From an uncultured Pelagibacteraceae bacterium (lineage in GTDB: Bacteria; Pseudomonadota; Alphaproteobacteria; Pelagibacterales; Pelagibacteraceae), in contig CACHWN010000002.1 in the NCBI GenBank assembly GCA_902583585.1, positions 62,001 through 126,000 of the forward strand: DNA of 64,000 nucleotides. Direction: 5' to 3'. The notes under the pieces are model-generated. The model was not told where the DNA came from. It saw only the letters and a list, made by a program, of their open reading frames with translations, and did not search any database. Shown piece after piece: positions 1 through 64,000 of this stretch (positions are counted from its first letter, which is position 1; each line of letters starts with the position of its first letter). The position numbers were made by a program, and so were the translations under genes.

Positions 1-2
1 TT

Positions 3-146
3 AAAACAGAAGGAAAAGCCTCCACAAGTTTTTTACAGAGAAAATTACAAATCGGATATAATAGAGCTGCTAGGATTATTGATATGATGGAAGAAAAAGG
101 TATTGTTAGTAAAGCAAATCATGTTGGTAAACGTGAAGTTCTTTAA
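3..146 (+). CDS. ftsK: DNA translocase FtsK, C-terminal end (partial)
   Basis: The open frame entering from the left edge encodes 47 residues ending in KREVL. The pattern [20 protein letters not shown] is the DNA-reading gamma winged-helix domain at the end of FtsK/SpoIIIE translocases, which recognises polar chromosome sequences (KOPS) and activates XerCD at dif during division. The motor and membrane domains lie outside the window. The next gene, lolA, starts inside its last 26 bases; ftsK-lolA adjacency is common in alphaproteobacteria. Confidence 0.9.
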
Positions 147-690
147 AAAAACATTTTTAATCTCATTTTTTCTATTAATAACAACGAATTTGTTGGCTAA
201 TGAAAAAGATCAAATAGTTGCTCAATTAAATACCTTAAACTCTTTAGAATTTACATTTGATCAATTAATTAATGAAAAAAGAGAAAAAGGTAGTTGTCTT
301 TTAGAGTTTCCTGGAAAATTAAAATGCAATTACTTTAATGACAAGAAAAAGGAACTAGTTATTAATAACAAGAGATTAGCAATTACGCAAAAAAGGTATA
401 ATAAAACTTATCATTATCCTATTTCAAAATCTCCATTCTTAAATATTTTATATAAAGATAAACTTTTAGAAATAGTGCAATCAGGAGAATTAGAGGTTAA
501 TGATCAAACAATTAAGCTTGTACATTTTGGTGATAACGAAATTACAGTTTTTTTTGACAAAAAAAATCTAGATTTGAAAGGATGGAAGATTAAAGATCAA
601 TACAACAATAATATAAATTTCTCCCTTCAGATTGTTGCTAAAAATGACATTTTTAAAAAAGGTACCTTTAAAGTGCCTGAAATAAACTAA
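121..690 (+). CDS. lolA: Outer-membrane lipoprotein carrier protein LolA
   Basis: LolA is the periplasmic chaperone that receives lipoproteins from LolCDE and carries them to the outer membrane. The 189-residue product has a clear signal peptide: basic KFFKK, a hydrophobic run over about residues 11-24, and a likely cleavage after NLLA. The remainder has the small beta-rich layout of the family, including an FTFDQ-like N-terminal strand. Start choice is uncertain: ATG at 121 overlaps ftsK by 26 bases; a GTG at 133 would give a tighter signal peptide; a TTG at 103 is less likely. No good Shine-Dalgarno is seen for any. Family call rests on layout and the ftsK neighbour. Confidence 0.82.
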
Positions 691-1193
691 GCTACAAAAT
701 CGATTTCTTCTTCTTTAAAAATTTCAAAACCTTTAGATTTATAATTTTGCAATGCGTGTTTGTGATCTAGACTACAAGTATGAACCCACATTCTTTCTGG
801 ATTTTTTCTTGATGCACTTGCAATAGCATGATTTACAAGTGTTGAGCCAAGCTTCAGACCTCTAAATTCTTTTAAGACTCCTAGATTGATAAGCTCCACT
901 TCATTTGATCTAGGATGATATTCTTGTTCGTAATATCCGACTAGATCTTCACCTTTTTTAAGAACATGTGTTTCTAAATTTTTATTTGTGACATACTTAA
1001 CCCACTCACTATCAGACCAAAGTAATCTGTCTCTCCAATGATGGTCTACACCGATTTGTTTGTAGAAAAATCTATTTAAGTGAAAATTATCTTTATCATC
1101 TAAAATAATTTGAAAATTTTCTAGTAGATTTAAATCAACTGTTTTTGAAAAATCTTTAATTTCTAAAAAATATCTTTTTACTCTTGAAACCAT
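687..1193 (-). CDS. GNAT-family N-acetyltransferase
   Basis: A 168-residue protein with the acetyl-CoA pyrophosphate-binding signature of GNAT enzymes, RGLKLGSTL at about residues 111-119, preceded by the usual beta strand (VELINLGVL) and followed by a helix. The last part, LQNYKSKGFEIFKEEE, is the typical strand with an aromatic residue near the acceptor site. The acceptor is unknown. It overlaps the following HIT gene by one base, so both probably belong to the minus-strand histidine operon. Its 3' end overlaps lolA (convergent) by 4 bases. Confidence 0.8.
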   Translation of the reverse strand: MVSRVKRYFLEIKDFSKTVDLNLLENFQIILDDKDNFHLNRFFYKQIGVDHHWRDRLLWSDSEWVKYVTNKNLETHVLKKGEDLVGYYEQEYHPRSNEVELINLGVLKEFRGLKLGSTLVNHAIASASRKNPERMWVHTCSLDHKHALQNYKSKGFEIFKEEEIDFVA

Positions 1194-1549
1194 CAGCTGA
1201 CCATTTTACCAATCTTTTCGCCTGCAAATATATGAAAATGTAAGTGAGGAACTTCCTGCCCGCCATCGCTGCCGATATTAGTTAAAGCCCGGTAACCTTT
1301 ATCTTTTGCCCCCACTAAATTAGCAACATGTGTCATGGCTTTATTTAACTCTACAATCTCTTTATCTGAAGCTTTGTTGTTGAAATCGTTAAGATCTACG
1401 TATTCACCTTTAGGAATAACTAAAACATGAACTTTCTTTTGAGGATTAATATCATGAAAAGCTAAAACGTGATCATTTTCATAAATTTTTTTACACGGAA
1501 TTTCTCCCCTTAGAATTTTAGCAAATATATTATTTTTGTCGTAACTCAT
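1193..1549 (-). CDS. HIT-family nucleotide-binding hydrolase (HinT-like)
   Basis: The 118-residue product carries the histidine-triad motif HLHFHI at residues 102-107, the active site of HIT hydrolases that cleave nucleoside phosphoramidates or adenylated substrates. The N-terminal IFAKILRGEIPCKKIYE and the central HVLVIPK are characteristic of the HINT branch. It overlaps hisE by 4 bases, and hisE-HIT neighbours recur in alphaproteobacteria; whether it acts on a histidine-pathway intermediate is unknown. Length is normal for the family. The symbol hinT is not assigned because orthology cannot be proven here. Confidence 0.9.
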   Translation of the reverse strand: MSYDKNNIFAKILRGEIPCKKIYENDHVLAFHDINPQKKVHVLVIPKGEYVDLNDFNNKASDKEIVELNKAMTHVANLVGAKDKGYRALTNIGSDGGQEVPHLHFHIFAGEKIGKMVS

Positions 1550-1818
1550 TTTTGTCTTTTCTTAAGTTCGCTCATCACATCTTCAATTTTTATGTTGTTA
1601 GCCTCTAAGTAAACCATCAAATGATAAACCACATCAGCAGCTTCGTGTACCTTATTTGAATTTTTTTCCACAGATTCTATTAATTCGCCTATTTCCTCTT
1701 TTACTTTTGAAACACTTAGGTTTTTATCGTTCAAAAGTTTATTAGTATAAGACTTATCTGGAGAAGAATTTTTTCTCTCCCTGATTGTTTTAATTAATTG
1801 TTCTAAGTTTTCAAACAT
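1546..1818 (-). CDS. hisE: Phosphoribosyl-ATP diphosphatase HisE
   Basis: HisE hydrolyses phosphoribosyl-ATP to phosphoribosyl-AMP, the second step of histidine synthesis. The 90-residue all-helical protein shows the MazG-type metal-binding pattern EEIGELIES followed by HEAADVVYHLMVYL, in the expected order. It is a stand-alone HisE, not fused to HisI, as is usual in alphaproteobacteria; hisI is not in the window. It lies one base from hisF and overlaps the downstream HIT gene by 4 bases, so the genes are probably co-transcribed and translationally coupled. Confidence 0.93.
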   Translation of the reverse strand: MFENLEQLIKTIRERKNSSPDKSYTNKLLNDKNLSVSKVKEEIGELIESVEKNSNKVHEAADVVYHLMVYLEANNIKIEDVMSELKKRQK

Positions 1819-1819
1819 T

Positions 1820-2578
1820 TTATAACCTTACTGATACATTTTTAGAATTCAAATATTCTTTAGCATCTTTAATTTTATATTCGCCATAATGAAAAATAGA
1901 AGCCGCTAAAACTGCACTAGCTCCGCCTTTAACTATACCATCATATAAGTGATCTAGAGTTCCAACTCCACCGGAAGCTATCACTGGAATATTAGTACTA
2001 TTTGTAATTGCTTTTAATAAATCAACATCGTAACCAGATTTAGTTCCATCTTTATCCATCGAAGTTAATAAAATTTCTCCGGCACCATTTTCTTCTACTT
2101 TTTTAGCAAAATCCACTGCGTCGATACCAGTTTTATTTCTTCCACCGTGAGTAAAAACTTCCCATTTATTTTCAGAAACTTTTTTTGCATCGATCGCAAC
2201 AACAATACATTGAGATCCAAATTTTTTTGAAGCTTCCTTAACGAAGTCGACATTCTTTACAACGGCAGTGTTAATAGACACTTTATCTGCACCGGCTAAC
2301 AATAAATCAGTAATATTTTGAATAGTTCTAACTCCACCTCCAACAGTTAAAGGAACAAAACATTCTTTTGCAGTGTTTCTCACAATATCAATAATTGTCT
2401 CTCTATTTTCATTTGATGCTGTTATATCTAAGAAACAAATCTCATCTGCACCTCCATCACTATAAATCTTAGCTTGTTCAACTGGATCTCCAGCATCTTT
2501 TAATTCAACAAAATTAATACCTTTGACAACTCTTCCATTCTTAACATCAAGACAAGGTATAATTCTATTTTTAAGCAT
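1820..2578 (-). CDS. hisF: Imidazole glycerol phosphate synthase cyclase subunit HisF
   Basis: HisF uses ammonia delivered by HisH to convert PRFAR to imidazole glycerol phosphate and AICAR. The 252-residue (beta/alpha)8 barrel shows [15 protein letters not shown] with catalytic Asp11 and the second catalytic Asp in VVAIDAKK near residue 130, plus phosphate-binding glycine loops ([17 protein letters not shown]). AICAR feeds PurH, which is encoded about 15 kb away in this window. It overlaps hisA by 8 bases within the hisB-H-A-F-E run. Confidence 0.97.
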
Positions 2579-3296
2579 TAATCTCCTTTGCTAACTCATC
2601 AAGCTTAATATCACCATCGTAAATAGCTTTACCAACAATAATACCCTCAATTTTTTTATTATTTAACTCTTTAGCCTTCTTAATGTCATTTATTGAAGAA
2701 ACACCTCCTGAAATAACAACAGGACAATTAGAAATCCCTGCAATTTTCACACTCTCATCTAAGTTGGGACTAGTTTTCATTCCATCTTTATTAATGTCTG
2801 TAAAAATAATTCTGCTGACGCCAAAATCATTTACTTCTCTTAAAAAATCTGTGGTTTTAATTTCTAGATTTTCTTTCCAGCCTGATACTGAAAGATTTCC
2901 ATCTTTGGCATCTAATCCCAAAGCAATTTGACCTTTAAATTTTATGCAAGACTCTTTTAAAAATTCTTTATTTTTAATAGCACCACTTCCTAAAATTACT
3001 TTATCAACACCAGTATCGACATATTGTTTAATGCTATCGAGAGATCTAACACCGCCTCCTATTTCAATATTCAAATCGTATTTACTTACTATTTCTTTTA
3101 TAATATCTAAATTGACTGTTTTACCCGTTAAAGCTCCATCTAGATCAACAATATGTAAGTTTTTAAAGCCATGTTCTTTAAATTTTGCTGCTTGTTCAAT
3201 AGGTGAAGTTTCGTATTCAGTTTTGTTTTCGAAGTCACCTTTGATTAATCTTACACATTTCTTATCTTTTATATCTATTGCAGGAAATATTTTCAT
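2571..3296 (-). CDS. hisA: ProFAR isomerase HisA
   Basis: HisA isomerises the aminoaldose ProFAR to the aminoketose PRFAR. The 241-residue half-barrel repeat protein resembles HisF, as expected for the family: [13 protein letters not shown] with catalytic Asp8, a second Asp in ALGLDAKDG near residue 129, and the phosphate-binding loops IEIGGGVRS and VISGGVSS. It shares one base with hisH upstream and overlaps hisF by 8 bases. Several plus-strand open frames across this gene are only shadows. Confidence 0.97.
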
Positions 3297-3922
3297 TATA
3301 ATTTTAAAAAGTTATCAATTACTTTTAATCCGATTTTATCACTCTTCTCTGGATGAAACTGTGTTCCAAATAAATTATCTCTTTCAACAGAGCAGACAAT
3401 TTTTGACGAGTAATTTGTTATCGCTGAAATGACTGATTTATCCTCAGGAATAAATTCATAACTATGCACGAAATACATATGAGATTTGTTTTTTATATCT
3501 TTAAATATTTTACTTTCTTTTTGAATTTCAATTTCATTCCAACCAATATGTGGAAGTTTAAATTTTCCTTTTTGATTATCAATTTTAGAAACTTTACCAG
3601 AAATCCAACCTAATCCTTTTGTTTCTGCTTCTTCATACCCGATATCTGCGAACATTTGTAGGCCTACACAAATTCCTAATAAAGGTTTCTTATTTGTTAT
3701 TGCAAATTCTTTAAGTGTATCAACCAATCCCTTAATTTGATTAAGAGAGTCAACACAGCTTTTAAATGAACCTTGCCCCGGTAAAACAATCTTATCGCTA
3801 AACTTAATTTTCTTGATGTCTGAGGTTACCTCTAGATTAACTTCACCTTTAGCGACCTCTGTAAAAGAATTTATGACAGAGCTAATATTGCCCGATTGGT
3901 AGTCAACAATTGTGACGTTCAT
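3296..3922 (-). CDS. hisH: Imidazole glycerol phosphate synthase glutamine amidotransferase subunit HisH
   Basis: HisH releases ammonia from glutamine and channels it to HisF. It is a class I glutamine amidotransferase: the nucleophile is the Cys of GICVGLQMF (about residue 85) and the catalytic His and Glu are in FHPEKSD near the C terminus. The oxyanion region VLPGQGSF is also present. ATG at 3922 is chosen over an in-frame TTG at 3925. The gene starts 5 bases after the hisB stop codon and abuts hisA. Confidence 0.96.
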   Translation of the reverse strand: MNVTIVDYQSGNISSVINSFTEVAKGEVNLEVTSDIKKIKFSDKIVLPGQGSFKSCVDSLNQIKGLVDTLKEFAITNKKPLLGICVGLQMFADIGYEEAETKGLGWISGKVSKIDNQKGKFKLPHIGWNEIEIQKESKIFKDIKNKSHMYFVHSYEFIPEDKSVISAITNYSSKIVCSVERDNLFGTQFHPEKSDKIGLKVIDNFLKL

Positions 3923-3927
3923 CAATT

Positions 3928-4518
3928 TTAAATAGAGCCTTTTGTCGAAGGTATTGAGTTTTTAATTCTTTTATCAATCGCTAAAGCATCTTTTAATGAT
4001 CTAGCTAAACCTTTGTAACATGACTCAATCTTGTGGTGACTATTTTCACCATAAATATTTTCTATGTGTAAAGTAACTCCAGCTGATTGTGAAAAAGCTT
4101 GGAACCACTCTTTAAATAATTCTGTGTCCATCTCACCGAGTTTCTCAACCGGCAGATTGACTTTCCAGATTAGATAAGGTCTATTCGATACATCTATTGA
4201 AACTCGACTTAGAGTTTCATCCATAGGAATCATTGTTGATGCGTATCGTGTGATTCCTTTTCGATTACCTGCGGCTTTTTTTATAGCTTCTCCGATAGCG
4301 ATACCTGTATCTTCAGTAGTATGGTGTAAATCTATGTGCGTGTCACCCTTAGCTTTAACTTCCAAATCTATAAGAGAGTGTTTTGATAATTGCTCTAACA
4401 TGTGGTCTAGGAAACCTATTCCAGTTTTAATTTTATATTTGCCTTTTCCGTCTAGATTGACCGCGACAGAAATACTGGTTTCTTTTGTTTTCCTAGTAAT
4501 TTTTGCTTTTCTACTCAT
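3928..4518 (-). CDS. hisB: Imidazoleglycerol-phosphate dehydratase HisB
   Basis: HisB removes water from imidazole glycerol phosphate. The 196-residue protein has the duplicated manganese-binding motifs [10 protein letters not shown] (about residues 60-70) and NSHHKIES (about residues 159-166), and the N-terminal RKTKETSI typical of monofunctional bacterial IGPD without the HisB-N phosphatase. It is the first gene of the minus-strand histidine run, and a 96-base divergent spacer separates it from hslV, so its promoter should lie there. Confidence 0.97.
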
Positions 4519-4614
4519 AAACTATGCCCGAATTACCTCTGATATATATTTAAATGGTCATTATATCAATAAATCACTATTGAAGATCTAAAATTAATCT
4601 CCACATATAACTTC

Positions 4615-5154
4615 ATGAATACAGCTGAAAAATGGCATGGTACTACAATCGTCCTTCTTAGAAAGGGTGGAGAGACCATTGTAGCAGGAGATGGTCAAGT
4701 TAGTCTTGGAAACACAGTTTTAAAAAGTAAAGCCAAAAAAGTTAGAAAAATTGAGAGCAGGGGAGTAATAGCAGGTTTCGCTGGATCAACAGCTGATGCT
4801 TTAACTTTATTTGAAAGACTAGAAGCAAAATTAGAAAAGCATGCTGGAAACTTACAAAGAGCAGCCGTTGAATTAGCTAAAGATTGGAGAAGCGATAAAT
4901 TTTTAAGGAGATTGGAGGCTTTAATGGCAGTTGCAGATAAAAGTCACAGTTTTATTATTTCTGGTACTGGAGATGTTCTAGAGCCTGAGGACGGAATAAT
5001 TGGAATAGGTTCTGGCGGCAATTACGCTCTTGCTGCAGCAAAAGTCTTAATTGAGACAGATATGAAGGCAGAAGAGATTGCAAGGAAAGCTCTTAAGGTT
5101 GCATCTGATATCTGTGTATTCACAAATAACAATGTAACAATGGAAAAAATTTAA
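4615..5154 (+). CDS. hslV: ATP-dependent protease peptidase subunit HslV
   Basis: HslV forms the proteolytic double hexamer of the HslUV protease. The sequence [11 protein letters not shown] shows the N-terminal threonine nucleophile; the first nine residues (MNTAEKWHG) should be removed to expose Thr10. Further family signatures are [11 protein letters not shown] and [13 protein letters not shown]. It is followed by hslU with no gap. A possible heat-shock-like promoter lies immediately upstream (see findings). hisB is divergent. Confidence 0.97.
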
Positions 5155-6531
5155 ATGTCTAAATCAAAGAAAGAAACAAATTTAAAATTGGTAAAAGGTT
5201 CAAAAAACGATAACTCAAAAGTAAGCGCTCTTTCACCTAGAGAAATAGTTTCTGAACTGGATAGATACGTCATTGGACAAAAAGAAGCAAAAAAAGCAGT
5301 AGCCGTTGCATTAAGAAATAGATGGAGAAGACAGGCTTTGACCGATGAAATGAGAGACGAAGTTCTTCCAAAAAATATACTTATGATAGGTCCGACTGGT
5401 GTTGGAAAGACCGAAATTTCAAGAAGGCTATCAAGATTAGCTGAGGCACCATTTATAAAAGTAGAAGCTACAAGGTTTACTGAAGTTGGTTACGTCGGAA
5501 GAGACGTAGAGCAAATTGTAAGAGATTTAATCGAAATTGCAATAGCAATGGAAAGAGAGAGAAAGAGAAAAGAGGTAAAAGCTAAAGCCGAATTGAAAGC
5601 TGAGGAGAAAGTTTTAGATGCTTTGGTCGGTAATAAAGCAAGTGTTGCTACGAGAGAAAGTTTTAGAAAAAGACTAAGAAATGGTGACTTAGATAATAAC
5701 GAAATCGAAATAGAAGTTCAGGATACATCCTCAGGATTACAAAGTTTTGAAATACCCGGTATGCCTGGAGGAAACGTTGGAATGGTTAATTTAGGAGATA
5801 TTCTCGGAAAATCGATGGGTAACAAAAAAGGTAAAAAGAAAAAAATGACCGTTAAAGAATCTCACGGAATTTTAGTAGCTCAAGAATCGGATAAAATGAT
5901 TGAAGAAGACAAGATTATTAAAGAAGCAAAGAAAGCTACTGAAGAAAATGGGATAGTGTTTTTAGATGAAATTGATAAAGTTTCTGCGAGAAGTGATAGA
6001 GTTGGAGGGGACGTTTCAAGAGAAGGAGTGCAAAGAGATCTTCTGCCTCTAATTGAGGGAACAACTGTAAGCACTAAACACGGGCCTATAAAAACTGACC
6101 ATATCTTATTCATTGCCTCAGGGGCTTTTCAATTAGCTAAACCCTCTGATTTGTTGCCTGAATTACAAGGAAGATTGCCAATAAGGGTAGAATTAAAAGC
6201 ACTTAATGAAGAAGATTTTAAAAGGATACTAAAAGAACCAGACAACAGTTTAATAAAACAGTATAAAGCTTTGTTAAAAACAGAAGATGTTAATCTTGAA
6301 TTTTCAGAAGATGGAATCGACATGCTTGCCAAAATATCTGCAGAAGTAAATTCATCAGTAGAAAATATTGGTGCTAGAAGACTTCACACTATAATAGAAA
6401 AAGTTTTAGATGATATTAGTTTTAATGCTACTGATAAAGCAGGTGAAACTATTACGGTAGATAAGAAATTTGTACAAAATAATTTAGGAAATTTAGTTAA
6501 AGACACAGACCTTTCAAAATTTATTTTATAA
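5155..6531 (+). CDS. hslU: ATP-dependent protease ATPase subunit HslU
   Basis: HslU is the AAA+ unfoldase that feeds HslV. The 458-residue protein has [16 protein letters not shown] at the start of the AAA domain, Walker [10 protein letters not shown] (about residues 79-87), Walker [10 protein letters not shown] (about 265-273), the inserted I domain between them, sensor-2 region [12 protein letters not shown], and the family C terminus DLSKFIL that docks into HslV. A roughly 24-residue Lys/Ser-rich N-terminal lead-in precedes the usual start. It overlaps the convergent smr gene by 6 bases. Confidence 0.97.
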
Positions 6532-6945
6532 TTTTTTTAATTTTATTAAAATTGCGCCTTTTCCACCATCCTTAATTGCCGCTTCATTTATTGAAATAAT
6601 TAAATTACTTAATTCTTGGTCTGAATTAATAAATTCTGGTACTGAATATTTTAATTTTCCTAAATCTCTGGATATATAAATATCTTTTTCATTTGTTGAG
6701 TGTATCCCTTTCCCAGTTATTAATAATATCTCTCTATATTTTTTTTCAGAACAAAAGAAAATTATTTCTTTCACTTTTTTATTAGCTTCATCAAGGTTAA
6801 ATCCGTGCAAATCAAATCTAAATCTATCTTTTCTATTTATACTATTTGCTGTTGAGTTATCCTTATCATAGATGTCATTAGGATTTTCTATATAATCTTT
6901 CCAGGCCTTTTTATCATCCTGGGAAAGATCATTTTTTTTTGTCAC
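6526..6945 (-). CDS. Smr-domain protein
   Basis: The 139-residue product has a short charged N-terminal part and a C-terminal Smr (MutS2-related) domain: [11 protein letters not shown] at about residues 44-54 and [10 protein letters not shown] at about 78-87. Smr domains bind or nick nucleic acids, and stand-alone versions are linked to ribosome rescue or DNA nicking in other bacteria. It overlaps the Tim44-like gene upstream by 4 bases. In many alphaproteobacteria a lytic transglycosylase gene (mltA) lies between these two; here it is absent. Confidence 0.88.
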
Positions 6946-7544
6946 TGGCTGATAATTTCAGATAAATACCAATTTGGACTTTTGTTATTTACATTTTTTG
7001 TAAATTTCCAACTGTCTGTCACAAATTTTATTTTGTCGGGATTTCCCTCAATAATCTTATTTTCTTTGTCTCTTTTCACAGAAATAACTTCCGCAACAAA
7101 TTTTACTGTCGCAAATAAGTTATCTTTTATTTTTTCATATTTTTCAACGGAAGACTCCTTTACTCCTATAAATGTAAATTCTGATTTAATGTTTTCTTTA
7201 TTTCTTAATTTAATAGCTTCTGAGAAATTAGAAAACATGTTAGGTGCTAATAAGGATTTTAATTTTATCAAGTCACCATAAGCAAAAGCAGTTAAAATGC
7301 TTTCGTAAGCTATTTCAGCTCCCTTTAAAAATTCTTTTTTGTCATTACCCTCTAAGATTTCAAAATTTTTTTCTTTAGGTTTGGAATCGTTTTGCGGTAT
7401 GCTGAATTTTTTTTCAGCAAAATTTGGGTAAACTTTGGATTCATGTCCAGTTTTTCTTCCTAAAATACTTCTCAATCGCAAAATTATGAAACCTGCAATC
7501 ATTCCAAGTAAAATTATGTCTAAATATCCAAAACTGTTACTCAT
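6942..7544 (-). CDS. Tim44-like (TimA) membrane-anchored protein
   Basis: A 200-residue protein with one N-terminal transmembrane helix (about residues 6-22), a short linker starting LRSILGRKTGHES, and a C-terminal alpha/beta domain of the Tim44 type (KGAEIAYESILTAFAYGD followed by beta strands). The mitochondrial homologue tethers the import motor to the inner membrane; bacterial members are inner-membrane proteins of unclear role. ATG at 7544 matches family starts; an upstream ATG at 7562 would add six residues. It lies next to secB and fxsA in the conserved origin-proximal order. Confidence 0.82.
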   Translation of the reverse strand: MSNSFGYLDIILLGMIAGFIILRLRSILGRKTGHESKVYPNFAEKKFSIPQNDSKPKEKNFEILEGNDKKEFLKGAEIAYESILTAFAYGDLIKLKSLLAPNMFSNFSEAIKLRNKENIKSEFTFIGVKESSVEKYEKIKDNLFATVKFVAEVISVKRDKENKIIEGNPDKIKFVTDSWKFTKNVNNKSPNWYLSEIISQ

Positions 7545-7588
7545 AATTTGATAAATATACATGAATAATATAATTTTGTATCAGACAA

Positions 7589-8014
7589 ATGAACACATTT
7601 TTCTTAATTTTTATTGGGTTACCCGCTTTTGAAATATTTTTAATGATCAAAATTGGTGGTGAAATTGGCGCTTTAAACACGGTTGCGCTCATATTTTTAA
7701 CTGCTTTAATTGGTATATACTTCGCAAGAGTTCAAGGTATTCAAACTTTAAGGTCTGGTATAGTAAATTTATATCAAAATAAGGTTCCAGTTTATGAATT
7801 GATCGCTGGAGCATCTATAGCTTTTGCAGCTTTATTATTAATTATTCCAGGTTTTTTTACAGATTTTATAGGTTTTTTATTATTGTTTCCATTTTCAAGA
7901 AATTTTTTGTTGAGAGTATTAATTAAAAAAAATGAGAAAAAAATTAATGATATTAAAAAAGATAATAACACTATTGACGGTGAGATAATTGATAAAAACA
8001 AAGATGAGCTATAA
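7589..8014 (+). CDS. fxsA: FxsA-family cytoplasmic membrane protein
   Basis: The 141-residue protein shows the FxsA layout: an N-terminal membrane hairpin with FIGLPAFEIFLMIKIGGEIG, a second pair of hydrophobic segments around AFAALLLIIPGFFTDFIGFLLLFP, and a charged C-terminal tail. FxsA is linked in E. coli to phage exclusion, but the general role is unknown. It is divergent from the Tim44-like gene and overlaps the start of secB, a pairing seen across alphaproteobacteria. Confidence 0.88.
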   Translation: MNTFFLIFIGLPAFEIFLMIKIGGEIGALNTVALIFLTALIGIYFARVQGIQTLRSGIVNLYQNKVPVYELIAGASIAFAALLLIIPGFFTDFIGFLLLFPFSRNFLLRVLIKKNEKKINDIKKDNNTIDGEIIDKNKDEL

Positions 8015-8423
8015 AATAATAGGTAAATATATTAAAGACCTAAATTTTAGTATCCCGAACACTAAAACTTTTTATTTACTCTCAAAAGATATTGAAAACT
8101 ACAAAATTAATATTGATATTAAAAGTAATAAAGTAAAACAAAATATTATTGAAGTATTGACTTCGCTTATCTTAACTCCAACTAAAAATGTCTCAGACAC
8201 AGTAAATACAAAAGTAGTATTTGCTACGGTTGTAGAACTAATAGATGAAAAAATTGATAAAGAACAACTTGAAAGAATCGTATTGATCGAAGTCCCATCT
8301 CAAATTTATAGCGAACTCAGAAAAATATTTGTTAGTCTTTTTGAAAATTCAGGTTTTAAAGATGTAAAAGTTAGTAAAAGTGTAGATTTTGAAAAACTCT
8401 ATACTACAAGAAAAATTCAATAA
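8004..8423 (+). CDS. secB: Protein-export chaperone SecB
   Basis: SecB keeps preproteins unfolded and hands them to SecA. The 139-residue product starts MSYKIIGKYIKDLNFSIPN, matching the conserved N-terminal strand (family pattern YVKDLSFE-NP). ATG at 8004 is chosen over an upstream TTG at 7989; it overlaps fxsA by 11 bases. The sequence is divergent and rich in lysine, as expected for a streamlined AT-rich genome, but length and the dnaQ/coaE/aroE neighbourhood support the call. It ends convergently with dnaQ, overlapping 7 bases. Confidence 0.86.
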   Translation: MSYKIIGKYIKDLNFSIPNTKTFYLLSKDIENYKINIDIKSNKVKQNIIEVLTSLILTPTKNVSDTVNTKVVFATVVELIDEKIDKEQLERIVLIEVPSQIYSELRKIFVSLFENSGFKDVKVSKSVDFEKLYTTRKIQ

Positions 8424-9076
8424 AAGTTTTTCTTAAGCTCTTTTTTTAAAAAATCTTTATGAAGCTTTAATTCAGTTTCGGAAATATTAATGACTTCTTT
8501 ATTGTAATTTTTAGTTTTAGTTATGTCTAAATCTGGACTTGCCGAAGATAAATTAAATTTAGGTTCCTTGGCGTCTAGTAAATGAATATAAACTTCACGC
8601 AATAATTCACAATCCAACAAGGCATTGTGCTTAGTTCTTCTTGATAAATCAATATTAAATTTTTTACATAGTGCATCCAATGAATTCGATACTCCAGGAA
8701 ACTTATTTCGAGCTATTTCCAATGAGTCAATAACATCATCTTTTTTAATTAATTTTTTTTCAAGAAGGTCAAGTTCTCCATTTAAAAAGCTTAAATCAAA
8801 TGGTGCATTGTGTATGATAATTTTTTTGTTTTCAGTAAATCTTAAAAATTCATCAGCTACTTCATCAAAAGGTTCTTTGTCGCTTAAAAATTTTTGTGAA
8901 AAGCCATGAATTTTAAAAGCCTCTTCCGGAACATCTCTTTTAGGATTAATAAATTTATGAAAAACTTTGCCAGTTCTAATTAAATCTTTGGTCTCAATAC
9001 ATGCAATCTCTACTATTTTATGACCCTCTTTAAACGAGAGACCTGTTGTTTCTGTATCAAGGAAAATTTCACTCAT
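8417..9076 (-). CDS. dnaQ: DNA polymerase III epsilon subunit (proofreading exonuclease)
   Basis: DnaQ is the 3'-5' proofreading exonuclease of the replicative polymerase. All DEDDh motifs are visible in the 219-residue protein: Exo I LDTETTGL (about residues 6-13), Exo II HNAPFDLSFLN (about 89-99), and Exo III HNALLDCELL (about 144-153). It lies in the minus-strand block ppsR-maf-aroE-coaE-dnaQ that runs away from the putative origin, and overlaps coaE by 8 bases. Confidence 0.95.
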   Translation of the reverse strand: MSEIFLDTETTGLSFKEGHKIVEIACIETKDLIRTGKVFHKFINPKRDVPEEAFKIHGFSQKFLSDKEPFDEVADEFLRFTENKKIIIHNAPFDLSFLNGELDLLEKKLIKKDDVIDSLEIARNKFPGVSNSLDALCKKFNIDLSRRTKHNALLDCELLREVYIHLLDAKEPKFNLSSASPDLDITKTKNYNKEVINISETELKLHKDFLKKELKKNFY

Positions 9077-9635
9077 ATTTTTTTAATATATCTAATAATT
9101 TTTTTTTTAAAATAATCTTATTTTTTTCATTCACAACTACAAAGTCACTATGTTCCGCCTTTTTTTTGTCGCTAAGCTGTTTTTTATTTAAAATCTGAAA
9201 AAGCTTTTTGTTTCCGCCTTTTGATAAAAAACGCTTAAATCTTAGACTTTTATTTGCCTTGATAAATATTACTACATCAAATCTTTTCATTAACTTACTT
9301 TCAACTAATAAAGGTATTTCGAAGTATACGTATTTCTTATTTTTATTTTTTATTTCGAATTTTCGCATTTCTTTTCTTACAAAGGGATGAATTATTTGCT
9401 CAAGTTTTTTTAAGCTCGAATTATTTTTAAGAATTTTATTTTTTAGTATTTGTTTTATCTTAATAGTTTTCTTTAATTTGAATTTATTTGAAATAAGACC
9501 TATGAAATTTTTTCTTTTATATAATTTTTTTACTTCATTATCTGCACTAAAAAGTGGGTATTTTCCTCTAGTCAATATTTTGCTTGCTGTAGTTTTTCCA
9601 GACGCCAGTGAACCCGTTATACCTATTTTTTTCAT
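9069..9635 (-). CDS. coaE: Dephospho-CoA kinase
   Basis: CoaE performs the last step of coenzyme A synthesis, phosphorylating the 3'-hydroxyl of dephospho-CoA. The 188-residue P-loop kinase starts MKKIGITGSLASGKTT with the Walker A motif at residues 8-15, followed by the FSADNEVKKLY nucleotide/substrate region and the HPFVRKE and FEIPLLVES motifs. The protein is unusually lysine-rich, which fits the AT-rich genome. It overlaps aroE upstream by 4 bases. Confidence 0.94.
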   Translation of the reverse strand: MKKIGITGSLASGKTTASKILTRGKYPLFSADNEVKKLYKRKNFIGLISNKFKLKKTIKIKQILKNKILKNNSSLKKLEQIIHPFVRKEMRKFEIKNKNKKYVYFEIPLLVESKLMKRFDVVIFIKANKSLRFKRFLSKGGNKKLFQILNKKQLSDKKKAEHSDFVVVNEKNKIILKKKLLDILKKYE

Positions 9636-10453
9636 TTTAGTTTTGATATTAATAATTCAATTAATTTTTGATCTATCTCAGGATTTATTTTGTTCCACAA
9701 ATAGAAAGCTTTTTGTCCTTGGTAGATAAACATTTCAAGGCCATTAAAAACTTTGGTATCTTTGTCTCTTAAAAATTTAAGTGTTTTTGTCTCTAGCGGA
9801 TTATAAATAGTATCAATAAATATTAGATTTTCTTTAGTATTTTTAAAATTAAAACTAAAATCTTCCTCATTTTTTAATCCAAGACTGGTTGCATTGATAA
9901 TTATATCGTAATCCTTTATTGCTTCCTCTAATTTTTCCCATTCAATAATCTTTATATTTTTAAATTTTTTTTTTAAAAAAATGCATTTTTCGTAAGTTCT
10001 ATTAATAATTGAAATATTCTTAACCCCAGATTTTTCAAGAGATAAAATAACTGAGGGTGAAACGCCCCCAGCGCCGATAACAAGAGCTTTTTTTTCTGAA
10101 GCCTTATCTACCTCCTTAAGATAAGCAGCCTGTAAACCGAATACATCTGTATTTTCTCCTACTGTATTATTCTTGTCATCCAGATAAAGAGTATTAACTG
10201 AGCTAGTAATTTTTGCATCATTAACAAGGTAATCTAAATGTGGAACAATTCTTTGTTTATAGGGCAGTGTTATGTTCAAACCACTTAAAGCCTTATCTTT
10301 TATTTTGCTTACAACGTCCTTAAGATTATCTTCATTAACGTCAATGATTGAATAATTGGCATTAATTTCATACTTTTCAAACCAATAATTATGTAAAACT
10401 GGTGAGAGACTATGTTTTATTGGTTTACCTATTATTCCGAACTTTTTAATCAT
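9632..10453 (-). CDS. aroE: Shikimate dehydrogenase
   Basis: AroE reduces 3-dehydroshikimate to shikimate with NADPH. The 273-residue protein has the substrate-binding KHSLSPVLHNYWF near residues 13-25, the catalytic lysine in NITLPYKQR (about residue 66), the nucleotide-binding loop VIGAGGVSPSV (about 125-135), and the C-terminal LEMFIYQGQKAFYLW. It overlaps maf and coaE by 4 bases each, indicating one transcription unit. Confidence 0.95.
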   Translation of the reverse strand: MIKKFGIIGKPIKHSLSPVLHNYWFEKYEINANYSIIDVNEDNLKDVVSKIKDKALSGLNITLPYKQRIVPHLDYLVNDAKITSSVNTLYLDDKNNTVGENTDVFGLQAAYLKEVDKASEKKALVIGAGGVSPSVILSLEKSGVKNISIINRTYEKCIFLKKKFKNIKIIEWEKLEEAIKDYDIIINATSLGLKNEEDFSFNFKNTKENLIFIDTIYNPLETKTLKFLRDKDTKVFNGLEMFIYQGQKAFYLWNKINPEIDQKLIELLISKLK

Positions 10454-11034
10454 TTTTTATAAACTTTAATATAATTTAAAATATCTTTAATTGGCAAACC
10501 CATAATTGAGTCTTTATCTCCTTTAATATACTCAAATAATTTTATCCCATCAGCTTCCACTTGATAGACTCCGTATGCAAGCAACGTTTCTGTTTTAATT
10601 TTATTGAGATAATCTTTTAATTCATTATCATTTAAATTTTTCATTTTTAATTCAGAAGAGTCTGTGTGGTTCCATACCATAGCACCATTTATAGAAATAC
10701 AAACGGAACTAATCAAAAAATGTTTTGAATTATTTAGCTTTTTGAGAATTTGAAATGCTTCTTCCCTTGATTTAGGTTTGTTTATTAATTCATTATTTAA
10801 AGAAATCACACTATCAGCACCTATTACAAGTGTGTCTGGATGTTTACTGCTTACTTTTGTTGATTTTAATTCGGCTAAATTTTTTGATACCAATAACGGG
10901 CTTGCTCCCTCCGCTAAGAGTGACTCCTTTACCTCGTCCTCATCCACATTTGAAATAACTACCTCGCAATTTAGTCTATTTTCATCTAATATTTTTTTTC
11001 TTACACCGCTTTTCGAAGCTAATATTATTTTCAT
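10450..11034 (-). CDS. maf: Maf-family nucleoside triphosphate pyrophosphatase
   Basis: Maf proteins hydrolyse non-canonical or excess nucleoside triphosphates and are linked to septum control. The 194-residue product opens with MKIILASKSGVRKKIL, the conserved Ser/Arg motif that holds the triphosphate, and has the catalytic-region VIGADSVISLN (about residues 69-79) and the KPKSREEAFQIL loop. It overlaps ppsR by 4 bases and aroE by 4 bases. Confidence 0.93.
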   Translation of the reverse strand: MKIILASKSGVRKKILDENRLNCEVVISNVDEDEVKESLLAEGASPLLVSKNLAELKSTKVSSKHPDTLVIGADSVISLNNELINKPKSREEAFQILKKLNNSKHFLISSVCISINGAMVWNHTDSSELKMKNLNDNELKDYLNKIKTETLLAYGVYQVEADGIKLFEYIKGDKDSIMGLPIKDILNYIKVYKK

Positions 11035-11849
11035 TTGTGTTTTTTAATCTCAATTATTTTTAAAATTGATGCTGCAGTTTCTTCAACAGATCTTCTAGTT
11101 ACATCAATTATAGGCCAATTATTTTTTTTAAAAAGGTTTTTTGAGTCATTAATTTCCTTTCTAATAAATTCTAAGTCTGTATACTCCTTTAACTTGTGAT
11201 CTCTCATAATAGCAACTCGGTTACGTCTTATATCTGCCAGTCTGTCAGGGTCAGCCACTAAACCTACAATACATGCCTTATTGTTCAATTTAAGAGAATC
11301 TGGAATCTTTTGATCCAAAATTAAAGGAATATTTATAGTCTTAAAACCCCTGTTAGCTAAGTAAATAGAAGTTGGTGTTTTACTAGTTCTGCTTACGCCT
11401 AATAAAATAACATCTGCATCGTTTATATCATCAATTTTTTTACCGTCATCATGTGACATTGTAAATTGTATTGCTTCTATACGTCGGTAATAGTCATCAT
11501 CTAAAACATGTTGAGCGCTTGGTTTGTGGATAGCTTTTTGATTCAATAATTTTGAAAAACTTAATATTAAATTACCCAAAACTCCAAAACATGGAACATT
11601 ATTATTGATACTTTGTTTTGAGATATATTTTGCTAATTTAGTTTCCACAATTGTATATAAGATAAGAGAATTTTCTAAATTATTGCATTCCTTTATTATC
11701 TTATCAATTTGCTGCTCTGTTCTGACAAATGCAAATTCTTTCTTTTCGTATTGAAAGTTCGAGAACTGGGATTTTAAAGACAGAAATATTCTATCTAAAG
11801 TTTCACCAGTAGAATCAGACACAAGATATACATTGTATTTTTGGTTCAT
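11031..11849 (-). CDS. ppsR: Pyruvate,phosphate dikinase / PEP synthase regulatory protein
   Basis: This bifunctional kinase/phosphorylase family (DUF299) switches PPDK or PEP synthase off by ADP-dependent threonine phosphorylation and on by phosphorolysis. The 272-residue protein starts NVYLVSDSTGETL, typical of the family, and contains the ADP-binding P-loop-like GVSRTSKTPTSIYLANRG (about residues 151-168) and the C-terminal DVTRRSVEETAA. The target enzyme is not in this window. It is the first minus-strand gene left of the putative origin, as in Caulobacter-type alphaproteobacteria. Confidence 0.93.
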   Translation of the reverse strand: MNQKYNVYLVSDSTGETLDRIFLSLKSQFSNFQYEKKEFAFVRTEQQIDKIIKECNNLENSLILYTIVETKLAKYISKQSINNNVPCFGVLGNLILSFSKLLNQKAIHKPSAQHVLDDDYYRRIEAIQFTMSHDDGKKIDDINDADVILLGVSRTSKTPTSIYLANRGFKTINIPLILDQKIPDSLKLNNKACIVGLVADPDRLADIRRNRVAIMRDHKLKEYTDLEFIRKEINDSKNLFKKNNWPIIDVTRRSVEETAASILKIIEIKKHK

Positions 11850-12119
11850 ATTTTTGTTAGTAAATTATTAACAACTAATGTTTTTCCACTGCTTTTAAAT
11901 AGAGAGGGAAAACAATTAACAATAATTAACATAAATTAAACATTTTGTTCGATGTTAATAATGTTGTTTTATAAGTGTTTATAAGCTTAATAAAGTCAGC
12001 AAATTGGCGTCTTTTTTTTGAAACTTGTTAAATCTTAAATGTATAAGCACTGCATAAGAAGTTATATGTAGATTTAACATGGACATATAATACAACAATC
12101 TTTAAAGAACTTAAATTTA
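11850..12119. other. oriC: Probable chromosomal replication origin (oriC)
   Basis: This 270-base spacer, the longest here, separates divergent ppsR and hemE, the pair that flanks the origin in several alphaproteobacteria. It holds a DnaA-box-like TTTTCCACT at 11882-11890 (one change from TTWTNCACA), a reverse one (TTATAAACA read on the minus strand) at 11976-11984, and a weaker one at 12049-12057. An AT-rich block has TTAAC/TTAAC/TTAAA starting at 11916, 11926 and 11936, exactly one helical turn apart. A TATAAT at 12086-12091 is a likely hemE -10 box. No strict DnaA box is present. Origin function is inferred. Confidence 0.6.
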
Positions 12120-13130
12120 ATGAGTAATCTAAAAAATATTTTATTAAAAAAAAGAATTTGTAAATCTGTATGGTTTATGAGACAAGCAGGAAGGTATCTT
12201 CCTGAATTTAGAGATATAAGATCCAAAAATGAAGACTTTATAAATCTCTGTTTAAACAGTAAATTGAGCTCAGATATTACTTTACAACCAGTAAAAAGGT
12301 TTAATCTAGACTCAGCTATTATTTTTTCTGATATTCTTTTAGTCCCATTTGCTTTAGGTCAAAAAATATCTTTCATAAAAGATCAGGGCCCTAAATTAAG
12401 TAATTTCAACTTAGAGACTTTTTTGGATGTAAATGAAGATCAATTTATTAAAACTTTAACACCTGTGTACAAAGCTATAGAGTTAACTAGAAAAAACCTA
12501 AATAAAGATAAATCTTTAATATGTTTCATTGGAGCTCCATGGACTTTACTAGTTTACATGTTAAATTTGAAAGATTTTGAAGGAAATCTATCTTTGGATA
12601 AATTTCGTAAAGTCAACTCAAATATTAAGATTATTTTAAAAAAATTAAATAAGTTTTTATGTATTCATATCCAGAGTCAAGTAGAAGCTGGTGCTGATGT
12701 AGTCCAAGTCTTTGACTCTTGGGCAGGCATTATCCCAAAAACTTATTTGAAAGATTTATGTTTTAATACAAACTCTGAGATTATAAAATTTTGTAAAAGT
12801 AAAAATATTCCAAATATTTGTTTTCCTAAGGGAATTAAAGATAAATATAAAGATTTTAATAAATTTGTTAAACCTGATGGAATAAATATTGATTATCATG
12901 TTGATCCAGATTGGGCAAAGAAAAACCTTAAAGATGTTGTAATACAAGGTGGTGCAAATCCAAGAATATTATTAGAAAAAGAGGAAAAAATGTTAGAAGT
13001 AGCGACGAAATATATCCAGACTTTTAAAGATATTCCTTATGTTTTTAATTTAGGTCATGGCTTACTTCCAGAAACAGATCCTGATAAGGTAGATAAATTG
13101 GTTAAATTTTATAGGGATTTTAATGAATAA
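12120..13130 (+). CDS. hemE: Uroporphyrinogen decarboxylase
   Basis: HemE decarboxylates uroporphyrinogen III to coproporphyrinogen III in haem synthesis. The 336-residue protein carries the family signature VWFMRQAGRYLPEFR near residues 18-32, the second signature around GAPWTLLVYML, DSWAG in the active-site cleft, and the C-terminal NLGHGLLPETDPDKV. It is the first plus-strand gene right of the putative origin and overlaps hemH by 8 bases. Confidence 0.97.
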   Translation: MSNLKNILLKKRICKSVWFMRQAGRYLPEFRDIRSKNEDFINLCLNSKLSSDITLQPVKRFNLDSAIIFSDILLVPFALGQKISFIKDQGPKLSNFNLETFLDVNEDQFIKTLTPVYKAIELTRKNLNKDKSLICFIGAPWTLLVYMLNLKDFEGNLSLDKFRKVNSNIKIILKKLNKFLCIHIQSQVEAGADVVQVFDSWAGIIPKTYLKDLCFNTNSEIIKFCKSKNIPNICFPKGIKDKYKDFNKFVKPDGINIDYHVDPDWAKKNLKDVVIQGGANPRILLEKEEKMLEVATKYIQTFKDIPYVFNLGHGLLPETDPDKVDKLVKFYRDFNE

Positions 13131-14115
13131 AGGTCATCCAGAAGTAAATTACGGTAAAACTGGAGTATTATTAATTAACCTAGGAACTCCAGACTCAACA
13201 AACTGGTGGGATATAAGAAAATATCTCAAACAATTTCTTTCAGATAGAAGAGTAATCGAAGTTAATCCTATTTTGTGGCAAATTGTATTAAATTTATTTA
13301 TATTAACTTTTAGACCTTCAAAAACTGCTCATGCTTATAAAAAAATTTGGAGGAAAGATACAAACGAATCGCCCTTATTATATTTTACCAGAAACCAAAC
13401 AATCAAATTGAAAGAAAGAATTAATAATGACAAGATATTTGTAGAATTTGCAATGAGATATGGAAATCCGAGTATTAATTCTGAATTGAATAGTCTAAGG
13501 GAGAAAGGATGCGAAAATTTAATAATTTTACCACTGTACCCACAGTACGCAGCTGCAACCACAGCAACAGTTTGTGACGAGGTTTATAGGTCACTAATGA
13601 AGATGAGATGGCAGCCAAGTATTCAAATTGTACCTCATTACGAAAGTGATCCAATATATATTCAAGCTTTAGTTAACAGTATAGAAAAGAAAATAAATGA
13701 AATTAATTGGAAACCAGATCTCATATTATCTTCATACCACGGTATACCTAAATCTTATTTTGATAAAGGCGACCCATATCATTGCTATTGTCATAAAACT
13801 ACTAGACTAATTAAAGAAAAATTTGACCAGGTAGATATCCAAACTACTTTTCAATCTAGGTTTGGTCCACAGGAATGGTTAAAGCCTTACACTGATAAAA
13901 CTATAGAAGACTTACCAGACAAAGGTGTAAAAAATTTATTAGTAATTTGCCCGGGCTTTGCGTCCGACTGCGTTGAAACTCTTGAAGAGATCAATATTCA
14001 AGCAAGAGAAAGCTTTCTCGAAAAAGGTGGTAAGAAATTTGATTTGGTACCATGTCTTAATGATAATTCCGATCATATTAATCTTTTTGAAAAATTGATA
14101 AGAAGATTTTTGTAA
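13123..14115 (+). CDS. hemH: Ferrochelatase
   Basis: HemH inserts ferrous iron into protoporphyrin IX. The 330-residue protein begins with GVLLINLGTPDS, has the characteristic LPLYPQYAAATTATV motif (about residues 136-150), the catalytic His in SSYHGIPKSYF (about residue 206), and FQSRFGPQEWLKPYT. It overlaps hemE by 8 bases and is followed after one base by hemJ, so three haem steps are encoded together. Confidence 0.97.
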   Translation: MNKGHPEVNYGKTGVLLINLGTPDSTNWWDIRKYLKQFLSDRRVIEVNPILWQIVLNLFILTFRPSKTAHAYKKIWRKDTNESPLLYFTRNQTIKLKERINNDKIFVEFAMRYGNPSINSELNSLREKGCENLIILPLYPQYAAATTATVCDEVYRSLMKMRWQPSIQIVPHYESDPIYIQALVNSIEKKINEINWKPDLILSSYHGIPKSYFDKGDPYHCYCHKTTRLIKEKFDQVDIQTTFQSRFGPQEWLKPYTDKTIEDLPDKGVKNLLVICPGFASDCVETLEEINIQARESFLEKGGKKFDLVPCLNDNSDHINLFEKLIRRFL

Positions 14116-14116
14116 A

Positions 14117-14548
14117 ATGAACTTATATTTATTATTTAAATCTTTGCATTTAATTGCAGTAATCTCGTGGATGGCTGGATTGTTGTACCTTCCAAGGATT
14201 TTTGTTTATCACTCCGAAGCTGATCATGAATCACAAAAAGTCGTTTTTAAAACAATGGAAAGAAAGCTTTACAATTATATTATGATGCCCGCAATGTTGC
14301 TTTCTTGGATATTTGGTATTCTATTAATTCATAGTATTGGATTTTCTGTATTTCTAGAACTTTGGATGCAGATTAAAACTATTGCCGTCATCATTTTGAC
14401 AATTTATCACTTCTCATTAGGTAGTTTCCTTAATGATTTTGCAATAGACGATAATAATAAATCTTCCAAATTTTTTAGAATTTACAATGAAATACCTACA
14501 ATAATATTGATAGTAGTCGTATTTGTCGTTATTTTTAAACCTCTTTAA
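14117..14548 (+). CDS. hemJ: Protoporphyrinogen IX oxidase HemJ
   Basis: HemJ is the membrane protoporphyrinogen IX oxidase used by most alphaproteobacteria in place of HemG or HemY. The 143-residue protein has about four transmembrane helices and the family N terminus with a conserved His (about residue 11) and SWMAGLLYLPRIFVYH. The position straight after ferrochelatase, spaced by one base, fits: HemJ makes the substrate of HemH. It belongs to the UPF0093/CopD-like group; the haem neighbours support the HemJ call. Confidence 0.9.
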   Translation: MNLYLLFKSLHLIAVISWMAGLLYLPRIFVYHSEADHESQKVVFKTMERKLYNYIMMPAMLLSWIFGILLIHSIGFSVFLELWMQIKTIAVIILTIYHFSLGSFLNDFAIDDNNKSSKFFRIYNEIPTIILIVVVFVVIFKPL

Positions 14549-14553
14549 TTTCT

Positions 14554-14596
14554 AAAATATAAGGGGTTGAATTTTTTTGAAAAAGACTTATATTTT
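14554..14596 (+). promoter_or_regulatory. AT-rich hairpin in the hemJ-rho spacer
   Basis: A perfect 10-bp inverted repeat (AAAATATAAG at 14554-14563 and CTTATATTTT at 14587-14596) encloses a 23-base loop that itself has a T-run facing an A-run. It ends in a T-run and lies 29 bases before the rho start. It could act as a weak terminator for hemEHJ or as part of a rho leader, since rho is often autoregulated. The stem is pure A/T apart from its closing pair, so stability is modest. Confidence 0.4.
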
Positions 14597-14625
14597 TAAT
14601 ACATTCCTTAAATCGAAAAAATCAC

Positions 14626-15900
14626 ATGAATCTACAAGAATTAAAGCAAAAAAACCCAGCAGAACTTATTAGCGAAGCCGAAAAACTTGGTATCGAAAAT
14701 CCTAGTACATTAAGAAAACAAGAAATACTTTTCGCGATACTTAAAAAACTTGCTGAAAAGAACGAGCAAATTACTGCTACTGGAGTTTTAGAAGTTTTAC
14801 AGGATGGTTTTGGTTTTTTAAGAGCAATTGAATCTAATTATCTTCCGGGTCCAGACGATATTTACGTAAGCCCAAGCCAAATAAGAAGATTCGGTTTGAG
14901 AACTGGTGATTCTGTAGAGGGCGAAATTAGGGGCCCCAAAGATGCAGAGAGATATTTTGCTCTATTAAAAGTAAACAAAATTAATTTCGATGATCCAGAC
15001 AAGGGGAAAAATAAGATAGCTTTTGACAACTTGACGCCTTTATATCCTAACGAACGAATTAAACTTGAAGTCGAAACAAATAAAGTAGAAAAGAAACCAG
15101 ACAACACTGCCCGATTAATTGACTTAGTTAGCCCAATAGGTAAAGGACAAAGATCTTTAATAGTTTCTCCTCCAAGAGCGGGAAAGACAATAATATTACA
15201 AAATATAGCGCAATCGATTACTGCAAATCATCCTGAATGTTATTTAATGGTATTATTAATTGATGAAAGACCCGAAGAAGTTACAGATATGCAAAGATCT
15301 GTAAAAGGTGAAGTCGTCGCTTCAACTTTTGATGAGCCAGCATCTAGACACGTTGCAGTGGCTGAAATGGTAATTGAAAAGGCAAAAAGATTGGTAGAGC
15401 ATAAAAAGGACGTAGTTATTTTGTTAGACTCCATTACAAGACTAGGCAGAGCCTATAATGCTGTAATTCCTAGCTCAGGAAAAGTTTTGACTGGCGGTGT
15501 TGATGCTAATGCTCTGCAAAGACCAAAAAGGTTCTTTGGAGCGGCAAGAAACGTAGAGGAAGGTGGATCGATGACAATAATTTCTACAGCTCTGATTGAT
15601 ACAGGAAGTAGAATGGATGAAGTTATTTTTGAGGAATTTAAAGGAACAGGTAATTCAGAACTAATATTAGATAGAAAAGTTGCAGATAAGAGAATCTACC
15701 CAGCCCTTGACATAACTAGATCAGGCACAAGAAGAGAAGAGTTGCTTTTTGCAAAAGACGAACTCTCAAAAATGAATGTGTTAAGAAGAATAATAAGTCC
15801 TATGGGCACAATGGATGGTATTGAATTTTTAATTTCGAAATTAAAAAATACTAAAAATAATTCTGATTTTTTTGACTCAATGAATAAATCAGCTAACTAA
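14626..15900 (+). CDS. rho: Transcription termination factor Rho
   Basis: Rho is the hexameric RNA helicase that terminates transcription. The 424-residue protein opens with [15 protein letters not shown], then an OSB cold-shock fold with [13 protein letters not shown] (about residues 55-67), and the ATPase domain with [17 protein letters not shown] (about 172-188), Walker [17 protein letters not shown], and the secondary-channel ends. Length is normal. Few intrinsic terminators are visible in this window, so Rho may carry much of the termination load. hemE-hemH-hemJ-rho lie in one direction. Confidence 0.98.
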
Positions 15901-15913
15901 GTAGTTTTAACTT

Positions 15914-16531
15914 TTATTGAATTGTTTGAGTGTCAAAATTTACTCCATGAAGATAAAAACTAATTATATTTTCGAGAGTTTCAATTTTATCTCCTAAAGT
16001 TAACGCCTCTAAAAGTTTTTGCTTTTCCTCATTAGTGACAGGTGATATCATAGATAAAGTGTTTATTTTTTGGTTTTCGTCTAGTTTATTAAATTCTACC
16101 CAATTAAGTAACAATCCATTCTTTTTAAAAAAAATTTTAGCTTTATCAATTAGCTTCTCCGTATTTGGGATTGCTGACAAATTTTTCAAATCTTCTTCAA
16201 AATTTTTATAATTTACTTTAAACTCTCTGTATAATTTTTGATTCTTTATTTCTTCTAATATTTCAAATCTTGTTATTCCTGTTAGATTTATTAAAATTCT
16301 CCCGTCCTTAATTTTTTGTAAATCACTTATTTTACCTAAACATCCGACTTTATAAACTTCATTGCCATCTTTTCGAGACTGGACCATACCCATTAATTTA
16401 TCTTTATTGTAAGTGTCTGTTACAAGGTCAACGTATCTTTGCTCAAAAATATTTAGCGGAAGATTTGTTTTAGGAAAATATATAACTCCGCTTAGAGGAA
16501 AAATAGGAATTGTATCAGGAAAATTTTTCAT
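15914..16531 (-). CDS. LON-substrate-binding-domain protein without ATPase or protease parts
   Basis: The 205-residue protein has the start of a LON N-terminal domain (IPIFPLSGVIYFPKTNLPLNIFEQRY, residues about 9-34, cited as its key pattern of P, F and PLNIFE) and helices like the rest of the LON-N fold, but neither the AAA+ module nor the Ser-Lys protease. Such stand-alone proteins are common in alphaproteobacteria and their role is unknown. It is convergent with rho, 13 bases away. Confidence 0.87.
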   Translation of the reverse strand: MKNFPDTIPIFPLSGVIYFPKTNLPLNIFEQRYVDLVTDTYNKDKLMGMVQSRKDGNEVYKVGCLGKISDLQKIKDGRILINLTGITRFEILEEIKNQKLYREFKVNYKNFEEDLKNLSAIPNTEKLIDKAKIFFKKNGLLLNWVEFNKLDENQKINTLSMISPVTNEEKQKLLEALTLGDKIETLENIISFYLHGVNFDTQTIQ

Positions 16532-16583
16532 TATATGATTATAATAAAAATTTCATAATACTGATAGCGACATTTTATTTAGG

Positions 16584-16612
16584 TTGACCGTTTTTAATAC
16601 GAATAATATACT
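16584..16612 (+). promoter_or_regulatory. Sigma-70-type promoter for tRNA-Gly and phhB
   Basis: TTGACC at 16584-16589 and TATACT at 16607-16612 are separated by 17 bases, a close match to the housekeeping promoter consensus. The tRNA gene begins 12 bases after the -10 box, so transcription would start a few bases before the mature tRNA. This is the best-looking promoter in the window. Confidence 0.75.
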
Positions 16613-16623
16613 TTATTTAATTT

Positions 16624-16698
16624 GCGGGCATAGCTCAGTGGTAGAGCGTCTCGTTGCCAACGAGAAGGTCGAGGGTTCAAGTCCCTTTGCCCGCTCCA
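16624..16698 (+). tRNA. tRNA-Gly (anticodon GCC)
   Basis: A complete cloverleaf is visible: acceptor GCGGGCA pairing with TGCCCGC, D stem GCTC/GAGC, anticodon stem TCTCG/CGAGA with loop TTGCCAA (anticodon GCC at 16656-16658), and T stem GAGGG/CCCTT around TTCAAGT. Discriminator base T is followed by an encoded CCA at 16696-16698. It reads GGC and GGU glycine codons. The phhB start codon follows only 4 bases later. Confidence 0.98.
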
Positions 16699-16702
16699 TT
16701 TT

Positions 16703-17044
16703 ATGAATGATTTAGTTAACAAAAAATGTGTACCATGTGAAGGTAATATACCAGCTTTTGATAAAAGTGAGATTCATAAATATCTAAAAAAAGTTGATGG
16801 TTGGGACGTAAAAAGTGAAGAAGATAATAAAAGTTATTTTTTGATTAAAGAATTTTTATTTAAAAATTTCAAAGATAGCCAAAACTTTGTTAATAGCGTC
16901 AGCGAAATAGCTGAGAAAGAAAATCACCACCCCGATATTTCATTTGGTTGGGGTTATTGTAGGATTAAAATTTTTACTCATGCGATCCAAGGTTTAGCAG
17001 AAAGTGATTTTATATTGGCAGCAAAAATTGACAAGATTGATTAA
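16703..17044 (+). CDS. phhB: Pterin-4a-carbinolamine dehydratase
   Basis: The enzyme dehydrates 4a-hydroxytetrahydropterin to recycle the pterin cofactor of aromatic hydroxylases. The 113-residue protein has the family pattern KKCVPCEG near the start and EKENHHPDISFGWGYCRI then FTHAIQGLAESD, with the catalytic His pair at about residues 74-75. The conserved N terminus supports ATG at 16703, which leaves no space for a leader after the tRNA. It ends convergently with purH, overlapping 4 bases. No phenylalanine hydroxylase is in the window, so the physiological partner is unclear. Confidence 0.93.
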   Translation: MNDLVNKKCVPCEGNIPAFDKSEIHKYLKKVDGWDVKSEEDNKSYFLIKEFLFKNFKDSQNFVNSVSEIAEKENHHPDISFGWGYCRIKIFTHAIQGLAESDFILAAKIDKID

Positions 17045-18591
17045 TGATTGAAATGCCTCGTTCCGGTAAATAACATTTTAATTTTCGCTTTGTTAGCTTC
17101 ATCAATAACTTCTTGATCTCTCATCGAGCCACCGGGTTGAACTATTATTCTTACACCTGACTTGATCAAGGTTTTCACACCATCAGCAAATGGAAAAAAG
17201 GCATCTGATGCTGCTACAGAATTTCTAATTTTGTTAGGTCTAAATTTTTTAGCTTTCTGCACAGCTATCTTGCAGCTGTCTAGTCTACTTGGTTGTCCTG
17301 CTCCAATACCAATTGTAGAGAAATTATTGCTCAATACAATTGCATTTGACTTTACATATTTGCAAATATTATATGCAAAAATAATTTCATCAATTTCTTT
17401 TTTCGTTGGTTTAAGTCTTGTGACGCACTTTATTCTTTTTTTAGTAATTTTTATTTCATCTTTATTTTGAATCATAAAAGATCCATCAAAACTTTTAATC
17501 AATAAATTATTTTTAGGTTTATATTTTGAGATATCAATTATTCTTAAATTTTTTTTCTTCATTAAAATTTTTAATGCTTCATTATCAAATCCATTAGATA
17601 AAATTACTTCAAGAAAATTTTTTGATATTTCTAAAGCTATTTTCTTATTTATTTTATAATTACACGCTATAACACCACCAAATGCACTCACTGGATCACA
17701 TGAGTAGGCGTTCCTGAAGGAATTAATTGGATTTTTATCTTTTGAAATTCCACATGGATTTGCATGCTTAATTATAACTGTCACTGCTTTGCCTTTTATT
17801 GAACCCAGAACCTCTAGAGAAGCAAACATATCATTATAATTGTTATAACTTAATTCTTTACCGTGAATCTGTTTAAATCCAATGTCTCTATCATTATAAT
17901 CATTTACATAAATAGAACTTTGCTGATGTGGATTTTCACCATACCTTAAATTTCTAAATTTTCGTCCAAATATAGTTTTTCTTTCCGGAAATTGAATTTC
18001 AAGCTTTTTATTAAACCAGTGAGCTATCATTGAGTCATAATATGCAGTTAAGCCGAAAGCTTTTGATGACATGAATTCCCTAAATTTCAAACTAGTTTTG
18101 CCTTCATTTTTTTTTAGTTCTTTAATAAGTATTGAATAATCATTTTTATTTGTGATTATGCTTACATTTTTAAAATTTTTTGCGGCTGCACGAACCAAGG
18201 TTGGGCCACCTATGTCAATATTTTCAATTACATTTTTTATATTTTTAGAATTTGTTACAATCTTTTGAAACGGATAAAAATTCACAACAACAAGATCTAT
18301 TGGTGGAAATTTTTGTTTAGACATTTCAATTTTATGTAATTTATTCTGTCTATCGTGCAAAATTCCAGCATGGATTTTTGGGTGAAGAGTTTTTACTCTC
18401 CCATCTAACATTTCCTTGAAACCTGTATACTTTGATATTTCAGAACATTCATATCCAAGTTTTTTTATGTATTTATATGTTCCACCAGAACTAATAATAT
18501 TAATGTTATATTTTTTTAATATTTTTAATAATGATAAAATATTTTCTTTATCAGAGAGTGAAATTAGTGCATTTTTAATTTTTAAATTCAT
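17041..18591 (-). CDS. purH: Bifunctional AICAR transformylase / IMP cyclohydrolase
   Basis: PurH carries out the last two steps of IMP synthesis. The 516-residue protein has the N-terminal MGS-like cyclohydrolase domain (ALISLSDKENI, ISSGGTYKYI, EMLDGRVKTLHPKIHAGIL) and the C-terminal transformylase with LRYGENPHQQSSIY, IIKHANPCGI and the SDAFFPFADG region. ATG at 18591 is preferred over an in-frame TTG six bases upstream; it lies inside the last codons of the heparinase-like gene. The protein is strongly lysine-rich. Confidence 0.96.
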   Translation of the reverse strand: MNLKIKNALISLSDKENILSLLKILKKYNINIISSGGTYKYIKKLGYECSEISKYTGFKEMLDGRVKTLHPKIHAGILHDRQNKLHKIEMSKQKFPPIDLVVVNFYPFQKIVTNSKNIKNVIENIDIGGPTLVRAAAKNFKNVSIITNKNDYSILIKELKKNEGKTSLKFREFMSSKAFGLTAYYDSMIAHWFNKKLEIQFPERKTIFGRKFRNLRYGENPHQQSSIYVNDYNDRDIGFKQIHGKELSYNNYNDMFASLEVLGSIKGKAVTVIIKHANPCGISKDKNPINSFRNAYSCDPVSAFGGVIACNYKINKKIALEISKNFLEVILSNGFDNEALKILMKKKNLRIIDISKYKPKNNLLIKSFDGSFMIQNKDEIKITKKRIKCVTRLKPTKKEIDEIIFAYNICKYVKSNAIVLSNNFSTIGIGAGQPSRLDSCKIAVQKAKKFRPNKIRNSVAASDAFFPFADGVKTLIKSGVRIIVQPGGSMRDQEVIDEANKAKIKMLFTGTRHFNH

Positions 18592-20236
18592 TATCAAGTT
18601 TCTTCTTAATTTCCCAATTAAAAGACTTATTTTTATTAACTAAATTACCAGAGATAGTTATACAAGTATTGTCTAAAATTTTTTTTCCCCCTAGATATAT
18701 ACTTTTTTCAATTTCAAGATTTTCCTCTTCAACTGTAAAAATAAGGGACCTACTCTTTGATATTTGTATCAAAGCACTATTTCCACTCATAGTTTTTACA
18801 GCTGACAGTTCAGGATTTAAATGAAATCTAAAAACATATCTAATAGGAATTCCATCGCTTTTTTTCATTATATAATCAACGCCTTTTAATTTATTGTTAT
18901 CACGATCTAAATAAACTTCTCTCCTGTGCATACAACCAAAGTTTTTCTCATATCCATTATGTAAAGCTGAACATCCAATTAACTTTCCTTCATCTTTGAT
19001 TTTCAAATCTGTTGTTTTAAAGGTATTTTTAATTGAATTTCCAAATATCCGATTAATAAGCTTATTTCTCTCAAATTTCGTTATACTAGTATCATTTACA
19101 GTTAATGTAGTTTGGCTTGCAGTTAACCTACTTATAAGCTCTGCTTTAGAAGATATATTATTTCCAAAACCACAATTTGTAATTATTTTTTTACCATCTA
19201 AAAAATATTCAAAAGAAAGTGGACCTGATTGATAATTCTTTGAAAAACTTTTATTTGGTGGTGCACTAACATCAAAATATAGAGACTGACTTCTCGTTTT
19301 TACAAAGAATACTCCACCTAAAATATATTTTCTATCTTTTTTATTTGCTTTAGTTTTTTCTAAATACTTTTCTAATGGAATTAAATCATTTTCAGATGTC
19401 CCGTTAAATAGAGGTGTCTGGTTATTTGGAGTTTGAAAAGATTTAATACAATTTAAATTTTTTTTAATTATCTCATCTAAGAACTCAGGTAAATATTGCT
19501 GAGCGTCATTAATATTTTCGTAGCATAATAATAAGTACTTTGTAAAAAATATAAGATCATTAAAGTTTCTTGTTAAAGGAAATCCGTCCTCATCATAAAA
19601 GGATTTTACAAATCTTTGTAACCCCCTGATGCCAGTATCATAATTATCTTCGTATTCTTTAAAGATTACACCTGAAATAATTAATGCTGTAAGAGCCTCA
19701 ATTTTTTTTACTGGATTTTTTTCAAATCTTATATTTTTTTTTAGATGGTTACATTGTATAATAACATTTTCAAAAAATTTTCTCTTAAAATCGAACGAAC
19801 CATTATTAATAATAATATCTATATTAAGCAACCAGCTGATTACTCTAGTACTCAAAGTGGATGTTTCCCAAATTCTTCTTTTAAAAGTTGAATATTTTAG
19901 TATCCAAAGATAAATAATTTTTTGTATATTTTTTCCATCAGTTTTTCTGTCAACTAGACTTAGCCATAAAAAATTGTGGTCCTCTAAACTCTTTCTATTT
20001 TTATCATCAATCCAAAAGTTACTAGAATTTATTTCATTTAATTTGAATGATTTTTTTGAAAAGGGAGAAATTAAAGTAAGTAAAAATGGGTTAGGGTTGA
20101 AATTTATTTTTACTGGTATTTTAGATCTTAAAGAATTGTTATAGTGATTTGATAAGAAGTAAATCCTCTTAAAAAATTTTATTAATGTAATTTGTATTGC
20201 AATAAAATAAAAATAGGCACCTTTTAAGCCAAACAT
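18575..20236 (-). CDS. Heparinase II/III-family protein
   Basis: A 553-residue protein with an N-terminal alpha-helical part and a C-terminal beta-rich domain containing the family pattern SFEYFLDGKKIITNCG followed by LTASQTTLTVND, where the conserved His of lyases would be replaced or shifted. True heparinases cleave acidic polysaccharides; the alphaproteobacterial relatives beside purH and rpe are of unknown substrate and may act on cell-envelope glycans. No signal peptide is evident, only a weakly hydrophobic start. It overlaps purH by 17 bases and follows rpe after 3 bases, so it is part of an rpe-hep-purH run. Confidence 0.8.
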   Translation of the reverse strand: MFGLKGAYFYFIAIQITLIKFFKRIYFLSNHYNNSLRSKIPVKINFNPNPFLLTLISPFSKKSFKLNEINSSNFWIDDKNRKSLEDHNFLWLSLVDRKTDGKNIQKIIYLWILKYSTFKRRIWETSTLSTRVISWLLNIDIIINNGSFDFKRKFFENVIIQCNHLKKNIRFEKNPVKKIEALTALIISGVIFKEYEDNYDTGIRGLQRFVKSFYDEDGFPLTRNFNDLIFFTKYLLLCYENINDAQQYLPEFLDEIIKKNLNCIKSFQTPNNQTPLFNGTSENDLIPLEKYLEKTKANKKDRKYILGGVFFVKTRSQSLYFDVSAPPNKSFSKNYQSGPLSFEYFLDGKKIITNCGFGNNISSKAELISRLTASQTTLTVNDTSITKFERNKLINRIFGNSIKNTFKTTDLKIKDEGKLIGCSALHNGYEKNFGCMHRREVYLDRDNNKLKGVDYIMKKSDGIPIRYVFRFHLNPELSAVKTMSGNSALIQISKSRSLIFTVEEENLEIEKSIYLGGKKILDNTCITISGNLVNKNKSFNWEIKKKLDNEFKN

Positions 20237-20239
20237 TAA

Positions 20240-20902
20240 TTAATTTGTTCGCAGTAGTTCTATGTTTTTTTTTAGATCACCTTTATTCTCTTTAAATATA
20301 GTAGATCCAGAAACTAAAATGTTTGCTCCAGCTTTTTTTGCCAAAGAGCAATTCTCAAAATTAATTCCTCCGTCGATCTCAATATCAATATTCAAATTTT
20401 CTCTTTTTATAATTTCTTTAAGTGTTTTCGTCTTTTCTAAAACCTCTGGCATAAACTTCTGTCCAGCAAATCCTGGCTCAACACTCATAATTAAGACCAA
20501 ATCAATCTCGTTTAAATATTTTTCTATTAATTGTATTTTTGAATTTGGTTTAAGTGAAATACCAACCTTTTTATTTTCTTTTCTAATTAGACTAATAGTC
20601 TTTAATGTGTCGCTTGTTGCTTCTGGATGGAAAGTGATTATATCCGCCCCCGCATTCGCAAAATCTTTGATAAAATTATCTACCGGAGATATCATTAAGT
20701 GAACGTCAAATATTTTTTTTGTGAGGGGTCTAAGTTTTTTTATAACTTCTGGACCAATGGTTAAATTCGGAACAAAATGTCCATCCATTACATCAATGTG
20801 AATATAATCTGCGCCTGCTCTCTCTAGTGAAATTACTTCGCTACCCAACTTGCTAAAATCAGCTGATAGAATTGATGGAGAAATTTTAATAAGATTGCTC
20901 AT
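20240..20902 (-). CDS. rpe: Ribulose-phosphate 3-epimerase
   Basis: Rpe interconverts ribulose 5-phosphate and xylulose 5-phosphate. The 220-residue TIM barrel begins ISPSILSADFSKLG and has the metal-binding and catalytic motifs IHIDVMDGHFVPNLTIGP (Asp near residue 38), FDVHLMI, MSVEPGFAGQKF and the final IEIDGGIN (Asp near residue 177). It is transcribed with the heparinase-like gene and purH. Confidence 0.97.
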   Translation of the reverse strand: MSNLIKISPSILSADFSKLGSEVISLERAGADYIHIDVMDGHFVPNLTIGPEVIKKLRPLTKKIFDVHLMISPVDNFIKDFANAGADIITFHPEATSDTLKTISLIRKENKKVGISLKPNSKIQLIEKYLNEIDLVLIMSVEPGFAGQKFMPEVLEKTKTLKEIIKRENLNIDIEIDGGINFENCSLAKKAGANILVSGSTIFKENKGDLKKNIELLRTN

Positions 20903-20945
20903 TCTTTATTTATATTTTAAAACAAAAGTTTGTCAAAAAATAAGG

Positions 20946-21281
20946 TTAATTAAACAGTTGATATAATTGTCTTGAAAAGTCACTCTCTAATGGAAATGCG
21001 AGCATTCCCCAAACATCATAGCCAAGAATGTACGGCATTGCATAAAATCTGAACAAGTAAAAAAACCAAGCAACGTAAAGAGCGATGAAGGGTCCAAATA
21101 AAAAACTAGGAGTGATAAATTTAAACAAATTGATAATTGGATTAGTTGTTTTAACGAATATTCTCATGAAAAAAAAAGTAGAATCCTCTTTTTGAAAAAT
21201 ATTCATGAATGCCCGCCCTATTAGAGTCCACATAATTGTGCCTAGCGCGTAATCTAAAACAATTGCCCATGTTGGTATCAT
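20946..21281 (-). CDS. Small YggT-like inner-membrane protein
   Basis: A 111-residue protein with two or three hydrophobic helices (around residues 7-27, 57-82) and the pattern DSTFFFMRIFVKTTNPIINLFKFITP, which resembles the T-P-hydrophobic core of YggT proteins. A second, more standard YggT protein is encoded at 30667. Function is not known; YggT relatives are linked to osmotic tolerance or membrane-protein organisation. It lies between rpe and the symporter, separated from the latter by a strong terminator. Confidence 0.6.
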   Translation of the reverse strand: MIPTWAIVLDYALGTIMWTLIGRAFMNIFQKEDSTFFFMRIFVKTTNPIINLFKFITPSFLFGPFIALYVAWFFYLFRFYAMPYILGYDVWGMLAFPLESDFSRQLYQLFN

Positions 21282-21306
21282 ATTCTTAAATTACCATGAT
21301 TTAGGT

Positions 21307-21338
21307 AAAAAAAAAGGGGCGAATAAATCGCCCCTTTT
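21307..21338 (-). terminator. Intrinsic terminator after the symporter operon
   Basis: GGGGCGA at 21316-21322 pairs with TCGCCCC at 21328-21334 around a 5-base loop. Flanking A- and T-runs extend the stem, and on the minus strand the stem is followed by nine T's. It lies 20 bases past the stop of the large symporter subunit and 26 bases before the YggT-like gene, so it isolates the symporter transcript. Confidence 0.9.
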
Positions 21339-21357
21339 AATTTTAAATAATTGTTAA

Positions 21358-23214
21358 TTAGTGTTGCTTACCAAGAATAGCCTTACCTGTCGGTATTCTT
21401 GTATCGTCTACTAATTTTTGTGTAGCTGGGCTTGGTTCTTTAGTCATTAAACTGACTACCACCATTACAACTAAACAAATTGGTGCTCCGATTAAACCAA
21501 ATCTTAAGTGGTCGATACCTAAGAATGGAGTATTTACACCGCCCCATATTGGAACTGAGAATTTAGGGAACACCCACGTTAAGTAAACTGTTCCTGATAT
21601 AATTCCCGCCATAATACCAGCGATTGCACCTTCTCTAGTAGCTCTCTTCCACCATACACCAAGTACAAGTGGGAAGAACAAGCCTGACATTGCAAAGTCG
21701 AATGCCCAAGCAACCGAACCTAAGATACTTGTTAGCCTGAAAGAGGCAATGTAAGCACCAGCAGCTCCGATTATTACTAGAAGTGTACGAGCAACTAATA
21801 GTCTTTTAGCAGTTTCCGCTTTTGGATTTATGATCTTGTAGTAAATGTCATGTGATAATGCATTTGAGATCGCAAGAACTAATCCATCGGCAGTTGACAT
21901 GGCAGCAGCCATACCACCAGCAAACACTAGTCCTGAGATTACGAACGGTAGACCCGCTACTTCTGGAGTAGCTAATACTACAACGTCACCTCTCATGAAC
22001 CATTCGTTCAACTGAAGTATTCCGTCACCATTAAAGTCTGCGATAAATACTTGTTTAACTTCAGACCATCTTTGTACCCACTCTATCGACTGAACTTCAG
22101 AAATAGATTTTCCAATAATTCCAGTTGGTAGATTTGGATCCATCAATGCTAATTTAGACAATGTCGCTAACATAGGCGCTGAAGAGTAAAGTAAGAAAAT
22201 AAAGAATAGCGACCAAGCTACTGATTTTCTTGCTGCTCTTACTGTAGGAGTTGTAAAGTATCTCATTAAGATATGAGGTAACGATGCAGTTCCTACCATC
22301 ATACAAATCGCTAACGATAAGTATTTCCAGACAGCCATACCACCTTCAGGTACTCCAGAGTGAGATCCAGAGATATATTTCAATCCTCCTGGTACCCCAG
22401 CTGCTTTCATATCTGCGGCGCTGTTTTTAACTAGTCCAAATTGTTGTTCAAGTTCACCAAGTCTTGCAACTTCATCACCTAACATTAAGTGAGGGAAAAT
22501 TCCTCCACCTACGTTATTACTAATCCAGAATACTGGTATTAAGTATGCGATGATTAATACAATGTACTGAGCAACCTGTGTCCAAGTTACGGCTCTCATC
22601 CCACCAAGCATTGAACAGATAAGGATACTTATTAATCCTACCCATACACCTGCTTCAAACGGAATTCCAAGAGCTCTAGAAGCAATTGTTCCCGTAGCAT
22701 TAATTTGAGCTGTTACGTAAGTAAATGATGCTATGAAAAGCACGAATACTGAGCAAGCTCTTACAAGATTACCACCGTATCGCGTTCCGATAAAATCAGG
22801 AACTGTGTAACATCCAAACTTTCTTAGGTACGGAGCCATTAGAGTTGCAACAAGTACGTATCCACCTGTCCAACCTACTAAGAAGGCCATGTAAGTATAG
22901 CCACCAAAGTAAACTCCACCCGCTAAAGCTACGAATGATGCACCTGACATCCAGTCAGCTGCTGTTGCCATTCCGTTAAATACGGTTGGCACTTGTCTTC
23001 CTGCAACATAGTAGGCATCTACTTGAATGGTTCTTGATAAATATCCGATTAAGGCATAAATCAATACCGTGAAAGCTACGAACATCACTCCGATGTTTTT
23101 AGCTGACACACCTGCTTGCTCTGCTAGTGCCATTAATATAATGAACACTAAAAAGCCACCAGTGTAGGTACCATATATTTTAGGAAGGTTTTGTATAAAA
23201 TCTCCTTTAAACAT
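21358..23214 (-). CDS. Sodium/solute symporter large subunit (VC_2705-type, acetate-like)
   Basis: A 618-residue SSS-family carrier with about 13 transmembrane helices. Visible family features are SRTIQVDAYYVAGRQVPTVFNG, a MATAADWMSGASFVALAG substrate/sodium region, and FAGGMAAAMSTADGLVLAISNALSHD around helix 8. It carries a long soluble insertion (about residues 245-280 and 365-405), the latter containing DFNGDGILQLNEW, which looks like an EF-hand-type DxNxDG loop. It pairs with the DUF4212 small subunit, sharing the junction. Relatives take up acetate, pyruvate or lactate; with acs nearby, acetate is a reasonable guess. Confidence 0.88.
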   Translation of the reverse strand: MFKGDFIQNLPKIYGTYTGGFLVFIILMALAEQAGVSAKNIGVMFVAFTVLIYALIGYLSRTIQVDAYYVAGRQVPTVFNGMATAADWMSGASFVALAGGVYFGGYTYMAFLVGWTGGYVLVATLMAPYLRKFGCYTVPDFIGTRYGGNLVRACSVFVLFIASFTYVTAQINATGTIASRALGIPFEAGVWVGLISILICSMLGGMRAVTWTQVAQYIVLIIAYLIPVFWISNNVGGGIFPHLMLGDEVARLGELEQQFGLVKNSAADMKAAGVPGGLKYISGSHSGVPEGGMAVWKYLSLAICMMVGTASLPHILMRYFTTPTVRAARKSVAWSLFFIFLLYSSAPMLATLSKLALMDPNLPTGIIGKSISEVQSIEWVQRWSEVKQVFIADFNGDGILQLNEWFMRGDVVVLATPEVAGLPFVISGLVFAGGMAAAMSTADGLVLAISNALSHDIYYKIINPKAETAKRLLVARTLLVIIGAAGAYIASFRLTSILGSVAWAFDFAMSGLFFPLVLGVWWKRATREGAIAGIMAGIISGTVYLTWVFPKFSVPIWGGVNTPFLGIDHLRFGLIGAPICLVVMVVVSLMTKEPSPATQKLVDDTRIPTGKAILGKQH

Positions 23215-23471
23215 TAGTCATCCTCTCTTTCTGAGAAACCATGTTCTTCGTCGATTTTTTCTTGTTTATTTGCAGTCCAAAACAAAATTATCACAAAGGC
23301 AAGAAGTGAACCTTGCGCAGTCATGTAATATGCTAATGGATAGCCAAGAAAAGACATCGTGTTCAGTTCTGAACCAAACATGAAGATCACTAATGAGAAG
23401 AAAGCCCAAAGAACCAATGTAACTATCATATGGTTTTTGGTCTTATTCCAATATGCGTCTTTATTTGACAT
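23214..23471 (-). CDS. Symporter small subunit (DUF4212)
   Basis: An 85-residue protein with two transmembrane helices (about residues 14-34 and 46-66) and the DUF4212 pattern YWNKTKNHMIVTLVLWAFFS followed by GYPLAYYMTAQGSL. DUF4212 proteins are the small partners of the VC_2705-type symporters, and the stop codon here overlaps the start of the large subunit. An 18-bp palindrome lies 23 bases upstream of its start. Confidence 0.92.
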   Translation of the reverse strand: MSNKDAYWNKTKNHMIVTLVLWAFFSLVIFMFGSELNTMSFLGYPLAYYMTAQGSLLAFVIILFWTANKQEKIDEEHGFSEREDD

Positions 23472-23493
23472 ATTTCCCCCTATTTATTTTTTA

Positions 23494-23511
23494 ACTTTTT
23501 ACGTAAAAAGT
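23494..23511. promoter_or_regulatory. Perfect 18-bp palindrome, candidate operator
   Basis: ACTTTTTACGTAAAAAGT is its own reverse complement over all 18 bases and sits 23 bases upstream of the DUF4212 start codon, in the divergent spacer shared with the unknown gene at 23627. Symmetric sites of this length in such a position are typical of dimeric repressors or activators. It has no T-tract terminator geometry. No matching regulator is in the window. Confidence 0.55.
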
Positions 23512-23626
23512 ACTCTTATTGCACGGGAGCATACTGATTATGAGTTGAATTAAAAGAGAAAAAAGGACCCCAAAACCAATTTGAAATGCTATAAGACAAG
23601 TAAATAAAGGGTTTTTTAAATACAAC

Positions 23627-24268
23627 GTGAAATTGAATCTAGATAAATTGCGAAACACTCTTAGAACCACTCTAATTGACATCTGGGAGTACGTTATTCC
23701 TATTTGGAAAATTTCAGGATTATTTAAAAGCATTAAATCAAAAAAAGATTTAGAAAATTTTATTCAAGAAAGATCTGCTCATGTTTCTCAAACAACTCTA
23801 TACGGTTATTTAAAAACAAGAATTGGAGTTAAGTATATTGCCATGATGGAGGATGAAGTTTTTTTAAAATCTATCAATATTGCAAAATGGAATATCTATG
23901 CGGTTGCTTTAGCAGACTGTACTTTTTATGTTTTCTCTTATCTCATTTCAGAAAAAAACTTAAAAAAAAATGATTGCAAAGAAATTTTTCTACATATTTT
24001 AGAAAATGAAAAAAAAAATGGATTAAGTGACGAAATTTTTGATAGAGGTAAAAAAAACTTTTTAGAAAGATTAGATAAAGTGAATTTTTCAAACTACCAT
24101 TTAAATGATCCTTTTAAAGAGAGTGGCCAAGCTTTGTATTACTGGTCACCTATTGCAGATGAATTAAAATCACTTGATAAAAAAATAGTCTTAAACTCTA
24201 TTCATTTAAAATGGGGATTGATGAAAGACGAGTTTAAAAAATTAACAAAAGATTTAAAATTTAATTAA
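23627..24268 (+). CDS. Conserved-looking protein of unknown function beside acs
   Basis: A 213-residue, mostly helical, soluble protein starting at a GTG. I do not recognise the family. The sequence has a hydrophobic stretch ([18 protein letters not shown], about residues 87-104) but no signal peptide, and a lysine-rich second half. It is divergent from the symporter operon and ends convergently with acs, overlapping 4 bases. The position between an organic-acid carrier and acetyl-CoA synthetase suggests, but does not show, a link with acetate metabolism. Confidence 0.7.
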
Positions 24269-26400
24269 CCTTTATTTTGTCTATTCTCTACAAGAGAAGT
24301 TACAACACTAGGATCCGCCAATGTAGTTGTATCTCCTAAATTATCTGGCTCGTTAGCAGCAATTTTTCTTAAAATTCTTCTCATAATTTTTCCAGATCTT
24401 GTTTTTGGTAATCCAGGTGCAAATTGAATAACATCTGGTGTTGCTATTGGACCGATTTGTTTTCTAACCCAAAGTTTTAAGTCTCGTTCTAAATCTCCCG
24501 TTGGGTTTTCACCAGCATTAAGAGTAACATAACAATAAAGTCCATTACCTTTTATGCTATGCGGAAATCCAACTACTGCAGCTTCAGCCACTTTTGGATG
24601 GGCAACAAATGCACTTTCAATTTCTGCTGTTCCAAGATTATGACCAGATACGATAATCACATCATCTACCCTTCCGGTTATCCAATAATACCCATCTTTA
24701 TCTCTTCTGCATCCATCTCCAGTAAAATACTTGCCATCAAATTGAGAAAAGTAAGTGTCTATAAATCTTTGATGATCTCCATAAACAGTCCGCATTTGAC
24801 CTGGCCAAGAAGAAGCCATGCAAAGCCTGCCTTTTCCTTCTCCTTTTATAGTTTTTCCATCTTTATCAACTAAAACTGGTTTGATGCCATAAAAAGGTTT
24901 TGTTGCTGATCCCGGCTTTAAATCTATAGCGCCAGGTTGAGGTGCTATCAAGATTCCTCCAGTTTCCGTCTGCCACCAGGTATCTACAATCGGACATCTA
25001 GAGTCACCTACTGTTTTGTAATACCACATCCAAGCCTCTGGATTTATGGGTTCCCCGACAGTTCCTAATAATTTTAGTGTTTTTCTGCTTGTTTTTTTTA
25101 CAGGTTTATCACCCTCTCGCATCAATGCTCTTATCGCTGTTGGTGCGGTATAAAAAATATTTACTTTATGTTTATCTACTATTTGCCACCATCTAGAACT
25201 ATCCGGATAATTTGGAACTCCCTCGAACATAATAGTCGTCGCTCCATTTGAGAGCGGCCCGTAAATAATATAACTATGTCCTGTTACCCAACCAATGTCA
25301 GCTGTACACCAATAAATATCATTAGCTTTATAGTCAAAAATATACTGATGGGTCATCGAAGCATAAACCATGTAACCACCCGTGGTGTGTAAAACACCTT
25401 TCGGTTTTCCGGTAGAACCAGACGTGTATAAAATAAACAGCGGGTCTTCTGCGCTCATTTCCTCAGGCTCGCATTTTGATGGAACAGATGAAATTAGCTC
25501 TTTATAGGAAACATCTCTTTCATTGTTCCAATCAACTTGATTTCCAGTTCTTTCAACAACTACACATTTTTTTACTCCAGGACATTGATCTAAGGCCTCA
25601 TCAGCAATTTTTTTCAACGGAATTATTTTTCCGCCTCTAACTCCTTCATCTGCAGTTATTAAGTATTCAGACTCGCAATCTGTAATCCTAGTAGCTATTG
25701 AGTCAGGTGAAAAACCTCCAAAAATAATTGAATGGACAGCACCTATTCTCGCACAAGCTAACATTATGTAAGCTAATTCGGGGATCATAGTCAGATAAAT
25801 TGTTACTCTATCTCCCTTTTGTATACCTAAACTTTTTAAACCGTTTGCAGCTTTACAAACATTTTGATGAAGTTCTTTGTAAGAAATTTTTTTCGTATCA
25901 GATGGATCATCTCCGACCCAAATAATTGCAGTTTTGCTTGGATTTTTCTTTAAATGTCTATCAATACAATTTGCTGAGGCATTTAATGTTCCATCATAAA
26001 ACCATTTAATCTTTACTTCCTCTTTACTGTATTTAACATCTTTAATTTTAGTATATTTTTTTATCCATGAAATTCTTTTTCCCTCTTTAGCCCAAAATTT
26101 ATCATTTTCTTTAATCGAAAGTTTATATTTCTTTTTGTATTTAGAGTCATTCACGTAGGCTTGATTTGCCCAACTATCCGAAACTTTAATTACTGAATTA
26201 CCGTCACTATCTTTTGAATATGTAGGTGCTTTGAAAATAATCCGCCTTGCTTTTCTAGCTTTTTTTCTAGTTTTTTTCTTTTTTTTATTTTTTCTAGTTT
26301 TCTTTCTAGGCCTGCTAATCTTTCTAGATTTTTTTATTTTTCTAGATTTTTTCCTAGACTTTTTTATTTTTGATTTTTTCTTTTTTTTCCTTTTAGCCAC
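24265..26400 (-). CDS. acs: Acetyl-CoA synthetase with a basic N-terminal extension
   Basis: Acs activates acetate to acetyl-CoA through acetyl-AMP. The 711-residue protein has [18 protein letters not shown] (phosphate loop), [28 protein letters not shown] and the C-terminal acetylation-site motif [11 protein letters not shown]. Residues 2-53 are almost only Lys, Arg and Ser, which normal Acs (about 650 residues) lacks. The start is GTG at 26400, with an AGGGG element 5 bases upstream; no other Met occurs before about residue 210, and a later GTG near residue 82 (AYVNDS) would remove part of the normal N terminus. It is 17 bases after the EVE gene, in a tsaD-eve-acs run. Confidence 0.95.
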
Positions 26401-26417
26401 AAATACCCCTAAATTTT

Positions 26418-26831
26418 TTATATTTTACCCATGTTACAAATAATTTTCCAGCTTTTATAATCTATAGGCATTACTGACAACCTGCTTTGTTTTATCAACG
26501 GTAAATGAGAAATATTCTTGTTTTTTTTAATTTTTTCCAAAGAAATAGCCCTTTTAAATTTACTTACAAACCTAACTTGAACGGCCACAAATCTCTTTTT
26601 CTTATCAGTTTTATCTATAAACGCCGATTTAATTACTTTAACTATTCCAACAATCTCTTTTCCAATATTTGAATGATAGAAAAAACATAAATCACCATTT
26701 TTCATTTTTCTCAAATTGTTTGCAGCTTGATAATTTCTAACTCCATCCCAGGTAGCGCCTTTCATACCAGCTTTTATTTGCTGCTCAATCGACCAAACAT
26801 CGGGCTCAGACTTAAGTAGCCAATATTTCAT
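26418..26831 (-). CDS. EVE-domain protein
   Basis: The 137-residue protein is a single EVE (PUA-like) domain: [17 protein letters not shown] at the start, [20 protein letters not shown] in the middle and FYHSN after it are the family landmarks. EVE proteins bind modified bases in RNA or DNA. It shares one base with tsaD upstream, which modifies tRNA, so a tRNA-related role is possible, but the family is also found in other contexts. Confidence 0.92.
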
Positions 26832-27907
26832 TATAACCTCAAACCTGGCCCCTTCATGTAGGGAGCATTTTCATCTAAAGGCCATCTAGATTTAGCTTCA
26901 ACATCTATATTATTTAATAAATTTTTTTTAAATCTTTTTATGCCTGCCCAAGCAATCATAGCAGCATTATCACCACAAAATTTTAAATCAGGATAAACAG
27001 TTTTAAATCCTATTTCTCTTGAAAGTTTTTTTAAATTTTCTCTTATCGAAATATTTGCAGCCACACCTCCAGCTACAACTAAATTAATATTTCTCGTATT
27101 AATTTTCTTCTTAAACATTTCTACCGCAATTTTAGTTTTTTTATAAAGAATTTTATTTATGGTATTTTGAAAAGATGCTGCAAGATTAAATTTTAATTTA
27201 TCATTTCCATTTACTTTTCTTGACTCTCTTAAAACTGCAGTCTTAAGACCAGCAAATGATAAATTACATCCCGCTTTATTTATTATTGGTTCAGGAAGTT
27301 TATAAAAATTTTTATCTCCCAGTGTTGAAGCTTTCTCAACACTTGGTCCACCTGGATAACCTAGGTTAAGCATTTTTGCAGTTTTATCAAAAGCTTCACC
27401 TAAAGCATCATCTATCGTAGTCCCTAATTGCTCGTATTCATTAACATCTTTCACAATTAAATATTGGGAGTGACCTCCAGAGATTAATAAAAGTAAATAA
27501 GGAAATGGAATATTATTTTCTAGTCCTGGACTTAGAGCATGACCCTCTAAATGATTCACTGCAACGAATGGTTTATTTGAAAATGCAGCAATTGATTTAC
27601 CTATGTTTAATCCGACTGTTAAACATACAATTAAACCTGGACCCGCAGTAGCAGCAATTCCGTCTATCTTACTTATGGAAACTTTACTTTCCTCTAAAGC
27701 CGTTTCAATTATATAGTCGATATTTTCTATATGCGCTCTAGCTGCTAATTCAGGTACTACTCCTCCAAATTTTTTGTGCTCTGAAATCTGACTTGAGACG
27801 ATATTTGATAAAATGTCTGCAGTGCCTTTATCATTTTCTCTAATTACAGAGGCTGCAGTTTCATCACAACTTGTTTCAATTCCTAAAAATGTAATCTTTT
27901 TTGTCAT
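26831..27907 (-). CDS. tsaD: tRNA N6-threonylcarbamoyladenosine transferase TsaD
   Basis: TsaD transfers threonylcarbamoyl to A37 of ANN-decoding tRNAs. The 358-residue ASKHA protein has GIETSCDETAAS near the start, GGVVPELAARAH, the metal-binding histidines of NHLEGHALSP (His119 and His123), LLLISGGHSQ and VAGGVAANISIRE. Length is normal. It is divergent from hemC and heads the minus-strand run with the EVE gene and acs. Confidence 0.97.
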   Translation of the reverse strand: MTKKITFLGIETSCDETAASVIRENDKGTADILSNIVSSQISEHKKFGGVVPELAARAHIENIDYIIETALEESKVSISKIDGIAATAGPGLIVCLTVGLNIGKSIAAFSNKPFVAVNHLEGHALSPGLENNIPFPYLLLLISGGHSQYLIVKDVNEYEQLGTTIDDALGEAFDKTAKMLNLGYPGGPSVEKASTLGDKNFYKLPEPIINKAGCNLSFAGLKTAVLRESRKVNGNDKLKFNLAASFQNTINKILYKKTKIAVEMFKKKINTRNINLVVAGGVAANISIRENLKKLSREIGFKTVYPDLKFCGDNAAMIAWAGIKRFKKNLLNNIDVEAKSRWPLDENAPYMKGPGLRL

Positions 27908-27962
27908 CTCTCTTAAAAATTAAAATAGTATAAAATACTTCTTTCAAATATATAATCAATTA

Positions 27963-28880
27963 ATGACAAAAATTACAATTGGAGCTAGAGGCAGCAAACT
28001 TTCATTAGCCTATGTGGCAAAAGTTAAAGAGCTATTGATAAAAAATAATAATGAACTCAAAGAGGAAAATATTAATTTTAAAGCCATAAAAACATCAGGT
28101 GATTTGAATTTAAATAAGAAAATCTCAGAAATAGGTGGAAAAAGTTTGTTCTGCAAAGAAATTGAGGAAAGCTTGTTAAAAAAAGAAATAGATATTGCTG
28201 TCCATTCTCTAAAAGATATGGAGGCCAATGAGAATGAGAATCTTTTAATTGGAGCATATGTCAAACGAAATGATTACCGAGATGTAATAGTCAGTGAAAA
28301 AATTAAGAATCTTTCTGATTTAAAAGATGGTGTAAAAATTGGCTCAAGTTCAAAAAGGAGAGAACTTCAATTAAAAAAAATTAATAATAAAATTTCTGTA
28401 ATCGATATTCGGGGAAATGTTGATACTAGAATAAATAAAATCAACGAGAACAACTTAGACGGAATCATTCTTGCTGCTGCCGGAGTAAAATCACTTAAAC
28501 TTGATAGAAAAATCAGTTTCACTTTTAATCGTGAAAATATTTTACCAGCAGTGGGACAAGGAATAATTGCTGTGCAATGTAGGAAGGAAGATGAAATTAG
28601 AAATTTAATAAAAAAAATTAATGATAACGGAACTAGTCTTTGCGCGACAGCTGAAAGAAAAATGCTTCAAACTATTGGTGGCGATTGCGATACTGCGCTA
28701 GGTGGTTTAGCTGAAATTGAAAATCATAATTTGAAACTTAAAGGTCAGCTTTTCTCAGATAGCGGTCAGGATAGTTTTGAATATGAACTTACAGGGAGAG
28801 AGATTGATGCTTCTTTTATTGGAAAAAGTGTTGGAGAAAAATTATTAGATCTAGCTGGAGAAAAATTTAAAAAAAAATGA
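27963..28880 (+). CDS. hemC: Porphobilinogen deaminase
   Basis: HemC joins four porphobilinogens to hydroxymethylbilane. The 305-residue protein starts ITIGARGSKLSLAYV and has VHSLKDMEA (about residues 81-89), the catalytic-region IDIRGNVDTR, LPAVGQGIIAVQCR and the cofactor-attachment cysteine in GGDCDTALGG (about residue 242). It overlaps hemD by 4 bases (ATGA). With hemE, hemH and hemJ, this gives five haem-pathway genes in the window. Confidence 0.97.
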   Translation: MTKITIGARGSKLSLAYVAKVKELLIKNNNELKEENINFKAIKTSGDLNLNKKISEIGGKSLFCKEIEESLLKKEIDIAVHSLKDMEANENENLLIGAYVKRNDYRDVIVSEKIKNLSDLKDGVKIGSSSKRRELQLKKINNKISVIDIRGNVDTRINKINENNLDGIILAAAGVKSLKLDRKISFTFNRENILPAVGQGIIAVQCRKEDEIRNLIKKINDNGTSLCATAERKMLQTIGGDCDTALGGLAEIENHNLKLKGQLFSDSGQDSFEYELTGREIDASFIGKSVGEKLLDLAGEKFKKK

Positions 28881-29575
28881 ATATTATAATAACAAGACCT
28901 TTAATAGACTCTGAGGATTTGATGGGAAAATTATTTTCTTTAGGTCATAAAATTATTCATGTACCTACTTTAAAAATCTCTAAAGCAAAACTTGATCCTA
29001 TAAATCCTGAGAAATACAACGCATTTATATTTACAAGCGCTAATGCAATAAGGAATCTGAACTTATTAAAACCAGATAAAAATAAACTTTGTTTCTGCGT
29101 TGGAGCAATTACAGAAAAGATTGTGAGACAACAAGGTTATAACAATACTATTTCTGCTGGCGGGACTATAAATGCTCTTAAAAATGTTATTGTTAATTCA
29201 GGTGACTTAGATAAAAAAAAAGTCTTAGCATATATATGTGGAGATAACATTACCTCAGACTTAGATCTAGAGCTGATAAAAGAGGGTTTTCAAATAGATA
29301 AAATTATCAATTATACTTCAGAAAAAATTAGAGAATTAAACCAAGATACTAATAATTTAATCAAGGATCATCCTCCTGACATAATTTTTGTTTACTCAAA
29401 AAGGAGTGCAGAAAGCTTTATTGATTTAGCAAAAAAATACTCACTCAATGGATTGATGACAGACTCAAGAGTTATGTGTATAAGTGAAAAAGCTATAAAT
29501 GTTTTCAAAGAAGCTGGATGGAAAAATTTAGAAACCTTCGAAGCTGGAGATGAACTTATAAAAATTGGTAATTAG
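28877..29575 (+). CDS. hemD: Uroporphyrinogen-III synthase
   Basis: HemD closes hydroxymethylbilane to uroporphyrinogen III. HemD sequences are poorly conserved; the 232-residue product shows the two-lobed pattern with ITRPLIDSEDL at the start, AFIFTSANAIRNL (about residues 49-61), the C-terminal IIFVYSKRSAESFIDL and a last lobe VMCISEKAINVFKEAGW. The ATGA overlap with hemC supports the call. Confidence 0.92.
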   Translation: MNIIITRPLIDSEDLMGKLFSLGHKIIHVPTLKISKAKLDPINPEKYNAFIFTSANAIRNLNLLKPDKNKLCFCVGAITEKIVRQQGYNNTISAGGTINALKNVIVNSGDLDKKKVLAYICGDNITSDLDLELIKEGFQIDKIINYTSEKIRELNQDTNNLIKDHPPDIIFVYSKRSAESFIDLAKKYSLNGLMTDSRVMCISEKAINVFKEAGWKNLETFEAGDELIKIGN

Positions 29576-30667
29576 ATGGAAGTATTGCAAAATTTTAAGA
29601 TATTATTTTTAGATGTTTGGAACAAAGGTATTTCAGGAGTTAATATTTCAGAAATTATTATTGCTTTAATAATTTTTTTATTTTTTCTTTTTTTAAGAGG
29701 AATATTTTCAAAATTCGTAATTAAAAGATTGGAGAATTACGTATCAAAAACCTCAAATAACTTTGATAATACTCTTGTAAAGTCCATGGAAGGGCCAGCT
29801 AAGTTTTTTCCGATTGTACTAGGTTTTTTTGTAGCTACTAGTTATTTAACTATTGAAACTCAAGCTGCAGATTTTTTAGAAACTATTAATCGTTCTTTAA
29901 TTACAATTCTTATATTCTGGACCTTTCACCAAATCATTGGACCATTTTCAACTGTTGTAAAATCAGTCAGTGATTTACTCTCAAGAGATTTAGTTAATTG
30001 GATTATCAAAGCTCTAAAGGTTTTAATAATAATCCTGGGATTAGCGGCTGTTTTAGAACTTTGGGGAATTAAAATTGGACCAATTATAGCCGGACTAGGA
30101 CTATTTGGTGTTGCCGTTGCACTTGGAGCGCAAGATTTATTTAAAAATTTAATTTCAGGTATATTAGTTTTAGTCGAGAAAAGATTTAAAGTTGGAGATT
30201 GGATATATGTTGAAGATGTTATTGAAGGCACAGTAGAGTCAATAGGTTTTAGATCTACAGTTGTAAGAAGATTTGACAAATCTCTTGCAACAATCCCTAA
30301 TTTTCAATTTGCAGAAAAAGCAGTAATAAATAATTCTTTAATTACCAACAGGAGGATTAATTGGATTATAGGCCTAGAGTATAGAACAACTAGCAAACAA
30401 TTAATTGATATCAAACAACAGATAGAGAATTATATAAAAAATAGTGAATTATTTTCAAAATCAGCAAATACAATGCTATCAGTAAAAATCGATCAATTTG
30501 CTGCAAGTTCAATAGATATTAAACTAATATGTTTTACTAAAACCACAAAATACATAGAGTGGATGAAGGTAAAAGATCTTTTAGCTCTTGAAATAAAAAA
30601 TATAGTAGAAAAAAATAATGCGTCTTTTGCTTTTCCAAGTACATCAGTTTATGTGGAGAAAAATTAA
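29576..30667 (+). CDS. MscS-family mechanosensitive channel
   Basis: The 363-residue membrane protein has about five hydrophobic helices followed by the MscS core: the pore-lining helix in LGLFGVAVALGAQDLFKNLISGILVLVE (key residues G, A and GAQDLFKN, about 178-205) and the beta domain with FKVGDWIYVEDVIEGTVESIGFRST. It should release solutes on osmotic downshock. It begins directly after hemD and abuts a yggT gene, whose products are also linked to osmotic response. Confidence 0.92.
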   Translation: MEVLQNFKILFLDVWNKGISGVNISEIIIALIIFLFFLFLRGIFSKFVIKRLENYVSKTSNNFDNTLVKSMEGPAKFFPIVLGFFVATSYLTIETQAADFLETINRSLITILIFWTFHQIIGPFSTVVKSVSDLLSRDLVNWIIKALKVLIIILGLAAVLELWGIKIGPIIAGLGLFGVAVALGAQDLFKNLISGILVLVEKRFKVGDWIYVEDVIEGTVESIGFRSTVVRRFDKSLATIPNFQFAEKAVINNSLITNRRINWIIGLEYRTTSKQLIDIKQQIENYIKNSELFSKSANTMLSVKIDQFAASSIDIKLICFTKTTKYIEWMKVKDLLALEIKNIVEKNNASFAFPSTSVYVEKN

Positions 30668-30963
30668 TGAAGTCGATATTAATTCTATTCGACAATATAG
30701 TTAGCCTTTACATTTGGATATTAATTATTCACGTAATATTTAGTTGGCTGGTTGCTTTCAATGTTTTAAATACGAGTAATAGGTTTGTATATTCTGTTTT
30801 AGATGTTTCTTACAAACTTACAGCTCCACCTTTAAATTTTATCAGAAGATTTTTACCTAACTTAGGGTCTATAGATATCTCTCCAGTGATACTGATCTTA
30901 GGATTGATGTTTTTTAGGAATTTAGTTTTTGAAATGCTTGCACCAGGGTTATTTTTAAGATGA
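30667..30963 (+). CDS. YggT-family membrane protein
   Basis: A 98-residue protein with two long hydrophobic segments (about residues 5-30 and 68-90), and the YggT pattern TAPPLNFIRRFLPNLGSIDISPVILIL. It shares its first base with the MscS stop and overlaps folD by 4 bases. YggT proteins are structural or osmotic-tolerance factors of the inner membrane with unclear mechanism. Confidence 0.9.
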   Translation: MKSILILFDNIVSLYIWILIIHVIFSWLVAFNVLNTSNRFVYSVLDVSYKLTAPPLNFIRRFLPNLGSIDISPVILILGLMFFRNLVFEMLAPGLFLR

Positions 30964-31802
30964 TTATTGATGGAAAAAAAGAAGCAGAGATTATTAGAAA
31001 TGAAATTAAAAAAGAGATTTCAGATTTAAAGAAAAAAAGCGGTAAAACACCCAGTCTTACAGTTATCTTGATTGGAGATTTTGCGCCCAGTTTGATGTAC
31101 GTAAAGAATAAAGAAAAAAGTGCTAGAGAAGTTGGTATTAACTCTGAAATAATTAGATACCCAAAAAATGTAGGCGAAAAAGATATTTTAAAAAAAATAG
31201 AAGAACTGAATAAAAATGATGAAATTTCTGGCATCTTAGTTCAGCTTCCTTTGCCCAGCCAGATTAGTAAGGAAAAAATTATTAATGCAATTAATCCATC
31301 CAAAGACGTAGACGGTTTTAATCCAATAAATGTTGGCAATCTCTCGTCAGGTTATGACTCAATCGTTCCTTGCACCCCTTTAGGATGTCTTTTATTGATT
31401 AAAAAGATAGAGCCAAATTTAGCAGGCAAACACGCTGTTATAATAGGAAGATCTAATTTAAACGGTAAACCAATGGCTCAACTATTATTAAAGGAAAATT
31501 GCACCGTAACTATAGTTCACTCAAAAACAAATGATTTACAAAATGAGTGTCTCAAAGCAGATATTTTAGTAGCAGCTGTCGGAGTTCCAAATTTAATCAA
31601 AAAAGACTGGGTAAAAAAAAATGCGATTGTTATAGATGTTGGCATTAATAAAGTAGGAGAAAAAATATTAGGAGATGTTAATTTTGATGCATTAAAAGAT
31701 AATGTTAAAGCAATAACCCCTGTTCCTGGAGGCGTAGGACCAATGACAATTGCATGTTTATTAAAGAATACTTTAAAGTGTTTTAAAGCTCGCTTGACCT
31801 AG
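30960..31802 (+). CDS. folD: Methylenetetrahydrofolate dehydrogenase / cyclohydrolase
   Basis: FolD interconverts 5,10-methylene- and 10-formyl-tetrahydrofolate. The 280-residue protein has the substrate motif YVKNKEKSAREVGI with catalytic Lys (about residue 54), GILVQLPLP, DVDGFNPINVG, the NADP site GRSNLNGKPMAQLL and the closing TPVPGGVGPMTIACLL. It supplies formyl-tetrahydrofolate for PurH, also in this window. It ends convergently with psiE, overlapping 20 bases. Confidence 0.97.
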   Translation: MIIDGKKEAEIIRNEIKKEISDLKKKSGKTPSLTVILIGDFAPSLMYVKNKEKSAREVGINSEIIRYPKNVGEKDILKKIEELNKNDEISGILVQLPLPSQISKEKIINAINPSKDVDGFNPINVGNLSSGYDSIVPCTPLGCLLLIKKIEPNLAGKHAVIIGRSNLNGKPMAQLLLKENCTVTIVHSKTNDLQNECLKADILVAAVGVPNLIKKDWVKKNAIVIDVGINKVGEKILGDVNFDALKDNVKAITPVPGGVGPMTIACLLKNTLKCFKARLT

Positions 31803-32169
31803 ACTTTTCAATTTTTAAGTACCTACTATTTCTAAATCTTATAATAACTGTAGCAATCGCAACTATTAAAATAGCTAAAGAAATATAAATCAAGTTTGCA
31901 GGGTCGCTCTCTTTATCTTGTAATATTATGAACCGAGCTAGCGCTGTAATAGCTATGATTAAAGGATATGTTATTCTTACGGATTGAGTTTCCCAATAAG
32001 ATCTCACTAAACCAATTACTTCGATATAAATGAACATTAAAAGTAAATCAGCTAATGTAATGTCTTTGTTGTCGTACATTTCTTTCATTTCTAAAAAGAA
32101 AGCAATAATAGTTGATACAAGAACAACTATAACCGCAACTAACTGAATATTTCGAATCGAACTGTTCAT
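31783..32169 (-). CDS. PsiE-like membrane protein
   Basis: A 128-residue protein with four hydrophobic helices and the pattern DLLLMFIYIEVIGLVRSY followed by PLIIAITALARFIILQDKE, typical of phosphate-starvation-inducible PsiE. The family role is not known. No pho box was recognised upstream. It follows argG on the minus strand after 22 bases. Confidence 0.83.
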   Translation of the reverse strand: MNSSIRNIQLVAVIVVLVSTIIAFFLEMKEMYDNKDITLADLLLMFIYIEVIGLVRSYWETQSVRITYPLIIAITALARFIILQDKESDPANLIYISLAILIVAIATVIIRFRNSRYLKIEKSRSSEL

Positions 32170-32191
32170 TTAATATTAATCTATCAAAAAT

Positions 32192-33376
32192 TTAGGCTTT
32201 ATTTAACTGTTTAGAGTGAAATTTAATGAAATTTTCAACTTTTTTTTTATTAAAGGATTTATTCTCCTCAAAAGAAACTTTTTTCATTGAATAAGCTTTA
32301 TTTTTTGTCCTTCTTGATAAAATAGTTACGTTCCCTTTGCATAAACTTAAAACAATATCACCAGATACTTTGTTTCTTTTTTTATCAATTAGTTTTTGTA
32401 ATTTAAGCCTTTTTTTTGAAAACCAATAGCCGTTATATACTAGCTCAGCATATTCTGGCATTATTCTTTCTTTTTTATGAGCGGTTTCTTTATCAAGAGT
32501 TACAGACTCTATTGCTCTATGTGCAGTATATAACACAGTACCACCTGGAGTTTCGTAAACACCTCTGGATTTAATTCCAATGAATCTATTTTCAACCAGA
32601 TCAACTCTCCCTATTCCATTTTTTCCAGCCAGAATATTTAATTTACTTAAAAGCTTCTCAGGACTTAATTTTTTTCCATTTATTGCAATTGGATCACTGT
32701 TTTTAAAAGTAATTTTTACTTTTGTAGGTTTGTTAGGAGCTTTTTGTGGTGAAACTGTTCTCTGATAAATAAATTCAGGAGCAGAGTTTTTTGGGTTCTC
32801 TAAAACCTTGCCTTCAGTAGATGTATGAAAAATATTATCATCTACAGAAAATGGCGGTGCACCTTTTTTATCTTTAGGAATTGGTATATTATTTTTTTTA
32901 GCGTATTTAATTAAATCTGCTCTTGATTGTAATTTCCATTCTCTCCAAGGCGCTATTGTTTTAATCTTATTGTTACCAAAATATGAGTAACCTAGTTCGA
33001 ATCTTACTTGATCGTTGCCTTTGCCAGTCGCGCCATGCGAAACTGCAAAAGCCTTAAATTTTTTTGCAATTTCAACTTGTCTTTTTGCAATCAACGGCCT
33101 GGCAATAGATGTGCCTAATAAATATACCCCCTCATAAACTGCATGAGCTCTTATCATTGGAAAAATATAATCTCTCACAAAGATATTTTTTAAATTTTCA
33201 ATAATTATTTTTTTAACGCCTAATCTTTTAGCATTTTTTATAATTTTTTTTTTATCTAAAACTTGCCCAATATCGGAGGTGTAAGCAATTACTTCAGCTT
33301 TATAATTTTCTTGTAACCATCTTAAAATTATAGATGTATCCAAACCGCCCGAGTAGGCTAAAACAATTTTTTTCAT
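32192..33376 (-). CDS. argG: Argininosuccinate synthase
   Basis: ArgG condenses citrulline and aspartate using ATP. The 394-residue protein starts KIVLAYSGGLDTSI with the PP-loop at residues 8-14, then EVIAYTSDIGQ, GATGKGNDQVRFELGY (about residues 115-130), and PWREWKLQSRADLI. It is followed by psiE and preceded by an IalB-like gene one base away. argH is not in the window. Confidence 0.97.
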   Translation of the reverse strand: MKKIVLAYSGGLDTSIILRWLQENYKAEVIAYTSDIGQVLDKKKIIKNAKRLGVKKIIIENLKNIFVRDYIFPMIRAHAVYEGVYLLGTSIARPLIAKRQVEIAKKFKAFAVSHGATGKGNDQVRFELGYSYFGNNKIKTIAPWREWKLQSRADLIKYAKKNNIPIPKDKKGAPPFSVDDNIFHTSTEGKVLENPKNSAPEFIYQRTVSPQKAPNKPTKVKITFKNSDPIAINGKKLSPEKLLSKLNILAGKNGIGRVDLVENRFIGIKSRGVYETPGGTVLYTAHRAIESVTLDKETAHKKERIMPEYAELVYNGYWFSKKRLKLQKLIDKKRNKVSGDIVLSLCKGNVTILSRRTKNKAYSMKKVSFEENKSFNKKKVENFIKFHSKQLNKA

Positions 33377-33877
33377 TTAGCTGCAAGTTTTTTTTGCTGT
33401 GTTATACGCCTTTGTAAATCCCATCATAGAATAATGATCAGTTGTCTCAGCCCCTTTTGTGGTTCTTGCTTTTACAATTATGTCAGTTGCTTTTTTCATT
33501 AATTGAATAAATTTTTTTTCTTCTTGATCGTCAAGCAACCAAGCAAAATCTTTTTGTGAAAAAAAAGAATATCTTCTTTTCCCAGAGCTTGCAGTTACAC
33601 TTGACGTTTTATAATCATGACCACTTGTTAAACTCACTTCATCTTTGATTTCTTCAGAAGGCCTGAAAGTTACAAATAACTTTGATTTATCTCTTTTTAC
33701 GGCAGCTGGCGCTCTTTTCGTCGGAATAGTTTGAGCAAAGCAAATTTTTCCCTTATCAGTTTCTGCTACAAAGCTTTCCCAGTTTTTATATTTTCCAGTT
33801 GATCTTGGCGTAACAGCAAAAGCATTAACAGAAAATATACATAGAACTAGTATTATAAAAGTTTTTTTAACTGACAT
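33377..33877 (-). CDS. IalB-like exported protein
   Basis: A 166-residue protein with a signal peptide (hydrophobic residues about 7-20, likely cleavage after VNAFA). The mature part has the WESFVAETDKGKICFAQT and final YSMMGFTKAYNTAKKTC patterns of invasion-associated locus B proteins, with cysteines at each end that may form a disulphide. In free-living alphaproteobacteria the role is unknown and not tied to invasion. It lies one base upstream of argG. Confidence 0.78.
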   Translation of the reverse strand: MSVKKTFIILVLCIFSVNAFAVTPRSTGKYKNWESFVAETDKGKICFAQTIPTKRAPAAVKRDKSKLFVTFRPSEEIKDEVSLTSGHDYKTSSVTASSGKRRYSFFSQKDFAWLLDDQEEKKFIQLMKKATDIIVKARTTKGAETTDHYSMMGFTKAYNTAKKTCS

Positions 33878-33920
33878 ATTTTATTTTTATACTAAAAATT
33901 ATCTATTTCAATGCTTTGTA

Positions 33921-34958
33921 TTAAGGAGATGGATTTGGGTTATTATTATGGATAACATCAATCTTATTTAAAATTTCACCGGACAATTCAATATTTACAC
34001 TATCTATATTTTCCTTTAATTGTTCCATTGTTGTTGCCCCGATTATATTACTCGTAACAAAAGGTCTGGTGTTTACAAAAGCCTGTGCTAACTGAGCCAT
34101 TGTCATATTATTTTCTTTAGCTAATTTATAATATTCTTCGTATGCTTTCATTGCTAAAGGATTTAGATGTCTTTCCCAACCTTTGAACAAAGCTTGTCTA
34201 GAATTCTTTGGCATTTGACCATTTCTATATTTTCCGGATAAGGCGCCTGTTGCAAGAGGGTAATAAACTAGAAGTCCACATCTTTCTCTTATTGAAATTT
34301 CAGACATTCCGATTTCATAAGTTCTATTAACTAAATTGTAAGGGTTTTGTACTGACATCATCCTAGGTAATTTTTTATTTTTAGATAATTCAATATATTT
34401 TGATAGACCGTATGGAGTTTCATTTGACATTCCAATGTATCTAATCTTTCCGCTCTGAATAAATTTTTCTAGGGCCTTAAGAACGCTTTCAAAGCTATTC
34501 CACTCTCCTTCATCACTATCAATAGTATAATCTCTTTTGCCGAAGTAATTGGTTGATCTTTCGGGCCAATGCAATTGGTATAAATCTATATAATCTGTTT
34601 TTAATCTTTTTAAGCTCCCATCGATTGCTTTTCCAATTGTTGTTTCATCAAAATTATTTCCTCCACCTCTAATCCAACTACATCCTGGACCTGCAACTTT
34701 TGAAGCTAAAATTATTTTTTCTCTATTTTTTCTTTTTTCAAACCAATTTCCAATCATAACTTCGGTTTTGCCATAAGAGTCCGAGTTAGGCGGAACCGAG
34801 TAAAGTTCTGCAGTATCAAAAAAGTTAACCCCTTCACTTAAGGAGTAATCCATTTGTTCAAAAGCATCTTTCTCAGTATTTTGTGTACCCCACGTCATAG
34901 TTCCGAGACATATTAAACTCACGTCCAAGTCCGTAGTGCCTAATTTTTTAAATTTCAT
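33921..34958 (-). CDS. Aldo/keto reductase (Tas-like)
   Basis: A 345-residue NADPH-dependent reductase: LGTMTWGTQNTEKDAFEQMD with FFDTAELYSVPP (catalytic Asp and Tyr near residues 48 and 53), ILASKVAGPG with the catalytic Lys, and DYIDLYQLHWPERSTN with the catalytic His. The C-terminal IIGATTMEQLKENI is the cofactor region. Close in layout to E. coli Tas, but the substrate is unknown. It is transcribed away from the Bax-inhibitor-like gene. Confidence 0.92.
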   Translation of the reverse strand: MKFKKLGTTDLDVSLICLGTMTWGTQNTEKDAFEQMDYSLSEGVNFFDTAELYSVPPNSDSYGKTEVMIGNWFEKRKNREKIILASKVAGPGCSWIRGGGNNFDETTIGKAIDGSLKRLKTDYIDLYQLHWPERSTNYFGKRDYTIDSDEGEWNSFESVLKALEKFIQSGKIRYIGMSNETPYGLSKYIELSKNKKLPRMMSVQNPYNLVNRTYEIGMSEISIRERCGLLVYYPLATGALSGKYRNGQMPKNSRQALFKGWERHLNPLAMKAYEEYYKLAKENNMTMAQLAQAFVNTRPFVTSNIIGATTMEQLKENIDSVNIELSGEILNKIDVIHNNNPNPSP

Positions 34959-35038
34959 AAAATTGTAATAATTATAGTAGTTTTTTAGGTCAATTTTTGC
35001 CTATTGAAAAGTATTTAAAAAAACTTATATATTTAGTT

Positions 35039-35791
35039 ATGGAAATTAATAAACAAAGATCTACTGTACGTTCATCAGCTTCGGAGGCTATTATAGACCA
35101 AGGTTTAAGATCTTATATGCTCAAGGTCTATAACTATATGGCTTCTGGCGTGCTATTAACAGGATTCGTCGCTTTGTTATTTTTTAAAATGGCAGTTGTT
35201 ACTTCTGCGGAAGGCCAAATAATCGGATTAACCAATTTTGGAAACACAATTTACGCATCAGGTTTAAAATGGGTAATTATGTTAGCTCCACTTGCAATTG
35301 TATTTTATATGAGTTTTGGTATTGCTAAAATGTCAGCAGCAAAAGCTCAAACTACTTTTTGGGTATTTGCAGCTTTAATGGGAGCATCGCTCTCATCAAT
35401 ATTTTTGATTTATACCGGCGCTAGCATTACTAGAGTTTTTTTCATTACAGCAGGTACCTTCGGGGCAATGAGCATTTACGGATATACAACTAAACGCGAC
35501 CTTACTAAACTAGGTTCATTTTTAATGATGGGTCTATTTGGAATTATTATAGCCTCATTAGTTAACATTTTCATGAAATCATCAATGATGTATTTTGTAA
35601 TATCAATTATAGGAGTTCTTGTATTTGTTGGTTTAACAGCTTATGACACTCAAAAAATTAAAAATATGTACTTAGTGAGTGATAGCGGTGAGTTGATGGG
35701 TAAAAAAGCTGTTATGGGTGCACTGACACTTTATCTAGATTTCATAAATCTTTTCATAATGCTTTTAAGACTTTTCGGTCAAAGAAGATAA
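35039..35791 (+). CDS. Bax inhibitor-1 family membrane protein
   Basis: A 250-residue protein with about seven transmembrane helices and the family pattern YDTQKIKNMY (calcium/pH-gate Asp) followed by GALTLYLDFINLFIMLLRLFG at the C terminus. ATG at 35039 is chosen; an upstream TTG at 34997 would add 14 residues without family support. Bacterial members are calcium-leak or protease-associated (YccA, YbhL) proteins. It ends one base before the convergent DUF2794 gene. Confidence 0.93.
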   Translation: MEINKQRSTVRSSASEAIIDQGLRSYMLKVYNYMASGVLLTGFVALLFFKMAVVTSAEGQIIGLTNFGNTIYASGLKWVIMLAPLAIVFYMSFGIAKMSAAKAQTTFWVFAALMGASLSSIFLIYTGASITRVFFITAGTFGAMSIYGYTTKRDLTKLGSFLMMGLFGIIIASLVNIFMKSSMMYFVISIIGVLVFVGLTAYDTQKIKNMYLVSDSGELMGKKAVMGALTLYLDFINLFIMLLRLFGQRR

Positions 35792-36139
35792 TTATTTTAC
35801 TAGTTTCAATTTACTCCAACCAGTTCTATCTATTAGATAATTTAAATCTTCAGATTTTTTAATTATTTTCCCATCCTTATCTTTGATTACATATTTTTCG
35901 TTATAATATTTAGGTTTCAGATTTTTTGTGATTCTTAAAACAGGTTTTTCAGATGATCTTTGATAAACATCAAAAGAAACTTCTCTTATTCCAGTTGAGA
36001 GAGAGTAGTCTTTCCAAGAGCCATTTGAGACCATTTTCGCATAAAGATTTAAAATACATTGCAGCTCTTTTTTGATAAAAAATCTCTCTCTTTCTTTTTT
36101 TTTAAAATTGTTATTAATAATTAATCTTATTTTTTTCAT
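35792..36139 (-). CDS. DUF2794 protein
   Basis: A 115-residue basic protein with FIKKELQCILNLYAKMVSNGSWKDYSL and VYQRSSEKPVLRITKN, matching the alphaproteobacterial DUF2794 family of unknown function, in which the sequence W-DYAI and RPLYRIEK are typical. It overlaps yciB upstream by 4 bases. No signal peptide or membrane segment is seen. Confidence 0.8.
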   Translation of the reverse strand: MKKIRLIINNNFKKKERERFFIKKELQCILNLYAKMVSNGSWKDYSLSTGIREVSFDVYQRSSEKPVLRITKNLKPKYYNEKYVIKDKDGKIIKKSEDLNYLIDRTGWSKLKLVK

Positions 36140-36717
36140 AATTTATACTTGTTAATCAAAGGTACTTGAGAAGCTGTGAATATAAAAGTTATAGGTAAAA
36201 TCCCCCACACCTTAAAGTTTACCCAAGTAGCTTCAGGTTGGGTCCTCCAAACAATTTCATTTAATATTGCTAAAAAAATAAAAAAATAAGCCCATCTAAA
36301 ATTTAATTTATCCCAACCAGTATCATTTAATTGAAATGCAGTTTGTAAAAAGAATTTTAGAAAGTTTCTTTGAAATAAAACTTTACTGATAATTAATATT
36401 CCAGCAAAAATTAAATTGACAATGGTAGGTTTCATATAAATAAATATCGGATTGTCAAAATATAAAGTTAGACCTCCAAATAAAGTTATAACTATGCCTC
36501 CTATTAGTGGAACATATGGAATTTTTTTTTCGACAAAATACATAATTACAACAGCCGCAATAGTCGCGATGATTAAAGGAGGAATTGCAACAGTGAGATT
36601 ATTTCCACTTTTGTAATAGATTGTAAAGAAAATCAATAAAGGCCCAAAGTCAGTAATAAATTTTAAGAATGACTTATTCACAATGCTAGAGACTAACATA
36701 TTATAAAATTTTAACAA
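36136..36717 (-). CDS. yciB: Inner membrane septation protein YciB (IspZ)
   Basis: A 193-residue protein with five or six transmembrane helices. Family features are FITDFGPLLIFFTIYY near residue 20 and NEIVWRTQPEATWVNFKVWGILPITFIFTASQVPLI near the C terminus (key residues N-E-W-R-T and W-V-N-F-K). YciB is an intracellular septation and envelope-synthesis factor. It is divergent from hspQ by 42 bases. Confidence 0.94.
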   Translation of the reverse strand: MLKFYNMLVSSIVNKSFLKFITDFGPLLIFFTIYYKSGNNLTVAIPPLIIATIAAVVIMYFVEKKIPYVPLIGGIVITLFGGLTLYFDNPIFIYMKPTIVNLIFAGILIISKVLFQRNFLKFFLQTAFQLNDTGWDKLNFRWAYFFIFLAILNEIVWRTQPEATWVNFKVWGILPITFIFTASQVPLINKYKL

Positions 36718-36759
36718 TTTAGATATTGATTTTGAGTAAAAAATTATTAACTATTAGTT

Positions 36760-37083
36760 ATGGCAATAAGTAATAGCGCAAAATTCTCAATTGGTGAAGT
36801 GGTCAAACACAGACATTTTGATTTCAGAGGAGTTATCTATGATGTTGATTTCGAGTTTAACAATTCTGAAGAATGGTATCAGTCTATTCCCAAAGACGTT
36901 AGACCGCGAAAGGATCAACCGTTTTACCATCTTCTTGCCGAAAGCAATGACGTTACTTACGAAGCTTACGTTTCTGAACAAAATTTATTACTAGACCAAT
37001 CTAAAGAGCCAGTAAAGCATCCGCTAATAGAGGAAATTTTTTCAGGTAAAAAAGGCGCAAGTTATTTTAAGATTTCTAACTAA
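36760..37083 (+). CDS. hspQ: Heat shock protein HspQ
   Basis: HspQ is a Lon-protease specificity factor, also described as a hemimethylated-DNA-binding (YccV) protein. The 107-residue product shows AKFSIGEVVKHRHFDFRGVIYDVD, DQPFYHLLAE and YVSEQNLLLD, the landmarks of the family. The upstream spacer is only 42 bases and shows no clear heat-shock promoter. The downstream spacer holds an unexplained long hairpin. Confidence 0.94.
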   Translation: MAISNSAKFSIGEVVKHRHFDFRGVIYDVDFEFNNSEEWYQSIPKDVRPRKDQPFYHLLAESNDVTYEAYVSEQNLLLDQSKEPVKHPLIEEIFSGKKGASYFKISN

Positions 37084-37159
37084 TTAAATATCGCCTTAAA
37101 TAAAACAATATTTATTCAAATCTGGAACACAGAATTAGTCTATTTTTTAAAGGTTAGAT

Positions 37160-37209
37160 CCCAATCAAGAATAAACTTCTTATATTACTCCCTCCAATTC
37201 TTGATTGGG
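37160..37209. promoter_or_regulatory. 13-bp perfect stem in the hspQ-ccmC spacer
   Basis: CCCAATCAAGAAT at 37160-37172 is followed after 24 bases by its exact reverse complement at 37197-37209. No T-run follows on either strand, so it is not a standard intrinsic terminator. The loop carries a pyrimidine-rich ACTCCCTCC that resembles an anti-Shine-Dalgarno. The spacer is 174 bases in all; the stem ends 48 bases before ccmC. It may be a small RNA, a leader element or an operator. Confidence 0.5.
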
Positions 37210-37257
37210 CGCATAATTGAACTTCACAAAAAAATATAATTATAGTAGTTAAAGTAA

Positions 37258-37968
37258 ATGATAAATTTCTTTTCTAATAGCAATATCTTTACTTGGATAG
37301 AGAAGTTAATAAATTTTGTTAATTCAATATTCTTTGTTTTATTATTAGTCGCTCTTTCATTTGCATTAATTTTTTCTCCTCCAGATTATCTACAAGGTGA
37401 TAGTGTGAGAATAATGTATGTTCATGTTCCGGCAGCTTGGATAAGTCTTGCTTCTTTTACTTGTATTGCTGTATTTTCTATTTTAAATTTTATTTTCAAA
37501 ATTAAAAACTTAAAATTAATTACGAGGAGTATTGCGCCAATAGGCTTGATGTTTACTTGTATTGCAATTATAACTGGCTCTATTTGGGGTCGGCCTACAT
37601 GGGGAACTTTCTGGGCTTGGGATGCAAGAATTACTTCAATGGTCGTAATGGCCTTATTTTATTTTATTTTCATTGTTATACATAAATTCTTTCAAGAAGA
37701 TGATAAAGCAAATAAGATTTCAAGTATTGTTGCTATAATTGGTCTTATAAATATTCCGATTATAAAATATTCTGTAGACTGGTGGAGTACGCTACATCAA
37801 CCTGCAAGTATTAAAATTACTGGCACTAGTACGATACATTCTTCAATGTTAGTGCCATTATTGCTTATGTTTTTCGTATTAATTTTGTATTGTGCGTTAA
37901 TTTTTCTAATGAAATACAAGACAGAAATCATTAGAATTAAGAGCAAAAATTTAAAAAGATATGATTAG
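37258..37968 (+). CDS. ccmC: Haem exporter protein CcmC
   Basis: CcmC loads haem onto the chaperone CcmE on the periplasmic side. The 236-residue membrane protein has six helices, the tryptophan-rich motif WGRPTWGTFWAWDARITSMV (about residues 117-136) and the flanking haem-ligand histidines in VHVPAAW and LHQPAS. It opens a run ccmC-D-E-F-G-H with overlaps or short gaps. ccmA and ccmB, usually just upstream, are not here. Confidence 0.96.
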   Translation: MINFFSNSNIFTWIEKLINFVNSIFFVLLLVALSFALIFSPPDYLQGDSVRIMYVHVPAAWISLASFTCIAVFSILNFIFKIKNLKLITRSIAPIGLMFTCIAIITGSIWGRPTWGTFWAWDARITSMVVMALFYFIFIVIHKFFQEDDKANKISSIVAIIGLINIPIIKYSVDWWSTLHQPASIKITGTSTIHSSMLVPLLLMFFVLILYCALIFLMKYKTEIIRIKSKNLKRYD

Positions 37969-38194
37969 TAATTTATTAACCATGAACGGATACGGAATTT
38001 TCGTATGGTCGTCTTTTGCAATAACCTTTTTAATTTGTGGAATTATTTACTACAAGACACGTAAAACACTAAAAAAGTACGAAAAGAAATTTGCAAAAGA
38101 AATTCAAGAACTCTCTACTAGACAACAGAAAACAGTTCTAGAGAAATCTAAAGTCGCTTCGAGAATATTGTCATCTTACAATAAAACTATTTAA
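37961..38194 (+). CDS. ccmD: Haem exporter protein CcmD
   Basis: CcmD is a small membrane protein that stabilises the CcmC-CcmE complex. The 77-residue product has one transmembrane helix preceded by NGYGIFVWSSF and followed by a basic cytoplasmic tail, as in the family. The start may be ATG at 37961 or ATG at 37982. The tail is longer than in most CcmD proteins. It overlaps ccmC by 8 bases. Confidence 0.88.
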   Translation: MISNLLTMNGYGIFVWSSFAITFLICGIIYYKTRKTLKKYEKKFAKEIQELSTRQQKTVLEKSKVASRILSSYNKTI

Positions 38195-38202
38195 AGCATT
38201 TA

Positions 38203-38631
38203 ATGCTCCCAAAAAAAGTAAAAAAAAGGGTCTCTCTTTTAGCAGTACTTCTATTTACATCAGTAGTTGGAATTTTTTTGATTTTAAATGCTCTTAATAA
38301 AAATATTTTATATTTTAATTCTCCTACTGATATTAAGATAAATCAAAATATTAATTTTGATAAAAAAATTAGAGTTGGTGGAATGGTGAAAAAGAATACA
38401 CTTAAAATAAAAGATCAGGAAATTAGGTTTATAATTACAGATTTAAAAAATGAGATCAATGTGAGTTTTAAAGGCACTATACCTAATTTATTTGCTGAAG
38501 GCAAAGGGGTAGTTGCAGAAGGTAAGTTACGGGATAAAAAGTTTTTTATTGCTGATAGAATTTTAGCAAAACACGATGAAAATTATATGCCTCCAGAACT
38601 AAAAAATATAATGAAAGAAAATGCTAAGTAA
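38203..38631 (+). CDS. ccmE: Cytochrome c maturation haem chaperone CcmE
   Basis: CcmE carries haem covalently to the CcmFH ligation complex. The 142-residue protein has one N-terminal transmembrane helix, a beta-barrel core (RVGGMVKKNTLKI, GKGVVAEGKL) and the haem-binding His in KHDENYMPPEL near residue 125. It overlaps ccmF by 11 bases. Confidence 0.95.
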   Translation: MLPKKVKKRVSLLAVLLFTSVVGIFLILNALNKNILYFNSPTDIKINQNINFDKKIRVGGMVKKNTLKIKDQEIRFIITDLKNEINVSFKGTIPNLFAEGKGVVAEGKLRDKKFFIADRILAKHDENYMPPELKNIMKENAK

Positions 38632-40495
38632 TACTGGAAATTTTCTTTTATTTATAAATATTTTTTTAAGCTTTTTAATTATTTATAATTCTTTTAAATG
38701 TTTAAAAATAAAAAATAATTTAATTTTCAAAAATATTTACCAGATTAGCTTGCTGCAAAGTACCTTAATTTTAATTTGTTTTTTTACACTTACTTCTGCT
38801 TTCATAGTCTCTGACTTTTCTTTAATCACTGTTTATCAAAACTCTCATTCATTAAAGCCTCTCTTTTATAAAATTTCTGGAACTTGGGGAAATCACGAGG
38901 GCAGTTTATTACTTTGGGTAATAATACTTACAATTTTCTCATTTTTATTTTTGATTTATAATAAAAATCACCCAAAGAATTACAGACTTCATACCTTAAT
39001 AATTCAAAACTTATTAATCTTAGGTTTTTTGCTTTTTATAATTTTTAATAGCAATCCTTTTAGTTCTATAAACCCTATTCCTAAAGAAGGGTTAGGTTTG
39101 AATCCAATATTGCAGGACCCAGCTTTAGCTATTCACCCTCCTCTACTTTATATAGGGTTCGTAGGATCCTCTATATATTTCTCTGCAGCTATGGCTTCAA
39201 TGATTTCAAATTACTCTGGCAGTTTATTTGCACAATCAATCAAAAGTTGGGTTTTGATTTCTTGGATTTTTCAAACATTAGGTATCTTAGTTGGATCTAT
39301 CTGGGCATATTACGAGTTAGGTTGGGGAGGTTTTTGGTTTTGGGACCCAGTTGAAAATGCATCCTTACTTCCATGGTTTGCAATGACAGCTCTGTTACAC
39401 AGTCTATTAGTTTTAGAAAAAAGAAATACGCTTTATTTTTGGACAATAATACTTTGTTTAATGACATTTACTTTAAGTGTAACAGGTACTTTTTTGGTTA
39501 GGTCTGGAATACTAAATTCAGTTCATACTTTTGCTAATGATCCATCAAGAGGTATATACATTTTAGTATTTTTAAGCTTAATGATTTTTGCATCAATTTA
39601 TTTCTTATTTAGCAAATATAAGCCAACAAACGATTTAATTAATTCAAATAGTAAAGAAACTTTTGTTTTGATAAATAATTGGTTCATGATGTTTTATTTA
39701 ATCACAGTGTTATTAGGCACTTTGTACCCAATATTTACGGACGCAATTTCTGATAACAAGATTTCGGTTGGTCCCCCTTTTTACAATTCCGTAATCATTC
39801 CAGTTGTAATAGCCTTTTTATTTTTTATGGCGATTGGACCGCAAGCCAAATGGATTAAAAATAAATTTTCAAATTTAAGAAGCATACTATTAATTCTTAG
39901 TGGAGCAATTATAATAAATTTTGCTATCGTTTACTTCTTAAAAAGTTACAGTTTAATTTCAAATTTAATATTGATATCTTCTTTATTTTTAATTATGTCA
40001 TCTATTTTTGATTTTTTTAAACAAAGTAAATTGAGTTTTCCAAGAATAGTGTCTCACTTATCTTTTGGTTTTTTAATTTTATTTATTGGGTTGAATCATA
40101 ATTTCTCTGTTGAAAAAGATTTTAATTTAAAACTTGGTGAAGCTAAAAAAATAGATGATTATGAATTTGCTCTTTTAGATCTTAAATTAAGTCAGGAAAA
40201 TAATTATAAAGCTGTTGTGGGCAAACTGGAGGTAAATAATTCCAATACTATGAAAAGAAGAGTTTTATATCCTGAAATAAGAATTTATGATAATCCTCAA
40301 ACTCTCACATACGAAGCCTCAATTCAAACAAATTTTTTAGGAGACCATTATTTAACGATGAGTAATATTGATCGTTCAGAATACTATAATATTAAATTTC
40401 AACACAAACCACTTATGATTTGGATCTGGATATCTGTACTCCTGCTTTCTTTTGGTGGGTTTTTAAGTTTATTCAAAAATGCAAAAAATAATTAA
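38621..40495 (+). CDS. ccmF: Cytochrome c haem lyase subunit CcmF
   Basis: CcmF ligates haem to apocytochrome c. The 624-residue protein has about 15 transmembrane helices, the WWD-type motif GWGGFWFWDPVENASLLPW (about residues 232-250), the HPPLLYIG motif and GNHEGSLLLW. The C terminus forms a periplasmic domain and last helix. Length is normal. It overlaps ccmG by 17 bases. Confidence 0.96.
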   Translation: MLSNTGNFLLFINIFLSFLIIYNSFKCLKIKNNLIFKNIYQISLLQSTLILICFFTLTSAFIVSDFSLITVYQNSHSLKPLFYKISGTWGNHEGSLLLWVIILTIFSFLFLIYNKNHPKNYRLHTLIIQNLLILGFLLFIIFNSNPFSSINPIPKEGLGLNPILQDPALAIHPPLLYIGFVGSSIYFSAAMASMISNYSGSLFAQSIKSWVLISWIFQTLGILVGSIWAYYELGWGGFWFWDPVENASLLPWFAMTALLHSLLVLEKRNTLYFWTIILCLMTFTLSVTGTFLVRSGILNSVHTFANDPSRGIYILVFLSLMIFASIYFLFSKYKPTNDLINSNSKETFVLINNWFMMFYLITVLLGTLYPIFTDAISDNKISVGPPFYNSVIIPVVIAFLFFMAIGPQAKWIKNKFSNLRSILLILSGAIIINFAIVYFLKSYSLISNLILISSLFLIMSSIFDFFKQSKLSFPRIVSHLSFGFLILFIGLNHNFSVEKDFNLKLGEAKKIDDYEFALLDLKLSQENNYKAVVGKLEVNNSNTMKRRVLYPEIRIYDNPQTLTYEASIQTNFLGDHYLTMSNIDRSEYYNIKFQHKPLMIWIWISVLLLSFGGFLSLFKNAKNN

Positions 40496-41000
40496 ATCTA
40501 TAATAGTTTTTTTGTTCATTTTTGTTCTTTTAGTGTTTTACAATTCACTTGATAGAGAAACTAATTATAGCACTGACTACCTAGTAGGAAATAAATTAGA
40601 AAAAATAAATTTAAAAAGTTTTGATGATGATAAAATCTATACTAGTGAAGATTTTAAAAAAAGTCGTTATACACTTATAAATTTTTGGGCGTCTTGGTGT
40701 GCTCCTTGTAGAATTGAACATCCCTATTTGATGCAATTATCTAAGGAAAAAAATTTAAAAATTTTAGGAGTCAATTTTAAAGATAAAAAAATTAATGCAT
40801 CAAAATTTTTAAATGAGCTAGGGAATCCGTATTATTATATGACGAAAGATACTACTGGAAAGCAGTCAGTTAACTTTGGAATTTACGGCATACCAGAAAG
40901 TATTTTAATTAATAATGAAACAATAGTTTTAAAAAAATTTGTAGGACCGCTTAACGAACAAAATTTTAATGATATAAAGGAGATCATAAATTCCTTATGA
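40479..41000 (+). CDS. ccmG: Thiol:disulphide interchange protein CcmG (DsbE)
   Basis: CcmG reduces the haem-binding cysteines of apocytochrome c. The 173-residue protein has an N-terminal membrane anchor (about residues 5-22), and a thioredoxin fold with active site FWASWCAPCRIEHP (CxxC at about residues 74-77) and the cis-proline YGIPESILI. It overlaps ccmF and ccmH (4 bases). Confidence 0.95.
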   Translation: MQKIIKSIIVFLFIFVLLVFYNSLDRETNYSTDYLVGNKLEKINLKSFDDDKIYTSEDFKKSRYTLINFWASWCAPCRIEHPYLMQLSKEKNLKILGVNFKDKKINASKFLNELGNPYYYMTKDTTGKQSVNFGIYGIPESILINNETIVLKKFVGPLNEQNFNDIKEIINSL

Positions 41001-41365
41001 GATTTAAAATTTTGCTTATAATTTTTTTCCTCAGTCTAAACATTAATCTCTATTCAAATGAGCTAGTAGAGGAAAGCAAGATACACAAAAACTTGAGGTG
41101 TTTAGTTTGCCAAGGTCAATCAATAGCAGATTCTAATTCAGATTTTGCTTTGACTTTAAAAATGGTGGTTAAAGATTTGATTGATCAAGGAAAAACAGAG
41201 GCGGAAATTTATAGTTTTTTATCAGATAAATATGGAGACTGGATTTTATATAAGCCTAAAATTAATCAAGGAAACCTTTTACTTTGGGGCTTACCGTACT
41301 TGGCGCTTATTATAGGCGGTGTAATTATTGTTTTTTTAATCAGAAAATCCTCTAAAAAAGCTTGA
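40997..41365 (+). CDS. ccmH: Cytochrome c maturation protein CcmH
   Basis: CcmH (CycL) holds apocytochrome and takes part in haem ligation. The 122-residue protein has a signal peptide, the LRCLVCQGQSIADSNS motif with CxxC near residues 36-39, SDKYGDWILYKP and a C-terminal transmembrane helix. The TPR partner CcmI, often fused or next to it, is not seen here. It closes the ccm run. Confidence 0.94.
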   Translation: MRFKILLIIFFLSLNINLYSNELVEESKIHKNLRCLVCQGQSIADSNSDFALTLKMVVKDLIDQGKTEAEIYSFLSDKYGDWILYKPKINQGNLLLWGLPYLALIIGGVIIVFLIRKSSKKA

Positions 41366-41410
41366 ATTGCAAACTGTACATACTAATTATTTAGTTGTAT
41401 TTTTCAAAAT

Positions 41411-41914
41411 ATGAAATTTCAATTTTTCACATTTTTATTTACTTTAGTTTTTTTGCTGTCAACAGCAAAAGCGAATGAAGGTGAGGCAGACATATCATTC
41501 TACACTGGAACTTTTGATGTAATTGATGAAGAAGGGGATGACCAAACTTCTTTGTTCGGTATAGAACATAAAAATCCTGATTTGTTCAGAGATACTTTCC
41601 TAGGGAAATTTAAACCAATTACTGGAGGATTTATAACTGGCAATAGTTCAGTATATTTGTATACAGGTGTTGAGGGCCAATATGGAATAGGTCCTATTAA
41701 AATTTTACCAAGTTTTTCTCCAGGTTATTATGAAAAAGGTGACGGTAAGGATTTAGGAAGTATGCTTGAATTCAAAAGTGAAATTAAAATTGGCTTTGAT
41801 ATTTTTGAGAATTCCAAATTAAGTTACAGCTACAGTCATATCTCTAACAATGATTGGGGAGATACAAATCCAGGTATAGATAATCAACATATAACATTTT
41901 CAAAGAAATTTTAA
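41411..41914 (+). CDS. PagL-like outer-membrane lipid A deacylase
   Basis: A 167-residue exported protein: signal peptide with cleavage after TAKA (about residue 20), alternating-residue beta strands, and the C-terminal YSYSHISNNDWGDTNPGID, which resembles the PagL catalytic pattern with His-x-Ser followed by NPG. It ends with a phenylalanine, as outer-membrane barrels do. PagL removes the 3-O acyl chain of lipid A. The call rests on the motif and layout; activity is not shown. Confidence 0.68.
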   Translation: MKFQFFTFLFTLVFLLSTAKANEGEADISFYTGTFDVIDEEGDDQTSLFGIEHKNPDLFRDTFLGKFKPITGGFITGNSSVYLYTGVEGQYGIGPIKILPSFSPGYYEKGDGKDLGSMLEFKSEIKIGFDIFENSKLSYSYSHISNNDWGDTNPGIDNQHITFSKKF

Positions 41915-41919
41915 TAACA

Positions 41920-43068
41920 ATGAATTTGAACGATTGTTATAATTTTGATGATTTTAGAAAATTAGCAAAAAAAAACTTACCTGCACCAATATTTCATTAT
42001 ATCGATGGTGGTGCGGACGATGAAACAACTTTAAAAAGAAATACAGAATCTTTTTTAAAATGTGACTTAGTCCCTAACATTTTAGCAAGTGTTGGAGAAC
42101 CAGACTTATCTACTTCTGTATTCGGACAAAAAATAGATATGCCGCTCTTCCTTTCACCTAGCGCTATGCAGAGACTTTATCACCATGATGGAGATAAAGC
42201 TTCAGCTAGGGCTGCTGAAAAGTTCGGAACTTTTTACAGCATGTCTACAATGGCAACTTCCTCTATAGAAGAAATAGCTAATATTTCAGGAGGTCCAAAA
42301 ATGTTTCAGCTTTACATACATAAAGATCAAGGTTTAACAGATAACTTAATAGACAGATGTAAGAGCTCAGGATTTAAAGCCATGTGTCTTACGGTCGATA
42401 CAGTTGTTGCAGGAAATCGAGAAAGAGATCATAGATGGGGTTTTACAACACCACCAAAACTAACATTAAAAAGTCTTCTAAGCTTTGCTACTCATCCTAA
42501 ATGGGCTTTCAACTACTTAACGCATGAGAAATTTCAATTAGCCAATGTTTCTCATTGGACGAAAAAAGGATCAAGTATTGCAAAAGGAGTAATGGAGTAC
42601 ATCAATGAGCAATACGATCCAGCAATGAGCTGGAAAGATGCTGAGTACGTTGTTAAAAAATGGGGAGGTCCTTTTGCTTTGAAAGGAGTTATGTCAGTTG
42701 AAGATGCAAAGAGAGCAGTTGAAATTGGAGCCTCTGCAATAATGCTTTCAAATCATGGAGGACGACAGCTTGATGGTTCTAGATCGCCTTTCGATCAGTT
42801 ACCGGCAATAGCTGATGCAGTTGGGGGCAAAATAGAAATCATTTTAGATGGAGGAGTCCGGAGAGGCACTCACGTTCTGAAAGCACTATCTTTAGGAGCA
42901 ACAGCTTGTAGTTTCGGAAAAGGTTTTTTATTTGCATTAGGGGCTGGTGGCCAAAAAGGAGTTGAGCAAATTTTGCAGAGAATGAGGGACGAAATCAGAA
43001 GAGACATGATTTTATTGGGATGTAAAAGCATAAAAGAGCTAAATAAAACAAAAATTGTATATAGGTGA
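41920..43068 (+). CDS. FMN-dependent alpha-hydroxyacid dehydrogenase (lactate/glycolate type)
   Basis: The 382-residue (beta/alpha)8 flavoprotein has YIDGGADDETTLKRN near residue 27, LTVDTVVAGNRERD, the lysine of GPFALKGVMS, the catalytic-signature SNHGGRQLDG (about residues 278-287) and DGGVRRGTHVLKAL for FMN phosphate. LldD and glycolate oxidases share this fold; the substrate cannot be fixed from sequence. The 5-base spacing to the PagL-like gene and the glc genes downstream suggest a role in 2-hydroxyacid oxidation. Confidence 0.92.
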   Translation: MNLNDCYNFDDFRKLAKKNLPAPIFHYIDGGADDETTLKRNTESFLKCDLVPNILASVGEPDLSTSVFGQKIDMPLFLSPSAMQRLYHHDGDKASARAAEKFGTFYSMSTMATSSIEEIANISGGPKMFQLYIHKDQGLTDNLIDRCKSSGFKAMCLTVDTVVAGNRERDHRWGFTTPPKLTLKSLLSFATHPKWAFNYLTHEKFQLANVSHWTKKGSSIAKGVMEYINEQYDPAMSWKDAEYVVKKWGGPFALKGVMSVEDAKRAVEIGASAIMLSNHGGRQLDGSRSPFDQLPAIADAVGGKIEIILDGGVRRGTHVLKALSLGATACSFGKGFLFALGAGGQKGVEQILQRMRDEIRRDMILLGCKSIKELNKTKIVYR

Positions 43069-43117
43069 TGCAAAAAAACTGGTTTTCAAAAGTGTAAATA
43101 AATACTAGGTTTAGAAT

Positions 43118-44281
43118 ATGAAATTAGCAAAAAATTTAGAGAGACTTGGAACAGAGACTGCTTTTAGTGTCTTAGCTGAAGCTAAGAAGCTCGAAGCTGA
43201 GGGTAAAGAAATGATTCACTTGGGTTTAGGTCAGCCAGATTTTATGACTCCTAAACATATTATGGACGCAGCAAAAAAAGCCATTGATGACGGCCATCAT
43301 GGATATGTTTTAGCTAACGGGATTGCTGAATGCCGGCAAGCAGTTTCAAGAAAAATAAAAAGTTTATATAAAAAAGAAGTTAGTCCCGAACGAATTATGA
43401 TTATGCCTGGTGGAAAACCTACAATGTACTTTGCTATTCAAATGATCGGCGAGCCTGGTGCAGAAATAGTTCATCCAACACCTGGTTTTCCAATTTATGA
43501 GTCTATGATTAATTATACTGGTGCCAAAGCAGTTCCATATGATCTAACAAAAGAAAAAGATTTAAAATTTGATCCTGAAAAAATTTTATCTTTGATAACA
43601 GACAAAACTCGTCTTGTGATACTGATTAATCCCAATAATCCAACGGGAAGTTTTGTTGAAAAACCTGCAATTGATTTTCTTGCTGAAGGTTTAAAGAAAC
43701 ATCCGCACGTTACAATTCTTAGTGATGAAATTTATAGCAGACAAATTTTCGATGGAAAAGAGATGCCAACTTTTTTCAATTACCCAGATCTACAAGATAG
43801 GTTGATAGTTTTAGATGGATGGAGCAAAGCTTACTCTATGACTGGCTGGCGAATGGGATGGAGCGTGTGGCCAGAAAATTTAATACCTCATGTAACTAAA
43901 TTAGCTATTAATAGTTTTTCTTGTGTAAATGCGCCTTCACAATTTGCTGGAATAGCAGCATTAGATGGACCCGACGACTCTATTCATCATATGATGGAAA
44001 AGTTTGATCAAAGAAGAAAATTAATTCACAAAGGATTGAATGATTTACCTGGTGTAGATTGCAGTATGCCTGGTGGAGCTTTTTACGCTTTTCCAAATGT
44101 AAAAGGAACAGGAATGACTGGAAGTGAATTTTCAAAGAAATGTATGCATGAAGCTGGTGTGGCAATTGTGCCTGGAACAGCTTTTGGTAAAACATCAACA
44201 GATTACGTTCGTTTTAGCTTTGCTGCCTCGAGGGACAACATTCAAAAAGCACTAGAAAAAATCTCAAAAATGCTTAAGTAG
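43118..44281 (+). CDS. Class I/II pyridoxal-phosphate aminotransferase
   Basis: A 387-residue fold-type I aminotransferase: HLGLGQPDFMTPKHI near the start, INPNNPTGSF, ILSDEIYSRQIF (PLP-stacking Asp/Tyr), and LDGWSKAYSMTGWRMGW with the PLP lysine near residue 239, then YVRFSFAAS with the substrate-carboxylate Arg. It resembles aspartate/alanine aminotransferases. In this locus it could convert glyoxylate or pyruvate, the oxidation products of the neighbours, to glycine or alanine. Confidence 0.92.
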   Translation: MKLAKNLERLGTETAFSVLAEAKKLEAEGKEMIHLGLGQPDFMTPKHIMDAAKKAIDDGHHGYVLANGIAECRQAVSRKIKSLYKKEVSPERIMIMPGGKPTMYFAIQMIGEPGAEIVHPTPGFPIYESMINYTGAKAVPYDLTKEKDLKFDPEKILSLITDKTRLVILINPNNPTGSFVEKPAIDFLAEGLKKHPHVTILSDEIYSRQIFDGKEMPTFFNYPDLQDRLIVLDGWSKAYSMTGWRMGWSVWPENLIPHVTKLAINSFSCVNAPSQFAGIAALDGPDDSIHHMMEKFDQRRKLIHKGLNDLPGVDCSMPGGAFYAFPNVKGTGMTGSEFSKKCMHEAGVAIVPGTAFGKTSTDYVRFSFAASRDNIQKALEKISKMLK

Positions 44282-44289
44282 AACTGATT

Positions 44290-45786
44290 ATGAGTACTTT
44301 ACAAATGCCAAAAGTTGATAACGCAATTATGTCTAAAAAAGATAAAATTGCTCTGGACCTTCGTGGAATTATAAATTCTAAAAATGTCCTTTCGAATCCT
44401 GATGAATTAAGACCTTTCGAAACTGATGGCTTAACCGCTTACAGACAAATGCCTCTTTTAGTAGTTATGCCTGAGACTGTCGAGGAAGTAAGCCAAATTT
44501 TAAAATATTGTAATGAAAATAAAGTAAAAGTAGTTCCAAGAGGAGCCGGAACAGGCTTATCTGGTGGTTCAATGCCTCTAGAAGATTGTGTTTTGATGGC
44601 AATGGGAAAATTTAATAAGATAATTGAAATTGATTACGAAAACAGATGCGTAGTTACTCAACCTTGTGTAACAAATTTAGCGATTACCCATGCTGTTCAA
44701 GACAAAGGTTTTTATTATGCCCCGGATCCATCAAGTCAAATTGCATGTTCAATAGGTGGAAACGTTGCTGAAAATTCTGGTGGAGTTCACTCTCTTAAAT
44801 ATGGAGCTACGACAAATAACCTTTTAGGTATTGAAGTAGTTTTAATGGACGGAACTATAACTAAATTTGGTGGTAAAGCCATGGATGCTGAAGGATACGA
44901 TTTCTTAGGTTTGATGACTGGTTCAGAGGGCTTGCTTGGAGTTATTACAGAGGTGACTGTTAAAATTTTAAAGTCACCCGAAGTTGTTAAAGCTGCTTTA
45001 GTAGGCTTTCCTTCCATTGAAGATGCAGGAAACTGTGTTGCTGAAATAATCGCAGAGGGATGCATACCAGCTGGGATGGAAATAATGGATAAAGCTCTAA
45101 CAAAAGCAACTAATGATTATTCCAAAGCAGGTTATCCAACCGATGCTGAGGCTATGATGATTGTAGAATTTGACGGAACAGAGCATGAAGTTGAAGCTTA
45201 CATTCAAAAGACAAAAAAAATTGCTGAAAAAAATAATTCATCAAGCTTAAAAATTAGTAAATCAAATGAAGAGAGATTAAAATTTTGGGCTGGTAGGAAA
45301 GCAGCCTTCCCAGCTTGTGGAGTTCTAGCACCTGATTATATGTGCATGGATGGCTCAATTCCAAGAGGAAAACTTGCTGAGGTTTTAAATGAAATTTCAA
45401 GACTTTCTAAAAAATATAATTTGCCAGTTGCCAATGCATTTCATGCAGGAGATGGAAATCTTCATCCTCTAATTATGTTTGATGCAAATGACAAAGAGTC
45501 TTTAAGGAAATGTGAGGAGTTTGGAGCTGATATATTAAAGTATTGTGTAAAAGTCGGTGGGGCTCTAACTGGTGAACACGGAGTTGGTATAGAGAAAAGA
45601 GAATTAATGTGTGAAGCGTTCAATGATAAAGATATACAACAACAATTAACAATTAAAGTTGCATTAGATCCAAATTCATTATTAAATCCAGGCAAAGTTT
45701 ATCCAATACTTAGAAAATGTGCTGAGGAAGGGAGAGTTCATGTCCATGGAGGAAAAACAAAATTCCCAGACATCCCTAGATTTTAA
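44290..45786 (+). CDS. glcD: Glycolate oxidase FAD subunit GlcD
   Basis: GlcD is the FAD-linked catalytic subunit of membrane-associated glycolate oxidase. The 498-residue protein has the PCMH flavin domain PRGAGTGLSGGSMPLED (about residues 83-99), GGNVAENSGGVHSLKYG, TGSEGLLG, and the C-terminal HAGDGNLHPL and GEHGVGIEKRE. It is followed by glcE (overlapping 47 bases) and glcF. No glycine riboswitch is visible upstream, where only 8 bases separate it from the aminotransferase. Confidence 0.95.
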   Translation: MSTLQMPKVDNAIMSKKDKIALDLRGIINSKNVLSNPDELRPFETDGLTAYRQMPLLVVMPETVEEVSQILKYCNENKVKVVPRGAGTGLSGGSMPLEDCVLMAMGKFNKIIEIDYENRCVVTQPCVTNLAITHAVQDKGFYYAPDPSSQIACSIGGNVAENSGGVHSLKYGATTNNLLGIEVVLMDGTITKFGGKAMDAEGYDFLGLMTGSEGLLGVITEVTVKILKSPEVVKAALVGFPSIEDAGNCVAEIIAEGCIPAGMEIMDKALTKATNDYSKAGYPTDAEAMMIVEFDGTEHEVEAYIQKTKKIAEKNNSSSLKISKSNEERLKFWAGRKAAFPACGVLAPDYMCMDGSIPRGKLAEVLNEISRLSKKYNLPVANAFHAGDGNLHPLIMFDANDKESLRKCEEFGADILKYCVKVGGALTGEHGVGIEKRELMCEAFNDKDIQQQLTIKVALDPNSLLNPGKVYPILRKCAEEGRVHVHGGKTKFPDIPRF

Positions 45787-46999
45787 TCAAAATATTTTTA
45801 AACCTACCTCTAGAGAGGAAATAGTTGAGATAGTTAAAACTTGTTATAGGAAAAATATACCTTTAGAAATCAATGGATTAAAATCAAAAAGTAAAATTGG
45901 AAGAAATTTTCAATCTGAAAAAACTTTAGATCTATCTGATTTTAAAGGTATAATTGATTACAAACCTGAAGAGCTCTACATTAAAGTTAAAGCTGGTACA
46001 CCTTTGAAAGAAATAATAGAGGAGCTAGATAAAAATAATCAGCAATTAGCTTTTGAACCGAATGATTTTGGTTACTTATTTTCTGGAGAAAGTAACAGCG
46101 GTTCGATTGGTGGAGTCGTTTCATGTAACTTTGCTGGATCACGAAGATTTAAAGTTGGAAGTGTTCGAGATCATATACTTGGTTTTCAAGGGATTAACGG
46201 AAAAGGTGAAACTATTAAATCTGGGGGAACAGTAGTTAAGAATGTTACCGGTTATGATTTAAGTAAATTAATATCAGGATCTTTTGGTACACTCACGATA
46301 TTAACTGAGCTTTCAATAAAAGTTTTACCAAAACCAGAAACAAGTAAAACTTTAATTATAAAGAACCCTCATCTTAAAAAAGCACTAGACTTTCTTGGAA
46401 AAGCATTGTCATCTTCTACAGACCCATCCGGTGGAGTTTTTTATCCAGACTATTTTGGAAAAGATTTTGTACTGAATGATCTTACACACGATGGAGGTTT
46501 AACCGCTGTAAGAATTGAAGGTCCAACAAATTCTGTGGATCAAAGAGTAAACAGATTGTCCAAAGAATTAGGTCTTTTGGATCAAGAGCTTTCTATTTTA
46601 GACAATGAACAAAGTAATATCTTTTGGAGCAGGACAAAAAATTTGGAGGTTTTTAAAAAATTAGAAAGCAATTTATTAAGGATAGTTCTTCCAATAAGTG
46701 AAACCTTACAGGTTATTCAAAAACTTAAAAGTTACGATATAAAATATTTTGTTGATTGGGGAGGGAGCCTAATCTGGGCAGTATTTGAAACATTAAACGC
46801 TAAAATACTTAGTGATATTAAGGATATTGTAAAAAAACACCAAGGATATATCACTTTAATTAAAATAGAGGATGATCTAAAGGCCTCTGCTGATATTTTT
46901 ACAATAGATCCAATTAAGTATAAAATAAGTGAAAAAATTAAAAGGAGTTTTGATCCAAAAAGAATTTTTAATCCAGGGAAAATGTACACAGGAATTTAA
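45740..46999 (+). CDS. glcE: Glycolate oxidase FAD-binding subunit GlcE
   Basis: GlcE is the second FAD-binding subunit. The 419-residue protein has the PCMH features NGLKSKSKIGR, GGVVSCNFAGSRRFKVGSVRDH (key G, S and R residues) and GGTVVKNVTGYDLSKLISGSFG. ATG at 45740 is chosen because AGGAAGGGAGAG lies just upstream; a GTG at 45719 would extend it. The C terminus is FDPKRIFNPGKMY, as in GlcD and GlcE proteins. It ends directly before glcF. Confidence 0.94.
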   Translation: MSMEEKQNSQTSLDFNQNIFKPTSREEIVEIVKTCYRKNIPLEINGLKSKSKIGRNFQSEKTLDLSDFKGIIDYKPEELYIKVKAGTPLKEIIEELDKNNQQLAFEPNDFGYLFSGESNSGSIGGVVSCNFAGSRRFKVGSVRDHILGFQGINGKGETIKSGGTVVKNVTGYDLSKLISGSFGTLTILTELSIKVLPKPETSKTLIIKNPHLKKALDFLGKALSSSTDPSGGVFYPDYFGKDFVLNDLTHDGGLTAVRIEGPTNSVDQRVNRLSKELGLLDQELSILDNEQSNIFWSRTKNLEVFKKLESNLLRIVLPISETLQVIQKLKSYDIKYFVDWGGSLIWAVFETLNAKILSDIKDIVKKHQGYITLIKIEDDLKASADIFTIDPIKYKISEKIKRSFDPKRIFNPGKMYTGI

Positions 47000-48298
47000 A
47001 TGCAAACATCATTTACAGATAAACAACTTCAAGACAAAGATAATAAAACGAGTGAAACAATTATAAGGAAATGCGTTCACTGCGGAATGTGCAATGCTAC
47101 TTGCCCTACTTATCAAGTAAATGGAGAGGAGCTAGAAGGACCAAGAGGAAGAATATATCTTATAAAAGATATGTTAGAGAATAAAAAACCGGCCACAAAA
47201 GAAATAGCAAAACACATAGATAGCTGTTTATCCTGTTACTCATGTATGACGACTTGCCCCTCAGGAGTGAACTATATGCATTTAATTGACCACGGTAGGA
47301 ATTATGTTGAGGAAACTTACAAAAGGCCTTTTTTAGATAGAGTATTTAGAAATATACTTTCTTTTGTATTGCCGAGACCAAAAATATTTTTGTTAATGGC
47401 TTTATCATCTAAACTAATTAAACCATTTAGTTTTTTATTTCCAAAATTTATTAGAAACGCATTAAATTTAATGCCAGATAAAATCCCAGGAAAAAAATTA
47501 AAAGATCAAAAAGTTTACGAGGTTAATAAAGGTAAGAAGGTTTCAAGAGTGGCTTTATTAACTGGATGTGTGCAAAGAGTTATCTCTCCTGAAATAAATG
47601 AGGCTACTATAAGACTTTTAAATAGACACAATGTTGAAGTCGTAGTAATGCCAGACATTAATTGCTGTGGTTCTTTAAATCATCATTTGGGAAAGCAAAA
47701 ACTAGCACACGACTCATTTAAAAATAATATTGAGAGCTGGCACGAAGAGTATCTTAAAAACGGATTGGATGCGATAATAAGTAATACGTCTGGATGCGGA
47801 ACAACTTTAAAAGATTATGGTCATATTTTTAAAAATGATAAAGATTTAAAAAAGAAAGCCAAAAAAATCTCAGAACTAACTAAAGATATTACTGAGTATC
47901 TTGATGAAAACCTAAAGCTAAATATAAATTTAAATTCTGAAAAAAAATATAAGATAGCGTACCATTCAGCATGTTCAATGCAACATGGACAGAAAGTTCA
48001 TGATCAACCAAAAGATTTAATTTCAAAAACTGGCAATGAAGTATTGGATATTCCTGAAGGACATTTGTGCTGCGGGTCTGCTGGTACTTACAATATTTTA
48101 CATCAAAAGATGGCTAAATCACTTTTAAAGAATAAAGTGAATAATATAGAAAAAATTTCACCTGATTTTATTTCAACAGGCAATATAGGCTGTATGACAC
48201 AAATATCAGCTGGCACTAGAATACCAATTATTCATACTGTAGAGTTGCTTGATTGGTTTACCGGAGGCCCTAAGCCATATAAGTTAAATAATTTATAA
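47000..48298 (+). CDS. glcF: Glycolate oxidase iron-sulphur subunit GlcF
   Basis: GlcF passes electrons from the flavin subunits to the quinone pool. The 432-residue protein has two 4Fe-4S motifs, CVHCGMCNATCPTY (about residues 24-37) and CLSCYSCMTTCPSG (about 74-87), and two cysteine-rich CCG domains (INCCGSLNHHLG and HLCCGSAGTYNI). Length and order are normal for glcDEF. Confidence 0.96.
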   Translation: MQTSFTDKQLQDKDNKTSETIIRKCVHCGMCNATCPTYQVNGEELEGPRGRIYLIKDMLENKKPATKEIAKHIDSCLSCYSCMTTCPSGVNYMHLIDHGRNYVEETYKRPFLDRVFRNILSFVLPRPKIFLLMALSSKLIKPFSFLFPKFIRNALNLMPDKIPGKKLKDQKVYEVNKGKKVSRVALLTGCVQRVISPEINEATIRLLNRHNVEVVVMPDINCCGSLNHHLGKQKLAHDSFKNNIESWHEEYLKNGLDAIISNTSGCGTTLKDYGHIFKNDKDLKKKAKKISELTKDITEYLDENLKLNINLNSEKKYKIAYHSACSMQHGQKVHDQPKDLISKTGNEVLDIPEGHLCCGSAGTYNILHQKMAKSLLKNKVNNIEKISPDFISTGNIGCMTQISAGTRIPIIHTVELLDWFTGGPKPYKLNNL

Positions 48299-48299
48299 A

Positions 48300-49256
48300 A
48301 TGAAAAAAAAGATTTTTGTTACAAGAAGACTTCTCAAAGAAAACGAGGAGAAACTTAAAGAATTATTTGAAGTTACTTTAAATAAAGATGATAAGATTTA
48401 TAAACCTCAAGAAATAATAGATGGCTCAAAAAATTTTGACGGGATATTAAGTTCTGTTTCCGATCCTATTAATGCTGATACTATCTCTAAACTTTCTAGT
48501 TCTATAAAAATTATTGCTAACGGCGCAGTTGGTTTTGGAAATATAGATATAAAAGCTGCAAAAGAAAAAGGAATTACTGTAACGAATACACCCGATGTAC
48601 TAACAGATGCTACAGCAGATATTCAGATTTTGCTTTTACTAGGTGCTTCTAGAAAAGCTTATGAAGGACGAATAGCAGCCGAAACTCAAAGCTGGAAATG
48701 GTCCTGGGATTTCTTGTTAGGGAAGCAAATGTCTAATAAAAAACTAGGAATATTAGGAATGGGCAGAATAGGAAGGGCAGTTGCTAAAAGAGCTAAGGCT
48801 TTTAATATGGAAATTCATTATCATAACAGATCTAAACTTTCACCAGAACTTGAGGATGGTGCAATTTATCATAAAGATTTAAAAAGTCTTTTTAAGCAAA
48901 GTGAATTTTTATCAATTAATTGTCCTGCAACTCCTGAGACAACAAAACTTGTGAATAAAGAAACGCTAAGCTATCTACAAGAAAATACTGTTATAGGTAA
49001 CGCAGCAAGAGGAGATATTGTTGACGATGATGCTATGATCCAAGCACTGAAAAGCGGAAAAGTATTCGCTTACGGTTTAGATGTTTACAATGGTGAGCCA
49101 AAAATTCATCCAGAATATTTGAAGTTAAAAAATATTTTTTTACTTCCACATTTAGGAAGTGCAACAAAAAGAACTAGGTGGGATATGGCATTTAGGGCTA
49201 CAAAAAATCTTGAGGATTTTTTTTCTGGCAATAAACCACAAGATCAGGTGAATTAG
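48300..49256 (+). CDS. D-2-hydroxyacid dehydrogenase (glyoxylate reductase-like)
   Basis: A 318-residue NAD(P)-dependent dehydrogenase with GMGRIGRAVAKRAKAF (dinucleotide site, about residues 154-169), catalytic Arg in NAARGDIVDDD, Glu in GEPKIHPEY and His in LLPHLGSAT. It resembles GRHPR/GhrB enzymes, which reduce glyoxylate to glycolate or hydroxypyruvate to glycerate. It begins 1 base after glcF, so the operon may balance glycolate and glyoxylate. Confidence 0.93.
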   Translation: MKKKIFVTRRLLKENEEKLKELFEVTLNKDDKIYKPQEIIDGSKNFDGILSSVSDPINADTISKLSSSIKIIANGAVGFGNIDIKAAKEKGITVTNTPDVLTDATADIQILLLLGASRKAYEGRIAAETQSWKWSWDFLLGKQMSNKKLGILGMGRIGRAVAKRAKAFNMEIHYHNRSKLSPELEDGAIYHKDLKSLFKQSEFLSINCPATPETTKLVNKETLSYLQENTVIGNAARGDIVDDDAMIQALKSGKVFAYGLDVYNGEPKIHPEYLKLKNIFLLPHLGSATKRTRWDMAFRATKNLEDFFSGNKPQDQVN

Positions 49257-49337
49257 TACACCTAGAGATTGAATCTACAATTTAAAATAATTCTAAAATA
49301 AATCGAGACTCTGATTTGAGATTGTGCTTAAATATTT

Positions 49338-49358
49338 CCGTTAATTAACTAACGGAGG
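49338..49358 (+). promoter_or_regulatory. Hairpin overlapping a strong Shine-Dalgarno before dctP
   Basis: CCGTTA at 49338-49343 can pair with TAACGG at 49350-49355, whose last two bases are the start of the GGAGG Shine-Dalgarno at 49354-49358. The dctP ATG follows 4 bases later. This is the clearest Shine-Dalgarno in the window, fitting a highly expressed binding protein. The short stem could tune translation. Confidence 0.4.
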
Positions 49359-49362
49359 ACAT

Positions 49363-50511
49363 ATGTCAAAAATAAAAAAAGGAGTAAAAACTCCATCAAG
49401 ACGTAAGTTCTTTAAAGCAGCAGCAGCTACAGGTGCTGCAGCAGCAGCAACAGTTGCAATGCCTAACGTTGCATTTGGTGCTCCGCAAACTTTAAAGATG
49501 CAAGCGGCTTGGCCGTCAGGCGCTAACATTTTCTTTGAAATGGCTGGCGACTACGCAAAAATGGTAGGCGACATGTCTGGAGGTGAATTAAAAATTGATC
49601 TTCAGCCAGTTGGAGCTGTAGTTAAGACTTCGGAGATTGGACAAGCAGTAAGCTCAGGTGTACTTGATATGGGACACTGGGTAACAGCTTACTGGTATGG
49701 AAAAAATCCAGCAGCTTCTCTATTCGGTACTGGTCCGTCATACGGAATGTCATCTCAAGAAATTATGGGATGGATAGAGTATGGTGGAGGTAGAAAACTT
49801 TATGATGAAACACTTGCGAAAGTTGGTTTCGATTATATTGGTTTCTTCCATATGCCAATGCCTGCACAGCCTTTTGGATGGTTCAAAAAGAACGTAACAA
49901 AAGTATCTGATGTAAAAGGTATGAAGTACAGAACAGTAGGATTAGCTACTAACGTATTAACAGCAATGGGAATGGTTGTAAGACAATTACCAGGTGGTGA
50001 AATTCAGCCCGCAATGAAAACAGGTTTGATTGAAGCTGCTGAGTTTAACAACCCAACATCAGACTCTCAGTTTGGTATGCAAGACGTTTCTAAGCACTAT
50101 CACTTAGGAAGCTTCCACCAATCACAAGAGATGTTTGAAATCCCAGTAAACAAGAAGACATTTAATGGATTATCGCCTAAACATCAGGCTATCCTAAAAA
50201 ATGCCGCTTATGCTGCGAACAGTGATAACTACTTTAAAGCATTAGTAAGATACTCAGCTGACTTATCTAAATTGATGAACCAGCATAAAGTAAACGTGTA
50301 TCAAACGTCAGATGCGATCTTAGCTCAACAATTAAAAGGTTGGGATAAAGTAATCGGTGATTTCAATAAGAAAGATCCATTCTTTAAAAAGATTGTAGAC
50401 TCACAAAAAGCTTATGCGAAGAGAGTTATGAAATACTTACTCATGAACCAACCTAATTACAAGTTGGCTTACGAGAATGAGTTCGGTTCAATAGCAAAAG
50501 TTAAAATTTAA
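49363..50511 (+). CDS. TRAP transporter substrate-binding protein (Tat-exported, 2-oxo/hydroxy acid type)
   Basis: The 382-residue DctP-family protein has a twin-arginine signal, SRRKFFK at residues 12-18, followed by an alanine-rich hydrophobic segment and likely cleavage after AFGA. The mature domain has MKYRTVGLATNVLTAMG (with a ligand-binding Arg-like pattern), IQPAMKTGLIEAAEFNNP and HQSQEMFEIPV, similar in layout to the TakP/lactate-binding TRAP branch. It has a strong Shine-Dalgarno and is followed by an intrinsic terminator, then the permeases. The ligand is inferred from neighbours as a small 2-oxo or 2-hydroxy acid. Confidence 0.9.
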   Translation: MSKIKKGVKTPSRRKFFKAAAATGAAAAATVAMPNVAFGAPQTLKMQAAWPSGANIFFEMAGDYAKMVGDMSGGELKIDLQPVGAVVKTSEIGQAVSSGVLDMGHWVTAYWYGKNPAASLFGTGPSYGMSSQEIMGWIEYGGGRKLYDETLAKVGFDYIGFFHMPMPAQPFGWFKKNVTKVSDVKGMKYRTVGLATNVLTAMGMVVRQLPGGEIQPAMKTGLIEAAEFNNPTSDSQFGMQDVSKHYHLGSFHQSQEMFEIPVNKKTFNGLSPKHQAILKNAAYAANSDNYFKALVRYSADLSKLMNQHKVNVYQTSDAILAQQLKGWDKVIGDFNKKDPFFKKIVDSQKAYAKRVMKYLLMNQPNYKLAYENEFGSIAKVKI

Positions 50512-50526
50512 TTATATTTTAAACAT

Positions 50527-50557
50527 AAAAGGGGGCGTATTTGCGCCCCCTTTTTTT
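50527..50557 (+). terminator. Intrinsic terminator between the TRAP binding protein and its permeases
   Basis: GGGGGCG at 50531-50537 pairs with CGCCCCC at 50544-50550 around a 6-base loop, preceded by AAAA and followed by seven T's. It begins 15 bases after the binding-protein stop and ends 39 bases before the small permease, so partial read-through would give much more binding protein than permease. Confidence 0.92.
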
Positions 50558-50595
50558 ATGGAAATTACAAAAAAATTAGAATAGTTTAAAATTTC

Positions 50596-51180
50596 ATGAG
50601 AGGATTTATTCATTTTGCAGATACTTTAAGTACTTCCGTAGGGAAGGCATTTTCTTGGTGTATCGTAATCTTAATGGGAGGAACCTGTTATGAAGTCGTT
50701 ATGGCATATGCTTTCAATGCTCCTACTTTGTGGAATTTCGATTTTAGTTTACAAATGTATGGCGCAATTTTTATGATGGCAGGCGCATACACTTTATCTA
50801 CAGAAGCTCACGTTAGAGGTGACGTAATTTACAGACTTTTTAAACCAAGAACACAAGGTTATATCGATTTAGTTTTATATTTTATATTTTTCTTCCCAGG
50901 TGTACTCGCGCTTGCGTTTTACGGTTATGAATATGCTTCGCTTGCATGGAAGATAAAAGAAACAAGCTGGAACAGTCCAGCACAAATTCAAATTTATATG
51001 GCTAAATCTTTGATACCAGCTGCTGGAATTTTATTAATTATTCAAGGTATTAGTGAAGTTTGTAGAGCAATTATTTGTATTCAAACCGGTCACTGGCCTG
51101 CAAGAATGGTTGTGGCAGAGGAAACAGAAAAAATGTTAATGAGAACTTCACAAGAAGAGGATCAAAAAGATGTTATTTAG
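50596..51180 (+). CDS. TRAP transporter small permease (DctQ type)
   Basis: A 194-residue protein with four transmembrane helices and the DctQ pattern MMAGAYTLSTEAHVRGDVIYRLF (helix 2-3 region with Arg) typical of small TRAP permeases. It overlaps the large permease by 11 bases. It works with the binding protein and large permease to import the ligand with sodium. Confidence 0.93.
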   Translation: MRGFIHFADTLSTSVGKAFSWCIVILMGGTCYEVVMAYAFNAPTLWNFDFSLQMYGAIFMMAGAYTLSTEAHVRGDVIYRLFKPRTQGYIDLVLYFIFFFPGVLALAFYGYEYASLAWKIKETSWNSPAQIQIYMAKSLIPAAGILLIIQGISEVCRAIICIQTGHWPARMVVAEETEKMLMRTSQEEDQKDVI

Positions 51181-52531
51181 TTTAACCAATCCTGAAATCG
51201 CAATTCTAATGATGAGCATATTCCTATTTGCAGTTCTACTTGGTTTTCCAATTGCATTTACATTAATGGCAATGGGAGTTGGTTTTGGTTATTACGCTTA
51301 TTTTGATCCCACAAGAATGGAACATCTTTTTGATAATAGGATTTTCCAATTATTTGTCCAGAACACCTATACAGTGATGGATAATACTGTTTTAACCGCC
51401 GTCCCACTCTTTTTATTTATGGGCTACTTAGTTGAGAGAGCCGGAATAGTTTCTAGATTGTTTTTTGCGATCAGACTAGCATCTCATAGATTACCAGCCT
51501 CTATGGCTGTTGCCGCGCTTGTAACATGCGCTTTATTTTCAACAGCGACAGGAATTATTGGTGCTGTTGTTACACTAATGGGATTACTTGCATGGCCTGC
51601 AATGATAAGGGCAGGATATGATAAAAAATTTGCTTCAGGAGTAATTTGTTCTGGTGGATGTTTAGGAATTTTGATCCCTCCAAGTATCATGTTAATTGTT
51701 TACTCAGTTATTGCTCAGCTTTCGCCTTTAAGATTGTTTGCCGCAGCAATTTTCCCAGGATTATTATTAGCTGGTCTTTATATAATGTACGCAGTTACAC
51801 TTGCTTATTTTAATCCATCAATAGCGCCTAAACCTCCAAAAGAGGATATTCCGCCAAGATCTGAAATTTTAAAAGAGGTTATGGTTTCGTTCTTACCACT
51901 TTTCTCATTAATAATATTAGTATTAGGAACTATTTTAGGAGGACTTGCTACACCTGCAGAGGCTGCAGCAGTAGGAGCCTTTGGTGCATTAGTGCTTTCT
52001 TATTTTTACAAGACTTTAAAATGGAAAAATTTTAAAGAGTCTGTATTTCTAACAGCAAAGACAACTGCAATGATAATGTGGTTATTCATCGGCTCTTGGA
52101 CTTTCGCATCTGTTTTTTCTTACTTAGGTGGCCATGAAGTTTTTGAGCATTTCTTTAAATCAATGAATTTACAACCATGGCAATTCTTAGTAATCACACA
52201 AATAATTATTTTCTTATTAGGTTGGCCACTGGAGTGGACGGAAATTTTAATTATATTTGTTCCAATATTTTTACCTTTAGTAGCTTTCTTCGAGGTAAAT
52301 CCTTATTTTTTCGCAATGCTTATCGCTTTGAATTTACAAACTTCATTTTTAACACCGCCGATGGCAATGTCCGCATACTATTTAAAAGGTGTCCAATCTA
52401 AAAATGTAGAGTTAATGGAAATATTTAGAGGCATTATGCCCTTCCTAGGTATTGTTATATTTGCCATGTTTTTAATGTATCTATTTCCAGGAATAGCTCT
52501 TTGGTTGCCAGATACATTATTCGCTAATTAA
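51170..52531 (+). CDS. TRAP transporter large permease (DctM type)
   Basis: A 453-residue protein with about 12 helices and DctM patterns: LGFPIAFTLMAMGVGFGYY, VPLFLFMGYLVERAGI, ATGIIGAVVTLMGLLAWPAMIRAGYDKKFASGVICSGGCLGILIPPS (with G-x-L-x-I-P-P-S), and TPAEAAAVGAFGAL. The last third has NLQTSFLTPPMAMSAYYLKGV. It is the sodium-coupled transport subunit. A 68-residue reverse frame inside is only a shadow. Confidence 0.95.
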   Translation: MLFSLTNPEIAILMMSIFLFAVLLGFPIAFTLMAMGVGFGYYAYFDPTRMEHLFDNRIFQLFVQNTYTVMDNTVLTAVPLFLFMGYLVERAGIVSRLFFAIRLASHRLPASMAVAALVTCALFSTATGIIGAVVTLMGLLAWPAMIRAGYDKKFASGVICSGGCLGILIPPSIMLIVYSVIAQLSPLRLFAAAIFPGLLLAGLYIMYAVTLAYFNPSIAPKPPKEDIPPRSEILKEVMVSFLPLFSLIILVLGTILGGLATPAEAAAVGAFGALVLSYFYKTLKWKNFKESVFLTAKTTAMIMWLFIGSWTFASVFSYLGGHEVFEHFFKSMNLQPWQFLVITQIIIFLLGWPLEWTEILIIFVPIFLPLVAFFEVNPYFFAMLIALNLQTSFLTPPMAMSAYYLKGVQSKNVELMEIFRGIMPFLGIVIFAMFLMYLFPGIALWLPDTLFAN

Positions 52532-52539
52532 CAATTTAA

Positions 52540-53874
52540 ATGATAGACGTCACAACTTTAAGTGCTTACGATTTATCGCAAAAACTTCATTCTGGTGAAA
52601 TTTCTTCTTTAGATCTTTGCAAAGCTTATTTAGATAGAATTAAAAAATTTGAAAAAGATGTTCAGGCTTGGCAATTTTTAGACAAAAAACTTTTGTTAGA
52701 AAAAGCTGAAGAAGCTGACACTTATAGAAAATCTGGAAAACCTCTAGGACCATTGCACGGAATGCCAGTTGCAATTAAGGATATTATAGGTACGTATGAT
52801 ATGCCAACCGAATGTGGGACAGTATTTAGAAAAAAAATGTCTAATTCACAAGACTCGGAAATTGTAAACTTATTAAAAAATTCAGGAGCAATTATCATGG
52901 GTAAAACTGTTACTTGTGAACTTGCATATATACATCCATCTAAAACAAAAAATCCTCATGATTATTTAAGAACACCAGGGGGGTCATCAAGTGGATCAGC
53001 AGCAGCAGTTGCAGCTCATATGGCACCTTTATCTGTGGGTTCTCAAACTGGAGGATCAGTAATCAGGCCAGCATCATATTGTGGTGTAGTTGGATATAAA
53101 CCCTCGTATGGATTAATCTCTAGAAACGGTGTTTTAAAAGTTTCGGATAAACTAGATACAATGGGCGTATTTGGTAAAAGTGTGAAAGATGTTGCATTAT
53201 TAGCTAAATCACTAATTAGAAAAGATTTACATGACCCCTCAACAATTTATTTCGCTGCTGACAACATGATTCAGGAATGTGAGAAAGGACCAGTTTTTGA
53301 TCCAAAGTTTATTTTTTATAAAACTAAAAATTGGAAAAATATAAATAAAAAATCACAGCAAGCTTTTGAATTTCTTATTAAAAATTTCAAAAAGAATATC
53401 GAGGTTTTTGATACTCCGTCATACTTTGATGATATACCAAAGTATCATCAAATAATTCATGAAGTTGATATGGCAAATAATTTTCAAGTTTACTATAAAA
53501 AAGATAAAACAAAACTTTCAAAAGAAATGAGAGAAGCTATCGCCAGAGGATTAAAATATTCAGCAAAAGAATATGGTGATGCTTCAGATTTTATGAAACA
53601 AAGTTATGAGTCCTATAAAGAAGTTTTTGAAGATTACCACGGAATTATTACTCCATCTTCAAGCGGAGTTGCTGATAAAGGATTAAAATCTACTGGAAGT
53701 GCAGACTTCCAAAAAATCTGGACTTATCTTGGTTTGCCCACGATTTCATTACCTTTACTTACAGGAGAAAATGACTTACCATTAGGAGTTCAGTTAGTTG
53801 GTGATAAACTTGATGATTTAAGATTTTTAGGTACAGCTAACTGGCTTGAGAAAAATTGTAAAGATGAAGGATAA
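52540..53874 (+). CDS. Amidase-signature family amidohydrolase
   Basis: A 444-residue amidase-signature enzyme: catalytic Lys in PVAIKDIIGT (about residue 81), the Ser-cis-Ser part in GGSSSGSAAAVAA (about 147-159), and the nucleophile Ser in SQTGGSVIRPASYCGVVG (about 168-185). The substrate is unknown; GatA-like activity is unlikely because the C-terminal half lacks the tRNA-amidotransferase pattern. It follows the TRAP permease after 8 bases and could process an imported amide. Confidence 0.9.
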   Translation: MIDVTTLSAYDLSQKLHSGEISSLDLCKAYLDRIKKFEKDVQAWQFLDKKLLLEKAEEADTYRKSGKPLGPLHGMPVAIKDIIGTYDMPTECGTVFRKKMSNSQDSEIVNLLKNSGAIIMGKTVTCELAYIHPSKTKNPHDYLRTPGGSSSGSAAAVAAHMAPLSVGSQTGGSVIRPASYCGVVGYKPSYGLISRNGVLKVSDKLDTMGVFGKSVKDVALLAKSLIRKDLHDPSTIYFAADNMIQECEKGPVFDPKFIFYKTKNWKNINKKSQQAFEFLIKNFKKNIEVFDTPSYFDDIPKYHQIIHEVDMANNFQVYYKKDKTKLSKEMREAIARGLKYSAKEYGDASDFMKQSYESYKEVFEDYHGIITPSSSGVADKGLKSTGSADFQKIWTYLGLPTISLPLLTGENDLPLGVQLVGDKLDDLRFLGTANWLEKNCKDEG

Positions 53875-54043
53875 AATTACAATAATAATAGGCGTTGGGC
53901 TCTGCACCCTTTTTTTAATTGGTTTAGCCACAACATTAACTAGATCAATGATGATAGGATTTTTTGATGTGCTTCCTGTTTATATTTTAATGGGTATGGT
54001 AATTGTAATGATGTTCTATGAAGCCTTCATTGACAAAAAATAA
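53864..54043 (+). CDS. Small two-helix membrane protein
   Basis: A 59-residue protein with two hydrophobic segments (about residues 5-22 and 32-52). The amidase stop overlaps its start and the EamA permease starts inside its end, a layout that suggests a real, co-translated gene. The amino acid sequence is not recognised. ATG at 53864 is preferred to a TTG at 53846. Confidence 0.55.
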   Translation: MKDKITIIIGVGLCTLFLIGLATTLTRSMMIGFFDVLPVYILMGMVIVMMFYEAFIDKK

Positions 54044-54920
54044 TCCTTACGCTCCTTATTTACTTTTGTTAATTCAGCCAATTTTTATGGCTACAAATAC
54101 TATTGTTGCAAGAGGGGGAGTGGAGTCAGTACCTCCTATTTCTTTAGCGTTTTGGAGGTGGTTTACCGTTTTTATAATGTTGCTTCCTTTTTTTTATAAT
54201 GAAATTTTGAAAAATAAAAAAGAGCTTAATAAAGAGTTTTTCAAACTTTTTTTCTTAGGTTCAATGGGTTGTGGTATATGTGGAGCTTTTCCAAACCTAG
54301 CAGGCATGACAACAACAATGGCAAATATTGGTATAATCTATACATCTTCGCCAGTAATAATAATTTTTTTATCAATTTTATTCTTTAAAGAGAAAATTAA
54401 TTTTTTTAGAATATTGGGTTTATTAATTTGTATCACAGGTGTTTTTACAATTATATCTAAAGGTAATTTAGATTTATTAATTAGCCTAAATTTTACAACA
54501 GGCGATATATGGGTTTTGGGAGCAGCTTTAGGTTGGGCTCTATACTCAATTTATTTATTAAATTGGAGATCAAAATTTAATTTAATGGCTCGATTCACTT
54601 TAATTGCAATGTTTGGATTTATATCGCTTTTCCCATTTTTTGTTTTAGAAAATATTTACTTTGCTAAGACTAATTATAATCAGACATTTTTGTTCTGGAT
54701 CATATTTGCCGCTATTTCTCCTAGTATTATAGCCTTCACTTTATATACACGTTTACAAAAATATGTAGGTGCCTCCTTTGCTGGATTTACTTTATATTTA
54801 TTTGCAGTCTATGGATCTATCTTTGGAATTATAATTTTTGATGAATCTCTTCTAAGTTTTCATTATTTAGGTGGCTTACTGGTCTTTACTGGAGTTTATC
54901 TCGCTAGAAAAAAAGTATGA
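54018..54920 (+). CDS. EamA-family (DMT) permease
   Basis: A 300-residue protein with about ten transmembrane helices in two EamA repeats; FFKEKINFFRILGLLICITGVF and IIIFDESLLSFHYLGGLLVFTGVYLARKK close each half (conserved Glu and Gly patterns). It is likely an exporter of metabolites or amino acids, substrate unknown. It overlaps the small membrane protein by 26 bases and the hydrolase by 4 bases. Confidence 0.9.
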   Translation: MKPSLTKNNPYAPYLLLLIQPIFMATNTIVARGGVESVPPISLAFWRWFTVFIMLLPFFYNEILKNKKELNKEFFKLFFLGSMGCGICGAFPNLAGMTTTMANIGIIYTSSPVIIIFLSILFFKEKINFFRILGLLICITGVFTIISKGNLDLLISLNFTTGDIWVLGAALGWALYSIYLLNWRSKFNLMARFTLIAMFGFISLFPFFVLENIYFAKTNYNQTFLFWIIFAAISPSIIAFTLYTRLQKYVGASFAGFTLYLFAVYGSIFGIIIFDESLLSFHYLGGLLVFTGVYLARKKV

Positions 54921-55720
54921 AGTATCTTTATTTAGCTTTATCATCAATTATATTAGCTTACATTATAATTATACTTTTCACTTATTTGTACCAAAGAAAA
55001 TTACTTTATCACCCAAGTGAAAATAACTACACGGGAGACGAAATTCAATTTGAATATAAAGAAGTTTTTATTGAGGTTGATAAAGATATAAAACTTAAAT
55101 CATGGTTTTTGGAAAAAGACTTAAAAAAATTTAAAACAATTTTATACTTTCATGGTAATGCAGGTGATTTAACTAATAGGGTTCATAAGTTAAATGAATT
55201 ATATAAATTGGATGTAAATATTCTTATTATATCATGGAGAGGGTTCAGCGGTAATCCAGGCAAACCAACAGAGGAAAATTTATATAATGATGCCAGAAAA
55301 TCAGTCGTGTGGCTTAATAATTATGGAATTGAAAACAAAAATATAATTTTATATGGAGAATCGTTAGGCACTGGTATTGCTACAGAATTGGGCCAGGATA
55401 ATACCTTTTCAGGCATTATTTTAGAGTCACCTTTTACTTCGATCGCTGATGCAGCAAAAATTTATTATCCATATTTGCCAATCGATTTGTTAATAAAAGA
55501 CAGATACGATTCGTTGAAAAAGATTAAAAATATAAATATTCCTATTTTGGTTATGCACGGTAAGAAAGATGATGTTGTTCCGTTTAAAATGGGAGCAGAA
55601 TTATTTGAGAAGGCTAATCAACCAAAATTTAATTACTTTTCTGAAAATGATGACCATATGATGGAATTTAATGATCAACTGATGAATGCTTTGGTAAAAT
55701 TTTTAGGCTTCAATACCTAA
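54917..55720 (+). CDS. Alpha/beta hydrolase with N-terminal membrane anchor
   Basis: A 267-residue protein with a membrane-anchor helix (residues about 4-25) and an ABHD/BEM46-type hydrolase: oxyanion FHGNAGDL (about 73-80), nucleophile Ser in GESLGTGIATEL (about 147-158), Asp in MHGKKDDVVPF and His in ENDDHMMEF. The substrate is unknown. It ends convergently with ftsY, overlapping 18 bases. Confidence 0.9.
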   Translation: MKYLYLALSSIILAYIIIILFTYLYQRKLLYHPSENNYTGDEIQFEYKEVFIEVDKDIKLKSWFLEKDLKKFKTILYFHGNAGDLTNRVHKLNELYKLDVNILIISWRGFSGNPGKPTEENLYNDARKSVVWLNNYGIENKNIILYGESLGTGIATELGQDNTFSGIILESPFTSIADAAKIYYPYLPIDLLIKDRYDSLKKIKNINIPILVMHGKKDDVVPFKMGAELFEKANQPKFNYFSENDDHMMEFNDQLMNALVKFLGFNT

Positions 55721-56623
55721 CAAAGCTTTTGAAAAATATTCAGCATTAAAAGGTTGTAAGTCATCTTCCTTTTCTCCCATTCCAATCGCAACAATAGGCA
55801 AACCATATTTTTTGCAAATAGCCAAAACTACCCCGCCCTTTGCGGTGCTATCAAGTTTTGTAATTATAAGACCTGTGAGATTATGAATTTTACTAAATTC
55901 CTCAACTTGATTTATTGCATTTTGACCTGTGGTTGCATCAAGAACAAGAATTACCTCATTAGGAAAAGATTCATCAATTTTTTTTAGGACATTAATAATT
56001 TTTTTGTATTCTTCCATTAAATTCTTTTTATTTTGTAATCTTCCTGCAGTATCTATTAAAGCGACATCAATTTCATTTTTTTTGGCAAATTCAGCAGTTT
56101 TAAAAGCAACAGAGGCTGGGTCACTATTAATTTCCGATTTAATTATATCTACTTTTACTTTTGCAGCCCAAACTTGCAGTTGATCTATAGCCGCTGCTCT
56201 AAATGTATCGGCAGCTCCAAAAACAACGGATCTATTATTATCTTTAAAATATTTTCCAAGTTTTCCAATGCTAGTTGTTTTTCCAACGCCATTTACACCA
56301 GATACTACGATCACAGCAGATTTTGCATTTCCCATTAGGCTTAAATCTTTTTCGTACTTTTGGAGATTTATCGCTAATTTATCAGCTAAGAGTTTTAAAA
56401 TTTCTTTATGATTGCCTAATTTTTTATCAACCTTTAAGGTTTCAAAATCTTTTCTAAGCTCTTTTGCTACATCAACACCGGCATCAGATGAAATGATTAA
56501 TTCTTCAAATTCTTCAAGAATGGCAGAGTCAATCTTTTTTTTAGAAAAAATATTTTTAAAGCCGTCTGTAAGACTTAATGAACTTTTTCCAAGTCCTGAT
56601 TTAAACTTATCAAAAATTCCCAT
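55703..56623 (-). CDS. ftsY: Signal recognition particle receptor FtsY
   Basis: FtsY docks ribosome-SRP complexes at the membrane and hydrolyses GTP with Ffh. The 306-residue protein is almost only the NG domain: GVNGVGKTTSIGKLG (G1, about 109-123), DTFRAAAIDQL, DTAGRLQNKKNLM, TKLDSTAKGG. The acidic N-terminal A domain of E. coli FtsY is absent, as is normal in alphaproteobacteria; an amphipathic start (KFKSGLGKSSLSLTDGF) may bind membranes. ffh lies about 1 kb away on the other strand. Confidence 0.97.
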   Translation of the reverse strand: MGIFDKFKSGLGKSSLSLTDGFKNIFSKKKIDSAILEEFEELIISSDAGVDVAKELRKDFETLKVDKKLGNHKEILKLLADKLAINLQKYEKDLSLMGNAKSAVIVVSGVNGVGKTTSIGKLGKYFKDNNRSVVFGAADTFRAAAIDQLQVWAAKVKVDIIKSEINSDPASVAFKTAEFAKKNEIDVALIDTAGRLQNKKNLMEEYKKIINVLKKIDESFPNEVILVLDATTGQNAINQVEEFSKIHNLTGLIITKLDSTAKGGVVLAICKKYGLPIVAIGMGEKEDDLQPFNAEYFSKALLGIEA

Positions 56624-56624
56624 T

Positions 56625-57443
56625 TTATATTTCTACTTTTATATTCTTTATTTCTGACACTGGACCAGACATAAATATATTATTTTTTTCATCTAAAACT
56701 ATATTTAAGATCCCCTCTTTAAATTTTATAGCAACTTCGTTTTCTATCAATTTATTATTTTTTCCAGCAACAGCTGTTGCGCAAGCTGCTGTTCCACATG
56801 CCTTAGTAAGTCCAGCACCTCTTTCCCAAACATTAACTAAAATATTTCTTTTATCTAAAATTTGAGCAAATGTTACATTTGTCTTTTCGGGAAATAATTC
56901 ATGATTTTCAATTAAAGGTCCTATTACTTTCAAATCGTATTTAAAACAATCATCTACGAAAAAAACTATGTGGGGGTTTCCTACATTAAGACAAAACCCA
57001 CCAGTAAACTTTTCGCCCTTGATATCTAGCGAGACGTCAGCAGTATTTACTTTTTTTGATAACGGAATATCTTCAAAATTAAATAAAGGTTTTCCCATTT
57101 CAAGCTCTACCATTAAATTTCCAACAATTTTAGCATTGAGACTTCGATTATTTGTTTTTAATTTAATTTGGTTAGTATTTAAATTTTTACTCAAAAGATA
57201 GGCAACACATCTCGAACCATTGCCGCAGGCACTTACTTCACCACCGTCAGAATTAAAAATTGTTATCGGAAAAGAATTTTTTTTTTCTTTTTCAATAAAA
57301 ATTATTTGATCAAAACCAATGTTACTTCTTTTTCCTAACTCAATAATTTTATCTTTGGTCAGGTTGATAGGATTTGATCTTCTATCGATAATAATGAAAT
57401 CATTACCCAATCCATCCATTTTATATGCGTTAATCGTTGCCAT
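56625..57443 (-). CDS. dapF: Diaminopimelate epimerase
   Basis: DapF converts LL- to meso-diaminopimelate for lysine and peptidoglycan. The 272-residue protein has YKMDGLGNDFIIID near the start, the first catalytic Cys in SACGNGSRCVAY (about residue 73) and the second in ACGTAACATAVAG (about residue 217), plus GNPHIVFF. It is one base from ftsY and transcribed in the same direction. Confidence 0.97.
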   Translation of the reverse strand: MATINAYKMDGLGNDFIIIDRRSNPINLTKDKIIELGKRSNIGFDQIIFIEKEKKNSFPITIFNSDGGEVSACGNGSRCVAYLLSKNLNTNQIKLKTNNRSLNAKIVGNLMVELEMGKPLFNFEDIPLSKKVNTADVSLDIKGEKFTGGFCLNVGNPHIVFFVDDCFKYDLKVIGPLIENHELFPEKTNVTFAQILDKRNILVNVWERGAGLTKACGTAACATAVAGKNNKLIENEVAIKFKEGILNIVLDEKNNIFMSGPVSEIKNIKVEI

Positions 57444-57505
57444 AATTGATTAGTATAATTATTCATTGACTTTTAAAACCCCAAATTGTAGTTTCCATGA
57501 ACTTT

Positions 57506-57583
57506 CCGCAAATACACTTGTTTTTGCGGTGCTCTTGAAATCAAGAGCGTCGACACTAGTCAGCGAAGGTTCGCCCACTAGTG
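57506..57583 (+). ncRNA. Three back-to-back hairpins in the ffh leader
   Basis: CCGCAAA (57506-57512) pairs with TTTGCGG (57523-57529); GCTCTTG (57531-57537) with CAAGAGC (57542-57548), loop AAAT; CACTAGT (57554-57560) with ACTAGTG (57577-57583), holding an inner GCGA/TCGC stem (57563-57566, 57571-57574). Gaps are 1 and 5 bases. GC content is high for this genome. It ends 24 bases before the ffh ATG. The SRP RNA core (GGUCAGG...GGAAGCAGCC-type) was not found, so it is a leader or small RNA, not 4.5S RNA. I recall a structured RNA near ffh being proposed for SAR11, but cannot verify it. Confidence 0.7.
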
Positions 57584-57607
57584 CGATAGGTGTTGGACGT
57601 TATAAAA

Positions 57608-58960
57608 ATGTTTGAAAATTTAACAAATAAATTAGAAAATATTTTTTCTAAACTTAAAAGCGCTCCCTCATTGACTGAGGAGCAAGTTGACTCTGGCTTA
57701 AAAGAGATAAGATTAGCTTTATTAGAGGCTGATGTGGCTCTTCCAGTTACTAAAGAATTTATAGCCAATGTAAAACCAAAAGCTATTGGTAAAGAAATAA
57801 TAAAATCAACATCTGCTGGTCAGATGATAGTTAAAATTGTATATGATGAACTAGTAAATATTTTAGGCTCTAAAAATGAAGAACTTAACTTCAAAGCTGT
57901 TCCACCAGTTTCTCTTTTATTAGTTGGACTACAAGGTTCAGGTAAAACAACATCTGCAGCAAAACTAGCAAAAAATATAGAGAAGAATTATAAAAAAAAA
58001 GTAATGTTAGTTAGTTTAGACGTTTACAGACCTGCTGCTCAAGAACAACTTAAATTACTTGCTGAAGCAAATGGTGTCCAATGTTTGCCTGTAGTTGAAA
58101 AACAACAACCAATCGATATTACTAAGAGAGCTTTAAATGCAGCTAACCTTAATGGTTCAGATGTAATTATATTTGATACTGCAGGAAGAACCCAGATAGA
58201 TTTACCAATGATGTCAGAGATTAAGCAAATAAAAGATATTACAAAACCAGCTGAAACAATTTTAGTAGCTGACTCGTTGACAGGACAAATAGCTGTAAAT
58301 GTTGCAAAAGAATTTGATACTGCAGTAAATCTCTCTGGAATTATTCTAACAAGAGTTGATGGAGATTCTCGAGGAGGCGCAGCCTTAAGCATGAAATATG
58401 TAACAGGTAAACCGGTCAAATATATTGGAGTTGGAGAAAAAATCTCTGATCTTGAACTTTTCCATCCTGACCGATTAGCTAACAGAATCCTGGGAATGGG
58501 CGATGTAGTAACTTTAGTAGAAAAAGCTCAACAAGATTTAAGTGAAGAAAAAATTAAAGAGACAGAAGATGAATTAAAAAAAGGAATATTTACAATGGAC
58601 TCATATCTTTCCCAGTTAAGGCAAATGAAAAAAATGGGCGGAATGGAAGGGGTTATGTCTATGTTACCAGGAGTGAATAAAATGAAAGCAAAAATGGATC
58701 AAGCGAATATAGATGAAAAAATGTTAGTGGAGAATGAAGCAATTATTTTATCAATGACTAAAAATGAAAGAGAAAATCCAAAAATTATTAGCGGATCAAG
58801 ACGTAAAAGAATTTCAAAAGGAGCAGGTGTAGATGTTTCAAAAATTAATAAACTATTAAAACAATTTAAAATGATGTCAGACATGATGAAAAAAATGTCT
58901 CAAGGAAAAAAAATTCCATCCGGGATGATCCCAGATGAAATGCTCAATCAACTAAAATGA
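57608..58960 (+). CDS. ffh: Signal recognition particle protein Ffh
   Basis: Ffh binds SRP RNA and signal sequences. The 450-residue GTPase has the N domain, G1 GLQGSGKTTSAAKLA (about residues 104-118), DTAGRTQIDLP, TRVDGDSRGGAALS and a methionine-rich M domain (MKKMGGMEGVMSMLPG, MMSDMMKKM). ATG at 57608 matches the family start; a TTG at 57590 would add six residues. It heads the ffh-rpsP-trmD-rplS run. The preceding 160 bases form a structured leader. Confidence 0.97.
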   Translation: MFENLTNKLENIFSKLKSAPSLTEEQVDSGLKEIRLALLEADVALPVTKEFIANVKPKAIGKEIIKSTSAGQMIVKIVYDELVNILGSKNEELNFKAVPPVSLLLVGLQGSGKTTSAAKLAKNIEKNYKKKVMLVSLDVYRPAAQEQLKLLAEANGVQCLPVVEKQQPIDITKRALNAANLNGSDVIIFDTAGRTQIDLPMMSEIKQIKDITKPAETILVADSLTGQIAVNVAKEFDTAVNLSGIILTRVDGDSRGGAALSMKYVTGKPVKYIGVGEKISDLELFHPDRLANRILGMGDVVTLVEKAQQDLSEEKIKETEDELKKGIFTMDSYLSQLRQMKKMGGMEGVMSMLPGVNKMKAKMDQANIDEKMLVENEAIILSMTKNERENPKIISGSRRKRISKGAGVDVSKINKLLKQFKMMSDMMKKMSQGKKIPSGMIPDEMLNQLK

Positions 58961-58970
58961 AAGGTATAAA

Positions 58971-59552
58971 ATGTTAAGAATAAGACTATCAATGGGAGGT
59001 GTAAGAAAAAGACCTATTTATAAAATTGTAATTGCTGACAGTAGATATCCAAGAGACGGAAAATTTATTGAAAAAATTGGCTCTTACAATCCATTGCTTC
59101 CAAAAGATAAAAAGGAAAGAATTAAAGTAGAAGCCGAAAGAGTAAAATATTGGATGAGTAAAGGAGCTCAACCAACGATGAGAGTTTCTAGATTATTAGG
59201 AGAGGTGCAGTTAATACCAATGCCAAAACCTGGGAACAATCCTCAAAAAGCAATACCAAAAAAAGACAGAAAAAAAGCTGAAGGAGATAAAAAAGAAGAA
59301 ACTAAAAAGGACGCACCAGCAGCTGATGGTAAAAAGACAGATCAAAAAGCTGAAGTAAAAAAAGAGGATCCTAAAAAGGAACAACCTAAAGCAGAGGCTA
59401 AAAAGGAAGAGCCAAAGAAGGAAGAACCTAAAAAGGAACAACCTAAAGCAGAGGCTAAAAAGGAAGAACCAAAGAAAGAAGAACCTAAAAAGGAACAACC
59501 TAAAGCAGAGGCTAAAAAGGAAGAACCAAAGAAAGAAGAAAAAAAGGCTTAA
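58971..59552 (+). CDS. rpsP: Ribosomal protein S16 with a repeated K/E/P tail
   Basis: Residues 1-80 are a standard S16: MLRIRLSMGGVRKRPIYKIVIADSR and FIEKIGSYNPLLPK, with VKYWMSKGAQPT. Residues about 95-193 are a Lys/Glu/Pro/Ala tail, making the protein 193 residues against about 80-130 usually. Within it a 19-residue unit (EPKKEQPKAEAKKEEPKKE) is repeated three times, nearly identical also as DNA. It lies 10 bases after ffh. rimM, normally next, is missing; trmD follows after 17 bases. Confidence 0.97.
   Translation: MLRIRLSMGGVRKRPIYKIVIADSRYPRDGKFIEKIGSYNPLLPKDKKERIKVEAERVKYWMSKGAQPTMRVSRLLGEVQLIPMPKPGNNPQKAIPKKDRKKAEGDKKEETKKDAPAADGKKTDQKAEVKKEDPKKEQPKAEAKKEEPKKEEPKKEQPKAEAKKEEPKKEEPKKEQPKAEAKKEEPKKEEKKA
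59370..59540 (+). repeat. Triplicated 57-bp tandem repeat inside rpsP
   Basis: Three units of exactly 57 bases begin at 59370, 59427 and 59484, each starting CCTAAAAAGGAACAACC. Units 2 and 3 are identical over the unit as read; unit 1 differs at two or so silent positions (GAG for GAA, AAG for AAA). The period is a multiple of three, so frame is kept. The high identity at DNA level points to recent expansion. Copy number may vary between strains. Confidence 0.93.
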
Positions 59553-59569
59553 CCAAAAGGTAATTAGAG

Positions 59570-60271
59570 ATGTTAGAGGTAAAAATTTTTACTTTATATC
59601 CAGATTTATTTCCTGGTCCTTTAGATATCGGAATATTTAAAAAGGCAAAGGAGAACAAAATTTGGAATTTAAAAGTGATTAATATCAGGGATTATTCCAA
59701 AGATAATCATGGAACAGTTGATGACACACCTTTTGGAGGAGGAAGTGGAATGCTTTTACGCCCTGATATACTGGCTTCAGCACTTGATGATAATATAAAA
59801 AAAGGTGAAAAAATTATTTACTTATCTCCAAGAGGTAAAAGATTTGATCAAAATGAAGCTAGATCTTTGAGCAAAGAAAAGAACTTAAACCTTATCTGTG
59901 GTCATTTTGAGGGAGTTGATCAAAGACTCTTAGAGACAAGAAATATTGAAGAATATAGTTTAGGTGACTTTGTCCTATCAGGGGGAGAACCAGCCTCTTT
60001 TGTGCTAGTTGACGCTTTAGTAAGATTATTACCTGGAGTGTTAGGAAATAAAGATTCTGTTAAAGAAGAAAGTTTTGAAAATCACCTTTTAGAATATCCT
60101 CAGTATACCAAACCAAGAGAATGGGAAGGCAAAAGCCCTCCAGAGGTCTTATTTTCAGGCGATCATGCTAAAATAAAAGGGTGGCGTTTATCTCAATCAG
60201 AGGCTATAACACGTCGCCAGAGACCTGATCTTTGGAAAAAATATTTAGAGAAAAAAAATGAAAAACATTGA
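59570..60271 (+). CDS. trmD: tRNA (guanine-N1)-methyltransferase TrmD
   Basis: TrmD methylates G37 of tRNAs. The 233-residue SPOUT enzyme has [31 protein letters not shown] (about residues 57-69), [21 protein letters not shown] and the knotted SAM site [18 protein letters not shown]. It is transcribed between rpsP and rplS and overlaps rplS by 14 bases. rimM, usually between rpsP and trmD, is absent. Confidence 0.97.
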
Positions 60272-60767
60272 AGACATAAATAAAGCAGCAATTAAAAAGA
60301 TAGTTGCTAATAAAAAAATTACAGACTTTTCTCCTGGAGATACAATTAAAGTTGGTGTTAAAATTGTAGAAGGTAAAAGAGAAAGAATACAATACTTTGA
60401 AGGAGTTTGTATTGCTAAAAAAAATAGAGACATAAATTCATCTTTTACTGTTAGAAAAATATCATTTGGAGAAGGTGTAGAGAGAACTTTTGCACTTTAC
60501 AGTCCTAATGTGGATTCAATAAAAGTAATAAGATCTGGAAAAGTTAGAAGGGCAAAACTTTATTATTTAAGAGACAGAAAAGGAAAATCTGCGAGAATTG
60601 CTGAAAAAATTAAAAAGAAGATTGGTGTTGATGTTTCAGTCAAAACTGAGGAGCCAAATGTAAAACCGATCGAGCCTACTAAACAAGAGATTAAAGTTGA
60701 AGAAGATAAAAAAGAGGCCCCAAAAGTCGAAGCTAAAGCTGAAAAGCCAACTGGCGAAAAAAAATAA
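60258..60767 (+). CDS. rplS: Ribosomal protein L19 with charged C-terminal tail
   Basis: Residues 1-125 match L19: [57 protein letters not shown]. The C-terminal 45 residues ([18 protein letters not shown]...) are a Lys/Glu/Pro/Ala tail like that of S16 but without exact repeats. L19 bridges to the 30S subunit near the region of S16's neighbours, so both tails may be exposed. It precedes leuC by 6 bases. Confidence 0.97.
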
Positions 60768-60773
60768 AATTTA

Positions 60774-62171
60774 ATGTCAAAAACACTATACGATAAGATA
60801 TGGGAAAACCATCTTGTTCATGAACAAAGCGATGGAACATCGTTAATTTATGTTGATAGACATTTGGTTCATGAAGTTACAAGTCCCCAAGCTTTTGAAG
60901 GACTTAGATTACAAAAAAGAAAAGTCAGACGACCAGAATTAACACTTGCAGTACCTGACCATAATGTTCCTACAACTGATAGGTCCAAAGGCATAAATGA
61001 TGAGGATTCTAGAATACAAGTCGAAACATTAAGAAAAAATTGCAAAGACTTTGGAGTAGAACTGTTTGATGTTAATGATAAGCGTCAAGGTATTGTCCAT
61101 ATTATAGGACCCGAACAAGGCTTCACCCAGCCAGGAACAGTAATAGTATGTGGAGATAGCCATACTGCAACACACGGAGCATTCGGAGCTTTAGCTTTTG
61201 GAATAGGAACATCTGAAGTCGAACATGTTCTTGCTACGCAAACTTTAATGCAGAAGAAATCAAAAAATTTAAGAATAAATGTGAATGGTAATTTACCAAA
61301 GGGTGTGACTGCAAAAGATGTAATCTTAAAAATTATTGGTACAATTGGAACTGCGGGTGGAACTGGATATGTAATTGAATTCGCTGGAGATGTGATCAAA
61401 AACTTAAGCATGGAAGAGAGAATGACTGTTTGTAATATGACCATTGAAGCAGGCGCTAGAGCGGGTTTAATCGCACCAGATGAAAAGACGTTCAGTTATT
61501 TAAAAGGTAAAACGATGTCACCTAAAGGTGAAAATTGGACTAAAGCTGAAGAATTTTGGAGAACCTTATATTCAGACAAAGACTGTAAATTTGATAAAGA
61601 GATAAATATAGATGGGAAAAATATAGAACCGTTAGTAACTTGGGGAACATCGCCTCAAGATGTATCTCCAGTAACTGGCGTAGTACCAGATCCTGAAAAA
61701 GAAAAGAATGAAGATAGAAAAATGGCTATGAAAAGATCTCTTCATTATATGGGCTTAAAAGCTAACACTAAAATTTCAGATATAAAAATTGACAAAATAT
61801 TTATTGGTAGTTGCACAAATGGAAGAATAGAGGATCTAAGATTGGCCGCTGATCTTTTGAAAGGCAAAAGAATTGCTAATAATGTTAGTGCTATGGTCGT
61901 ACCGGGCTCTGGATTAGTTAAAGAGCAAGCTGAAAAAGAGGGATTAGATAAAATCTTTAAAAATGCAGGTTTTGAATGGAGAGAACCGGGCTGTTCAATG
62001 TGCTTAGGGATGAATCCAGATCAATTAAAACCGAAAGAGAGATGTGCATCAACATCAAATAGAAATTTTGAAGGCAGACAAGGTCGAGGTGGAAGAACGC
62101 ACCTGGTTAGTCCAGGTATGGCTATTGCAGCTGCAATTAAAGGGCGATTAACAGACGTACGAGAGATATAG
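60774..62171 (+). CDS. leuC: 3-isopropylmalate dehydratase large subunit
   Basis: LeuC and LeuD isomerise 2- to 3-isopropylmalate. The 465-residue aconitase-like protein has [20 protein letters not shown] (about residues 123-142), the iron-sulphur cysteines in [12 protein letters not shown] (about 345) and [13 protein letters not shown] (about 405-408), and [17 protein letters not shown]. It starts 6 bases after rplS and is followed after 1 base by leuD and then leuB. Confidence 0.97.
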
Positions 62172-62172
62172 A

Positions 62173-62781
62173 ATGGAAAAATTTAATGAGTTAAAATCAA
62201 TACCATCATATTTATCATTACAAAATATCGATACAGATATGATTATTCCTAAGCAGTTTTTAAAAACTATTAAAAGAACAGGTTTAGGAAAGAGTCTGTT
62301 CTATGAAATGCGATATGATGAAAACGGAAATAAAATTGCTGATTTTATTCTTAATAAGGAACCTTATAACAAATCTAAAATTCTTTTAGCTGGCAAAAAT
62401 TTTGGATGTGGTTCATCCAGAGAGCATGCTCCCTGGGCTCTTTCTGATTTTGGTATTAAAAGTGTAATAAGCTCAAGTTTTGCAGATATTTTTTACAATA
62501 ATTGTTTTAAAAATGGAATTCTTCCAATTAAGATCGATGATAAAATTGTAATTGAGTTAGCTGAGTATTGTAAGAGAAAAGAAGAAATTGAAATAAGTTT
62601 AGATAAGCAAGAAATAAGATATGGTAATAAAGTTGCAAAGTTTGAACTAGATGCTTTTAAAAAGAAATGTTTGATGGAAGGATTAGACGACATAGCTCTT
62701 TCAATGGAAAAGATAAATAAAATAGATGATTTTGAGAAAAAATTACTAAATACAAAACCTTGGGTTTTAAATAATGGCTAA
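62173..62781 (+). CDS. leuD: 3-isopropylmalate dehydratase small subunit
   Basis: The 202-residue swivel domain of isopropylmalate isomerase has [20 protein letters not shown] near residue 19 and [19 protein letters not shown] (about residues 72-90), the substrate-binding loop. It overlaps leuB by 8 bases. With leuC and leuB it forms the leucine run; leuA is not here. Confidence 0.96.
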
Positions 62782-63874
62782 AACTAGGAAGATTTTGCTT
62801 TTGCCTGGTGACGGTATCGGCCCAGAAGTAATTGCTGAAGTAAAAAAAATTCTTGAGTGGATGAACAAAACAAAATCTTTAGATTTTGTTTTAAGCCAGG
62901 AGTTAATCGGAGGCGCATCTATTGATGTTAATAAAGTTCCAATTACTGATGAGGTTTTCTATAAGTCTTTAGAGTCAGATGCTGTTATATTAGGCGCTTG
63001 CGGAGGACCGAAATGGGATAATTTAGAATTTTCAAAAAAACCCGAAAGAGCTCTTTTAAAGCTGAGAAAGGAGTTAAAGTTATTTGCAAATTTAAGACCA
63101 GCTATTTGTTTTAAACAATTGGTTGACTCTTCAACTCTTAAACCAGAGATCGTATCTGGCTTAGATATAATGATAGTAAGAGAGTTAACTGGAGGAATTT
63201 ATTTCGGCGAACCAAGAGGAATTGAACCAATTGAAAATAACCAAAGGAAGGGAGTTAATACTCACACTTACACAACTGCCGAAGTTCATAGAATTGCTCG
63301 CGTAGCTTTTGATTTAGCAAAAAAAAGAAGAAACAAAGTTACTTCCTGTGAAAAGTCAAATGTAATGGAGGCAGGTTTATTGTGGAGAGAGGAGGTTCAG
63401 GCAATAAAAGATAAAGAGTTCAAAAAAGTTGAATTAAATCACATGTTTGCGGATAATTGTGCGATGCAGCTTTTAAGATATCCAAAACAATTCGATGTAA
63501 TATTAGCTGATAATCTTTTTGGAGATATGTTATCTGACGAGGCGGCAATGTTAACTGGTTCTCTAGGGCTTTTGCCATCAGCCTCTTTAGGGTCAAAGGA
63601 TAAAAACGGAAGGATTAGATCACTTTACGAACCTGTTCATGGGTCTGCACCAGATATTCAAGGACAAAATATTGCTAATCCAATAGCTACCATTTTGAGT
63701 TTATCAATGGCCTTGAGATATTCTTTAGATTTAGGAAAAGAAGCAGATCTAATTGATATAGCAGTTCAAAGTGTTCTTGATGATGGATTAAGAACAAAAG
63801 ATATAATGTCTAAGAACATGAAAGAGGTTTCCACAACTGATATGGGTGATGCAATTATTGCGAAATTGAAATAA
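62774..63874 (+). CDS. leuB: 3-isopropylmalate dehydrogenase
   Basis: LeuB oxidatively decarboxylates 3-isopropylmalate with NAD. The 366-residue protein begins [17 protein letters not shown] and has [27 protein letters not shown] (substrate Arg), the [15 protein letters not shown] region and [14 protein letters not shown] with the metal-binding aspartates, and [14 protein letters not shown] for NAD. It overlaps leuD by 8 bases and precedes asd. Confidence 0.97.
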
Positions 63875-63885
63875 GGTAAAACATT

Positions 63886-64000
63886 ATGAATTTCGCAATT
63901 ATTGGCGCTTCAGGAAACGTTGGAAGAAAAACAATAGAAATCTTAGAGAAATCTAAACTAGATTTCAATAAACTTTTCTTAGTAGCTTCACCAAAAAGCG
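63886..64000 (+). CDS. asd: Aspartate-semialdehyde dehydrogenase, N-terminal part (partial)
   Basis: The reading frame beginning with ATG at 63886 encodes MNFAIIGASGNVGRKTIEIL and continues off the right edge (38 codons here). GASGNVGR is the dinucleotide-binding loop of Asd, which makes aspartate semialdehyde for lysine, threonine and methionine. LFLVASPKS is the next strand. leuB-asd neighbours are common in alphaproteobacteria. An identical loop occurs in ArgC-type enzymes, but the neighbour and the ILEKS spacing favour Asd. Confidence 0.85.
   Translation, partial: MNFAIIGASGNVGRKTIEILEKSKLDFNKLFLVASPKS

Follow-up and report, generated by a model that had tools for sequence, protein, structure and literature searches.

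The closest described counterpart of the locus reported here is the chromosomal origin that lies between hemE and a COG1806 gene, which PMC1914354 describes as mapped in Caulobacter and predicted in Rickettsia. In Caulobacter, six-base weak W-boxes are found beside nine-base G-boxes (PMC4285127, PMC4468827), and in E. coli the helical phasing between DnaA boxes matters (PMC4285127). The basal unwinding system is described as a DnaA box, a gap, and then DnaA-trios, the box being within 16 bp of at least three 3'-NAN-5' trios, of which 3'-GAT-5' is the commonest (PMC8287927). The nonamer TTATTAACA has been proposed as a DnaA box in Mycoplasma hominis, M. mobile, and M. arthritidis (PMC2751442). 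PMC2031905, whose chromosomes include Pelagibacter, set oriC by rule at the first base of dnaA. In the library that was searched for a Pelagibacter or SAR11 origin, no listed title or opening abstract text was found that describes one, and none of the passages seen places it at the spacer described below.

The stretch analyzed here, the window, covers 64 kb (G000:C2:62001-126000) of a contig that is 155.6 kb long; the draft genome totals 922 kb, is split over 25 contigs, and is 83% complete. The genome belongs to SAR11, which is among the most abundant marine bacterial groups. From sequence comparison we propose that this Pelagibacteraceae chromosome very likely has its origin in the 270-bp spacer that separates ppsR from hemE. 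The features of the locus are as follows.

11031..11849, minus strand: ppsR (COG1806/DUF299 kinase-pyrophosphorylase), left flank, from its PF03618 match
11850..12119, no strand: predicted origin spacer between the divergent ppsR and hemE, 270 bp
11855..11863, minus strand: left box position, degenerate here, TTACTAACA, from alignments
11865..11873, plus strand: DnaA-type box TTATTAACA, from motif match
11882..11890, plus strand: DnaA-like site TTTTCCACT, its position semi-conserved within the genus, from motif match and alignment
11916..11921, plus strand: array unit 1, TTAACA, from motif match and alignment columns
11926..11931, plus strand: array unit 2, TTAACA, from motif match and alignment columns
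11936..11942, plus strand: array unit 3, TTAAACA, from motif match and alignment columns
11953..11961, minus strand: DnaA-type box TTATTAACA, from motif match
11976..11984, minus strand: DnaA-type box TTATAAACA, aligned with TTATACACA in L040 and L041, from motif match and alignment
12038..12046, minus strand: TTATACATT, at the genus-conserved TTATACAT element, from motif count and alignment
12071..12110, plus strand: hemE-proximal element, with a degenerate box GATTTAACA, a TGGAC gap, and a trio-like stretch without CTA, from consensus and alignment
12120..13130, plus strand: hemE (uroporphyrinogen decarboxylase), right flank, from its PF01208 match

A reading made earlier from the sequence alone had placed ppsR and hemE divergently around 11850-12119, and the matches to PF03618 and PF01208 bear this out. 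Of the genes that it had named on the left arm, the following also have Pfam matches: maf, aroE, coaE, a dnaQ-type exonuclease, secB, fxsA, a Tim44-like gene, smr, and hslU-type and hslV-type genes. Its statement that no intergenic gap of the window is longer than the spacer holds in the mechanical ORF list when an 85-aa ORF at 23214-23471 is counted; the sole larger gap among ORFs of at least 90 aa, 23215-23626, contains that ORF. The 85-aa ORF (minus strand) adjoins a 618-aa membrane transporter-like ORF at 21358-23214 (minus strand), and we take it to be possibly a small subunit of this neighboring protein. Rfam matches in the window are a tRNA at 16624-16695 and the ffh sRNA family at 57539-57591. 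The dnaA gene is on the same contig, about 72 kb off toward the ppsR side, and in the 14 genomes with both places listed it is about 61-74 kb from the spacer. By eye, the region upstream of the dnaA gene of this genome has no TTATNMACA.

The gene pair and the length of the spacer are conserved. hemE was detected in 166 of 197 genomes of the family, and 90 Pelagibacteraceae loci were fetched, consisting of the 30 best-scoring hemE loci (our own included) and 60 hand-picked across genera, 59 of them from the hemE search and one (G272) from another search. ppsR was divergent beside hemE in all 90. The spacer was 252-300 bp in the 77 loci where it was measured from both genes, with start codons extrapolated; in the remaining 13, where a short piece of hemE gave no tblastn match, hemE was placed from the earlier hemE search and the hemE-end element and a length of 272 bp was taken for the spacer. 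A named collection of 80 loci, nearly all from Pelagibacteraceae, Pelagibacterales, or Pelagibacter and one from a Rickettsiales bacterium, has the divergent pair in 79 with spacers of 267-295 bp, the 80th being interrupted by a contig end. In a class-wide search the pair was present in 28 of the 30 loci kept, and the spacer was 332-1037 bp in the 27 of these that are outside the family.

The motifs in a spacer between divergent genes could be promoter or regulator sites of ppsR and hemE, the origin being elsewhere, for example, beside dnaA; TTATACAT and the hemE-end elements do lie where the hemE promoter could be. However, the spacer and its boxes persist after the loss of either gene. In the sister family (f2), ppsR was not found in the 16 genomes listed nor in 15 hemE loci (L163-L177), and in all 15 of these loci maf replaces it and is divergent from hemE across a spacer of 268-291 bp. 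Most of these spacers, as judged by eye, end in a CACAGG box followed by repeats bearing CTA or CAA. In G009 (L219), the one locus of its kind, no hemE was found at the ppsR locus and the gene across the spacer reads as rho; this spacer has three TTATNAACA sites, one of them followed by TGACCTAATAAC. That the spacer is kept after the loss of ppsR or of hemE argues against its being a mere promoter region. In addition, the mapped Caulobacter origin is flanked by the same gene pair (PMC1914354), the A/C pattern described below matches position 6 of the DnaA box, and outgroups have canonical boxes and CTA repeats at this place. We consider it very unlikely that the motifs only serve the two promoters, and the spacer as origin is the reading followed here.

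The strict DnaA box, TTWTNCACA, had been reported absent from the spacer and it is; across the 64-kb window it occurs 9 times against 10 expected. Two DnaA-like sites had been counted in the spacer, but there are actually four sites one mismatch from TTWTNCACA, at 11865, 11882, 11953, and 11976. Neither the one-mismatch sites (221 against 246 expected) nor TTATNMACA (9 against 12 expected) is enriched window-wide, and 3 of the 9 TTATNMACA sites are inside the spacer. The whole 155.6-kb contig has 18 TTATNAACA sites, of which three are in the spacer, and no 270-bp stretch elsewhere on the contig has two. In G003, of which a third was sampled, TTATNAACA sites are likewise most closely packed in the spacer (three within 300 bp), and in G005, where the spacer locus was fetched in addition to the sample, the 300 bp richest in them has four, three of which are inside the spacer. 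G177, which is of the window's own genus, has a spacer without any TTATNMACA and this spacer is not the densest place. The left box position, which is degenerate in the window, reads TTATTAACA in most members of the genus and TTATACACA, TTTTCCACA, or TTATTCACA in some other genera. Near hemE, TTATACAT is strongly conserved: the 45 own-genus spacers have 62 copies of it where 5.0 are expected.

When the spacers of the family are compared, the spelling of the box is found to differ from the usual one at position 6. Expected counts were obtained from dinucleotide shuffles, and because the spacers are related by descent the motif counts are not independent. The A6 pattern, TTATNAACA, has 93 copies in the 45 own-genus spacers, where 6.3 are expected (41 spacers with at least one, 4 without), and 82 copies in 45 spacers of other genera, where 6.2 are expected (42 with at least one, 3 without). 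The canonical TTATNCACA is at chance level in the own-genus set, 2 against 1.4, and enriched in the other-genus set, 20 against 1.3. In these same two sets of 45, TTATNTACA (T6) occurs 1 time against 5.6 and 9 times against 7.0, and TTATNGACA 0 times against 1.0 and 3 times against 0.8. A further 69 distinct spacers have 125 TTATNAACA (8.9 expected), 38 TTATNCACA (2.1 expected), 13 TTATNTACA (9.3 expected), and 4 TTATNGACA (1.9 expected). Over 159 distinct spacers, position 6 is A in 300 against 22.2 expected, C in 60 against 5.2, G in 7 against 3.5, and T in 23 against 21.7, that is, enrichments of 13.5, 11.5, 2.0, and 1.1 fold. At the remaining fixed positions of the box the canonical base predominates, but TAATNAACA (121 against 21.9), TTACNAACA (32 against 6.2), and TTATNCATA (88 against 14.3) show smaller excesses, as do, with small counts, variants at positions 7 and 9 of the C6 box.

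A and C also interchange at aligned sites. In genus g4, spacer coordinate 85-86 carries TTATTAACA, TTATAAACA, TTATTCACA, or TTATCCACA depending on the species. The hemE-end box has A at position 6 in 73, C in 15, and T in 2 of the 90 spacers, and Fitch parsimony on the ppsR tree requires at least 9 changes at this position of the hemE-end box and 9 at the left box. In the sister family, C is at position 6 of the hemE-end box in 14 of 15 by eye, and C is therefore probably ancestral. The spacers of the family are very AT-rich, with a mean G+C of 18%, and AT mutation pressure could have produced A6 boxes as decayed sites that are tolerated without selection. Decay of this kind should turn C to T too, yet TTATNTACA is at chance over the 159 spacers while the A6 count is far above it, and we think decay quite unlikely. 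The comparisons instead give good support to the proposal that the DnaA-box spelling of the family has been recoded to TTATN(A/C)ACA, in which position 6 is more often A than the usual C. The earlier suggestion that DnaA recognition may be relaxed gains support from this family-wide use of TTATNMACA.

The DnaA protein of this genome passes TIGR00362 with 478 bits against a cut-off of 344 and, when aligned to E. coli 1j1v, its domain IV keeps R399, P423, D433, H434, T435, and H439, which are the base-contacting residues of DnaA (PMC7561715). At the residue equivalent to E. coli G430 (numbered by counting from D433), all 25 Pelagibacteraceae DnaAs read, in sets of 17, 7, and 1, have A, S, T, or C. 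Among 37 DnaAs from other alphaproteobacteria, 36 have G there and L384 has a deletion. The 37 outgroup proteins are a set of 11, four of them from the sister family, and a set of 26; the second-copy matches L394 and L395 and the fragment L393 were excluded from the comparison, and G008, G358, and G446 gave no match. On balance we lean slightly toward a family-wide coevolution in which the initiator would have lost the glycine before the recognition helix (G430) and the boxes would have moved from TTATNCACA to TTATN(A/C)ACA, one genus having added a one-turn array of TTMACA half-boxes. The substitution at the G430 position may be causally linked to the A6 boxes. A tie of the A6 boxes to N after the G430 position was considered and rejected because genera g5 and g12 have G there yet use A6.

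The array had been read as TTAAC repeats at 11916, 11926, and 11936. All three starts stand, with TTAA at each, but the third unit is TTAAAC and not TTAAC; the window's ACA cores follow one another at 10 and 11 bp. TAACA-N5-TAACA is expected in 0.3 of the 45 own-genus spacers and is found in 30; for the 45 others the expectation is 0.4 and the count 3. The array is near-exclusive to the window's genus. ACA is invariant in all three units in all 45 own-genus spacers. At the base that corresponds to box position 6, unit 1 has A in 39 and C in 6, unit 2 has A in 42 and C in 3, and unit 3 has A in 41 and T in 4, so that it is units 1 and 2 only that show the A/C variation at this position. In some relatives the units read TTCACA or CTCACA. 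These data suggest that the array is likely a row of weak DnaA sites along one face of the helix, one turn apart. The alignment across relatives that had been proposed as a check thus finds both the array and the DnaA-like sites conserved.

CtrA-like sites had been offered as another meaning of the TTAA elements, in which case the array would be a response-regulator site that silences the origin. TTAA-N7-TTAA is moderately enriched, being in 23 of 45 own-genus spacers against 9.6 expected and in 17 of 45 others against 10.0, but it is absent from the window's spacer, where the spacing is TTAA-N6-TTAA, and the TTCACA and CTCACA units break TTAA. None of 16 genomes has a protein above the cut-off of the CtrA model (best 148 of 350 bits), which is a Rhodobacterales-type model that 1 of 14 controls passes, and Brilli 2010 reports Pelagibacter without a ctrA ortholog (PMC2877005). 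A CtrA-like role of the array is most improbable, and the suggestion was not borne out. The IHF consensus, WATCAN5WTR, does not occur in the window's own spacer, and in the family IHF sites are at chance, since 30 of 90 spacers have one and single-base shuffles predict 32. The own genome has an OmpR-type DNA-binding protein of about 200 aa (L083; G000:C2:45322-45531, minus strand) with an N-terminal half unlike a normal receiver. In G005, a 174-aa ORF (L079) adjoins phoB; we take this ORF to resemble GcrA.

At the hemE end of the spacer the family consensus from 90 spacers is ATTAACAGGACCTAATACTAATACTA, and the element reads TTATCCACAGGGATCAACAACAACTACAACC in the outgroup L224 and TTCACAGGTACAACTACTACTACTA in the sister-family L174. 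At least two in-frame CTA are present within 32 bp after the box in 51 of the 90 spacers, a pattern shown by 1.0% of the control segments (3526 in all). In 64 of the 90 there is an NTN run of at least three, the same rate as in the control segments. The window's own copy is degenerate and has no CTA. A box-plus-trio element at this place is likely for the family and weak in the window, and it is plausible that the duplex would open at the hemE end. The TTAA-type repeats had been suggested as an unwinding element, and opening could start at the array instead, which consists of AT-rich direct repeats one turn apart with boxes on both sides, in a window whose hemE-end element has no CTA. This is possible but less likely than opening at the hemE-proximal box and CTA repeats, since the hemE-end element is shared by several outgroups as well as by the sister family, and the array is nearly restricted to one genus; moreover, the array units vary in the way that DnaA boxes do. 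We thus regard the array as a rather unlikely opening site and prefer the hemE end.

The skew check that had been proposed gave a divided result. In the window's genus the minimum is at or near the spacer on two contigs: on our own contig the cumulative minimum is about 16 kb beyond the spacer, and in G177 it falls inside the sampled stretch containing the spacer. For the three complete genomes from outside this genus the picture is mixed: the detrended minimum of G005 is 12-32 kb from the spacer, that of G003 about 115-130 kb, and that of G043 240-260 kb; the minima of the last two, away from the spacer, favor the explanation that the motifs are promoter sites and the origin is elsewhere. Skew at four-fold sites gave no support for the spacer as origin. 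Gene-strand fits for the G005, G003, and G043 set with the origin at the spacer gave R2 values of 0.28, 0.39, and 0.26 against best values of 0.40, 0.46, and 0.42. A block of about 10-17 kb that includes ppsR, the spacer, and hemE is inverted in place in G003 and G043 relative to our own genome, G177, and G005, with dnaA on the other side. The swap of the dnaA arm between g4 and the others was considered as origin-symmetric inversions and dropped; it is not counted as evidence because a single in-place inversion of this block explains the gene order equally. dif was also dropped as a terminus marker because PMC2731167 reports Pelagibacter without the dif/Xer system.

The gene pair, the conserved length, the box enrichment, and the persistence of the spacer support the hemE/COG1806 (Caulobacter/Rickettsia)-type chromosomal origin that had been proposed for this locus; this gene context, length, motif enrichment, and persistence, the A/C interchange, and the lack of CtrA above the cut-off are direct readings of the sequences. 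The explanation as a whole, which we hold to be probable, is that the spacer is a SAR11 origin where DnaA acts on TTATN(A/C)ACA boxes and the array, with opening most likely proximal to hemE. DnaA would bind several boxes of the family consensus, presumably including A6 boxes. In the window's genus it would also fill the helically phased weaker TTMACA sites, thereby building an oligomer. This oligomer would then open the duplex, most likely at the hemE-proximal end, which in most of the family has a box followed by CTA-rich trio-like DNA, and the helicase would be loaded at this opening.

One read-depth growth method puts dnaA-bearing fragments at the origin (PMC7852909), and a placed origin would let such methods anchor at the spacer. 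The locus also offers a definite example, open to experiment, of joint change in an initiator protein and its sites. Lastly, the locus is a warning that origin finders based on a consensus can miss real boxes, as the standard consensus misses the SAR11 spelling.

Compared with Cori of Caulobacter crescentus and the Rickettsia origins, the SAR11 spacer has the same flanking genes and is likewise AT-rich, but it is about 270 bp and not 383-404 bp, it is without CtrA, without enrichment of IHF sites, and, in the window, without a strict box, and it has A6 boxes. The TTATTAACA boxes of mycoplasmas are the same nine-mer, although they are in another phylum and are located beside dnaA. Resembling the basal unwinding system in layout, the hemE end has a putative box, a short gap, and CTA repeats, which are 3'-GAT-5' on the opposite strand; unlike that system, the box is often A6, CTA alternates with ATA, and the window's copy is degenerate. 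As with the W-boxes of Caulobacter, short weak sites accompany nine-base sites, but the W-box is TCCCCA, whereas the SAR11 units are TTMACA and are arranged in tandem one turn apart.
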